Source: an uncultured Clostridia bacterium (GTDB taxonomy: Bacteria > Bacillota > Clostridia > Christensenellales > CAG-138). Taken from it: a stretch of 37,318 bases of DNA. Location of the stretch: contig CAMVGD010000011.1 of NCBI GenBank assembly GCA_947166925.1, positions 1-37,318 of the forward strand, given 5' to 3'. Positions 1 through 37,318 of the stretch are shown in pieces; positions within the stretch are counted from its first letter, which is position 1; every line of letters starts with the position of its first letter. The notes under the pieces are model-generated. The model was not told the DNA's origin, ran no database searches, and saw only the letters and a program-made list of their open reading frames with translations. The translations under genes and the position numbers were made by a program.

Positions 1-278
1 AGGAAACGCCGGTCGAGAAGGAAACCTTCGGGCAGGAGGTCTCCCGCCGGTTCAAGGAGAGCCTTTCGGACATCGGCGACAGCTGCAAGAACTGCGCCGC
101 GGGATTTTTGGGCAACTCCCCGATGATCATCGTGACGCTGCTGATCCTCGGTCTGATCGCGCTGGTCGTCATCCTCATCATCAAGGGCGTCAGGAAGCAT
201 TACGCAAAGAAGCGCGCAAAGGCGCAGAAGCCCGCCGCCCCCGCGCCCGCGGAAAAGCCGAACGGCGAAAACAAGTGA
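1..278 (+). CDS. C-terminal end of a membrane-anchored protein, DUF4349-like (5' end outside window)
   Basis: An open frame runs from the left edge to the TGA at 276-278, so only the last 91 residues are seen. It reads TPVEKETFGQEVSRRFKESL, then one long hydrophobic segment (about residues 42-61 of the visible part, beginning MIIVTLLILG), then a Lys/Arg-rich cytoplasmic tail ending in an Ala/Pro/Glu/Asn stretch. This is a C-terminal membrane anchor after an extracellular domain. The pre-anchor phrase resembles the end of DUF4349 proteins, but the defining domain lies outside the window, so the family call is tentative. It is convergent with the minus-strand gene at 347 and they share the hairpin at 306-331. 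Confidence 0.6.
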   Translation, partial: ETPVEKETFGQEVSRRFKESLSDIGDSCKNCAAGFLGNSPMIIVTLLILGLIALVVILIIKGVRKHYAKKRAKAQKPAAPAPAEKPNGENK

Positions 279-305
279 TCCTCTCCCCTCATCCTCTCAA
301 TAAAG

Positions 306-331
306 AAGCGGCCCCGTTTTCGGGGTCGCTT
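306..331. terminator. Shared hairpin between convergent genes
   Basis: AAGCGGCCCCG (306-316) pairs with CGGGGTCGCTT (321-331) over a TTTT loop; the only non-Watson-Crick position is a G-T. On the minus strand it is followed by CTTTATT; on the plus strand by a weaker T-run. It sits between the plus gene ending at 278 and the minus gene ending at 347, so it probably terminates both. Confidence 0.7.
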
Positions 332-346
332 CGCTGTTATTCCGGG

Positions 347-763
347 TTACGCGCGGAAGATGCGCAAAAAGAGGCAGTACGCCGCTAAAACTCCGAAGGC
401 GAGACCTAAAAGAAGCCCGATGATCGCCGAGGGCAGACCGCGCTTTTCGGGGCTCTGGATGCGGGCGAGGATCCCCGCAAAGCCGAAGCAGCAGGCAAGC
501 GGCGCCGTGAAGAACGCCGCAGCGGCGGAGCAGTACAGGAAGCGCAGATCGAAGCTTAAGAGCTTGCACAGCAGCGTCAGCATGCCGAACACGAACGTCG
601 CGGCGCCGAACAGAAGCGCGGCGGCGCTGCGTCTGCAGGTCCTGCGTTCCGGCTCCGGCGCCGGGCTTTCCGGCTGCTCCGGGATCTCGAACGTCGTGCC
701 GCAGTAAGGGCAGGTCCGGATCGACGCGTTTTCAAGTGGTTTTCCGCATTCAGGACAGAACAT
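347..763 (-). CDS. Small membrane protein with N-terminal zinc ribbon
   Basis: 138 residues. The N-terminus MFCPECGKPLENASIRTCPY has two CxxC pairs (C3/C6 and C18/C21), a zinc ribbon as in many membrane-bound zinc-ribbon proteins. A Pro/Glu linker follows, then three or four hydrophobic segments (roughly residues 46-66, 75-100 and 110-134). No catalytic motif is visible. The start overlaps the end of the upstream XRE regulator gene by 14 nt, so the two are co-translated and probably act together, the zinc-ribbon protein perhaps as a partner or sensor. Function unknown. Confidence 0.75.
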   Translation of the reverse strand: MFCPECGKPLENASIRTCPYCGTTFEIPEQPESPAPEPERRTCRRSAAALLFGAATFVFGMLTLLCKLLSFDLRFLYCSAAAAFFTAPLACCFGFAGILARIQSPEKRGLPSAIIGLLLGLAFGVLAAYCLFLRIFRA

Positions 764-1379
764 GGTCGGCTTCCTTTCGCGCCTTGTTGCGCTTTCTCAC
801 GAGCATCAGCACGTACCACAGGATGATCAGCACCTGAAAGATCGCGGCGCACAGAAACAGCATGGCGACCTTTTTGATCCCGCCGATCGCGACGAACGAG
901 ACGTAGATCGCGCCGCAGAGCGTCCACACGAGCCCGGACACCGACAGCGCCTGCCAGAGGAGATTGCTCCACATGTGGCTGAACACGACGAGCAGGATCA
1001 TGCTGACCGGCACGGCGTAGACGAACGCGAGCCAGCGCACGTCGACCTTCGCAAGATAGCAGACGAAGAAGCCGATCGCGGCGACGAAGAACACGAGCCC
1101 GATCGAGATCAGTGTGATGATGATGTGGCGGCTTTTCTGCTCCGCCTGCGAACGGACCAACGGTCCCTCGCGCAAAAACGCATCGAGCGGCACGTCATAG
1201 AGATCGGCAAGCTTGCACAGCACCAGAAGGTCCGGCATGCCGTCTCCCCGCTCCCATTTCGAGATGGATTTATCCGAGTAATTCAGCTTCTCGGCAAGCT
1301 CCGCCTGCGTCAGCCCCGCGCGTTTCCGGTACGCGACGAGCTTTTCCGCAAGTACGGTGCGGATCCTGTTTTCTTCCAT
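750..1379 (-). CDS. XRE-family regulator with membrane-spanning C-terminus
   Basis: 209 residues. Residues about 5-65 form a helix-turn-helix of the Cro/CI (HTH_3) type: LTQAELAEKLNYSDKSISKW, followed by GDGMPDLLVLCKLADLYDVP, the usual HTH_3 tail. After residue 85 there are four to five hydrophobic helices and a short basic tail. Membrane-tethered XRE proteins are a known Firmicutes layout in which the DNA-binding domain is held at the membrane; the signal sensed here is unknown. It is divergent from the SGNH hydrolase gene and overlaps the downstream zinc-ribbon gene. A promoter with TTGCAA and TATAAT lies about 135 bp upstream, leaving a leader of about 125 nt. Confidence 0.85.
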   Translation of the reverse strand: MEENRIRTVLAEKLVAYRKRAGLTQAELAEKLNYSDKSISKWERGDGMPDLLVLCKLADLYDVPLDAFLREGPLVRSQAEQKSRHIIITLISIGLVFFVAAIGFFVCYLAKVDVRWLAFVYAVPVSMILLVVFSHMWSNLLWQALSVSGLVWTLCGAIYVSFVAIGGIKKVAMLFLCAAIFQVLIILWYVLMLVRKRNKARKEADHVLS

Positions 1380-1513
1380 ATCAACCTCAAAACCCCCTGT
1401 TTATCGGGATTCTACCCACAGTAGAGCCGTCATTCTCCATCTCTACCGGGCTGTCTTCGGACGATAGACGCCCGCTCCGATCGAATAGGGTGCAATTTGA
1501 ATAAGATGCGTCT

Positions 1514-1542
1514 ATTATAATGGCAGATCGATTTTATTGCAA
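1514..1542 (-). promoter_or_regulatory. Promoter of the XRE/zinc-ribbon operon, overlapping a plus-strand -10
   Basis: On the minus strand TTGCAA (1542-1537), 17 bp, TATAAT (1519-1514). The same A/T block read on the plus strand also gives TATAAT (1516-1521) facing the SGNH hydrolase gene at 1572, although no good plus -35 stands at 17 bp (CAATTT at 1493-1498). The two divergent units may share one -10 region. Confidence 0.6.
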
Positions 1543-1571
1543 GAGCGAATTGCGTCAAACGGAGGTCACAA

Positions 1572-2273
1572 ATGCAAAAAAACCGTGTCATTTCGATTTT
1601 CGGCGACTCGATCCTGAAGGGCGTCCGCCTGCTTACGGGCACGACGCGCTACGGCACGACGGACGACATCGGGCTCGAATCCATCGCAAGAAGCCACGAC
1701 TGGATCCTCGACAACCGCTCCCGCTTCGGCTGCACGGTACAAAAGGGCGAGCTTCTTCTGAACCGCCAGCTTGAGAAAGGCGAAGCGCCCGCGGCGGTGC
1801 TTCTGGAGTACGGCGGCAACGACGCCGACTTCCGCTGGGCGGAGGTCTCCGAACGCCCGTATGACGAGCACGAACCGAACACGCCGCTGCCGGTCTTTGT
1901 CGAGACGCTCCGGCGCATGATCAAAACGCTGCGCAGCCGCGGCGTCAAGCCGGTTCTCACAACGCTGCCGCCGATCTCCTCCGAGCGCTATCTCGACTGG
2001 ATCACGCGCGACGGGCTCTCGAAGGAAAACATCCTCCTGTGGCTCGGCGACGCGAACGCGATCTACCGCTATCAGGAAAAGTATTCGCTTGCGATCGAAC
2101 GGCTCGCCGCCGAGACCGGCTGCTTCCTCGTCGATCTCCGGAGCGCGTTTCTGGAAAAGCGCGCCCTGCTCCCATACCTCTGCGCCGACGGCATCCATCC
2201 GAACGACGCGGGACAGCGCCTGATCCACGAGGTCCTGCGCCGCGCGGCGGACCGCATTCCCTCGCTCGTTTAG
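1572..2273 (+). CDS. SGNH/GDSL-type esterase or lipase
   Basis: 233 residues, start set by GGAGG 6 nt upstream of the ATG. SGNH blocks are all visible: block I FGDS at residues 10-13 with the nucleophile Ser13, block III GGND at 81-84 (oxyanion Asn83), and block V DGIHPN at 206-211 supplying Asp206 and His209. No signal peptide is evident, so the enzyme should be cytoplasmic, hydrolysing an ester or acetyl group of unknown substrate. It is monocistronic or the first gene of a short unit; the SDR gene follows after 183 bp. The family is diverse, so substrate cannot be inferred. Confidence 0.88.
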   Translation: MQKNRVISIFGDSILKGVRLLTGTTRYGTTDDIGLESIARSHDWILDNRSRFGCTVQKGELLLNRQLEKGEAPAAVLLEYGGNDADFRWAEVSERPYDEHEPNTPLPVFVETLRRMIKTLRSRGVKPVLTTLPPISSERYLDWITRDGLSKENILLWLGDANAIYRYQEKYSLAIERLAAETGCFLVDLRSAFLEKRALLPYLCADGIHPNDAGQRLIHEVLRRAADRIPSLV

Positions 2274-2326
2274 TTTCTCCCATAACAAAGCGATCCCGTG
2301 CTGTCAGGCTGTCGTATCAACAGTCA

Positions 2327-2344
2327 GATTGCCTGCGGGCAATC
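2327..2344. repeat. Short perfect inverted repeat in the intergenic region
   Basis: GATTGCC (2327-2333), loop TGCG, GGCAATC (2338-2344). It has no T-run and resembles the TGC-looped hairpins of the 10.1-10.2 kb repeat region (for example TTGCC-TGC-GGCAA). It may be an isolated copy of that repeat or a weak terminator of the SGNH gene. Confidence 0.5.
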
Positions 2345-2456
2345 GCGCGCATAGTATCATAAAGGTAACATCGGGATAATCTATACAAAGACTTGTCAGA
2401 CTTCGGTTTCATATGGTAAAACAAGCCATACGCATTCACGGAAAGGAGCATACAAC

Positions 2457-3230
2457 ATGGTAAGAATTTTTGATATCACCGGTCAGACGGCGATCGTCAC
2501 AGGCTGTTCCACCGGTCTCGGCGTCCAAATGGCACACGCACTGGCGAATCAGGGCTGCAACATCGTCGCCATCGCAAGACGGTTCGACAAGCTCGAACAG
2601 GTTTGCAGGGAGATCGCCGAACAGCACGGCGTCAAGACCCTGCCGATCAAGTGCGACATCACAGACACGGAGCAGGTGGAACAGACGGTCAAAAAGGCGA
2701 TCGATACCTTCGGCGGTGTTCAGATCCTGGTCAACAACGCGGGCACCGGCGCTGTCGCGCACGCGGAGAACATTACGGACGAGCAGTTCAAGCAGGAGTT
2801 CGACATCGACCTGTTCGGCACATTCAAGTTCGCGCGTGCCGTTGCAAATCAGGCGATGATCCCCGCGCATTACGGCCGTATCATCAACATTTCCTCGATG
2901 TACGGTCTCGTCGGCAACAAGGTCGCAGGCTCCGCCCCCTACCACGCGGCGAAGGGCGGCGTCGTGAACCTGACTCGCGCGCTCGCGGCGGAGTGGGCGA
3001 TCTACGGCATCACCGTCAACACCATCTGCCCGGGCTACTTCTACACGCCGCTCACCGAGGAAACGCTGAACTCGCCGTTCTTCCAGCAACACGCGAAGCA
3101 GACGATCCCGATGGAGCGCTACGGTCACGCAGGCGAGCTGGACACCAGCATCGTGTTCCTCTGCTCGCCGAACTCCACCTACGTCACGGGCATTGCGCTC
3201 CCCGTCGACGGCGGCTATACCTGCATCTGA
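2457..3230 (+). CDS. Short-chain dehydrogenase/reductase (SDR), gluconate 5-dehydrogenase-like
   Basis: 257 residues, the normal length of a classical SDR. Start fixed by AAGGAG about 10 nt upstream. Visible: the dinucleotide-binding TGCSTGLG (15-22), Ala-Arg-Arg at 40-42 after beta-2, which favours NADP(H), NNAG (93-96), Ser146/Ser147, Tyr162 and Lys166 (YxxxK), and the C-terminal VDGGYT common in sugar-acid and 3-ketoacyl reductases. The usual catalytic Asn of the NxxG position is Asp118 (DLFG). The nearest families I recognise are gluconate 5-dehydrogenase and 2-deoxy-D-gluconate 3-dehydrogenase, but the substrate is not determined. No sugar-acid genes are adjacent. Upstream promoter candidates are weak (TTGTCA at 2393 with TAAAAC at 2417). 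Confidence 0.9.
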   Translation: MVRIFDITGQTAIVTGCSTGLGVQMAHALANQGCNIVAIARRFDKLEQVCREIAEQHGVKTLPIKCDITDTEQVEQTVKKAIDTFGGVQILVNNAGTGAVAHAENITDEQFKQEFDIDLFGTFKFARAVANQAMIPAHYGRIINISSMYGLVGNKVAGSAPYHAAKGGVVNLTRALAAEWAIYGITVNTICPGYFYTPLTEETLNSPFFQQHAKQTIPMERYGHAGELDTSIVFLCSPNSTYVTGIALPVDGGYTCI

Positions 3231-3257
3231 GTCCATCGAACAATTCATAAAGCGATC

Positions 3258-3299
3258 AAGAGGCTGTTCAAACCGAATCCGGTTTTCGAACAGCCTCTT
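3258..3299. terminator. Bidirectional terminator between the SDR and the CofE-like gene
   Basis: Outer stem AAGAGGCTGTTC (3258-3269) with GAACAGCCTCTT (3288-3299), inner stem AAACCG (3270-3275) with CGGTTT (3280-3285) around an AATC loop. A T-run follows the plus strand copy. It separates convergent genes ending at 3230 and 3330. Confidence 0.85.
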
Positions 3300-3329
3300 T
3301 GCAATCTGTATATCGCCGCAAACGGACCG

Positions 3330-4508
3330 TCAGTCCGCGTAGTTGTTGAAATAGTTCTGCACCAGAACGATCGGCGTACCCTTGTCGCCGCTGCCGCTCG
3401 TGAGGTCGCACAGCGAGCCGATGAGGTCGGTGAGCCGTCTCGGCGTCGTGCCCTGCGAATCCATCCGCCCCTTGAGGTCCTTTTCCTTCTCGCGGATGCG
3501 GGCGCGGATCGCCGCGGTGAGCGCCTCGCCGGACAGCGCCTTGAATTCGTTGTCCGCAAGGTACTTGAGCTTCAGCTCGTTCGGAAGCCCAATAAGCCCG
3601 TCGGTAAAGCCCGGGGAAACGACCGGGTCCGCAAGCTCCCAGATCTTGCCGACCGGATCCTTGAACGCGCCGTCGCCGTAGACCATCGCCTCGACATGCA
3701 CGCCCGTGCGCGCCAGGATCTCCTTCTGGATCGCGAACGCGACCTCGCGCGCATTTTTCGGGAACAGCTTGACGCGGTTCTCCGTCGCCTTATTCGAGCC
3801 CAGAAGCCCGTAATCCGGCTGGAAGCCGCTGCCGTTCCGGGGTGCGTTCATAATGTCGCACAGCGTCAGAACGCGCGCTGCGCCGGCTTTTTGAAGCCGT
3901 CTTGCGGTGCGCTCGCGCTCGTGGATGTTGCTGACGAGCACGCTGTCGGTAAACCGGAGGATCGCCGTCGGATCGTTCGCGAGAATGATCTCCGCCTCGG
4001 CGCCCTCCTCCTCGATCAGCGAGCGGTAATACGCGAGGTAGTTCACGCCCGTGAACGGATGGCACGGCTCGCCGAACTTTGCGACGAATTCCGCCTCCGT
4101 AAACACGTCTGCGTACGGATTCACGCCCGCGTCAAGCAGCGCGTCCTCGTCGATCAGGTGGTTGCCCTCCTCGTCGGCCGGATAGGACAGCTGTACGACG
4201 ATCTTCTTTGCCCCGCGCGCAATGCCGCGAAGACAGATCGCAAACCGGTTGCGGCTCATGATCGGGAAGACCACGCCCACCGTATCGCCGAGCTTCTCAT
4301 GCACGTCCGCGGAAATGTCGTCCACCGTGCAGTAGTTGCCGTCCGCACGCGCCACGACCGCCTCCGTGACCGCGATCACGTCGCGCGTATGCAGGGAAAA
4401 GCCTTCCTCCTGCGCAGCCTGCAGCACGGAATCGACGACGATCTTCACGATGTCGTCGCCCTCGCGGATGATCGGCGCCTTGACGCCTCTTGAAATCGTT
4501 CCTGCCAT
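3330..4508 (-). CDS. Coenzyme F420-0:L-glutamate ligase (CofE)-like protein
   Basis: 392 residues from the ATG at 4508, chosen because GGGAGG precedes it by about 9 nt; an earlier in-frame ATG abuts the ribosome binding site and another lies at or above the promoter. The N-terminal half (VIAVTEAVVARADGNY, about residues 44-59) matches the beta strand plus VTEkVVskAeG phrase of the CofE fold. Later come an Asn/Asp-rich LCDIMNAPRNGSGF stretch and VYGDGAFKDPVG, plausible GTP/metal-binding loops. CofE adds glutamate to F420-0, yet nothing else in the window points to F420. Related proteins in Clostridia may be amide ligases for another acceptor. It is monocistronic, with its own strong promoter and a terminator on each side. 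Confidence 0.6.
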   Translation of the reverse strand: MAGTISRGVKAPIIREGDDIVKIVVDSVLQAAQEEGFSLHTRDVIAVTEAVVARADGNYCTVDDISADVHEKLGDTVGVVFPIMSRNRFAICLRGIARGAKKIVVQLSYPADEEGNHLIDEDALLDAGVNPYADVFTEAEFVAKFGEPCHPFTGVNYLAYYRSLIEEEGAEAEIILANDPTAILRFTDSVLVSNIHERERTARRLQKAGAARVLTLCDIMNAPRNGSGFQPDYGLLGSNKATENRVKLFPKNAREVAFAIQKEILARTGVHVEAMVYGDGAFKDPVGKIWELADPVVSPGFTDGLIGLPNELKLKYLADNEFKALSGEALTAAIRARIREKEKDLKGRMDSQGTTPRRLTDLIGSLCDLTSGSGDKGTPIVLVQNYFNNYAD

Positions 4509-4548
4509 AAAAAACATCCTCCCTTTCGAGATGCAAAAAACAAAATTT

Positions 4549-4577
4549 ACAATACAAAAATACGGCGTATTTGTCAA
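4549..4577 (-). promoter_or_regulatory. Sigma-A promoter of the CofE-like gene
   Basis: TTGACA (4577-4572), 17-bp spacer, TATTGT (4554-4549), in an A/T-rich context. Transcription should begin near 4542, giving a leader of about 35 nt that carries GGGAGG. Confidence 0.75.
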
Positions 4578-4596
4578 GAAAAATCTGTGCGCGCGC

Positions 4597-4621
4597 AAAG
4601 AAAAAGAGCGCGTGCGCGCTC
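4597..4621 (-). terminator. Terminator of the CarD-family gene
   Basis: GAGCGC and GCGCTC (4606-4621, loop of 4) followed on the minus strand by TTTTTCTTT (4605-4597), 12 nt beyond the stop codon of the gene at 4634. Confidence 0.75.
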
Positions 4622-4633
4622 ATCGCCGGATCG

Positions 4634-5107
4634 TCAGTTTGCGCCGACCAGCGGAAGGAAATTGGACTCGTCCGAGTTCGTCGCCGCGGCAAGCTCCGCA
4701 ACCAGCACCTGACGCGCGGTCAGGAACATCTTGCGCTCGCCCGCGGACAGTCCGCGCTCGCGGTCCCGGCGCATCAGGCACTTCACCACGTCCGCCACGA
4801 CCATGATGTCGCCGCTGCGCAGCTTGTCCAGATTGTCGCGATACCGCTGGTTCCAGTTGTCGCTTTCCGCGGAGCAGTCGTCGCTTCCCAGAAAGGCCAC
4901 GACCCGTTCGCAGGTTTCCGCATCGGCCAGCGCGCGAAGCCCGACCGCCTCCGCCCGCTTCACCGGCACCATCGCCGTCATGCGTCCGATGGTGAACCGC
5001 AGCCGGTAGTACTGCGCCGTTTCATCCAGAATGGTTTGTTCTTCGATCGCCTCCACCACGCCGACGCCGTGCATCGGATAGCAGACGAGATCCCCGACCT
5101 GAAACAC
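4634..5107 (-). CDS. CarD/CdnL-family RNA polymerase-binding regulator
   Basis: 157 residues. CarD-family proteins bind the RNA polymerase beta subunit through an N-terminal Tudor-like (TRCF-RID) domain and stabilise open complexes with a helical C-terminal domain. Here residues 2-60 read FQVGDLVCYPMHGVGVVEAI, the family hallmark; the rest is helical with a conserved Trp in DNWNQRYRDNL. The start is the GTG at 5107: GGAGG lies 7 nt upstream, the family normally begins with M-F-x-V-G-D, and the promoter at 5141-5170 puts the transcription start near 5134, excluding longer readings. It is monocistronic with its own promoter and terminator. It probably acts on rRNA and housekeeping promoters, as known for the family. 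Confidence 0.88.
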   Translation of the reverse strand: MFQVGDLVCYPMHGVGVVEAIEEQTILDETAQYYRLRFTIGRMTAMVPVKRAEAVGLRALADAETCERVVAFLGSDDCSAESDNWNQRYRDNLDKLRSGDIMVVADVVKCLMRRDRERGLSAGERKMFLTARQVLVAELAAATNSDESNFLPLVGAN

Positions 5108-5140
5108 CGGATTTCCCTCCTTCAACATTCTCTCAAGAAT

Positions 5141-5170
5141 ATTATAGCTGAAAAAACGAGCTCCTGTCAA
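5141..5170 (-). promoter_or_regulatory. Near-consensus sigma-A promoter of the CarD-family gene
   Basis: TTGACA (5170-5165), 18-bp spacer, TATAAT (5146-5141). Both hexamers are perfect. The leader is about 27 nt and ends at the GTG start at 5107. Confidence 0.85.
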
Positions 5171-5226
5171 ATAAAAAATTTACAATACCACAAGAAAGTT
5201 TTTCTGTCAAGCGCTTTTTCCGCATC

Positions 5227-5250
5227 AAAAAAAGCCGGAAGACCCGGCTT
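5227..5250 (-). terminator. Terminator downstream of the Pro/Thr-rich gene
   Basis: AAGCCGG (5232-5238) pairs with CCGGCTT (5244-5250), loop of 5; on the minus strand it is followed by a run of T (5233-5227). It lies 117 bp past the stop codon at 5367, beyond the direct-repeat copy at 5271-5318. Confidence 0.8.
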
Positions 5251-5270
5251 GTCGCGTGCAGAGGGCCCGA

Positions 5271-5318
5271 TCCGGCGGATCGTCCCGGTCATTTTTGAGA
5301 AACCGCGCGCTGCCGCGC
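5271..5318 (-). repeat. Direct repeat copy B: duplicate of the 3' end of the radical SAM gene
   Basis: These 48 bp match 6331-6378 at 46 positions in the same orientation, offset 1060 bp. In the 6.3-kb copy they encode the C-terminus (SARFLKNYRDDPLD). Homology continues left as GATCCGG after a 9-bp gap that removes the stop codon. The copy is not part of an intact gene here: it lies between the stop of the Pro/Thr-rich gene and a terminator. Confidence 0.85.
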
Positions 5319-5366
5319 GCATTCTGCCGATCAAACTGCCTCTCCCGATCCCGGAATCCGCGTCTC

Positions 5367-6128
5367 TTACGGTCTCGGCAGAAACGTCGCCGGCGGGATC
5401 GTCACCGGAGGTTTTGTCACCGGTGCAATCGTCGGCGCAGGCGTGTTCGTCGGTGCAGGCGTCGCCGTCGGAGCAGGCGTGTTCGTCGGCGCAGGCGTCG
5501 CCGTCGGTGAAGGCGCAGGCGTCCGCGAGGGCGCAGGCGTAGGCGTCCGCGTCGGCGTCGGTGAAGGCGTCGCCGTCGGAGCAAGCGTCCTCGGTTTACG
5601 CGAAGGCGCAGTCGTCGGTGATGCGGTCGGCACGGATGTCAGCGCCGCGGTCGGGGACGCGACCGGCGTCGGCGTTTCCGTCGGTATTTCTGTCGGCTCC
5701 GCGGTCGGCGTTTCCGTCGGTTCTTCCGACGGTTCCTCCGTCGGTTCAGCCGCAGTCGGCGGCGCATCCGTGGGATCGGGCGGCGGTACCGCGGCGGGAT
5801 TCGTTTTGCCGCAGGTCGTGCATGCAAGCAGCGCCGCGACGGCGCATAACACAACGGCTGCGATCACCGCAAGTATCGCCAGGAGCAGGATCTTTCTTTT
5901 TCTCCGTCTCTCCTCTTTTTCGCGCGCAATGCGTTCCCTTTCCCGCTTCGCCGGGGAAGATGCGCGCGCCGGTCTGTTATGACGCGCTGTATCCGGTTCG
6001 TCTTCTTTTGCTGCCGGAGCCTTGCGCAGGGCGGGCTGATCGTCCGGGGACAGTCCGGTCGGCATCCCGCACAATTTGCAGATCTTCTCGTCGGCTGAAA
6101 TCAATTTGCCGCAATTCGGACAGACCAC
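5367..6128 (-). CDS. Zinc-ribbon, single-pass membrane protein with Pro/Thr-rich repeat tail
   Basis: 253 residues from a GTG start preceded by AGGAGG at 9 nt. Order: zinc ribbon with CPNC and CKLC at about residues 3-20; charged cytoplasmic linker rich in Arg/Lys/Glu; transmembrane helix at about 80-104 (ILLLAILAVIAAVVLCAVAA); then about 145 extracellular residues dominated by Pro, Thr, Ala and Glu in x-P-T repeats. The last part contains two identical 12-residue units (ATPAPTNTPAPT) coded by a 36-bp tandem repeat. Such tails act as wall-spanning or glycosylated stalks in other proteins; here no distal functional domain follows. It has its own promoter and terminator and lies between two 48-bp direct repeats. 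Function unknown. Confidence 0.8.
   Translation of the reverse strand: MVCPNCGKLISADEKICKLCGMPTGLSPDDQPALRKAPAAKEDEPDTARHNRPARASSPAKRERERIAREKEERRRKRKILLLAILAVIAAVVLCAVAALLACTTCGKTNPAAVPPPDPTDAPPTAAEPTEEPSEEPTETPTAEPTEIPTETPTPVASPTAALTSVPTASPTTAPSRKPRTLAPTATPSPTPTRTPTPAPSRTPAPSPTATPAPTNTPAPTATPAPTNTPAPTIAPVTKPPVTIPPATFLPRP
5443..5514 (-). repeat. 36-bp tandem repeat inside the Pro/Thr-rich gene
   Basis: Copies at 5443-5478 and 5479-5514 differ at only a few bases. Flanking sequence is built of related 12-18 bp units. The period is a multiple of three, so copy-number change would lengthen or shorten the extracellular tail without shifting frame. Confidence 0.75.
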
Positions 6129-6226
6129 AGTTTTAAACCTCCTGCCCGTATTCTTTGTCCGTCGCCGGTCTCAGACGCATTCAAATGCGTATCCGGCTTC
6201 GGACGCACGGGACATATAGCTTATCC

Positions 6227-6254
6227 ATTCTACCACAAAAAAATCGTTTGTCCA
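6227..6254 (-). promoter_or_regulatory. Probable promoter of the Pro/Thr-rich gene
   Basis: TGGACA (6254-6249), 16 bp, TAGAAT (6232-6227), with TGG directly before the -10 as an extended -10 element. The leader of about 95 nt carries a palindrome ACGCAT-TCAA-ATGCGT (6175-6190) that could be a stabilising hairpin or an operator. Confidence 0.55.
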
Positions 6255-6287
6255 CAGCAAACACCGCGTTTGATCCGTTCTCTGCAG

Positions 6288-6311
6288 AAAAAAGCGCCGG
6301 ACAGCCGGCGC
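6288..6311 (-). terminator. Terminator of the radical SAM operon
   Basis: GCGCCGG (6294-6300) pairs with CCGGCGC (6305-6311), loop of 4, followed on the minus strand by TTTTTT (6293-6288). It is 16 bp past the radical SAM stop codon. Confidence 0.85.
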
Positions 6312-6326
6312 AAAAGCACGATCCGG

Positions 6327-7406
6327 TCAATCCAGCGGATCGTCCCGGTAATTTTTGAGAAACCGCGCGCTGCCGCGCTCGTACAGCCGCGCCGCAAGCC
6401 CGTCCGCGATCGGGATCAGGATGCGCTCGTGCTCGCACTGCACCGGTGCCACCTCGTGCAGCTTGCCGGTCAGCGAATAGTTCAGGCAGGCGCAGTGGTG
6501 ACGGCAGCGGTCCGCGATCGCGCAGCCCTCGCAGTCCGGTTCGGGGTCCAGCGACGCGCGGTAGATCGCCCGCTGCTTCTCCCGGTCGATCCCGTTCTCT
6601 ACGTCGCCCATGCAGAAGTTTGGATCGTCCAGGAACTGATTGCAGGGATAGATCCTGCCGTCCGGCGCGACCGACGGCTGCCGCATGCCGAGCTTGCACT
6701 CGATGCACGGACGGTCATTCAGATACGCCGAGATCTTGGACAGGAAATTCAGATACTGCAGCGGACGCTTATCGTCGAAATGCGCTTCCGAAAGGTCCGC
6801 GATGCGCGCGTACTGCTCCGCAAGGATCGCCATCGAAGCGTCGTCCCAGCCCGCGTTCGGGCGATAGTCAATCGCCGTGTTGATCCGCGAAAAACCGCGT
6901 CGATAAAGCCACTCGACCGATTCCGCCATCCGATCGACGGTCGACGGCATCACGGTCTGCATCGCGACCGCGTTCGGCTGATATTTGAGAAGCAGGTCGA
7001 CGATCGGCTCGAGCCGTTCCAACGTGGGGCTGCCGTCCCGTGTGACGCGCTGAGCGTCCTCAAGAAGTCCGTCGTGCGAGATCGCGATCTCCAGACCATG
7101 TTCGTTCGCAAAGCGCAGAAACGGCTCGTCAAGAAGCGTACCGTTGGTCGTCATCTTGAACCGTATCTCCGTGCCGGTTGCCTTCGCCTTTTCACAGGCA
7201 TAGCGGCAGACGGATTCGACCGTCGCCCGCTCGAGCATCGGCTCGCCGCCGAACAGCGAAAAGCCGTTCTTCTCATGCCCATAGGTAAACGCGAGATCGA
7301 CGGCTTTTAACGCCGTCTCCTCCGTCATGCGGCGCTTCGAATGCGTTTCGTAACAATAACGGCAGGCCAAATTACAGTCTGCCGTCAGATGAAGTGTAAA
7401 ATTCAT
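6327..7406 (-). CDS. Radical SAM/SPASM maturase, candidate modifier of the two upstream peptides
   Basis: 359 residues. The radical SAM cluster motif CNLACRYC gives Cys11, Cys15 and Cys18; GGEP (53-56) contacts SAM. The C-terminal SPASM-type region binds auxiliary Fe-S clusters and holds Cys234, 237, 255, 265, 292, 295, 301, 305, 307 and 324, including PDGRIYPCNQF, the usual SPASM phrase. This layout belongs to the anaerobic sulfatase maturase/peptide maturase branch that modifies polypeptides; no sulfatase is nearby. It starts 9 nt after the second small lipoprotein gene with its own GAGGAG, so all three form one operon. The enzyme has no recognisable RRE domain at its N-terminus, where the SAM motif begins almost at once. 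The last 48 bp of the gene are duplicated at 5271-5318. Confidence 0.9.
   Translation of the reverse strand: MNFTLHLTADCNLACRYCYETHSKRRMTEETALKAVDLAFTYGHEKNGFSLFGGEPMLERATVESVCRYACEKAKATGTEIRFKMTTNGTLLDEPFLRFANEHGLEIAISHDGLLEDAQRVTRDGSPTLERLEPIVDLLLKYQPNAVAMQTVMPSTVDRMAESVEWLYRRGFSRINTAIDYRPNAGWDDASMAILAEQYARIADLSEAHFDDKRPLQYLNFLSKISAYLNDRPCIECKLGMRQPSVAPDGRIYPCNQFLDDPNFCMGDVENGIDREKQRAIYRASLDPEPDCEGCAIADRCRHHCACLNYSLTGKLHEVAPVQCEHERILIPIADGLAARLYERGSARFLKNYRDDPLD
6331..6378 (-). repeat. Direct repeat copy A: 3' end of the radical SAM gene
   Basis: Partner of 5271-5318 (46 of 48 bp identical, same orientation). This copy is the functional C-terminal coding end of the radical SAM gene. The pair brackets a 1,060-bp unit that contains just the Pro/Thr-rich gene with its promoter, plus the radical SAM terminator. 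Confidence 0.85.
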
Positions 7407-7415
7407 AATCGCTCC

Positions 7416-7766
7416 TCACGGATTCTCCGTCTCCTCGGGCACGGTGATCTTGCCCTGCAGGGCGGGCTCCTCACGACCGTCCGATCCGTCTTCTCCGTCC
7501 ATGATGATCTCTCCGTTCTCGTCGACCGCAGGTTCGCCCGGCTCCATCAGATTGTCGTCCAGACCGGGGTCGATCGTGGTCTCGCCGTCGAGCACCAGTT
7601 CTTCCGGCGGGATCGGCTCCGGCATCACGTCTCCGCTCAGCAGGACTTCCTGTGTGCAGCCAGCCGTGCCCGCAAGCGCGACCGCCGCCGCGGTCGTCAG
7701 GATCGCGCCGCGCAAAAGCTTTTTCGGATAACTCGGACGATAGTCCTTGACCTTGCTCTGCTTCAT
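7416..7766 (-). CDS. Small lipoprotein-like peptide 2, candidate substrate of the radical SAM enzyme
   Basis: 116 residues; AAGGAGG overlaps the stop of the preceding gene and the ATG follows 11 nt after that stop. Residues 9-16 are YRPSYPKK, then a hydrophobic segment 21-36 and Cys37 in TAGC, a lipobox-like site. The rest (38-116) is strongly acidic, Pro/Gly-rich and without any Cys, Trp, Tyr, Phe or His. It contains spaced modules around a single Gly: EVLLSGDVMPEP (40-51), ELVLDGETTIDP (56-67), EIIMDGEDGSDG (86-97). It aligns without gaps with the upstream peptide through residue 41. The pairing with a SPASM enzyme suggests a modified secreted lipopeptide, which is inference. A plain lipoprotein is the alternative. 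Confidence 0.75.
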   Translation of the reverse strand: MKQSKVKDYRPSYPKKLLRGAILTTAAAVALAGTAGCTQEVLLSGDVMPEPIPPEELVLDGETTIDPGLDDNLMEPGEPAVDENGEIIMDGEDGSDGREEPALQGKITVPEETENP

Positions 7767-7777
7767 TTTCTTCCTCC

Positions 7778-8104
7778 TTACGGCATATCGTCGAGGATCG
7801 CGACGTCGCCCATCAGCTCAAGCTCATCCGTCCCGGTCGGCTCCGGCGTCGGTTCCGCAAGCGGCGCGCCGGGCGTCATCAGCGGTTCCTCGACCGGGAC
7901 CATGCCCTCCGTCTGGACCTCTCCGGGCGGAACGGTCTCCTCGATCCCCGGCTCGTCCATCGGTACAAGGCCGGTCGTCTGGACCTCGGCACGGCATCCG
8001 GTCATCGCACCGAGCGCCAGAAGCGCCGCGGCGGCGAGCGTCACGCCCTTTTTCATCTTCTTCGGATAGTTCGGCTTGTAGCCGGAGAGTTGTTGCTGTT
8101 TCAT
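7778..8104 (-). CDS. Small lipoprotein-like peptide 1, candidate substrate of the radical SAM enzyme
   Basis: 108 residues from the ATG at 8104 (GGGAG 8-9 nt upstream). Residues 9-16 are YKPNYPKK, followed by a hydrophobic segment 21-36 and Cys37 in MTGC (lipobox-like). The exported part has two clear 22-residue repeats, EVQTTGLVPMDEP (40-52) and EVQTEGMVPVEEP (62-74), and a third looser unit ELELMGDVAILDDMP (94-108). It contains no Cys, Trp, Tyr, Phe, His or Lys after residue 38 apart from none seen. First gene of the three-gene operon, after the prs terminator. The shared N-terminus with peptide 2 looks like a recognition and export leader, and the repeats look like multiple cores. Confidence 0.75.
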   Translation of the reverse strand: MKQQQLSGYKPNYPKKMKKGVTLAAAALLALGAMTGCRAEVQTTGLVPMDEPGIEETVPPGEVQTEGMVPVEEPLMTPGAPLAEPTPEPTGTDELELMGDVAILDDMP

Positions 8105-8162
8105 TGCGGGATCTCCCTTGTTCTCTTTACCTGTAATACCGCGCCGGACCGGAAAAGGTTGC

Positions 8163-8192
8163 AAAAAGGGGGAACGAACCGTTCGTCCCCCC
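8163..8192 (-). terminator. Terminator of prs
   Basis: On the minus strand GGGGGGACGAA pairs with TTCGTTCCCCC (8192-8168) with one G-T pair, followed by TTTTT (8167-8163). It separates prs from the small lipoprotein operon; no convincing promoter for that operon is seen between 8105 and 8162. Confidence 0.8.
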
Positions 8193-8199
8193 GCTTTTT

Positions 8200-9207
8200 T
8201 CAGTTGTTTTCGGTATCGAGGCTCATGTCCATCAGGCGCTTCAGCACGCGGTGATCGAACATGGAGCTCATCGGCGCGCGATCGTGGATCGTCTTGACCG
8301 CCTGCGCGAACATCGGCGCCGCCGAGATCGTGCGGAGCTTGGTGCTCTCGTTCGCCCACGGACATTCGAGCGTGTCGGTGGAAACGAGCCATTCGTAATC
8401 GCTCTCCTCGATGCGGTGGATCGCCTTCTGCGTCATGACGTTGTGGGAAAGCGCGCCGTACACGTGCTTTGCGCCGTGCTCCTTCAGCGCTCTTGCGACG
8501 TCGACGAGCGTGCCGCCCGTGATGGAGAAGTCGTCCACGACGAGGCAGTTCTTGTTTTCGACGTTGCCGATGATGTTCAGAACCTTTGCGTCGCTCTTAT
8601 GGTCGTAGCGGGTCTTGTCGCCGATCGCGACCGGCACCTGCAGCGCCGTTGCGAAGCTGTGCACGCGCTTTGCGCTGCCCGCGTCCGGAGAGACCACGAC
8701 GAGCTCGTCGTTCACGATGCCCTGCCGCTTGACATACTCGAGCAGCAGCGGACGCGCGGAGAGATGGTCGACCGGCTTCTTGAAGAAGCCCACGACCTGA
8801 TCCGCATGCAGGTCCATGAACAGCACGCGGTCGACGCCGATCGCCTCGATGCAGTCGGCGCACACGCGGGCGCGGATCGAAACGCGGGGCTCGTCCTTTT
8901 TATCGCCCTTGGCGTAGGAGAAATACGGAATGATCGCGGTGACCGAGTTTGCGCTCGAGCGCTTGAACGCGTCGATCCAAAAGAGCAGCTCGGTGAATTC
9001 ATCGTTCGGCTCGCGGCCGATCGGCTGCACGATATAGACGTCCTTGTCGCGGATGGATTCATTGATGCGGACGAAGATGTTGCCCTCGTCGAACATGATC
9101 GTCGTCGCGTCGCCCATCTGCGCGCCGAGATAATCACACATGCGCTGTGCAAACGGCCTGCCCGTTCTGCCTGCAAAGATCTTGATGATTCCGGATCCCG
9201 TATACAT
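8200..9207 (-). CDS. prs: Ribose-phosphate pyrophosphokinase (PRPP synthetase)
   Basis: 335 residues from the ATG at 9207 (AAGGGG 6 nt upstream; an earlier ATG lacks a binding site). The enzyme makes PRPP from ribose 5-phosphate and ATP for nucleotide, His and Trp synthesis. Visible: IVQPIGREPNDEFTELLFWI (the N-terminal substrate region), the flexible-loop phrase DKKDEPR, DLHADQVVGFF, the GDKTR catalytic Lys/Arg pair, and the PRPP-binding loop VVDDFSITGGT. The loop has Phe-Ser-Ile-Thr-Gly where the commonest form has Ile-x-Thr-x-Gly, so this is a somewhat divergent member. It is monocistronic, with an extended -10 promoter and terminator. Confidence 0.92.
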   Translation of the reverse strand: MYTGSGIIKIFAGRTGRPFAQRMCDYLGAQMGDATTIMFDEGNIFVRINESIRDKDVYIVQPIGREPNDEFTELLFWIDAFKRSSANSVTAIIPYFSYAKGDKKDEPRVSIRARVCADCIEAIGVDRVLFMDLHADQVVGFFKKPVDHLSARPLLLEYVKRQGIVNDELVVVSPDAGSAKRVHSFATALQVPVAIGDKTRYDHKSDAKVLNIIGNVENKNCLVVDDFSITGGTLVDVARALKEHGAKHVYGALSHNVMTQKAIHRIEESDYEWLVSTDTLECPWANESTKLRTISAAPMFAQAVKTIHDRAPMSSMFDHRVLKRLMDMSLDTENN

Positions 9208-9253
9208 TTGTTCCCCTTGCCCCTTTTCATGCATATTTGCTCATAGCAGGTTC

Positions 9254-9282
9254 AGTATATCACAACCGTATGAAAAGGGCAA
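9254..9282 (-). promoter_or_regulatory. Promoter of prs
   Basis: TTGCCC (9282-9277), 17 bp, TATACT (9259-9254), with TGA before the -10 (extended -10). Leader about 40 nt. Confidence 0.75.
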
Positions 9283-9330
9283 CCGTTTCGTGACATTTTC
9301 CGACGATTTCCGCGCAGACGGTTTCGGCGT

Positions 9331-10029
9331 TCACCGATTCCCTGCGTTTCCTCCGCCGAGCGCGGCGCGCATCTTTTCCACCGCCTTCTTCTCGATGCGG
9401 GAGACGTAGCTGCGGGAGATGTTCAGCACGTTTGCGACCTCGCGCTGCGCCATCGGCGCGCCGCCGGAAAGTCCGAAGCGCAGGGTCAGCACGACGCGCT
9501 CACGCTTTGTGAGCACCTTTCGCATCGTGTCCGTGATGATCGCCGCGTCCAGACGGCTCTGCACCTGCTCGAAGATCGTGTCCGCCTCGGTGCAGACGAG
9601 ATCGGCGAGCCGGAGCTCGTTCCCCTCCTTGTCGGCGCCGACCGGCTCCTCAATCGAAACGGTCTCGACCAGCTTGCGCTCGCGCCGAAGGCTCATCAGG
9701 ATCTCGTTTTCGATGCAGCGCGCGGCGTACGCGGACAGCGTGCCCTTCGATTCCGAGAACGTCGACACCGCCTTGATGAGCCCGATCGTGCCGATGCTGA
9801 TCAGATCCTCGCGGTCGCGCTCCGCCTTCTGATACTTCTTCGCGATGTGTGCGCAAAGCCGCAGGTTGTGCACGATCAGCGTTTCCCGCGCTTCCTCTTC
9901 CCCGGCGATCAGGCGTTCGACCCAATGCTTTTCCTCCTCGGGGCTCAGCGGCTTCGGAAACGAACCGTTCGACCCGATCGCGCCGATGAATGCAATCGAC
10001 TGCATGAGCAGCCAGAATAAAGAAAACAT
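9331..10029 (-). CDS. sigK: RNA polymerase sporulation sigma factor, sigma-K type
   Basis: 232 residues. The N-terminus (1-27) is a hydrophobic pro-sequence leading to SFPKPLSPEEEKHW, matching the pro-sigma-K cleavage neighbourhood. Region 2 has HNLRLCAHIAKKY, EDLISIGTIGLIKAV and AARCIENEILM; region 4 has TKRERVVLTLRFGL and a C-terminal helix-turn-helix (AQREVANVLNISRSYVSRIE). Sigma-K directs late mother-cell genes in sporulation after proteolytic activation at the forespore membrane. The gene is intact, with no skin-like interruption. Its ATG and ribosome binding site sit in a hairpin (10027-10057). Sigma-E, its close paralogue, is the alternative; the pro-sequence wording favours sigma-K. 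Confidence 0.88.
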   Translation of the reverse strand: MFSLFWLLMQSIAFIGAIGSNGSFPKPLSPEEEKHWVERLIAGEEEARETLIVHNLRLCAHIAKKYQKAERDREDLISIGTIGLIKAVSTFSESKGTLSAYAARCIENEILMSLRRERKLVETVSIEEPVGADKEGNELRLADLVCTEADTIFEQVQSRLDAAIITDTMRKVLTKRERVVLTLRFGLSGGAPMAQREVANVLNISRSYVSRIEKKAVEKMRAALGGGNAGNR

Positions 10030-10057
10030 ACCCTTTCCTCCCTAAGGGAAGGGTATG
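10027..10057 (-). promoter_or_regulatory. Hairpin enclosing the sigK ribosome binding site and start codon
   Basis: CATACCCTT (10027-10035) and AAGGGTATG (10049-10057) are perfect inverted repeats, with CCCT/AGGG able to extend inside. In the mRNA the ATG at 10029 pairs with an upstream CAU and the GGGAGG lies within the structure, so translation initiation could be occluded until the hairpin opens. Confidence 0.6.
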
Positions 10058-10079
10058 TCGGAATGTGACGAATCAGAAC

Positions 10080-10740
10080 GGAGGTTTTGCGCCTGCGGCA
10101 ATATGCGCCGTAGGCGCAGTGATGTCTGCCGCTTCGCGACAAGTGATGCGGCTGCGCCGTGATGTTTGCCTGCGGCAAGTGATGTGTGCCCTGCGGGCAC
10201 GTTCAGGTAGATTCTCCGATGGAGAATCTTCTGATTTTATCCCACTTCATCCGCCTTCGCTCACGCTGCGCCACCTGAATGGTCTCACATGGTCGCAGCG
10301 CGTCGCATACACTCCTTCTGCTCCCTGTTCCATTCCGCTGCGCTTCATTACAGCGGTAGATCGCGCGCTTCCGCCTCGCGTCTTGGCCCCCTTGTGTAAA
10401 GGGGGCTGGCAGCCGCAGGCTGACTGGGGGATTGTTCTTGTACAGCAAGCGCTCGGCTCTGCGCCCACCCGAGGGGAAGGCTTTTGGGGACGCGTTATTG
10501 TAGGGGACGCCCACCTCGGCGTCCCGCCACGCACCACAGGTGTCAATTCATGTTCGAGCGCAATCCATCTCTCCTTTCGTCACCTTGCGGTGACACCTTC
10601 CTCATCAGAGGAAGGTCAGCGTTGGCGTGATCCTTGAGCTTCTCTCGTCAGGGGAGCGCTGATCCGAGCGCTCGCTGTGCGAGGATCAGCATCCCTCTGC
10701 ACAAGGGAGGTTTCGGATGTGCGCGCATACCGCAGAGGAT
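10080..10740. repeat. Mosaic of short perfect palindromes (REP-like intergenic repeat block)
   Basis: No gene is supported here. At least ten hairpins are packed into 660 bp: 10105-10117, 10166-10178, 10186-10200, 10209-10229 (AGATTCTCC/GGAGAATCT), 10387-10405 (CCCCCTT/AAGGGGG), 10410-10422, 10504-10525 (GGGACGCC/GGCGTCCC), 10579-10594, 10595-10616 (ACCTTCCTC/GAGGAAGGT) and 10658-10690 (GCTGATCC/GGATCAGC). At 10119-10200 hairpins alternate with the linker GTGATG (10119, 10143, 10159, 10179). Several phrases resemble intergenic repeats I recall from other gut Clostridia, unverified. Open frames across it lack ribosome binding sites and simply encode the repeats. Confidence 0.75.
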
Positions 10741-10755
10741 GCCGGAATCGGCGTC

Positions 10756-10925
10756 TCTTTATTGTATCGTTCCATCAATCAAAATACTGTATCTCAGATA
10801 CATCTGTTTCATCTGTACGGAATCTGTGTAATCTATATCTATGTAATGATACTGATGTAATTATATCAATATCATCTATATCTATTTTATCTATATAATT
10901 ATATCTGTTTAATCTAAATAAATAC
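10756..10925. other. AT-rich island with ATCTRT-type short repeats; gene-free to 11180
   Basis: By my count 10801-10860 has 19 G/C of 60 and 10861-10920 has 8 of 60, against a surrounding composition near 60 percent. The plus strand repeats ATCTAT, ATCTGT and AATCT at irregular 6-12 bp spacing. No open frame with a ribosome binding site, tRNA or clear promoter is seen. From 10926 to 11180 the composition returns to normal and I see no gene, only a small CCGGG/CCCGG inverted repeat near 10979-10995. Confidence 0.6.
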
Positions 10926-11180
10926 GACGGAAACGGCGGAAATCCTCTTTTTTTCCTGTGAATTTCTTCGCACTTTTTTCCGGGAATTCTGCCCGGATTC
11001 AAAGCAGAAAATACAGCGAACGGGACATCCCGGGCAGAGCGTTTCGGCGCGTTTCCGGAGCGCGGAACGCGTCTGCGCGGCGTTCGGATACGGTTGATCG
11101 TCTTGCGGCGCATGGACGGCGGCTGTGTTCGGAATGCGGTCGGATCGGTCTTCGGCACGCCCGGATCATATGCGGTCCAT

Positions 11181-11218
11181 AAAAAAACAGCCCGTTGAAA
11201 TCGTGTTTCAACAGACTG
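11181..11218 (-). terminator. Terminator of mltG
   Basis: On the minus strand CAGTCTGTTGAAA pairs with TTTCAACGGGCTG (11218-11188), 13 pairs including two G-T, loop CACGA, then TTTTTTT (11187-11181). It starts just past the mltG stop codon. Confidence 0.85.
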
Positions 11219-11219
11219 C

Positions 11220-12371
11220 TCAGTTCCAGAACTGACGGTATTTCTCGACGTTCTCCTGATGCTCCTCGTAGGTCTTCGAGAAGACGAGAGCGCGCGTTTC
11301 CTTCGGGTTCGCATTGCAGAAGTAGAGGTAGTTCTCCTCCAAAAACGTTTCGTCCGGATACAGCGCCGCCCGGATCGCCGCGGCGCCGGGATTCGAGATC
11401 GGACCGACCGGCAGTCCCGTATAGCGATAGGTGTTGTACGGCGAATCGATCGCCATTTCGTCACGGGTGAACACGTAGCGGTCCTGCCCGGTGATGTAAT
11501 TCAGCGTCGCGCAGGATTCGAGCTTCATGCCCTCCTTGAGGCGGTTATGGAACACGGCGGAGACCTTCGGAAGATCGTCCGGCACGCTTGCCTCGCGCTC
11601 GATGATCGACGCCAGCGTCATGATCTCGTCGCGCGTCATGCCGAGCTCCTCCGCGCGGCTGACCCACTCGCCCGAAAAGATCTCGTAATAATGCGTCAGC
11701 ATCTTGTCGAGGATCTCCTCCGGCGTGGAATCGGCATAGATCTCGTAGGTGTCCGGGAACAGATAGCCCTCCAGCGCGTAGCGGCGTTCGTCGACGTTTT
11801 TCAGCTCCGCAAGGAACGGGTACTTCGAGAACGCCGACACGTCCCGGCACAGCGCAAGCAGCGCGTCCGGATCGGTCGTGATCGACTCGTTCCCGCGGAT
11901 CGACCCTGCGATCTCCTCGACCGTTCTTCCCTCGATCACGACAAGCCGTGCCGTGCGTCTCGCGGGATTGCCCTCGGCAAGGATATCGACGATCTCCGGG
12001 ATCGTCATATTTTTACTGAGCCGGTACGTTCCCGCCTTCAGGCTGTTCGCCTTTCCGATGAAGTCGACGTACACCTTGAACGAGGCGCTCGATACGATGA
12101 GCCCTCTTTCGCCCTCCCCGCACGCATGGTACAGCAGATCCGCGATCTTGCCCGCGGAGGCGTTCTGCGGGATCACGACTTCGTACGGCGTCGCATCGTC
12201 CGGATCGACCGCCGAGATATAATGCGACAGGACAAACCGAACCGTGACGATCGCGATCACGGCGACAAGACCGATGCTTAAAAGCCACGTGGCGATCGGT
12301 CTCGTGTAATGCCAGAAGCGCTGCCATCTCTGGCGCACGGCGCTTATTTCGGTTTTGTCCTTCCGCTTCAT
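11220..12371 (-). CDS. mltG: Endolytic peptidoglycan transglycosylase MltG (YceG-like)
   Basis: 383 residues. MltG cuts nascent glycan strands at the membrane and so sets strand length. Visible: basic cytoplasmic N-terminus, transmembrane helix at about 26-50, a LysM-like region (63-135, VIPQNASAGKIADLL), then the YceG catalytic domain with EGYLFPDTY (catalytic Glu201), ASIIEREAS, FHNRLKEGMKLES and GLPVGPISNPG. Where the E. coli type has LxSDPT, this has LESCAT. The promoter at 12378-12406 predicts transcription start at or within a base or two of the ATG, so the transcript from it would be essentially leaderless; no ribosome binding site precedes the ATG. The preceding gene is ylbF-like, 39 bp away. 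Confidence 0.92.
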   Translation of the reverse strand: MKRKDKTEISAVRQRWQRFWHYTRPIATWLLSIGLVAVIAIVTVRFVLSHYISAVDPDDATPYEVVIPQNASAGKIADLLYHACGEGERGLIVSSASFKVYVDFIGKANSLKAGTYRLSKNMTIPEIVDILAEGNPARRTARLVVIEGRTVEEIAGSIRGNESITTDPDALLALCRDVSAFSKYPFLAELKNVDERRYALEGYLFPDTYEIYADSTPEEILDKMLTHYYEIFSGEWVSRAEELGMTRDEIMTLASIIEREASVPDDLPKVSAVFHNRLKEGMKLESCATLNYITGQDRYVFTRDEMAIDSPYNTYRYTGLPVGPISNPGAAAIRAALYPDETFLEENYLYFCNANPKETRALVFSKTYEEHQENVEKYRQFWN

Positions 12372-12377
12372 ACCGTC

Positions 12378-12406
12378 AGTATAGCACGTCCCGCTTGGGA
12401 TTTCAA
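12378..12406 (-). promoter_or_regulatory. Promoter immediately before mltG
   Basis: TTGAAA (12406-12401), 17 bp, TATACT (12383-12378), with TGC before the -10 (extended -10). The expected start point, about 7 bp downstream, coincides with the mltG ATG at 12371. Confidence 0.75.
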
Positions 12407-12410
12407 GCGT

Positions 12411-12752
12411 TCACGCCTCGAGCGCGCCGAGGTCCAGATCCACCGCCTTTGCAAGGATCTTGTAGATCTCGCCCAGAAGCGCGTTCAGCCGGAATTCCGC
12501 CATCAGGTACTCCGCTGCCGCCGCGTCGAACTGTAAAAGCTCGCCGAGCTTTTGGAGCTTTTCGGTCGTCTCCGCGTCCGGCGCTCCCGCGACCGAAGCC
12601 GCCTGCGCCTTCATGCGAAGCGCGTAGAACTCGTCCAGCAGCGCGGCGGTCGAAGGCTGCGCATACGCGCGCTCCTTCGCCTCGCGATAGGTGATGTATT
12701 CCTCGGATGAACGGAGCTTGTCCGCAAGCGTTTTTGCATCGTCGATCAGCAT
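12411..12752 (-). CDS. YlbF/YmcA-family protein
   Basis: 113 residues from the ATG at 12752, preceded by GGGGGA at 7 nt and beginning one base after the upstream stop (TGATATG). The helical sequence LIDDAKTLADKLRSSEEYIT, followed by YREAKERAYAQPSTAALLDE, is the pattern of the Com_YlbF family (PF06133). In Bacillus YlbF, YmcA and YaaT form a complex that modulates RNase Y cleavage and affects competence and sporulation. Only one member is visible here. It is translationally coupled to the lipoprotein gene upstream, which is an unusual partner. No enzymatic motif is expected. Confidence 0.8.
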   Translation of the reverse strand: MLIDDAKTLADKLRSSEEYITYREAKERAYAQPSTAALLDEFYALRMKAQAASVAGAPDAETTEKLQKLGELLQFDAAAAEYLMAEFRLNALLGEIYKILAKAVDLDLGALEA

Positions 12753-12753
12753 A

Positions 12754-13719
12754 TCAGTTCCCCCAAACATCCCTATTCAGTCCGTTTTCCTCGCAGAGCG
12801 CCTGATTGTCTGCAGCCCAGTTGAAGAACAGCGTTTCGAAATCCTCTCCGAAAACGTCCTTGAAGTCGCCCTGTCCGATCGTCATATTGGCAAACACAAG
12901 ATCCTTTCCGTAATGCTCCACGAGCCAGTCAAAGAAGCACGCCGTCTCCTGGTAGCTCAGCATGGTCAGCATCGGGTGTTCCACCATCCGTTCCGTCATC
13001 CGCACCGACGCCTGACTGACGACCGTAAAGGTCTGTCCGACCATCGAGCCGTCGCGATACGCGGCAGCCGCCGCGCAGTAGATCTTTTTGAGATCCGGGT
13101 CGCCGTCCGCGTCCGCAAAACCATGTTCCGCATATATGGTCCTTCCTTCCTCGGTGAACGCGGAATGCAGGATCCGGTTTTTGCAGGCGAACTTCGAAAC
13201 GTATTCCGCGATCGCCTCCGACCAGAAGTCCCCGACGATCTCGCACCGCATGCAGCAATGCGTCAGATAATGCACGTATTCATGCAGCAGTCCTTCGAAC
13301 GCGCCGTCCGGCTGATAGAGTTCGATGCACGGAACGTTCCAGCGGCAGTATGCGCCGAAGTTGCCAGATCTTGCCTCCTCCGTGCGTCCGGACAAGTCCG
13401 TATAGATATCGATCACGGGGACTTCGTCAAGATACCCGTCCAGCGCGGCGATCGCGTCCGTAAAGTCCGCTTCCTGGTTTTCAAGGAACAGCTCCAGCCC
13501 TTCGAAAAACTTCTCCTCACCGAGCAGTTCGATATCCGCCGCCGCAAGATGCCAGGTCGCGTGCGGCGTATGGATGACGTACGCATACGTCCCCTCGCTC
13601 GGTTCCAGCGCATAGCCCGCGATCGTTTTTGTATCGTTCTTTTTCGCGCAGCCGAATCCGAAGCACATCGTCAATATGAGAAGAAATGCGACCGCTTTTC
13701 CGAAAAACCGCCTGTTCAT
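12754..13719 (-). CDS. Lipoprotein with HExxH zinc-protease motif
   Basis: 321 residues from the ATG at 13719 (GGAGG about 11 nt upstream). A signal peptide with a lipobox (GFGC, Cys24) exports and anchors it. Residues 146-150 are HEYVH and Glu168 lies in WSEAIAEY 18 residues after the second His, the spacing of gluzincin metalloproteases (HExxH-x17-E). The following segment mentions no further domain. I do not recognise a named family. Four Cys near the active site (125, 131, 155, 156 and 159 region) are unusual for a lipoprotein. It heads an operon with the YlbF-like gene. It probably cleaves a surface or secreted peptide; proteolysis is inferred from the motif only. Confidence 0.75.
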   Translation of the reverse strand: MNRRFFGKAVAFLLILTMCFGFGCAKKNDTKTIAGYALEPSEGTYAYVIHTPHATWHLAAADIELLGEEKFFEGLELFLENQEADFTDAIAALDGYLDEVPVIDIYTDLSGRTEEARSGNFGAYCRWNVPCIELYQPDGAFEGLLHEYVHYLTHCCMRCEIVGDFWSEAIAEYVSKFACKNRILHSAFTEEGRTIYAEHGFADADGDPDLKKIYCAAAAAYRDGSMVGQTFTVVSQASVRMTERMVEHPMLTMLSYQETACFFDWLVEHYGKDLVFANMTIGQGDFKDVFGEDFETLFFNWAADNQALCEENGLNRDVWGN

Positions 13720-13756
13720 GTGTGATTCCCCCTCCGGTCCCTTTGTTTCTGCTGAT

Positions 13757-13785
13757 AGTGTACCGCGATCCCGGCGCGTTTTCCA
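13757..13785 (-). promoter_or_regulatory. Probable promoter of the HExxH lipoprotein gene
   Basis: TGGAAA (13785-13780), 17 bp, TACACT (13762-13757). Leader about 30 nt to the ATG at 13719. Confidence 0.5.
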
Positions 13786-13821
13786 CTGCGTCTTCGGCGT
13801 AAACACGGGCGCTATTTCCGC

Positions 13822-13844
13822 AAAACCGGCAAAATAGAGCCGGT
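13822..13844 (-). terminator. Possible terminator of the rnj operon
   Basis: ACCGGC and GCCGGT (13844-13825) with an 8-nt loop, followed on the minus strand by TTTTGC. The stem is short and the T-run brief, so termination may be partial. Confidence 0.45.
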
Positions 13845-13851
13845 AAAAAGC

Positions 13852-15498
13852 TTATATCTCGATCACGATCGGCAGGATCATCGGCGTGCGGCCCGTCTTG
13901 TCGTACAGGAACGAGCGGAGGCGGTTTTTCACCGCGCTTTTCACAGCGGGATATTCGGTCCTGTCCGTCTCCTCAAAGCGCTTGGCGGTCTCGTAGACCA
14001 GCGCGCTCGCCTCGGAGATCAGCGGCTCGTTTTCGCGCATGTAGATGAATCCGCGCGAATAGAGCTCGACCGGGTTGAGAAGCCGTCCGGTCTCCGCGTC
14101 GATCACGATCACCGCCGACACAAGCCCGTCCACGGACAGGAGCTTGCGGTCGTGGAGCACGATGTCCTCGATATTTCTGAGCCCGTCCACCATCAGGCTT
14201 CCCGCCTGCACGGTGCTGTTCATAACGCCCTTCCTTGCGGTCAGCTCGATCACCGCGCCGTTGTGCGCGATGAACGTGCGCTCCGAGGCGACGCCCATCT
14301 CCTTTGCAAGGTCCGCGTGCATCTTGAGATGCCGCGCTTCGCCGTGCACCGGGATGAAGAATTTCGGCTTGGTGATGCCGAGCATGAGCCGGAGCTCGCC
14401 CGCGCAGGCATGTCCGCTTACGTGCACGTCCGCCATGCGGTCGTAGACCACGTCCGCGCCCTTTGTGTACAGCGCGTTGATCACGCGCGCGACGCCGCGC
14501 TCGTTGCCGGGGATCGCGCTTGCGGAGATGATGACCGTGTCGCCCGCGCCGACGTTCAGCTTGTGCGTGGAGTTCGCCATGCGGAACAGACCGCTCATCG
14601 GCTCGCCCTGGCTGCCGGTGGTCATCACGCAGACCATGCTGTCCGGCAGGTTTTTGAGATGCTCGACGGTGACGATCTTGTCGGTCGGGATGTGTAGATA
14701 GCCGAGCGATTGCGCGTATTTCACGATCTGCTCCATGCTTCTGCCCTGGAAGCAGACGACGCGCCCGTGTTCGATCGCAACGTCCGCGACCTGCTGGATG
14801 CGGTATACGTTCGAGGCGAACGTCGCCACGATCACGCGTCCCTGCGCCTTGGTGAACACGCGCTCAAAGGTCTTGCCGATCTCCTTTTCGCTCTGCGTGA
14901 ACCCGGCGTGCTCGACGTTCGTACTGTCCGACAGCAGCGCCAGAACGCCCTTCGAGCCGTAGTACGCGAAGCGGTTGATGTCGATCGGTTCGCCGTCGAT
15001 CGGCGTCATGTCGATCTTGAAATCGCCCGTGTGGATCAGCGTGCCGATCGGCGTGTGGATCGCGAGCGCGACGGCGCCGGCGATCGAATGTCCCGTCTTG
15101 ATGAACTCGATGCGGAAGCACCCGAGCGTAACCGTCTGTCCCGGGTCGACGTCGACGATCTCGACGTCGGTGAGATGATGCTCGTCCAGCTTGTGCCGGA
15201 TGAGCGCGTTGGTAAACCGCGTGCCGTAGATCGGGCAGCGGAAGCGTTCCATGGCAAAGGGGATCGCGCCGATATGGTCCTCGTGACCGTGGGTCACGCA
15301 CATACCGCGGATGCGGTCCCTGTTTTGTTCGAGGTACGTCATGTCGGGGATGACCACATCGATCCCCGGCATTTCCTCGTCCGGAAAGATCAGCCCGCAG
15401 TCGATGATGAGAATGTCGTTCTCATACTCGATCACGGTCATGTTTTTGCCGATCTCTCCCACCCCGCCCAGCGGGATGATCTTCAGTTTATGCTGCAT
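13852..15498 (-). CDS. rnj: Ribonuclease J
   Basis: 548 residues, the usual length. RNase J is a beta-CASP metallo-beta-lactamase with 5'-to-3' exonuclease and endonuclease activity in mRNA turnover and rRNA maturation. The start IIPLGGVGEIGKNM is diagnostic; THGHEDH (69-75) gives His70, His72, Asp74 and His75 as metal ligands; later come HTGDFKID, LLSDSTN, TTGSQGEP, SGHACAGELR and FIPVHGE. Last gene of the dprA-to-rnj unit, 27 bp after the SleB-like gene. The nearest ribosome binding site, AAAGGA, is about 20 nt from the ATG, unusually far, and no closer in-frame start is visible. Only one RNase J gene is in the window. Confidence 0.94.
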   Translation of the reverse strand: MQHKLKIIPLGGVGEIGKNMTVIEYENDILIIDCGLIFPDEEMPGIDVVIPDMTYLEQNRDRIRGMCVTHGHEDHIGAIPFAMERFRCPIYGTRFTNALIRHKLDEHHLTDVEIVDVDPGQTVTLGCFRIEFIKTGHSIAGAVALAIHTPIGTLIHTGDFKIDMTPIDGEPIDINRFAYYGSKGVLALLSDSTNVEHAGFTQSEKEIGKTFERVFTKAQGRVIVATFASNVYRIQQVADVAIEHGRVVCFQGRSMEQIVKYAQSLGYLHIPTDKIVTVEHLKNLPDSMVCVMTTGSQGEPMSGLFRMANSTHKLNVGAGDTVIISASAIPGNERGVARVINALYTKGADVVYDRMADVHVSGHACAGELRLMLGITKPKFFIPVHGEARHLKMHADLAKEMGVASERTFIAHNGAVIELTARKGVMNSTVQAGSLMVDGLRNIEDIVLHDRKLLSVDGLVSAVIVIDAETGRLLNPVELYSRGFIYMRENEPLISEASALVYETAKRFEETDRTEYPAVKSAVKNRLRSFLYDKTGRTPMILPIVIEI

Positions 15499-15525
15499 AA
15501 AATGTGTGTTTGTATTGTCCTTTCT

Positions 15526-16119
15526 TCAATCGACGCTCCCGTAAAAGAACAGGTTGCCGCCGATATCCTGATAAAATCTGCGTCCGCCCCAGCCCTTGCC
15601 GAGCCGCGCGGCGCAGAAGAATAAAATGTTTTCCGGCAGATCGAGGTTGCCGTACACAAAGACGTCGCGCGCGGCGTCGACGATCGCCTCCGGAGGCTCA
15701 AGCGTTTTGAACCCCTTGTGATGGATGACCGAGAACTGTCCCTTCCGGTACGCTTCGGTCGGGATGTCGGTCACCTCCCCGCCGAACCGCGGCGCTACGC
15801 ACCGGTTATAGAGCACGCACAGCACCGCGCGGTATGCGCGCTCGTTTCTGCCGCCCGCCTCGAGATACGCGACGCGCGCCGCAAGGATCAGGTCCTCGTC
15901 CGTCACGTCGTGCACCTGCGCATAGCGCGAGAGCGGGCGCATGCCGAACGGCATGACAGACGCGTCGTCCGCGGCGAACGCTTCGACCGCGTCCGCCGGT
16001 TCCTCCCAAAGGACCCAGTCCGGATCGGGCTCGGGAAGCTGCGGCTGTTCGCTCTCCGCAAGCACAGGCTTGAGCGGGAGCATGAGGATGCAAAGCCAAA
16101 CGGCAAGAAGACGCTTCAT
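15526..16119 (-). CDS. Secreted SleB-type cell wall hydrolase
   Basis: 197 residues from the ATG at 16119 (GGAAAGGA 7 nt upstream). A signal peptide (1-21, MKRLLAVWLCILMLPLKPVL) precedes a Pro/Glu-rich segment and a Hydrolase_2/SleB-like domain beginning LILAARVAYLEAGGRNERAY, where the Glu of YLEAGG is the expected catalytic residue. Then VLCVLYNRCVAPRFGG and FSVIHHKGF follow the family pattern. SleB enzymes are lytic transglycosylases of spore cortex; vegetative homologues exist. No peptidoglycan-binding domain is present, so it is a short form. It lies 34 bp after hslU and before rnj in the same unit, with a small GGGCGG/CCGCCC hairpin in the gap. Confidence 0.82.
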   Translation of the reverse strand: MKRLLAVWLCILMLPLKPVLAESEQPQLPEPDPDWVLWEEPADAVEAFAADDASVMPFGMRPLSRYAQVHDVTDEDLILAARVAYLEAGGRNERAYRAVLCVLYNRCVAPRFGGEVTDIPTEAYRKGQFSVIHHKGFKTLEPPEAIVDAARDVFVYGNLDLPENILFFCAARLGKGWGGRRFYQDIGGNLFFYGSVD

Positions 16120-16153
16120 CGTCCGTCCTTTCCCGGGCGGACCGCGCCGCCCG

Positions 16154-17530
16154 TTACAGAATGTATTTCGAGATGTTGTCCTCACTCCACTCGGCGGACA
16201 GGTGTGCGTCGACGTAGGCGCCGTCCACGACGACGTCGATCATCGGATGCTGACCGTTCGCGTTGAAGGAGATGTCGTTCAACAGGTTCTCCATTACCGT
16301 ATGCAGGCGGCGTGCGCCGATATTCTCGTTTTGCTCGTTCGCGCGGAACGCGAATTTTGCGATCTCCCGCAAAGCGTCCTCGGTGAAGCTCAGGTTCACG
16401 TTGTCGGGCCGCAAAAGCGCGGCGTACTGCTTGGTGATCGCGTTGTCCGGCTGCGTCAGGATCGCGTAGAAATCCTCCTCGGTGAGGTCCTTCAAGGTCA
16501 CGCGGATCGGGAAACGTCCCTGCAGCTCGGGGATCAGGTCGGATACCTTTGCCACATGGAACGCGCCGGCGCCGATGAACAGGATGAAATCCGTCTTGAC
16601 CGGACCGTACTTCGTCGCGACCGTCGTGCCCTCCACGATCGGAAGGATGTCGCGCTGTACGCCCTCTCTGGAGACGTCCGCGCCCATATGGTTCGCGCTT
16701 CCCGCGATCTTGTCGATCTCGTCCAGGAAGATGATGCCGTTCTGCTCGGCGTTCCAGAGCGCTTCGCGGTTCACGTCGTCCGGGTCGATGCGCTTTTCGG
16801 ATTCCTGCTGCATGAGGATCGAACGCGCGTGCTCGACCGGCATACGCTTGAGCTTTTTCTTTTTCGGAAGCAGATCGCCGAGCATGCCGCCCATGTCGAT
16901 CTCCATGCCGCTTGCGCCGAACATCATGGCATTCGCGCTTTCCTCGACCTCGAGCTCCACGATCTCCTTTTCGAGAAGTCCCGCGCGCAGGCGTTCGAGC
17001 GTCTGCTCCTTCAAAGTCTTACGCGCCTGCTGCTCCTCCTCGGTGGGCTTGGGCTCCTCAGGCTCGGTCTGTCCGCTGCCCAGCAGGAACTGGAGCGGGT
17101 TGATCGGCTTCTGTCTCTTTTTCTGATTCGGAAGCAAAAGCTCCACCAGCCGCTGCTCGGTCGCAGCCGCCGCCGCGTCCTTCACAAGCTCCATGCGCTT
17201 CTGCTTGGTGAGCCGGATCGACTCCTCCACGAGGTCGCGGACCATGCTCTCCACGTCTCTGCCGACGTAGCCGACCTCGGTATATTTCGACGCCTCGACC
17301 TTGACGAACGGCGCTTCGACCAGCTTTGCGAGCCGCCTTGCGATCTCGGTCTTGCCCACGCCCGTCGGTCCGAGCAGGATGATGTTCTTCGGCGTGATCT
17401 CCTCCCGGAGCTCCGGGGAAAGACAGCTTCTTCTGTAGCGGTTGCGCAGGGCGATCGCCACCGCGCGCTTTGCTTCGTCCTGACCGATGATATAACGGTC
17501 AAGCGCATTTACGATCTCTCTCGGGGTCAC
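16154..17530 (-). CDS. hslU: ATP-dependent protease ATPase subunit HslU (ClpY/CodX)
   Basis: 458 residues. HslU is the AAA+ unfoldase hexamer that feeds substrates to the HslV peptidase. Visible: [20 protein letters not shown] at the N-terminus, Walker A GPTGVGKT (54-61), the pore motif GYVGRD (87-92), a variable charged I-domain (about 115-235), Walker B IIFLDE (266-271) with the DKI continuation, sensor residues in [10 protein letters not shown], and the C-terminal DNISKYIL tail that docks into HslV. Its ATG overlaps the hslV stop by 4 nt, the standard coupled arrangement. Confidence 0.96.
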
Positions 17531-18069
17531 GGACGGATCACCTCCACATGGATATTGCCGTTGGTATAGATGCAGATGGATTCCGCGATCGCCATCGCCT
17601 CACAGACGATCTCCTCCGCGCTCATCTGCGTGTGCATCTTCAGCGCCTTTGCCGCCGCCAGCGCGTAGAGCCCGCCGGAGCCGATCGCCGCAACGCCGTC
17701 GTCCGGCTCGATGACCTCGCCGGTGCCGGACAGGATCAGAAGATCGTCCTTGTCCGCAACGATCATCATCGCCTCAAGGTTTTTCATGATCTTGTCGCTG
17801 CGCCAGTCCTGCGCCAGCGCGATCGCCGCGCGCTTCAACGCGCCGCCGTGCATTTCGAGCTTCGCCTCGAACCGGTCGCACAGCGTAAACGCGTCCGCGA
17901 CCGAGCCCGCAAAGCCTACGACCACGCGGTCGTGATACAGCCGGCGCACCTTCTTTGCGTGCGCCTTCATGACCGCCTGCTGTCCCATCGTGACCTGTCC
18001 GTCGCCTGCGATCGCGGTCACGCCGTCGCGCTTCACCGCGACGATGGTGGTGCCCTTCAACTGTTCCAT
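17527..18069 (-). CDS. hslV: ATP-dependent protease peptidase subunit HslV (ClpQ/CodW)
   Basis: 180 residues from the ATG at 18069; GAGGAGG lies 8 nt upstream and overlaps the trmFO stop. HslV is the proteasome-like threonine peptidase of the HslVU complex. After a short propeptide MEQLKG comes [10 protein letters not shown], so Thr7 should become the N-terminal nucleophile; GDGQVTMGQ and [18 protein letters not shown] follow the family pattern, and [11 protein letters not shown] is near the end. The Thr start distinguishes it from Bacillus CodW, which uses Ser. Coupled to hslU. Confidence 0.96.
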
Positions 18070-18082
18070 CGGATGTACCTCC

Positions 18083-19384
18083 TCATAACGCATAGGTTGC
18101 TTTCAGCGCGCGGATCTTCTCCAGCGCGCGGTCTGCGATCCGCTCGCCGCGCTCCTGCTTCCCGCGGACGCGTTCCCTGAGCGGATCCATGATGCCGAAC
18201 GTGACGTTCATCGGCTGAAAATCGCCGCCGTTGTATTCGGCAACGTAGTGTCCGAGCGCGCCGATCGCGGTCTCGGACGTAAAATCGATCGCTTCCCTGC
18301 CCTCGAGCTTTTCGATCAGCCCGATCGCGGCAAGCAGCCCGCTTGACGCGGATTCCACATAGCCCTCCACACCGGTCATCTGTCCGGCGAAGAACAGCAG
18401 CGGATCGGTCTTCAGCGAATAATCAAAGCGTAAAAGCTTCGGCGATTCCAGAAACGTGTTGCGGTGCATCACGCCGTAGCGCGCAAATTCCGCGTGCATA
18501 AGCCCCGGGATCATGCCGAAAACGCGCTTCTGCTCGGAAAATTTCAGGTTCGTCTGGAACCCGACGATGTTATAGAGCGAGCCGTCGCTGTTGTCGCGCC
18601 GGAGCTGCACCACCGCGAACGGGCGTTTGCCGTCGACCTCGAGCCCAACGGGCTTCAGAGGTCCGTACGCCAGCGTCAGCTCGCCGCGCTTTGCCATGAT
18701 CTCGACGGGCATGCAGCCCTCGAACACGCGCGGCGTTTCAAAACTGTGCAGCGGCACGGTCTCCGCGCTCACAAGCGCGCGGTAAAACGCGAAATACTCC
18801 TCGCGGGTCATCGGACAGTTCAGATAGTCCGCGCCGCGATCGTACCGCGACGCCGCAAAGATCCTGTCGTGATCGAGCGAATCGTAGGTCACGATCGGCG
18901 CCGCCGCGTCGTAGAAATGCAGGCTTTTGCCGAAGCGTTCCTCGATCGCGGCGCTCAGCGCGTCGCTTGTCAGCGGACCCGTCGCGACGATCGCGGGCGA
19001 AGCGGGAAGCGCCGTTAGCTCCCCGGTCACGACCGTCAGGTTCGGAAACGATCTGAGCTTGTCCGTCACATACGCCGAAAAGCCCTCGCGATCGACCGCC
19101 AGAGCCCCGCCTGCGGGCACGCGCGTCGCGTCCGCCGCCTCCATGACGAGCGAACCCAAAGCGCGCATCTCCTCTTTCAGCAGTCCGACGGCGTTTACGG
19201 TCCGGTCGGAGCGCAGGGAGTTCGAGCAGACGAGCTCCGCAAAGCCGTCGCCCTTGTGCGCGGGCGTGCGTTTAACCGGCTTCATTTCATAGAGCGTGAC
19301 GGGATACCCGCGCGAAAGCAGGCGGTATGCCGCCTCCGCGCCGGCAAGCCCCGCGCCGACGACCGTGACGTTCGGTTTATTCAT
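18083..19384 (-). CDS. trmFO: Methylenetetrahydrofolate-tRNA (uracil-5-)-methyltransferase TrmFO
   Basis: 433 residues. TrmFO makes m5U54 in the T loop of tRNA using 5,10-methylenetetrahydrofolate as carbon donor and FADH2. Visible: FAD-binding [11 protein letters not shown] (10-20), [30 protein letters not shown] (with the Cys associated with catalysis), and [26 protein letters not shown] and GYVESASSG further on. Its start overlaps the topA stop by 8 nt. It lies between topA and hslV as in Bacillus, but xerC is missing from the gap. Confidence 0.95.
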
Positions 19385-21476
19385 CGTTCTTCTTGGTCCT
19401 TCTGAGGATCTCCCTGCAGTTCGGATCCGCGCACTGGATGAACGTGCCGTTCTGTCCGTGCTTCTGCACCATCAGACCGCCGCACTTCGGGCACTTGACC
19501 GAAACCGGCAGATCCCAGCTGGTAAAATCGCAGTCCGGATAGCGTTCGCAGCCGTAGAAGATCTTCTTTTTGCCGTGTTTTTTGATGATCGCGGCGCCGC
19601 ACTTCGGGCACGGAACGCCCTCGACCTTTTCGATGATCGACTTCGTATTGCGGCAGGTCGGGAAGTTCGGGCAGGCAAGGAACTTGCCGAAGCGCCCCAT
19701 CTTGTAGACCATCATCGCGCCGCACTTGTCGCACGGGACGTCGGAGACCTCGTCGGGGATTTTGATCTTTTCGGCGTTCTTCCCGGCGGTCTCGACCGTC
19801 TGCATGAACGGTCCGTAGAACGCGTCGACGACGCCCTGCCACTTTTCGGATCCGTCCTCGACGGAGTCGAGCTCCTCCTCCATGTTCGCCGTGAACGCGA
19901 TGTCCACGATGTCCGGGAAGCTCGATTTCATCAGCCCCGTCACGGCAAAGCCGAGCTCGGTCGGCACGAGCGATTTCTTCTCGCGCATGATGTAGCCGCG
20001 GTCGACGATCGTGGAGATCGTCGGCGAATAGGTCGACGGACGGCCGATGCCCTTTTCCTCGAGCGTTTTGACGAGCGTCGCCTCGGTATAGCGGGACGGC
20101 GGCTGCGTGAACTTCTGCTGTCCTTCGAGCGATTCCTTCCGGAACCGGTCGCCTTCGCCGATCGGCGGAAGCTGGACGTTGTCCTCGTCGTCCGCATCCT
20201 TGCCCTCGGTGTAGACCGCGGAGAAGCCCGCAAAGCGCACGCGCGCGCCGGTCGCCTTGAACTGCGCGCCGTTGGCGTCGAACGTGACGGCGGTCTGATC
20301 GAGGACCGCGTCGCTCATCTGGCTTGCCAGGAAGCGCTCGTAGACGAGCTTGTAGAGCTTATACTGATCGCTCGAAAGGAACGGCTTCAAGGTCTTCGGA
20401 TCGTTTCGGATATCGGTCGGACGGATCGCCTCGTGCGCGTCCTGCGCGTTGCGGCGTCCGCGGTACACGTTCGGCGTTTTCGGCATATACGCCTCGCCGA
20501 AGGTCTCGAGAATGAAGCTGCGCGCCGCCTTCTGCGCCTCGTCCGCGATGCGGACCGAGTCGGTACGGATGTAGGTGATGAGACCCGTCGCGCCCTTCTT
20601 GCCGATCTCCACGCCCTCATAGAGCTGCTGCGCGACCATCATGGTGCGCTTGGTGGTGAAGCCGAGCTTTCTCGACGCGTCCTGCTGCATGCTGGACGTC
20701 GTGAACGGCGGCGCCGCGTGCTTGTGCTTTTCGCCGGTCTTCACCTCGGTCGCGGTGAATTCGGAATCGCCGACGCGTTCGATGACCGCGTTCGTCTGCG
20801 CTTCGGTCCGAAGGTCGACCTTGTTGCCGTCCATGCCGTAGAAGCGCACGTCGAAGGTCTTCTTCGCGCTTGCCTTGAGCTTTGCCGTGAGCGTCCAGTA
20901 TTCCTCCGGCACGAACGCGTTGATCTCGTCCTCGCGGTCGCACACGATGCGCGTCGCAACGGACTGCACGCGGCCTGCGGACAGCCCCTTGCGGATCTTT
21001 GCCCACAGGATCGGGCTGATCTTGTAGCCCACGATGCGGTCTAATACGCGCCGCGCCTGCTGGGCGTCGACCAGATCCATGTTGATCGTCCGCGGCTTCT
21101 TGATCGCGTTTTTGACCGCGTTCGACGTGATCTCATGGAACTCGATGCGGCACTTCGAAGCCGTGTCGAGCTTCAGGATCTGCGCCAGATGCCACGAGAT
21201 CGCTTCGCCCTCGCGGTCAGGGTCCGTCGCGAGAAGGACGCGATCGGCTTCCTTCGCTTCTTTCTTGATGCGTTCCAGAACGTCCCCGCGTCCGCGGAGC
21301 GTGATATACTTCGGCGTAAAGTCGTGCTCGACGTCGACGCCGAGCTGCGATTTCGGCAGGTCGCGGACATGTCCGTTGCTTGCCACGACCTTGAATCTGC
21401 TTCCCAAAAACTTTCCGATCGTCTTTGCCTTTGCCGGCGACTCGACGATCACCAGCGTGTTCTTTGTTTCTGCCAT
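19377..21476 (-). CDS. topA: DNA topoisomerase I
   Basis: 699 residues from the ATG at 21476, fixed by GAGGAG 6 nt upstream. Type IA topoisomerase that relaxes negative supercoils. Toprim domain begins [18 protein letters not shown] (8-25) and holds TDPDREGE (84-91) for metal binding; catalytic Tyr302 lies in LITYIRTDS. Three C-terminal zinc fingers of the CxxC...C...C kind are visible (starting [16 protein letters not shown] and CPKCGGLM). The third is degenerate in spacing (CADPNC). The gene is second in the dprA unit, 17 bp after dprA. Confidence 0.96.
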
Positions 21477-21493
21477 GTTGAACTCCTCTTGCG

Positions 21494-22639
21494 TTATTGG
21501 TCGAACGTTACGACCGTGTGGATGGTATCGAGCGCGTAGATACGGCCCGGAAGCTGTTTGATGACCTCGGAAAACAGCATGCGCGTCAGCGCCGCGTTCA
21601 GGTCCTGTGCGGAGCAGTCGATCCAGTCCAGAAGCTCGTCGGCGTTCTTCTCGCCCTGCAGAAGCGCCATGTAGATCTCCTGCCCGATCCCGCCGAGCGA
21701 AGTGAACGTCACCCTCTTTGCCGCGCCGTTCAAGACGTCGTCGCCCGCGTCGTCGCAAAACTCCGAAAGAATGTCCGCCGCGCAGGTCACGGGCTTTGCC
21801 TCGCCGCGCGCGATCATGCGGTTCGTGCCGATGCTCATCGGATCCGTGATGCGTCCCGGCACCGCAAAGACCTCCCTGCCCTGCTCGCGGGCGCAGTCCG
21901 CGGTGATCGACGCGCCGCTGCGCTCGCCCGCTTCGATCACCGCGACCCCGCGGGAAATGCCCGAAAGAATGCGGTTGCGGATCGGGAAGTTCTGCTGCAG
22001 CGGAGGCGTCTTCGGAAGGAACTCGGTGACGAGCACGCCGCCGTGATCCAGTACGCTCTGATACAGCTCGCCGTTGTTCTGCGGGTAGATCACGTCGATG
22101 CCGCAGCCGAGGACGCCGATCACGGGACAGCCCGATGCGCCCGCCGACAGCGCGCCCTTTGCCGCCGCGGAGTCGATCCCCGCCGCAAGCCCGGTCACGA
22201 CCGTCGCGCCGCGCGCCGCAAGCTGTTCGCCCAGAAGCTTTGCGACCTCCCTGCCGTAATCGGTGCATTGCCGCGCGCCGACCATCGCGATCGGCAGCGG
22301 CAGCTCCTTCGGAAGCGTTCCCTTATAAAAGAGCACCGACGGCGGATCATAGATCTCGGAGAGCAGCGACGGATACTCGTCGTCCTCGGGCGTGACGACG
22401 CCGACCCCGTTCCGTTCGAGCCAAGCGCAGTAGCGGTCTAAAAACCGGTCGTCCGCCGCGGCGGCAAGCCGATCGCGCACCGTTTCGGACACGTCCGAAA
22501 ACTGCCCGAAGTCCTTTTTAAGGATCGCCTCGCGCGCTTCGGAAAGATCGTCGAACCGCGAAAGCAGTTCCATGAACAAACGCGGGTTCATGCTCGTCGC
22601 GTAATTCAGCCACAAAAAGAGCCGCTTCGTTTCGTCCAT
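21494..22639 (-). CDS. dprA: DNA processing protein DprA (Smf)
   Basis: 381 residues from the ATG at 22639. Two observations fix this start: GGGGAGG about 10 nt upstream, and the promoter at 22679-22707, which rules out an ATG inside the -10 region. DprA loads RecA on incoming single strands during transformation. The Rossmann-like domain shows AMVGARQCTDYGRE, VVTGLAAGIDSAAAKGAL, GVLGCGIDVIYPQNN, SEF-type TEFLPKTPPLQQNFPIRNRI and AGERSGASITA. A C-terminal winged-helix of about 70 residues (LQGEKNADELLDWIDCSAQD) follows. First gene of a seven-gene unit running to rnj. Confidence 0.95.
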   Translation of the reverse strand: MDETKRLFLWLNYATSMNPRLFMELLSRFDDLSEAREAILKKDFGQFSDVSETVRDRLAAAADDRFLDRYCAWLERNGVGVVTPEDDEYPSLLSEIYDPPSVLFYKGTLPKELPLPIAMVGARQCTDYGREVAKLLGEQLAARGATVVTGLAAGIDSAAAKGALSAGASGCPVIGVLGCGIDVIYPQNNGELYQSVLDHGGVLVTEFLPKTPPLQQNFPIRNRILSGISRGVAVIEAGERSGASITADCAREQGREVFAVPGRITDPMSIGTNRMIARGEAKPVTCAADILSEFCDDAGDDVLNGAAKRVTFTSLGGIGQEIYMALLQGEKNADELLDWIDCSAQDLNAALTRMLFSEVIKQLPGRIYALDTIHTVVTFDQ

Positions 22640-22678
22640 CGGAACGCTTCCTCCCCTTCTGAAAATACTTCGGAACAT

Positions 22679-22707
22679 ATCATAGCATGAAAGATTTCGG
22701 ATTTCAA
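22679..22707 (-). promoter_or_regulatory. Promoter of the dprA-topA-trmFO-hslVU-sleB-rnj unit
   Basis: TTGAAA (22707-22702), 17 bp, TATGAT (22684-22679), with TGC before the -10. Expected start near 22672, leader about 33 nt. Confidence 0.7.
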
Positions 22708-22743
22708 TCCTATTTATATATGCAAATGTGAAAATCCCGCAAC

Positions 22744-22769
22744 AAAAACCGCACGGGAACCCCGTGCGG
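22744..22769 (-). terminator. Terminator of comM
   Basis: CCGCACGGG (22749-22757) pairs perfectly with CCCGTGCGG (22761-22769), loop of 3, then TTTTT (22748-22744) on the minus strand. It separates comM from the dprA unit. A weaker CCGG/CCGG hairpin with a T-run sits directly after the comM stop. Confidence 0.9.
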
Positions 22770-22862
22770 CGTCACATTTTGTCGAAAAGTGTTCTTGATG
22801 CGCGATGCATCCGGCTCCCCGCAGCCCGCGCAGGCGACCCGCAAAAACCGGTTTTCGCCGGA

Positions 22863-24386
22863 TCAAAGGTCCGAGAGCATCGACATGCTGCGGTACTGGA
22901 TCGCCTCGGCGTAGTGCTCCGGACGGATCTCGGGACTGTTCTCGAGGTCTGCAACGGTGCGAGCGACCTTTAAGACCCGCTGATAGGCGCGCGCCGAAAG
23001 CTGCAGGCGCCTGAACGCGTCCCTGAGAAGCTTTTCGGACTCGCCGGCGGGATTGCAGTATCTTCGGATCAGCGGGCCGTTCATCTCGGCGTTGGTGCGG
23101 ATGCCGTCGTTTTTGAACCGCTCACGCTGGATCGCCCTTGCCGCAGTCACGCGTGCGCGCACGGTCTCGGAGGGTTCGGCGGGGCGGCGCTCGGTGATCT
23201 CGCGATAGCCGACCTCGGTCATTTCGATGTGCAGGTCGATGCGGTCGAGCAAAGGTCCGCTGATGCGTCCGGCGTAGCGTTTGATCTGCGCGGTCGTACA
23301 GGTGCACGGCTTGGTGCGCGAACCGCGATTGCCGCACGGGCACGGATTCATCGCCGCGACGAGCAGGAATCTGGCGGGGTACGTCGCCGTCGCCGCGGCG
23401 CGGCTGACGGTCACGAAGCCGTCCTCCAGAGGCTGCCGCAGGGATTCGAGCACGGTCCGCTGAAACTCGGGCAGCTCGTCCAAAAAGAGCACGCCGTTAT
23501 GGGCGAGGCTGATCTCGCCCGGCATGGCGCGGCTTCCGCCGCCGACGAGCGCCGCCACGCTTGCGCCGTGGTGCGGAGCGCGGAACGGACGTTCGGTGAC
23601 GAGCCCGTCGGTGCCCTTCATGGCGCCGGTGATCGAATGGATCTTGGTGGTCTCGAGCGCTTCCTCGAACGTCATGTCCGGCAGGATCGACGGGATTGCG
23701 CGGGCAAGCATCGTCTTGCCGCTGCCGGGCGTGCCGCACAGCAGAATGTTGTGGTTGCCTGCGACCGCGACCTCCGCGGCGCGCTTTGCAGCCTCCTGCC
23801 CCTTGATCTCGGAAAAATCGACGGCAGTCCTGTGCGTACCGCCGGTAAACGGCTTCGGCTCCGCCGGTATGAGCGGCGTTTCGCCGCGCAGGTGCTGTAC
23901 GAGCGCGGAAAGCGATTCGACCGGAAAGACCGTCGCTCCGTGGATGTACGCCGCCTCCGCCGCGTTGTCCTTCGGCACATAAAAGACGGTATAGCCCTTG
24001 TCGAACGCGTCGATCAGCATCGGCAGAATGCCGGAGATCGGGCGGACCGTGCCGTCCAGCGCAAGCTCGCCGAGCACGATCATCCCCTTCGGCGTGGGAC
24101 GCAGCGCGCCGCTCGCCTCCAGGATCGACAGCGCGATCGGCAGGTCGTAGACCGAGCCCTCCTTTTTGAGATCGGCGGGCGCGAGGTTGACCGTGATGCG
24201 CGCGGACGGAAACGCAAAGCCGGAATGCCGGATCGCCGCGTGCACGCGCTCGCGCGATTCCCGGACCGCCGTGTCGGGAAGCCCGACGGTCTCATAGTTC
24301 GGAAGTCCCGAAGCGATATCCGTTTCCACCGTCACGGGATAGCCGTTCAGCGCGACGAGCCCGTAGCTTTCCACCTTTGCCAGCAT
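22863..24386 (-). CDS. comM: ComM/YifB-family Mg-chelatase-like AAA+ ATPase
   Basis: 507 residues. In Vibrio and Haemophilus ComM is a hexameric helicase that promotes branch migration of transforming DNA; Firmicutes homologues (YifB) are less studied. Visible: N-terminal Lon-protease-like ChlI domain (ETVGLPDTAVRESRERVHAA), Walker A GTPGSGKT (218-225), FRAPHHGAS, LSLAHNGVLFLDELPEF-type Walker B, and the MgChlI C-terminal domain with a Cys-rich NPCPCG...CTCT loop for zinc. Its ATG is 3 bp after the gtrA stop, so it is co-transcribed with the glycosyltransferase genes, and it is followed by a terminator. Confidence 0.93.
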   Translation of the reverse strand: MLAKVESYGLVALNGYPVTVETDIASGLPNYETVGLPDTAVRESRERVHAAIRHSGFAFPSARITVNLAPADLKKEGSVYDLPIALSILEASGALRPTPKGMIVLGELALDGTVRPISGILPMLIDAFDKGYTVFYVPKDNAAEAAYIHGATVFPVESLSALVQHLRGETPLIPAEPKPFTGGTHRTAVDFSEIKGQEAAKRAAEVAVAGNHNILLCGTPGSGKTMLARAIPSILPDMTFEEALETTKIHSITGAMKGTDGLVTERPFRAPHHGASVAALVGGGSRAMPGEISLAHNGVLFLDELPEFQRTVLESLRQPLEDGFVTVSRAAATATYPARFLLVAAMNPCPCGNRGSRTKPCTCTTAQIKRYAGRISGPLLDRIDLHIEMTEVGYREITERRPAEPSETVRARVTAARAIQRERFKNDGIRTNAEMNGPLIRRYCNPAGESEKLLRDAFRRLQLSARAYQRVLKVARTVADLENSPEIRPEHYAEAIQYRSMSMLSDL

Positions 24387-24389
24387 GGT

Positions 24390-24884
24390 TCATTCCTCCG
24401 TCTTTTCGGTCGGTTCGTTGTTCGGGTCCGCTCCGCGCCGTTTGAACACAAACAGCTTGCTGCCCGCAAAGTTCACAAGCAGCGCGACGCCGGACGCAAG
24501 GAGCAGGCAGAAGCGTTCGCCGTTCAGCAGCTTCGTAAAGAAGTTCTCGCCCGCAAAGCCCGTCCACCACGCGTCGAGGTGCAGCCGGTCGCGGAACACC
24601 CACTGCAGAAGCAGCGAGAGCCCGAGCGTCATGAGGTTGACCGCCACGAACGAGACGATCTCGCGCGCGTCGCGGCGGCGCTCCTCGCGGAACGTCCAGC
24701 GCGAATTCCAGATGTAGCTGTTGATGATCCCGCATGCGTAGCCGATGATCTTCGCAAGGTAATAGACGCCGAAGATCGCGTTCAGCGCGAACGTGACGAT
24801 CAGGTCGATCAGCGTGTTCGACGCGCCGATCAGCACGAATTTCAGAAGCTGCAGAACACTTTTTTTGCGTTCAGACGCCGACAT
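24390..24884 (-). CDS. GtrA-family membrane protein
   Basis: 164 residues from the ATG at 24884 (GGAAAGG 6 nt upstream), overlapping the end of the upstream glycosyltransferase gene by 14 nt. Four transmembrane helices (about 9-32, 36-55, 75-97, 120-145) and the GtrA signature, FVLIGASNTLIDLIVTFAL then YIWNSRWTF with the conserved N-x-x-W-T-F. GtrA proteins are thought to move or flip polyprenyl-linked sugars. Its place directly after the PMT-family gene fits a role in supplying lipid-linked sugar to that transferase. Confidence 0.88.
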   Translation of the reverse strand: MSASERKKSVLQLLKFVLIGASNTLIDLIVTFALNAIFGVYYLAKIIGYACGIINSYIWNSRWTFREERRRDAREIVSFVAVNLMTLGLSLLLQWVFRDRLHLDAWWTGFAGENFFTKLLNGERFCLLLASGVALLVNFAGSKLFVFKRRGADPNNEPTEKTEE

Positions 24885-27321
24885 AGTAGACCTTTCCGAA
24901 CGGCGCAAGCACGTTCTCGATAAACTTCGCGTAGCCGTACGGCACAGGGATGCCCGAGACCGCAGGCAGCATCAGCAGGAACACGACCGCCGAGGCGATG
25001 AGCCACGCCCACTTGATCCACGCCGTGCGCGGATACTTCTTTTCAACGTAATTGAACAGCAGTACCGTCAGCAGCAGCATGAACGGGATCGTGGAGAAAT
25101 AGTGATACAGGAACACGCACCGCGTCACAAGCGCCCACGGCAGCAGTCCCGAAAGGATCCCGACGAACACGACGAGGAACGCGCGGTCCTTCCGGCAGGC
25201 GGGATTCTTGAACCATTCGACGACGGCGAACACCGCGCCGAACGCGGAGACGTACCACACCGCGGGGTTGCCCGTGCTGGAGATGTTGGACAGCAGCTGC
25301 GTTTCGCCGAGGACCGGATATCCGGAATAGAACCAGACCGATTTCTGCATCAGCGGCCACTGATACCACATCGACTGGCACGGATGCGTCGCGTCGAGAT
25401 CCGCGTGGTAGCGGAACATGCTGACCTGCTTGCGCCACAGCGTTTCGAGCATCTTTGCAAGCGTCCGGTTGCCGTCCGTGAGATAGTAGCAGTAGTTCGT
25501 CGCAAAATAGACGGCGATCGGGATCGCGATAAAGAACAGACAGCACCACACCGGCGTCATCAAAAGATTGTTGAGCGAAAGATCGACGTCCTCGCGTTTC
25601 TTCAGCACCAGACGGAACACGACCGCCGAGACGATCGCGACGCCGACGAGGATCAGCAGCGTGACGTAAAACCACGGTCGAAGGAAGACCTTGTTGATCG
25701 TTTCGACGCCGTAATCCGCGCTCGTCTGCATGACGCGCGTATTGCCGTTCCATGCCGGATAACGGTATGCGCTGCGGTCGACCCATTTCCCCGACAGATG
25801 CAGCGCGATCACGCCGAGCACGAACAGCACCGGAAGATACGCCAGTACGTTGACCGGGAGCTTTTTGCGGGTTTCCTTCGCCTGCCGCTTCCGTTCCCGG
25901 ATGATCCGGACAAGGTTATAGATGAGGTCGGAAAAGTACAGCACGGCAAGACCCGCGCCGGAATAGAGACACGTCCATTTCGACGAAACGCCGAGTCCGA
26001 ACATGAGTCCCGAAAGCCCGAGGAGCGCCAGCTTTTTCCGGTACGGGCGCTTTTCGAAATCCTCCGCGACATAGTCGCCCATGAACAGGATCATCAGGAG
26101 CGTAAAGAACAGCGCGTAGGTGTCGATCGTCGCGATGCGCGTCTGCGCAAAGTGCATGCAGTCCACGGCAAACAGCCCCGCGGAGACGAGCGCGTAGTCC
26201 GTGCGGCGGAAGATACGCTTTGCGAACACGTACAGCACCGCAAGGATCAGCACGCCGAAAAACGTCCCCGAAAACCGCCAGCCGAACGGCGTCATGCCGA
26301 AGATGCGGATGCCGACCGCGATCAGCAGCTTGCCCAGGGACGGATGCGTCCACTCATAGATCGTATAGCCGTCCCGTACTGCGGCTTCCAGGCCCTTCGC
26401 CAGATACAGGTCGTCGTTTTTGACGATCTCGTAAGCGGTGCGCGCGTGATAAATCTCGTCGAAATACATATCGTCGAGATACGAATGGTTCAGCGCGATC
26501 TTGTCCTGCTCGTCGGTGAGCTTTTCCGCGCCGTCCTTCGGATCGTACACCGTCGCGGGCAGCAGCATACCGTCGACCGCGATCGTGATCTCATCCGGCG
26601 GGATCCTGCCGCCTTTCTCGTGCAGGACCAGCTTGCGCGTACTGAGATCCAGAGGGATTTCCGTTTCGCCTTTCTCCGTTGTAACGGTCTTGATCGGCAT
26701 GATCCCGTCCGGGCGGAAGCTGCCGCCGCTCAGCGCGGTTTCGTCGTAGATCTCCAGGCTGCCGCGCGCCGTTGTTCCGGAAAGGTGAAGCGTCCTGACG
26801 TCATACGTCCCGCCGAGATCGATGATCACGGTCGAACCGGAATCCGCGGTCTGCACCGTTTTCGGTGAGATCGCATCGACGCCCACTACAGCGATCTCGT
26901 TCATTGAGATCTTTCCGCTTGCAACGTACAGGATCAGGTACTGCGTTTCGGTTTCGAACGCAAGCTCCTGCCACTTGTACATCTCGCCGTCGTCCTGCGA
27001 AAACGTCGCGAGCGGCTCGGTCTCGCCCGGGCGGAAGTAATCGTCGATGAACGCGCTTTCGTCGTAGATCTCAAGCTCCCCCACGGCAATGCTGCCGTAG
27101 AACCGGAGCTCCGTCACGTTCTGCGTGTCGCCGAGATCGACGATCACGGTCGTGCCGGGCTTCGCGGTCCACACGGTCTGCGGAGAGGAGACGGAACCGA
27201 GGTTCAAAAATGCGACGACGGAATAGACCGCAAGCAGAATGAGCAGCACGATATAATCGCGCTTCGTCATGCGGCGCCCGTCCTCGACGCCGATCTCTTT
27301 GCGAAATCTCTTAAACTCCAT
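24871..27321 (-). CDS. PMT-family membrane glycosyltransferase with tandem beta-sandwich insertion
   Basis: 816 residues from the ATG at 27321 (GGAGG 8 nt upstream; an earlier GTG lies within the binding site). GT-C fold: one helix at about 24-40, then about 245 extracellular residues, then the PMT motif YFDEIYHARTAYE (Asp288-Glu289 catalytic pair), THPSLGK, and about ten more helices. PMT enzymes transfer mannose or another sugar from a polyprenyl phosphate to Ser/Thr of exported proteins. The inserted region is two homologous copies of about 100 residues (starting near 47 and 152), each with VW/VQ-TA...TVI[VI]DLG and LEIYDE, resembling discoidin-like modules. Normally the catalytic DE follows the first helix closely. 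Sits 5 bp after the upstream GT-C gene. Confidence 0.88.
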   Translation of the reverse strand: MEFKRFRKEIGVEDGRRMTKRDYIVLLILLAVYSVVAFLNLGSVSSPQTVWTAKPGTTVIVDLGDTQNVTELRFYGSIAVGELEIYDESAFIDDYFRPGETEPLATFSQDDGEMYKWQELAFETETQYLILYVASGKISMNEIAVVGVDAISPKTVQTADSGSTVIIDLGGTYDVRTLHLSGTTARGSLEIYDETALSGGSFRPDGIMPIKTVTTEKGETEIPLDLSTRKLVLHEKGGRIPPDEITIAVDGMLLPATVYDPKDGAEKLTDEQDKIALNHSYLDDMYFDEIYHARTAYEIVKNDDLYLAKGLEAAVRDGYTIYEWTHPSLGKLLIAVGIRIFGMTPFGWRFSGTFFGVLILAVLYVFAKRIFRRTDYALVSAGLFAVDCMHFAQTRIATIDTYALFFTLLMILFMGDYVAEDFEKRPYRKKLALLGLSGLMFGLGVSSKWTCLYSGAGLAVLYFSDLIYNLVRIIRERKRQAKETRKKLPVNVLAYLPVLFVLGVIALHLSGKWVDRSAYRYPAWNGNTRVMQTSADYGVETINKVFLRPWFYVTLLILVGVAIVSAVVFRLVLKKREDVDLSLNNLLMTPVWCCLFFIAIPIAVYFATNYCYYLTDGNRTLAKMLETLWRKQVSMFRYHADLDATHPCQSMWYQWPLMQKSVWFYSGYPVLGETQLLSNISSTGNPAVWYVSAFGAVFAVVEWFKNPACRKDRAFLVVFVGILSGLLPWALVTRCVFLYHYFSTIPFMLLLTVLLFNYVEKKYPRTAWIKWAWLIASAVVFLLMLPAVSGIPVPYGYAKFIENVLAPFGKVYYVGV

Positions 27322-27326
27322 ACCGT

Positions 27327-29864
27327 TCACCTCCGTCCCCCGCGCTTTCTGCGCGGCGGCTCCTGCTTCCCGGACGCCGTTTCGCCCGTCGGGTCGGACG
27401 GTTCGAACTGCAGCGCTTTGCGGAAGCAGATCGCCGTCAGATACAGCGCCGCGCCGACCTCCAGAAGCGAGATCACCGCGATCAGCTGATTGTGGATCGT
27501 GCCGCCGCGGATGAGGTCCTTCGCCCCGTCGGAGACGACGAACATCGCCATCATTTCGTTCATAAACGTCGTGACGGTCAGCATCGAAAGCGCCGCCAGC
27601 TTATGCGGATCGCGGTCGTACGCGTACGCGAACACGAGGAAGAACAGCGCCGGGAAGATGTAGCGCTCGTGCATGTAGTGCCCGAACGTGAATACCCAGA
27701 CGCAGAAGCATGCGGCAAGCAGAAAGATGAGTCCGCGGTTCGTATACAGCGAATAGCCTGCCATGCGGTGTTTCTTCCAGTACAGAAGGAACAGCCCGAG
27801 CGTCAATACGCCCGCAAGCACGATGCCGATCACGCCGAACGCATACCAGGTCAGCGTTCCGCCGAACAGCTTTATGAACGCGCCCAGCAGATACGTCAGC
27901 GCAAACACGCACAGCGCCGCCGCAAGCGTCAGCGCGCCGGTCACGGTCGCGCCGCCCGCCCTGATCCAGTCGGAAAGCTTCTGTCCCGCGCGTTCGCGAT
28001 GCACGATGTACAGGAACATGCCGACCATCAGCAGTCCGTAAAGCGGGAACGCGGCGATCGCCTGCAAAACTTCGTTCGCGCCTGCGCTCTCGGCCGCGAA
28101 ATTCCCGGCGACAAAGCCGATCAGATACAGCAGCCCCGCAACGACCGCAGCCGTCAAAAGCTCGTAAAACGCGCGGTTCGGTTCGTTTTCCTTCCGCGTC
28201 CGCATCCCGTTCCATGCGCGGAGCACCAGCGTCGGAAAACCGATCAGCAGCGCGACCTTTGAGAACAGCGCGTTGACCCGCAGCAGCATGGCGCCTGCGT
28301 TTGCGCTGCCGAACAGGGCGTTTTGCGCCTTGCTCCAGTTGCCGCCGAACAGCGTCAGATAGTTATACGCCTCGATCGACGCATAGTCATAGCCGCCCGA
28401 CGCGCTCCGGAACCGTTCGACCATCCAGAAGATCGACATCCCTTCGCCGCGAAACAGCACGGAGCCCAGAAGCAGTACGCCGACCGCGCCGACCAGCCCC
28501 GCAACCGACCAAAGCACGTGCTGCGCAAACCGCTTCGTCCTCCACTGATCGACGCCGAGCATGACATACATCAGCACGAGCACCGGTCCGAAGATCAGCG
28601 CCTGCCACTTCATCAGGATCGCGACGCCGTACAGGACGCCCGCAAACAACCGGTAGTGCGGCTTTTCGCGGCTCATGTTCAAAAGCAGGAACGCGCCGAT
28701 CAGAAGCGTCGCGAGGATCGAATCGATCTGTCCCCACGCGCCGGAAAGGAACACCGCGGCGGGATTCAGCACGATCAGCCCCGCAAGCAGCAGCGCGGGT
28801 TTGTCGCCGAGCTCGAAGCGTTTTGCGCGGTTCAGGATCAGAAAACCCGAAAGCACGTCGCAGAGGAACGCCGGGACCATATATACGAACAGGCGGAACG
28901 GACCCTCCGGGAACAGCGACGCAATGCGGTACAGAAACCCGCAGACGAGCATATATCCCGGCGGATAGTCGCACCAGTTGTCGACATAGAAGGCTGCCGG
29001 CCCCTCGATCGCGACGCGGCTGCCCCAGCCCTGCCAGCACGCCATGTCGGTCGCGTGACCTTTGCAGACGGCGCAGAGCACGAACCGGATCAAAAGCCCG
29101 ATCGCAACAAGGATCGCGAAGATCCCGTATTTGCGATCCTGCTTCTCCTTCAGCGGCGCAAGCCGTTTCCCTCTCCCGTACACGCCGAACAGCAGCACGA
29201 TCGCCGCGATCGCGCCGGTCCAGAAGATCACCGTAAAGACGGCTTCGTAATCCTCGGCGGTACGGTCCTCGTTCTCGTCGGAGGACGCGTCCGGGATCAA
29301 GTTCTGAAACGGGACCGAGGCATTGTCTGTCTGCTCGAGCCGGACGTCTCTGAACCATACGCTGCCGCTCGATTCTGCGGAATATCCGCCGAGCCGCAGC
29401 GCAAGCGTGACCGCTTCCTGCGTTTTCGCCGTGCGGAACGCAAGCTCGACCGGCGTCCAGTCGTTCGTGCCGAACAGACCGTCGGAATAGATATAGCTTC
29501 CGTCGATCGCAAAGTTATCTATGGCAAGCGTTGCGCCCTGTCCGCCGTACACGTCGCCGGTGCGGATCTCCGCCTGCAGCACATACCGTGTTTCCGGCCT
29601 GACGTCGATCGTACGGACCAGACGGCAGTCGTCCTCGCCCTGCACCGCAAAACCGAACGCGCCGTCCTCCGTCAGGATCCGGTATCCGCCCTCATAGGAG
29701 TTCATATACCAGCCGTTCGGAACGCCGTCCGTCGCGTCCGTAAAATCAAAAGCGGTCGTTTCCGCGCCTGCGCCGCCGGTCGATTCCGATCGGCCGCACG
29801 CCAAAAGTGCGGCGAGCAGAACGATCGCCGCTATGATGATCCAAATCCGGAATGCCTTTCGCAA
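27327..29864 (-). CDS. Large GT-C-type membrane glycosyltransferase with N-terminal carbohydrate-binding-like domain
   Basis: 845 residues from a TTG start at 29864: GGAGG is 8 nt upstream, and the promoter at 29897-29925 puts transcription start at about 29890, so longer readings are nearly or wholly untranscribed. Order: signal/anchor helix with RKAFRIWIIIAAIVLLAALL and a Cys; an extracellular beta-sandwich of about 150 residues (PNGWYMNSYEGG, VRPETRYVLQAEIRTGD, WFRDVRLEQ); then 12 or so helices with CDYPPGYMLVCGFLYRIAS, GAWGQIDSILATL and HYMHERY. These GT-C features suggest a polyprenyl-phosphate-sugar transferase like the mannosyltransferase family. First gene of the glycosylation set with the PMT and gtrA genes. 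Substrate unknown. Confidence 0.82.
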   Translation of the reverse strand: MRKAFRIWIIIAAIVLLAALLACGRSESTGGAGAETTAFDFTDATDGVPNGWYMNSYEGGYRILTEDGAFGFAVQGEDDCRLVRTIDVRPETRYVLQAEIRTGDVYGGQGATLAIDNFAIDGSYIYSDGLFGTNDWTPVELAFRTAKTQEAVTLALRLGGYSAESSGSVWFRDVRLEQTDNASVPFQNLIPDASSDENEDRTAEDYEAVFTVIFWTGAIAAIVLLFGVYGRGKRLAPLKEKQDRKYGIFAILVAIGLLIRFVLCAVCKGHATDMACWQGWGSRVAIEGPAAFYVDNWCDYPPGYMLVCGFLYRIASLFPEGPFRLFVYMVPAFLCDVLSGFLILNRAKRFELGDKPALLLAGLIVLNPAAVFLSGAWGQIDSILATLLIGAFLLLNMSREKPHYRLFAGVLYGVAILMKWQALIFGPVLVLMYVMLGVDQWRTKRFAQHVLWSVAGLVGAVGVLLLGSVLFRGEGMSIFWMVERFRSASGGYDYASIEAYNYLTLFGGNWSKAQNALFGSANAGAMLLRVNALFSKVALLIGFPTLVLRAWNGMRTRKENEPNRAFYELLTAAVVAGLLYLIGFVAGNFAAESAGANEVLQAIAAFPLYGLLMVGMFLYIVHRERAGQKLSDWIRAGGATVTGALTLAAALCVFALTYLLGAFIKLFGGTLTWYAFGVIGIVLAGVLTLGLFLLYWKKHRMAGYSLYTNRGLIFLLAACFCVWVFTFGHYMHERYIFPALFFLVFAYAYDRDPHKLAALSMLTVTTFMNEMMAMFVVSDGAKDLIRGGTIHNQLIAVISLLEVGAALYLTAICFRKALQFEPSDPTGETASGKQEPPRRKRGGRR

Positions 29865-29896
29865 GATCCGATCCTCCGATCCCATCGTTTCTAAAC

Positions 29897-29925
29897 AGTA
29901 TATCACATCCGCGCATACGGGGCAA
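29897..29925 (-). promoter_or_regulatory. Promoter of the glycosyltransferase-gtrA-comM unit
   Basis: TTGCCC (29925-29920), 17 bp, TATACT (29902-29897) with TGA before the -10. Hexamers, spacing and extended -10 equal those of the prs promoter. It lies directly after the yraN stop codon. Confidence 0.75.
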
Positions 29926-29928
29926 CCG

Positions 29929-30279
29929 CTAAAATGCGTTGACGATATGGCTGACGCTTTTTTCGGGCAGCAGCACCTCGATCACGTCGAAGCGCGCGGG
30001 CTGTTCGATCCCGCCGTTGCTCAAAAGCCAGCTTTCGGCGGCGAGCCGCAAAAACCGCCGCTTGTTTGCGTCCACCGCGTCCGCAGGGCGTCCGAAGCTG
30101 CCCGGCGTCCGCGTTTTCACCTCGACGAACACGACCGTACCGGTGCTTTTCTCCCGCGCGATCACGTCGATCTCGTGACGGTACGCGCGCCAGTTCTTTG
30201 CAAGAATGCGGTAGCCGCTGCGCCGCAGATGCCGCACCGCGAGCCGCTCGCCGGTTTTTCCCGTTTCCGCCGCCGTCAT
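29929..30279 (-). CDS. YraN/UPF0102-family protein
   Basis: 116 residues from the ATG at 30279 that overlaps the rnhB stop (ATGA). UPF0102 proteins have an endonuclease-like fold with the pattern GERLAVRHLRRSGYRILAKN, then EIDVIA and FVEVKTR, i.e. the Glu/Asp-ExK core. The exact function is unsettled; a structure-selective nuclease has been proposed for the family. Its place next to rnhB and rbgA is the usual bacterial neighbourhood. Last gene of the rbgA-rnhB-yraN unit. Confidence 0.9.
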   Translation of the reverse strand: MTAAETGKTGERLAVRHLRRSGYRILAKNWRAYRHEIDVIAREKSTGTVVFVEVKTRTPGSFGRPADAVDANKRRFLRLAAESWLLSNGGIEQPARFDVIEVLLPEKSVSHIVNAF

Positions 30280-30902
30280 AGCAGATTTTTGATGAACGAG
30301 CGCCGGTGCAGCGGGCACGGTCCGTACGCTCTGATCGCGTCCATGTGCGCCTTTGTGCCGTAGCCCTTGTTCTGCGCGAAGCCGTACATCGGAAAGTACG
30401 CGTCCTGCTCGCGCATGTAGCGGTCACGCTCGACCTTGGCGACGATCGACGCCGCGGCGATCGAATAGCTCAGCGCGTCGCCGTGGATCAGCGCGTGCTG
30501 CCGCGCGGGGATCTTTAACCCCGTCAGCGCGTCGATCAGCACGTCCGTGACCGGCGTTTGCATCTTCGCAAACGCTTCGCAGAACGCGCGCTTCGTCGCC
30601 TCCAGAATGTTGATCTCGTCGATCACGGTCTGATCCACCCACGCGGTCTGCGCCTCGATACAGGTGGAGAGAATGCGGTCGTACAGCGCTTCGCGGCGCT
30701 TTTCGCTGACCTTTTTCGAGTCGTTGACGTATTCCAAAAGCGGCTCCGGCGGCATCACGACGCAGGCGACGACCACAGGTCCCGCAAGGGGTCCCCGTCC
30801 CACCTCGTCCATGCCCGCGAGGATCACGCCGTCCTGCGTCCAGAACGCGCGGTCGCGTTCGGAAAGCGCCAGCAGCCGTTCCTGCTCATTCCGCTTCGCC
30901 AT
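30276..30902 (-). CDS. rnhB: Ribonuclease HII
   Basis: 208 residues from the ATG at 30902 (AAGGAGG 6 nt upstream), overlapping the rbgA stop by 17 nt. RNase HII nicks at ribonucleotides in DNA and removes RNA from hybrids. Visible: AGMDEVGRGPLAGPV with Asp32 and Glu33, LIDALTG with Asp124, and SIVAKVERDRYM with Asp160, the DEDD set of the family. The C-terminus ends HRRSFIKNLL, standard. The N-terminal 20 residues are a charged helix found in Firmicutes forms. Confidence 0.95.
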   Translation of the reverse strand: MAKRNEQERLLALSERDRAFWTQDGVILAGMDEVGRGPLAGPVVVACVVMPPEPLLEYVNDSKKVSEKRREALYDRILSTCIEAQTAWVDQTVIDEINILEATKRAFCEAFAKMQTPVTDVLIDALTGLKIPARQHALIHGDALSYSIAAASIVAKVERDRYMREQDAYFPMYGFAQNKGYGTKAHMDAIRAYGPCPLHRRSFIKNLL

Positions 30903-31764
30903 CGTTTTCCTCCTTCGGCGGCTGTTCCAGCGTGACGCGCGCGATCTTCCCCGCGCGGAACTCGTCCAGAACGATCCTCGCCGCGCGTTCGGCGTCATAG
31001 ACCCCGCCCTTCAGGATGAACCCGCGGCTTTTTGCCACGCCTTCCAGAAGCGCGCCTTCCGGCGTGTCCGCGGAAAGCTTTTTATACCGCTCGTACAGCG
31101 CGTCCGGACAAAGCGTCCGAAGCGTCGACAAAAGGTGCTCGGAAAGGTCCTCGAGGTTCAGGATCTCGTCGTTGATCGAGCCTAAAAAAGCGAGGTGCTC
31201 CGCAAGCGCAACGTCGCCGAGCCTCGGCCACAAAAGCCCCGGCGAATCCAGCAGCTCGAGATGCGGCGTGATCTTCACCCACTGCTTGCCCTTCGTGACG
31301 CCGGGCCTGTCGCCGGTCATCGCGCGTTTTTCGCCCGCGATGCGGTTGATCAGCGTGGACTTGCCGACGTTCGGAATGCCCGCGATCAGGACGCGGATCG
31401 TCTTCTTCACGCCCTTTTCCTCGAACCGCTTCACGCGCTCCGCCGTCGCCTTTTCGATGAGCCGGACCGCCGTCGCCTTTGCGTTCTGCGCGCTCGAAAC
31501 GATCTCCGCCGCCTCGACGCCCTGTCGCTTATAATACCCGATCCAGCGCTTATTGGATGCAGGATCGGCAAGATCGCTCTTATTCAGCAAAAGAACGCGC
31601 GATTTTCCCTGAAACAGCGCGTCGAAATCCGGGTTTCTCGAAGCCAGCGGCGCGCGCGCGTCGCAAAGCTCGATCACGACGTCGATGAGCTTCAGATTGT
31701 CCTCGAGCATCCTTTTCGCCTTCGCCATGTGTCCCGGATACCAGTTGATCGGATTGCCTTCCAT
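30886..31764 (-). CDS. rbgA: Ribosome biogenesis GTPase RbgA (YlqF)
   Basis: 292 residues. Circularly permuted GTPase required for late 50S assembly. Motif order is G4 (NKSD, about 61-64), G1 (GIPNVGKST), G2-like (GVTKGKQW) and G3 (DSPGLLWP), as expected for the permuted family, after the N-terminal INWYPGHMAKAKRM signature. A helical C-terminal RNA-binding domain ends in PPKEENDGEAE. AAAGGA precedes the ATG by 4 nt. First gene of the rbgA-rnhB-yraN unit. No clear promoter lies in the 50 bp after the upstream terminator, so it may use one inside the DUF1622 gene. Confidence 0.95.
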   Translation of the reverse strand: MEGNPINWYPGHMAKAKRMLEDNLKLIDVVIELCDARAPLASRNPDFDALFQGKSRVLLLNKSDLADPASNKRWIGYYKRQGVEAAEIVSSAQNAKATAVRLIEKATAERVKRFEEKGVKKTIRVLIAGIPNVGKSTLINRIAGEKRAMTGDRPGVTKGKQWVKITPHLELLDSPGLLWPRLGDVALAEHLAFLGSINDEILNLEDLSEHLLSTLRTLCPDALYERYKKLSADTPEGALLEGVAKSRGFILKGGVYDAERAARIVLDEFRAGKIARVTLEQPPKEENDGEAE

Positions 31765-31788
31765 AGTGTCCTTTCTTTTCCGATACGG

Positions 31789-31809
31789 AAAAAGCCCCGA
31801 AGCCGGGGC
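31789..31809 (-). terminator. Terminator of the tdk-DUF1622 unit
   Basis: GCCCCG (31794-31799) pairs with CGGGGC (31804-31809), loop of 4, then TTTTT (31793-31789). The T-run is itself part of a second inverted repeat, TTTTCCG-ATA-CGGAAAA (31776-31792). Confidence 0.8.
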
Positions 31810-31815
31810 GTTTGT

Positions 31816-32274
31816 TCAAAGCTTGATCGCCGGAAACTTCTTCGGTTCGGCAGGCTGTCCTTCCGGCGTTTCCTCCGGCTGCTCCTCCGGCTGCTCCTTC
31901 GACGCTTTTTTCAATTTGTCGGAGCGCAGAATGCTGTGGATCCCCTCCAGCGTCTGCCGTTCGCTGCGGATCTCAAAGTGAATGATGAACGACATGATCG
32001 TGCGCAGCAGAACGATCGCGCCGAGGACCAGAAGTTCCTGCCACTCGCGCACGATGACCGTCCGCAGGACCTCGCCGCCCATCTTGAACGTCAGCGCGAT
32101 CGCGATGCCCTCCGCGGCGATCAGCCTTGCATGCGGATCCTTCCGAAGCCACGCAATCACGCCGCGGATCGCCGTCAGCACGATCATGATAACGCCGATA
32201 ACTTCGCACAGCATGACCGCCCATTCGATGATATAGGTGAAATACTGTTGTACGACCGATAATACTTCTTCCAT
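31816..32274 (-). CDS. DUF1622 membrane protein
   Basis: 152 residues from the ATG at 32274 (GGAGGG 7 nt upstream). Three hydrophobic segments: about 16-40 (IIEWAVMLCEVIGVIMIVLT), a shorter one about 55-70 and one at 80-100. The phrase KMGGEVLRTVIV and the spacing of LEVIG/AIRG fit DUF1622 (PF07784), which has no known function. The cytoplasmic tail is Lys/Glu/Pro-rich with EQPEEQPEETPE repeats. Follows thymidine kinase by 26 bp in one unit. Confidence 0.8.
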   Translation of the reverse strand: MEEVLSVVQQYFTYIIEWAVMLCEVIGVIMIVLTAIRGVIAWLRKDPHARLIAAEGIAIALTFKMGGEVLRTVIVREWQELLVLGAIVLLRTIMSFIIHFEIRSERQTLEGIHSILRSDKLKKASKEQPEEQPEETPEGQPAEPKKFPAIKL

Positions 32275-32300
32275 GCTGCAGCCCTCCGAAAATCCCTGCG

Positions 32301-32891
32301 TTATTCGGGCTTGTCCGGCGTCCGAAGCTCCGGACCCGGATCGCCCAGATTGAAATGCTTGCGGCAAAGCCCGATATACTTGTCGTTTGCGCCCAAAACC
32401 ACCTGCTCGCCGACCTTAGTGATGCCGCCCTTGCCGTCCAGACGCGCGTTGTTCGTCGCCTTTCTTCCGCACCAGCAGATCGTCTTGACCTCCTCGATCG
32501 CGTCCGCCCGGGCGAGAAGCCAGTGGCTGCCCTCGAAGAAGTTGCCCTGAAAATCGGTGCGAAGCCCGTAGCAGATGACCGGGACGTTGTAGTCGTCGAC
32601 GATCTTCACAAGCAGCTCCACCTGATCTTTCGTGAGAAACTGCGCCTCGTCGATGATCAGGCAGTCGTATTCGCCAGCCTTGACCTTGTTCATGTCGAGC
32701 TCCTCCATCGAGATGCAGGTGTCCTCGAGCCCGCAGCGCGACCAGATCCTTCTGGAGCCGTTTCGCGTGTCGATCGACGGCTTGATGAGGATCGCGTTCT
32801 TGCCGCGCTCCCAATAGTTATACTTGACCATGATCGCATTCGCGGTTTTGGAGGAGCCCATCGCTCCGTAACGAAAATACAGCTTTGCCAT
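32301..32891 (-). CDS. tdk: Thymidine kinase
   Basis: 196 residues from the ATG at 32891 (AAGGGGG 6 nt upstream; a second ATG 6 nt earlier is nearer the binding site but less likely). Type II thymidine kinase of the salvage pathway, making dTMP from thymidine and ATP. Visible: LYFRYGAMGSSKTANA (P-loop), LIIDEAQFL (Walker B), YGLRTDFQG with the lasso-like region, CWCGRKATNNARL and VLGANDKYIGLCRKHF (zinc Cys/His and substrate loop). Perfect sigma-A promoter upstream; shares a bidirectional region with rpsU. Confidence 0.94.
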   Translation of the reverse strand: MAKLYFRYGAMGSSKTANAIMVKYNYWERGKNAILIKPSIDTRNGSRRIWSRCGLEDTCISMEELDMNKVKAGEYDCLIIDEAQFLTKDQVELLVKIVDDYNVPVICYGLRTDFQGNFFEGSHWLLARADAIEEVKTICWCGRKATNNARLDGKGGITKVGEQVVLGANDKYIGLCRKHFNLGDPGPELRTPDKPE

Positions 32892-32913
32892 ACCCATCCC
32901 CCTTTGCAACCCT

Positions 32914-32942
32914 ATTATACAGAAACTGCCTGCGCTTGTCAA
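32914..32942 (-). promoter_or_regulatory. Consensus sigma-A promoter of tdk
   Basis: TTGACA (32942-32937), 17 bp, TATAAT (32919-32914): both hexamers and spacing perfect. Leader about 17 nt. Confidence 0.85.
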
Positions 32943-32970
32943 AAAAAACCGTAAAATTTACATTTCGGGA

Positions 32971-32999
32971 TTGACGAATCACGGATTCGCGAGTATAAT
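32971..32999 (+). promoter_or_regulatory. Sigma-A promoter of rpsU with inverted repeat in the spacer
   Basis: TTGACG (32971-32976), 17 bp, TATAAT (32994-32999). The spacer carries CGAATC-ACG-GATTCG (32975-32989), a perfect inverted repeat that overlaps the end of the -35 and could be a repressor operator. Confidence 0.8.
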
Positions 33000-33008
33000 A
33001 GCAAAAGC

Positions 33009-33023
33009 GTCGTGAATCACGAC
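33009..33023 (+). promoter_or_regulatory. Leader hairpin of rpsU
   Basis: GTCGTG-AAT-CACGAC (33009-33023) begins within a few bases of the expected transcription start. It shares GAATCACG with the promoter inverted repeat, so it may be a second operator copy, or a 5' stabilising stem-loop. Confidence 0.55.
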
Positions 33024-33051
33024 ATTGTTGCTCAAGAGGGGAGGGAAAAAA

Positions 33052-33222
33052 ATGGAAATCAGAGTCGGTGAAAACGAATCCCTGGAAAGCGCTCTCAAGA
33101 GATGGAAAAGAAAGTGCGCTCGCAGCGGCGTCCTCGCGGAGGTCCGCAGACGTGAGCATTACGAAAAGCCCAGCGTAAAGCGCAAGAAGAAGGCAGAAGC
33201 CGCGAGAAAGCGCAAGTATTGA
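33052..33222 (+). CDS. rpsU: 30S ribosomal protein bS21
   Basis: 56 residues, the usual size. [20 protein letters not shown] at the start and a Lys/Arg-rich C-terminus ([18 protein letters not shown]) are diagnostic. bS21 assists initiation on the 30S platform. The ATG at 33052 has GGGGAGGG 6 nt upstream. It is monocistronic, with its own promoter and terminator, divergent from tdk. In many genomes rpsU is followed by yqeY or dnaG; neither is here. Confidence 0.95.
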
Positions 33223-33238
33223 TTTTGAAGCAACCGAT

Positions 33239-33266
33239 AAGAGGACCGGAATCCGGTCCTCTTTTT
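33239..33266 (+). terminator. Terminator of rpsU
   Basis: AAGAGGACCGG (33239-33249) pairs with CCGGTCCTCTT (33253-33263), loop AAT, with T-run 33262-33266. The minus side lacks a good T-run. Confidence 0.85.
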
Positions 33267-33287
33267 CGTTTACGTCTTTCTGCGTCC

Positions 33288-34607
33288 TTACGGATTGCAG
33301 CGCTTGCAGGGAACATAACCCTGCGCGATCAGCTCCTCGCGCGTGCCGGTGTAATCCCAGCGGTTCTTCTCCAGGATGTCCTTGACCGACGAACAGGACG
33401 GTTTGTGAAATTTCCTTGTGTTCTTGTTTACCACATAGGTGATCCGCGCGACGGGTTCTTCCGTCGGCATGGTCCGCTCCGGCGCCTCCGGCGGCGCCGA
33501 CTCCTCCGGCGTCGTCAGCTCGACCGTTTCCGGCAGGAAATACGGATCCGCGCCGTCGTTTTTTGCAACGTCGAACGTGACGCGCGCGCCGTCGCTCACG
33601 CAATGGATCGTGCCGTGCAGATCGGTCCGGTACAGCACGGCGCCGGACGCTTTCAGCGCATCGAGCACCTGCTCCGTCGGATGCCCGTATCCGTTGTCTT
33701 TGCCGACCGAGATCACGGCAAACGACGGATCGGCACGGTCCAGAAACTGCCGGGACGTGGAATTGCCGCTGCCGTGATGCGCGACCTTCAGCACGTCGCA
33801 GGACAGGTCCGCCCCGCTTTCCAGCAGGATCGCCTCGTCCTCCGTTTCGCAGTCTCCCATGAACAGAAACGCCGTCGCCCCGTAGCAGATGCGGATGACA
33901 AGCGAGGTATTGTCGCTGATGATCGCGCCGGCTTCGGGATACAGGATCGTGACGGACGCGCTTCCGAGCATAAACCGCTCGCCCGCGTCCGGGATCGTAA
34001 CGGACGCGCCGTATTTTTCAAGCTGCTTTTTGAAATTGGCAAACGTCTTCGTATCGCTTTCGGTGACCGTGGAATAGACCCTGTCCGCGGATGCGTACTG
34101 CAGCGCGCCGGACAGTCCGCCGATGTGGTCCGCGTCCGAATGCGTCGCTGCAATGCAGTCCAATCGTTCGATGCCGTGCGTTTTGAGAAAGCTGTACAGA
34201 AGCTGCGAGCTGCCGCGATCCCCGCCGTCGATCAGCATGGCGTGTCCGTTGCACAGAATGCACGCGCCGTCGCCCTGTCCGACGTCCAAAAACCAGATCT
34301 CAAAGGTCGATCCCTCCGTGATCTGCGGATCCTCCTCCGCCGCAGGCGCGTCTGTCGGGGCGTCTGTCGGGGCGCTCGTCGGGGTCGGAACGGAAATAGG
34401 CGTGCCGGACGGCGCTGTTTCTTCGGAGATCGGCGCTGTGGGAGCGGGCGTGTCCGCATCGGAAACGGGCTGCGGATCGTGCGCGGTCTGTCCGGCGCCG
34501 CAGCCGAACAGCGCGCCCGCGAAAAAGGCGCACAGAAGCAGCAGCGCGCAAAGTGTTTTCATGGTTCCCGCGACCGACCGGTCACGGCATGACGGCGATG
34601 AACGCAT
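33288..34607 (-). CDS. ComEC-like metallo-beta-lactamase lipoprotein with C-terminal Ada-like zinc motif
   Basis: 439 residues from the ATG at 34607 (AAGGAG 9 nt upstream); a later ATG that starts the hydrophobic core has no binding site. Signal peptide with lipobox (ALFGC), then about 65 residues of Pro/Thr/Ser, then a metallo-beta-lactamase domain of the ComEC C-terminal type: WFLDVGQGDGACI, LIDGG, ATHSDADHIGGL (HxDxDH), GDCETEDEAILL, LKVAHHGSGNSTS and VGKDNGYGHP. The C-terminus has NKNTRKFHKPSCSSVKDI and YVPCKRCNP, a Cys-x...CxxC motif like the Ada zinc domain found on some clostridial ComEC-like proteins. Located outside the membrane, it may degrade or process nucleic acid; the phosphodiesterase role is inferred from the family. 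Confidence 0.88.
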   Translation of the reverse strand: MRSSPSCRDRSVAGTMKTLCALLLLCAFFAGALFGCGAGQTAHDPQPVSDADTPAPTAPISEETAPSGTPISVPTPTSAPTDAPTDAPAAEEDPQITEGSTFEIWFLDVGQGDGACILCNGHAMLIDGGDRGSSQLLYSFLKTHGIERLDCIAATHSDADHIGGLSGALQYASADRVYSTVTESDTKTFANFKKQLEKYGASVTIPDAGERFMLGSASVTILYPEAGAIISDNTSLVIRICYGATAFLFMGDCETEDEAILLESGADLSCDVLKVAHHGSGNSTSRQFLDRADPSFAVISVGKDNGYGHPTEQVLDALKASGAVLYRTDLHGTIHCVSDGARVTFDVAKNDGADPYFLPETVELTTPEESAPPEAPERTMPTEEPVARITYVVNKNTRKFHKPSCSSVKDILEKNRWDYTGTREELIAQGYVPCKRCNP

Positions 34608-34653
34608 GTCCCTTCTCTCCTTTTTCGCGGTACGATTTCCGTTTATCGTTTCC

Positions 34654-34682
34654 ATCATACAAAATGATCGCGTTTTCGTCAA
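34654..34682 (-). promoter_or_regulatory. Promoter of the ComEC-like lipoprotein gene
   Basis: TTGACG (34682-34677), 17 bp, TATGAT (34659-34654). Leader about 40 nt. Confidence 0.75.
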
Positions 34683-34692
34683 GCGTGCCCGG

Positions 34693-35190
34693 TCAGTTCC
34701 ACTCGTCCCGGGTCTCCCGCGGGCGTCTGCGCCCGCCTGCCGGTTTGTTCGGCAGCGGACGTCCCTTCCGGGGAAGCGCTTCCATGCGTTTTTTGCAGTT
34801 CAGCCAGTCCACCGTGCGGATCACGTTTTCGAGATCCGCTTCATCCAGCCCCTTCGCATAGGTGAGCTCGATGCGCACCGTGTCGCTCTCCGCGATAAAC
34901 CAGCCGGATACGAGGTCGATCCCGACGAACGTGCCGTCCCCGAGGCGGAACGCCGCAGGCTCCGGCTCCGCGCCGCGCAGCTTTTCGCGGAAGAACGCAT
35001 CGTTCTGCACGTCGGTGCGGATCGCGTCAAGATATACCGCGTCCGTGATCGGTTCCGCGCCGAAACGCGTCTGTACATAGGCTGCGAGCTCCGCGCCGCT
35101 GATCGCGTTGGGCGTCAGGTTCGGGCGCTCCTTTTCATAGACCGTTTTCCATTGTTCGGTCAGCGGCGGAAACAGCTTTTTGATCTGCAT
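34693..35190 (-). CDS. Hypothetical protein, cytoplasmic, family not recognised
   Basis: 165 residues from the ATG at 35190, preceded by AAGGAGG at 6 nt. No signal peptide or membrane segment. The sequence has an alpha/beta look: PLTEQWKTVYEKERPNL, an internal LRGAEPEPAAFRLGDGTFVG beta-turn phrase, LVSGWFIAESDTVRIELTYA strands, then a basic Pro/Gly/Arg tail (RKGRPLPNKPAGGRRRP). I do not recognise the family. It follows the dockerin gene across a terminator, and no promoter is evident in the short gap, so it may depend on readthrough. Confidence 0.65.
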   Translation of the reverse strand: MQIKKLFPPLTEQWKTVYEKERPNLTPNAISGAELAAYVQTRFGAEPITDAVYLDAIRTDVQNDAFFREKLRGAEPEPAAFRLGDGTFVGIDLVSGWFIAESDTVRIELTYAKGLDEADLENVIRTVDWLNCKKRMEALPRKGRPLPNKPAGGRRRPRETRDEWN

Positions 35191-35208
35191 ATCGATCCTC
35201 CTTTCGGG

Positions 35209-35237
35209 AAAAAGGGCGAGGCAAAACTGCCCCGCCC
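35209..35237 (-). terminator. Terminator after the dockerin protein gene
   Basis: On the minus strand GGGCGGGGC pairs with GCCTCGCCC (35237-35214, one G-T), loop of 6, then TTTTT (35213-35209). The binding site of the next gene lies directly after. Confidence 0.8.
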
Positions 35238-35251
35238 CCGTTTGATTGACT

Positions 35252-37318
35252 TCAGTTCTGCGCTTCGACCTCAAACGTCTTGATCATGCCGACCACATAG
35301 CGCAGGATCGCGACTGCGTCCGCCGCATTCGGCATGCCGTCGAAATCGGGCGCAACGTCCGCGTTCAGCGCGCCTTCCGGCGTCAGCACGGAGAGACCGA
35401 CCAGCGCGCGCAGCACGAGCGCCGCGTCCGCCGAGGTGATCTTTCCGTCGCAGTTGGCGTCGCCGTACGCCGGGATCACCTGTACGATGTCCGCACGGCT
35501 GCGCGTACGGATACGCGGACCGATCTGATCGGAGTTCTCATAGCTGTTCTGACCGATGGACGCAATGCCGCATGCGGTAAGATACGCGCCTTCCCTGACC
35601 CAGGAAAGATCGTGATAGCCCTGCTCGTCCGGCACGCAGCCGTCGCTGCAGTTGATGTAGCCGTCGAGGAAGACCAGGACCTCGCCGGAGCCGTCGTCCA
35701 CATGGATCGTGCCGAGCACGCCGTTCGCGTCGTATTCGACCTTGGTGACCTTGCCCGTGAACGCGACGAAGTTGCCGACCTTTTCGGGCGAAGCCGCCTC
35801 TGCCGTCGTGAGCATTTCGGGAACGACATACTGCTCTGCGTTCTCCGCGCAGATCTCGTCGATCACCATGTTCAGGACGCCGTCGTCGATGACGTACGTT
35901 TCGATCGTCTGCATGTTCGCCATCGTGATCGCGACCTCGAGGAGTCTCGCGCGCGTCGCGTAACCGGTCGTGACAACGCCGTCCGCGTTGTATTCGACGT
36001 CGCGCAGCGTGATATCCTGAATGTCTCCGCCGTAGTCGTTGCCGCAGTTCAGCTCGATCTCACCCATGTACTCGCTCGTCATACCGGTGATGCGGAGCTT
36101 CTGACCGACCTCGTAACGTCCCGCGACCGGGAACACGTTGATGCCGCGGCCGGATTCGTCCTGGATGTAGATGCAGTCGAAGAACGCGGTGTCCTTGTCG
36201 TAGCCGGACGCGTTGGAGGTGACGTAGCCCTCGATCGTGTAGGAGGTGTTGAGCTTGCCCGCCTCGTGGATCTCCGCGATCGGCGTGACCTCAGCCGGAT
36301 GGATCATCTTAAAGAGGTTCACGACGATCTGGTAGTTCGTGTTTTGCAGCGTTGCCGCACTCTCCATTTCGACCTTGACTTCGAACGTGGAGAAGAAGGT
36401 GACGCCGGAGGTGATGCAGAAGCCGCCCGTGGGCAGTTCTTCATAGGCGAGCACGCTGATCGTGTCCTGATCGCCCGCCGCGTCGTAGTACGGCTGATAG
36501 ATCTTGTCCGCCGTGACGTTCTTGCCGCCGTTGTAGTAGAGCGGGTAGGAGCTGACGAACGAGGTATCGAACGCATTGACGACGCTCGTCGCACCGTTCA
36601 GGATGATCGGCGCCGCGTTGTAGCAGGAGAACATCAGGTTCGTGTTCTCGATAAGGTACTCGGTGAGCGGGTTGTCCCAGTTGTAGAAGTCCTTGCCGGT
36701 AAAGTGCAGGCGGTAGGATTCGTTGGTCATGTTGACCGCGTCGGAAACGATGCCCTTGCCTACGCGCGCCTTGGCGCCGATGGTTTCGAGCAGTTCGTTC
36801 GAGATGACGCTCGCCCATTCCTCCTCGTTTTCCGGCTCGAGACGGTCGGACTTCGAGCAGACGATGAAGCTGCCGCCGCGCTCTGCGTATCTGCCGATCG
36901 CCGCGATCTCGTCCTCGGTGTAGAGCGAATCCGCAACGGAGATGCTCGCGCCCTTGAACGGAGCGGTCAGAACGAGCAGGTCGCAGTTTTCGAGCACTTC
37001 ATCGGTGATCGGCTCGGTGATGTGCTGCGACTTGACGCCGTACTGCGCCGCGAGCTCAATGAACGCCGTGTCGGAATCCGCATAGTTGCCGGAGACGTAG
37101 AAGTTGCTGTGTCCCGCGTCGATCAGCATCAACGACATATCCGCGCCGTCGCGGACAATGAAGCCGAGGTTGCCGTTGAACACATATTCGACGCCGCGGA
37201 ACATCGCGGTGACCTTGACGTCCAGCATAAAGCGTCCGGTTTCCGTAGGTACGTAGATCCAGGTGAGCTTGTCATCCTGCTTGGTCGTGGTCAGCACGGA
37301 GGTGCCGTCTGCAAACGT
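35252..37318 (-). CDS. Large secreted protein with GATase-like and OB-fold regions and C-terminal dockerin (5' end outside window)
   Basis: 688 residues are visible; the frame stays open to the right edge, so the start and signal peptide are missing. Order: beta-rich region; a Rossmann-like stretch (MLIDAGHSNFYVSGNY, then CDLLVLTAPFKG and DEIAAIGRYAERGGSFIVC), resembling a class I glutamine-amidotransferase-like domain; an OB-fold-like region (YTIEGYVTSNASGYD, IYIQDESGRGINVFPVAGRY, LRITG); a second such region (GTIHVDDGSGEVLVFLDGYI); and a type I dockerin (GDANCDGKITSADAALVLRA, DFDGMPNAADAVAILRYVVG), which binds calcium and docks to cohesins. Tandem OB modules recall extracellular nucleases or phosphatases. 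No catalytic residues are secure. Function unknown. Confidence 0.8.
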   Translation of the reverse strand, partial: TFADGTSVLTTTKQDDKLTWIYVPTETGRFMLDVKVTAMFRGVEYVFNGNLGFIVRDGADMSLMLIDAGHSNFYVSGNYADSDTAFIELAAQYGVKSQHITEPITDEVLENCDLLVLTAPFKGASISVADSLYTEDEIAAIGRYAERGGSFIVCSKSDRLEPENEEEWASVISNELLETIGAKARVGKGIVSDAVNMTNESYRLHFTGKDFYNWDNPLTEYLIENTNLMFSCYNAAPIILNGATSVVNAFDTSFVSSYPLYYNGGKNVTADKIYQPYYDAAGDQDTISVLAYEELPTGGFCITSGVTFFSTFEVKVEMESAATLQNTNYQIVVNLFKMIHPAEVTPIAEIHEAGKLNTSYTIEGYVTSNASGYDKDTAFFDCIYIQDESGRGINVFPVAGRYEVGQKLRITGMTSEYMGEIELNCGNDYGGDIQDITLRDVEYNADGVVTTGYATRARLLEVAITMANMQTIETYVIDDGVLNMVIDEICAENAEQYVVPEMLTTAEAASPEKVGNFVAFTGKVTKVEYDANGVLGTIHVDDGSGEVLVFLDGYINCSDGCVPDEQGYHDLSWVREGAYLTACGIASIGQNSYENSDQIGPRIRTRSRADIVQVIPAYGDANCDGKITSADAALVLRALVGLSVLTPEGALNADVAPDFDGMPNAADAVAILRYVVGMIKTFEVEAQN

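Follow-up and report, generated by a model that had tools for sequence, protein, structure and literature searches.

A candidate radical SAM/SPASM system for the modification of small lipoproteins in Clostridia

A minus-strand operon of an uncultured Clostridia bacterium, located in the 37,318-nucleotide stretch of DNA analysed here (contig CAMVGD010000011.1, hereafter the window), encodes two small paralogous lipoproteins followed by a radical SAM/SPASM enzyme. Judged from the sequences, it probably represents a two-component lipoprotein-modifying system, in which the enzyme would bind an N-terminal leader of the small proteins and modify their glycine-centred motifs prior to lipoprotein export. 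An earlier note on this DNA had proposed a so far undescribed modification system, with the small lipoproteins as substrates of the radical SAM/SPASM enzyme; this reading is supported by the pairing of the genes, by their co-occurrence across genomes and by enzyme profile scores that stay under the curated cut-offs.

The operon and its products

All three open reading frames of the proposed operon were found on the minus strand (8104-7778, 7766-7416 and 7406-6327), in the order lipoprotein A, lipoprotein B and enzyme, with the claimed intergenic gaps: 11 nt at 7767-7777 between A and B, and 9 nt at 7407-7415 between B and the enzyme gene. The upstream neighbour of the operon is the prs gene. 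Two terminator-like hairpins flank the three genes (Table 1); as the region contains three such hairpins versus 2.5 ± 1.5 in shuffled sequences, the argument is one of their position, just after prs and just after the enzyme gene, and not of their number. Both hairpins had been overlooked in the earlier note, as had the glycine-centred repeats and the wide distribution described below. Lgt is encoded as well (four matches over the cut-off), which counts in favour of the lipoprotein-modifying system proposed here.

Table 1. Features of the operon (window positions)
Feature	Position	Strand	Evidence
Radical SAM/SPASM enzyme, 359 aa	6327..7406	-	Pfam Radical_SAM 62.4 bits vs cut-off 29.5
CxxxCxxC, Cys 11, 15, 18	7353..7376	-	kept in 76/76 aligned loci
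SPASM Cys 237, 255, 292, 295, 301, 305, 307, 324	6435..6698	-	each in 75 or 76 of 76 aligned loci
Candidate precursor lipoprotein A, 108 aa	7778..8104	-	ORF with leader, lipobox, 4 motif copies
Leader motif YKPNYPKK, A residues 9-16	8057..8080	-	conservation in 30 aligned relatives
Lipobox MTGC, A residues 34-37	7994..8005	-	Cys37 conservation
Core motif A1 EVQTTGLVP	7961..7987	-	motif model site, 12.7 bits
Core motif A2 EVQTEGMVP	7895..7921	-	motif model site, 14.4 bits
Core motif A3 PLMTPGAPL (weak)	7859..7885	-	motif model site, 5.7 bits
Core motif A4 ELELMGDVA	7799..7825	-	motif model site, 18.4 bits
Candidate precursor lipoprotein B, 116 aa	7416..7766	-	ORF with leader, lipobox, 3 motif copies
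Leader motif YRPSYPKK, B residues 9-16	7719..7742	-	conservation in 30 aligned relatives
Lipobox TAGC, B residues 34-37	7656..7667	-	Cys37 conservation
Core motif B1 EVLLSGDVM	7623..7649	-	motif model site, 14.4 bits
Core motif B2 ELVLDGETT	7575..7601	-	motif model site, 11.2 bits
Core motif B3 EPALQGKIT	7443..7469	-	motif model site, 15.9 bits
Terminator-like hairpin, prs / precursor A interval	8168..8192	-	11 pairs, 7 G-C, then TTTTT
Terminator-like hairpin 3' of enzyme gene	6294..6311	-	7 G-C pairs, then TTTTTT

A and B share an ungapped N-terminus over residues 1-41, with Y-[KR]-P-[NS]-Y-P-K-K at residues 9-16, Cys37 and E40-V41, exactly as had been read before, and P0003 matched the open reading frame of P0002 (the two small proteins of the window) with E = 1.2e-10 in a within-genome comparison. 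Searches of Pfam and NCBIfam gave no match for A at E <= 1, and for B only weak profile matches, none of them above a cut-off. Among 30 aligned relatives Y13 and P14 are invariant and Y9 and P11 are conserved in at least 90%; Cys37 is likewise invariant, in relatives that had been selected for having it.

Three traits noted earlier for the window pair hold for the pair itself and less generally elsewhere. The leader form Y[KR]P[NS]YPKK broadens to x-P-x-Y-P, and other clades have variants of it, among them YKKPLYA and NYDAPRIP. The exported parts of A and B indeed lack Cys, Trp, Tyr, Phe and His, but only 13 of 55 related exported parts of the same bacterial family lack all five; Cys by itself is absent from 42 of these 55, and some Cys is present in the other 13 and in 17 of 28 exported parts from elsewhere. 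The lipobox, and with it the membrane tether, is usual but not universal, as the leader proteins of L053, L083 and L072 have no signal peptide, lipobox or Cys, although an RBS-like site and motif-like stretches are present. These three proteins show that the leader can occur apart from a signal peptide, and as they also lack Cys, it probably serves for recognition.

The score above the cut-off together with CxxxCxxC places the enzyme in the radical SAM superfamily (PF04055), and the cysteine pattern claimed for it was confirmed, with Cys 11, 15 and 18 in CxxxCxxC and ten further Cys from residue 234 onward. The seven-cysteine SPASM pattern, which we take to be C-x(9-15)-G-x4-C ... C-x2-C-x5-C-x3-C ... 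C, is matched by Cys 237, 255, 292, 295, 301, 305 and 324; with Pfam SPASM (PF13186) the window enzyme stayed under the cut-off (17.1 vs 21.5 bits). Cys307 is an additional conserved cysteine, for which neither CteB nor either of the two SCIFF outgroup maturases has a counterpart. The enzyme of L163 is without Cys 237, 255, 305 and 307, yet its leader proteins are retained. Three enzymes of less than 300 residues (L045, L111 and L167) were left out of the cysteine count and of the enzyme tree, a FastTree tree with branch support uninspected; enzymes of different clades share about 35-45% identity. An AlphaFold model of the window enzyme (pLDDT 84.4, pTM 0.84) had its best solved fold match in CteB (5WHY, TM 0.79 by query length), and TigE (8vpo) was found at a greater distance (TM 0.65).

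Pairing and distribution

Upon removal of duplicate enzyme sequences and of one locus cut inside the enzyme, and with the SCIFF-maturase outgroups L171 and L172 excluded, 79 unique enzyme loci were counted. A leader-plus-lipobox protein is located near the enzyme in 76 of them, and of the remaining three, two are cut off by a contig edge and one has a broken enzyme. As a good part of the loci are closely related to one another, the pairing counts are not independent. A written rule, demanding a leader-plus-lipobox open reading frame at most 2 kb upstream of the enzyme, was matched in 72/79 loci, two further upstream partners were seen by eye (L208 and L214), and in two loci the partner lies downstream of the enzyme (L107 and L075, large type, judged by eye). 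As background, the rule gave 10 matches in 570.6 kb when only the strand with fewer matches was counted at each locus, which biases the figure downwards, and none at the two outgroup loci, whose enzymes are clearly SCIFF maturases (680.9 and 676 bits vs cut-off 425). Across the whole 37.3 kb window just two open reading frames carry leader plus lipobox, and both lie on the minus strand; together with the within-genome match and the leader-profile matches given below, this speaks against a chance resemblance. Three loci were added later: two of them fit the pairing, and the third, L229 (33% identity), has a different kind of neighbour. The f74 sample comprises 20 hand-chosen regions out of 73 places.

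Leader homologues occurring widely without the enzyme had been named as one finding that would speak against the system, and the genomes of the family do not show this. Among 103 genomes of the family, 43 contain an enzyme orthologue (E <= 1e-70), 41 a strong leader match and 40 both, so that the enzyme is missing from just one of the 41 strong-leader genomes. This is G076, which is incomplete and has its precursor at a contig end; orphan precursors were seen at contig ends only. The enzyme genomes without a leader match comprise a contig edge (G059) and two with another lipoprotein type (G015 and G101). Weak leader-profile matches in G027, G054 and G100, and second matches in G078 and G079, were confined to the hydrophobic half and lay in long open reading frames; they were not counted because they were regarded as chance hydrophobic signal peptides. 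On a wider scale the distribution is patchy, with enzyme matches in 10 of 396 genomes of the order at E <= 1e-45, all in the window's own family, and in 5 of 398 genomes of a phylum sample at E <= 1e-50. Overall, the gene pair is carried by many gut and rumen Clostridia.

Glycine-centred repeats, large partners and the possible reaction

The exported parts of A and B are built from repeats of the approximate form h-x-[L/T/I]-x-G-x-[V/I/P]-x-[V/I], with four copies in A and three in B, in which Gly is the sole invariant position. The motif was found at 194 sites in all 55 family exported parts, and at 94 sites in 27 of 28 small exported parts from other clades, the latter set comprising 28 of 32 proteins after four large-domain proteins had been left out. 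With shuffle controls at the same settings, 188 sites in the family set compared with 54-58 in four shuffles, and 92 in the other-clade set with 25-35 in three shuffles. Sites were taken from a non-overlapping search, since a soft expectation-maximisation search had mixed two registers.

A lipoprotein of 25-30 kDa with a related leader and motif takes the partner position in other clades, and partner size varies from 10 to 35 kDa with leader and motif kept, as in VVLAGDAYV and AVLAGDMYV of 25 kDa proteins and PPLDGDMLPP of a 320-residue protein. That leader, lipobox and motif persist across clades while the rest changes supports modification of the motifs by a leader-guided enzyme. The 25-30 kDa partners carry a conserved domain of their own, and two large lipoproteins tested had no Pfam or NCBIfam match above cut-off. 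In one large-lipoprotein clade a Cys directly follows the motif Gly (GCVSVAPP and similar; L073, L074, L107-L110, L161, L212, L227 and L228), and the enzymes of this clade score best with PapB, below the cut-off.

These GCVSV-type motifs bear on the possibility that the enzyme is a ranthipeptide maker which joins Cys to a nearby residue, like PapB and ScfB. Among the NCBIfam profiles the window enzyme indeed scores highest with PapB (NF047865; 189.5 bits), as do five representatives of other clades (178-232 bits), and CteB, the closest solved structure, is a thioether maker; every one of these scores, however, lies under the cut-off of 340, no PapB-type core Cys is present in either window exported part, most family exported parts and the three lipobox-free leader proteins contain no Cys, and the f98 large lipoproteins keep AGD[MA]YV without Cys, which together make such an enzyme unlikely. 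Cys-based thioether formation as a general chemistry was thus rejected for the small precursors, and, because their motif is usually without Cys, modification of an aliphatic side-chain or of glycine, or epimerisation, is favoured. Thioether chemistry may nevertheless apply to the GCVSV-type clade, where a Cys follows the Gly and the enzymes score best with PapB. To our knowledge, most characterised SPASM peptide maturases use Cys or aromatic acceptors; the candidate substrates of the window lack these, and if they are modified as proposed, a new or rare reaction is therefore likely.

It is similarly improbable that the lipobox Cys or the leader region is the site of action and that the repeats merely form a cell-surface spacer. 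Conservation is indeed highest in leader and lipobox, and acidic Pro/Glu-rich stretches are common spacers, but a spacer would not need a nine-residue motif with an invariant Gly that is kept across clades of such divergent enzymes, and some leader proteins have no lipobox Cys at all. Least probable is that the small proteins assist the enzyme as anchor, chaperone or electron donor, with the true substrate elsewhere, for although gene adjacency alone is no proof of substrate status and the 25-30 kDa partners have their own domain, substrates typically come as such sets of one to three paralogues, variable in repeat number and sequence but with a short leader that is conserved, and partner size shifts while leader and motif persist.

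Comparison with known systems and proposed mechanism

Tight clustering of the enzyme with sulfatase maturases had been named as a second finding that would speak against the system, and it is at odds with the score of 76.3 bits versus a cut-off of 349.45 (TIGR03942). The enzyme likewise scored 135.2 bits with the SCIFF maturase profile (TIGR03974, cut-off 425) and stayed under the curated cut-off of the Nif11 ranthipeptide maturase (TIGR04064). Profile and fold both place the enzyme closest to the PapB, SCIFF and Nif11 maturases, with scores far under their cut-offs; unlike in those ranthipeptide systems, the precursors here are mostly Cys-free, and whereas CteB has a part of about 100 residues before its radical SAM domain, the window enzyme starts directly at the domain. 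TIGR04133/TIGR04134, presumably an rSAM/lipoprotein system, resembles the present one in a radical SAM gene named for its association with a lipoprotein gene; the window enzyme reached 34.4 bits against a cut-off of 425, and neither P0002 nor P0003 matched the TIGR04134 lipoprotein at E <= 1. Thus, none of the curated families tested covers the system. Graspetide-like chemistry, which has similar acidic repeats, was set aside, no ATP-grasp gene having been noticed beside the loci read.

By analogy, the system is best read as a radical SAM counterpart of the MNIO-made DAG-RiPPs, which PMC12636315 describes as RiPP-lipoprotein hybrids that are modified by a cytoplasmic enzyme and then exported as lipoproteins. 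A lipobox precursor beside a RiPP-type modifying enzyme, the DAG-RiPP criterion, was found in 76/79 loci. According to the same text, substrates range from small peptides to proteins of more than 30 kDa, with a repeated modified EGKCG in NedA, so that the likeness extends to the wide substrate size range and the repeated motifs. The DAG-RiPP enzymes are MNIOs acting at CPACGMG-, CxxxxC- or EGKCG-type sites, in contrast to a radical SAM/SPASM enzyme and a Cys-poor glycine-centred motif here, and the ChrH/DybH subfamily uses a C-terminal recognition motif as opposed to the putative N-terminal leader. The authors of that study propose that there may be RiPP-lipoproteins outside the MNIO group (PMC12636315). 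TvgB, a SPASM enzyme that makes poly-cyclopropylglycine on TVGG repeats, shows that unactivated aliphatic residues can be a modification site (PMC9062424), and shares with the present system a SPASM enzyme and a repeated Cys-free aliphatic/glycine motif. It differs in motif, leader and gene cluster; the TVGG repeat is absent from A and B.

In the leader-guided system proposed here, the cytoplasmic enzyme would recognise the x-P-x-Y-P leader of each precursor and modify the glycine-centred repeats, which resemble beta-strands, by radical chemistry. The modified precursor would then be exported via its signal peptide, the lipobox Cys lipidated and the precursor cut by signal peptidase II. This cut would take off leader and signal peptide at once, and what stays on the cell surface would be a membrane-anchored protein with several modifications. 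Counting against this are the few SPASM precedents known for glycine, the sole invariant motif position, the Cys after the Gly in the GCVSV-type clade, the neighbour type at L229, the SPASM Cys loss in L163 and the Cys in some exported parts. More tentatively, and with less confidence than we place in the leader-guided system itself, we envisage a Clostridia-wide lipoprotein modification that includes the 25-30 kDa proteins and would yield radical SAM DAG-RiPPs and DAG-proteins of new chemistry, in which an RRE-less enzyme would make an unseen backbone or aliphatic C-H change at each repeat, probably for a structural or protective surface role and not as an antibiotic.

With its short leader and a small enzyme that has no N-terminal domain, such a system would be convenient for experiments, and leader removal, for which other RiPP pathways need a protease, would fall to the signal peptide. 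If the proposal is true, RiPP-style tailoring would be joined to the general lipoprotein pathway, as the one paper found so far describes for MNIO enzymes, and radical SAM chemistry would act on membrane-anchored proteins of gut and rumen Clostridia.

The operon and its surroundings

The three minus-strand ORFs for precursors A and B and the radical SAM enzyme are separated by gaps of 11 nt (A/B) and 9 nt (B/enzyme), bearing out the compact three-gene operon claimed in the earlier note. No excess of terminator-like hairpins was found in the region (3 versus 2.5 ± 1.5 expected), and a separate three-gene unit is thus argued only from where the hairpins stand. The genome (2.53 Mb, 145 contigs) encodes a further SPASM enzyme of SCIFF-maturase size (G000:C5:27315-28328), 28% identical to the operon enzyme and seemingly independent of the operon. 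The related records that carry a name are all of uncultured Clostridia, and several of them derive from samples of rumen, omasum or reticulum.

Features of the operon region
Feature	Position	Strand	Description
Terminator-like hairpin	8192-8168	minus	3' of the upstream prs gene
Precursor A	8104-7778	minus	ORF, 108 aa
Precursor B	7766-7416	minus	ORF, 116 aa
Radical SAM enzyme	7406-6327	minus	ORF, 359 residues
Terminator-like hairpin	6311-6294	minus	3' of the enzyme gene
Downstream gene, beyond the hairpin	5367-6128	minus	zinc-ribbon-like start, one transmembrane stretch, long Pro/Thr-rich tail
F420-0:gamma-glutamyl ligase-like protein	3330-4598	minus	Pfam F420_ligase, 184.6 bits; host a rumen Clostridia genome

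Pairing of enzyme and leader

Among 103 genomes of the window's own bacterial family, an enzyme orthologue (E <= 1e-70) was found in 43, a strong match to the leader in 41 and both in 40. The check for homologues lacking the enzyme, proposed in the earlier note, therefore left one exception among the 41 leader genomes, G076, in which the leader lies at the contig end (6060-6179 of 6310 bases). Further leader matches away from the enzyme locus in G043 and G049 were less than 100 bases from the contig start, on the strand running off the contig, and at L108 (G559) a second large lipoprotein lies near the contig start with no enzyme within the 6 kb examined. The enzyme occurred without a small precursor in G059, at a contig edge, and in two genomes, G015 and G101, where a larger leader lipoprotein takes its place.

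Over all loci, 81 unique enzymes were scored, of which two were confirmed SCIFF maturases; a leader-plus-lipobox ORF was present within 2 kb upstream in 72 of the other 79. Such an ORF is also present at L208 and L214, though missed by this rule, and downstream of the enzyme at L107 and L075; the contig breaks off at L046 and at L162, with the last part of a large lipoprotein still visible at L162, and none was seen at L167, where the enzyme is broken. The enzyme genes of L045, L111 and L167 carry an in-frame stop (TGA in G064, TAG in G692) or are broken (G528), reflecting either decay or assembly error.

Complete pairs were found under nine family labels (f1, f52, f73, f74, f96, f98, f99, f159 and f165) and a truncated pair in f47. 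The order search (E <= 1e-45) was positive in 10 of 396 genomes, every one of the window's family, the class search (E <= 1e-45) in 18 of 391, two of them SCIFF maturases, and the phylum search (E <= 1e-50) in 5 of 398; the system is thus distributed patchily. Two loci added by the phylum search (L227, L228) have a large leader lipoprotein upstream, and a third, L229, has a neighbour of another kind: its enzyme, 33% identical (413-1570, minus strand), adjoins a small protein (1645-2076, minus strand) labelled by eye as Nif11/NHLP-like, indicating that another precursor class adjoins this enzyme family.

The enzyme

The enzyme scored above the Pfam cut-off for Radical_SAM and slightly below that for SPASM, and contains all seven cysteines of the SPASM domain pattern. 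Each is conserved in 75 or 76 of 76 aligned loci, the sole locus with losses being L163 (no Cys 237, 255, 305 or 307). The L163 enzyme (4356-5468, plus strand) still lies 3' of leader proteins, whose motif is divergent (GGAGMAMYIVHLTEQEAL). Cys307, two residues past Cys305 and present in 75 of the 76, is missing in the two SCIFF maturases and in CteB. The top NCBIfam match was PapB at 189.5 bits (cut-off 340), and representatives of five other clades behaved likewise (178-232 bits); no curated family-level enzyme cut-off in NCBIfam was reached by the window enzyme.

An AlphaFold model built from 15 sequences (pLDDT 84.4, pTM 0.84; pLDDT below 50 at residues 12-21, in the CxxxCxxC loop region) matched CteB best (TM 0.79 by query length), followed by AnSME and by ChlB solved with its leader. 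As the alignment begins at residue 4 of the enzyme and residue 100 of CteB, the enzyme lacks the part of CteB that precedes the radical SAM domain.

Precursors, motif and proposed maturation

In the family, 57 leader ORFs (56 unique) were extracted 5' of 40 of 45 enzyme loci, and M1, Y13, P14 and the lipobox Cys were invariant among 30 aligned lipobox-bearing precursors. Two of the 56 (L053, L083), and one more ORF in L072, have the leader and no signal peptide, lipobox or Cys. The L053 and L083 ORFs look like real genes, since they differ from each other chiefly at the third position of codons (23, 18 and 40 differences at positions 1, 2 and 3 over 76 codons) and purine-rich sites precede their starts. 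Their proteins (82 and 86 aa; L053:2382-2631) contain LTxEEALAILRSPAxEF and ELHAVGIVP, and may be products of this enzyme that stay in the cytoplasm.

Besides the leader/lipobox region, the only conserved feature of the small precursors is a repeated motif of variable copy number. A search for non-overlapping sites, with no instruction to centre on glycine, returned nine residues with an invariant Gly, preferring L/T/I or L/I/Y at Gly-2, E/D after Gly and V/I at Gly+2 and Gly+4. All 55 exported parts from the family contain it (194 sites), as do 27 of the 28 small ones from other clades (94 sites); precursor A has four sites (one weak) and B three. In shuffle controls, the family set, run with fewer seeds, gave 188 sites (score 2141) versus 54-58 (362-390) in four shuffles, and the other-clade set 92 (1033) versus 25-35 (203-287) in three. 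Family-derived regular expressions were likewise enriched in 32 other-clade exported parts, e.g. [LTIM].G[DE] (58 versus 16.3 ± 3.7).

In f73, f96, f98, f159 and f165, as well as in two genomes of the window's family (G015, G101), the partner is a lipoprotein of ~220-320 aa, comprising a leader (e.g. VKTYKKPGYPDK), a transmembrane stretch, Cys, a short linker, the motif (GSFGCVSVAPP; AVLAGDMYV in f98) and a further domain beginning [FY]LSEEEA or FTEDEG. The L075 partner combines the small-type motif (PPLDGDMLPP) with the large-type domain start (FPYLSEADALQII), and G842 has both types (L212, large; L213, small), each beside its own enzyme. A tree rooted on the SCIFF maturases (branch support not inspected) puts the large types on its outer branches, with most of the small-repeat types sharing a single inner branch.

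The leader precedes the hydrophobic part of the signal peptide, is conserved whether or not a signal peptide is present, and co-occurs with the enzyme; it is thus most likely the recognition sequence. The enzyme, in which no signal sequence was seen, is cytoplasmic and should therefore modify the precursor ahead of export, as others have shown for DybA and NedA (PMC12636315). Export, lipidation (the genome has four Lgt homologues) and signal peptidase II cleavage would then remove the leader. The motif is probably the modified core, its conservation and variable copy number being as expected of one. As it is usually Cys-free, candidate chemistries are cyclopropane formation, crosslinking, desaturation or epimerisation at aliphatic residues or glycine. 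A precedent for action on an aliphatic residue in a repeat is the SPASM enzyme TvgB, which acts on Val of a repeated T-V-G-G motif (PMC9062424).

The earlier note knew of no named family with this leader, and none emerged from the databases and literature covered: peptides A and B are matched by no NCBIfam or Pfam model, nor are the two large partners that were tested, and neither the leader nor radical SAM-made lipoproteins were found described in the open-licence PMC literature searched. In general kind the system fits both RiPP-lipoprotein hybrids and SPASM peptide maturation, a combination not found described in that literature, and new chemistry is a possibility.
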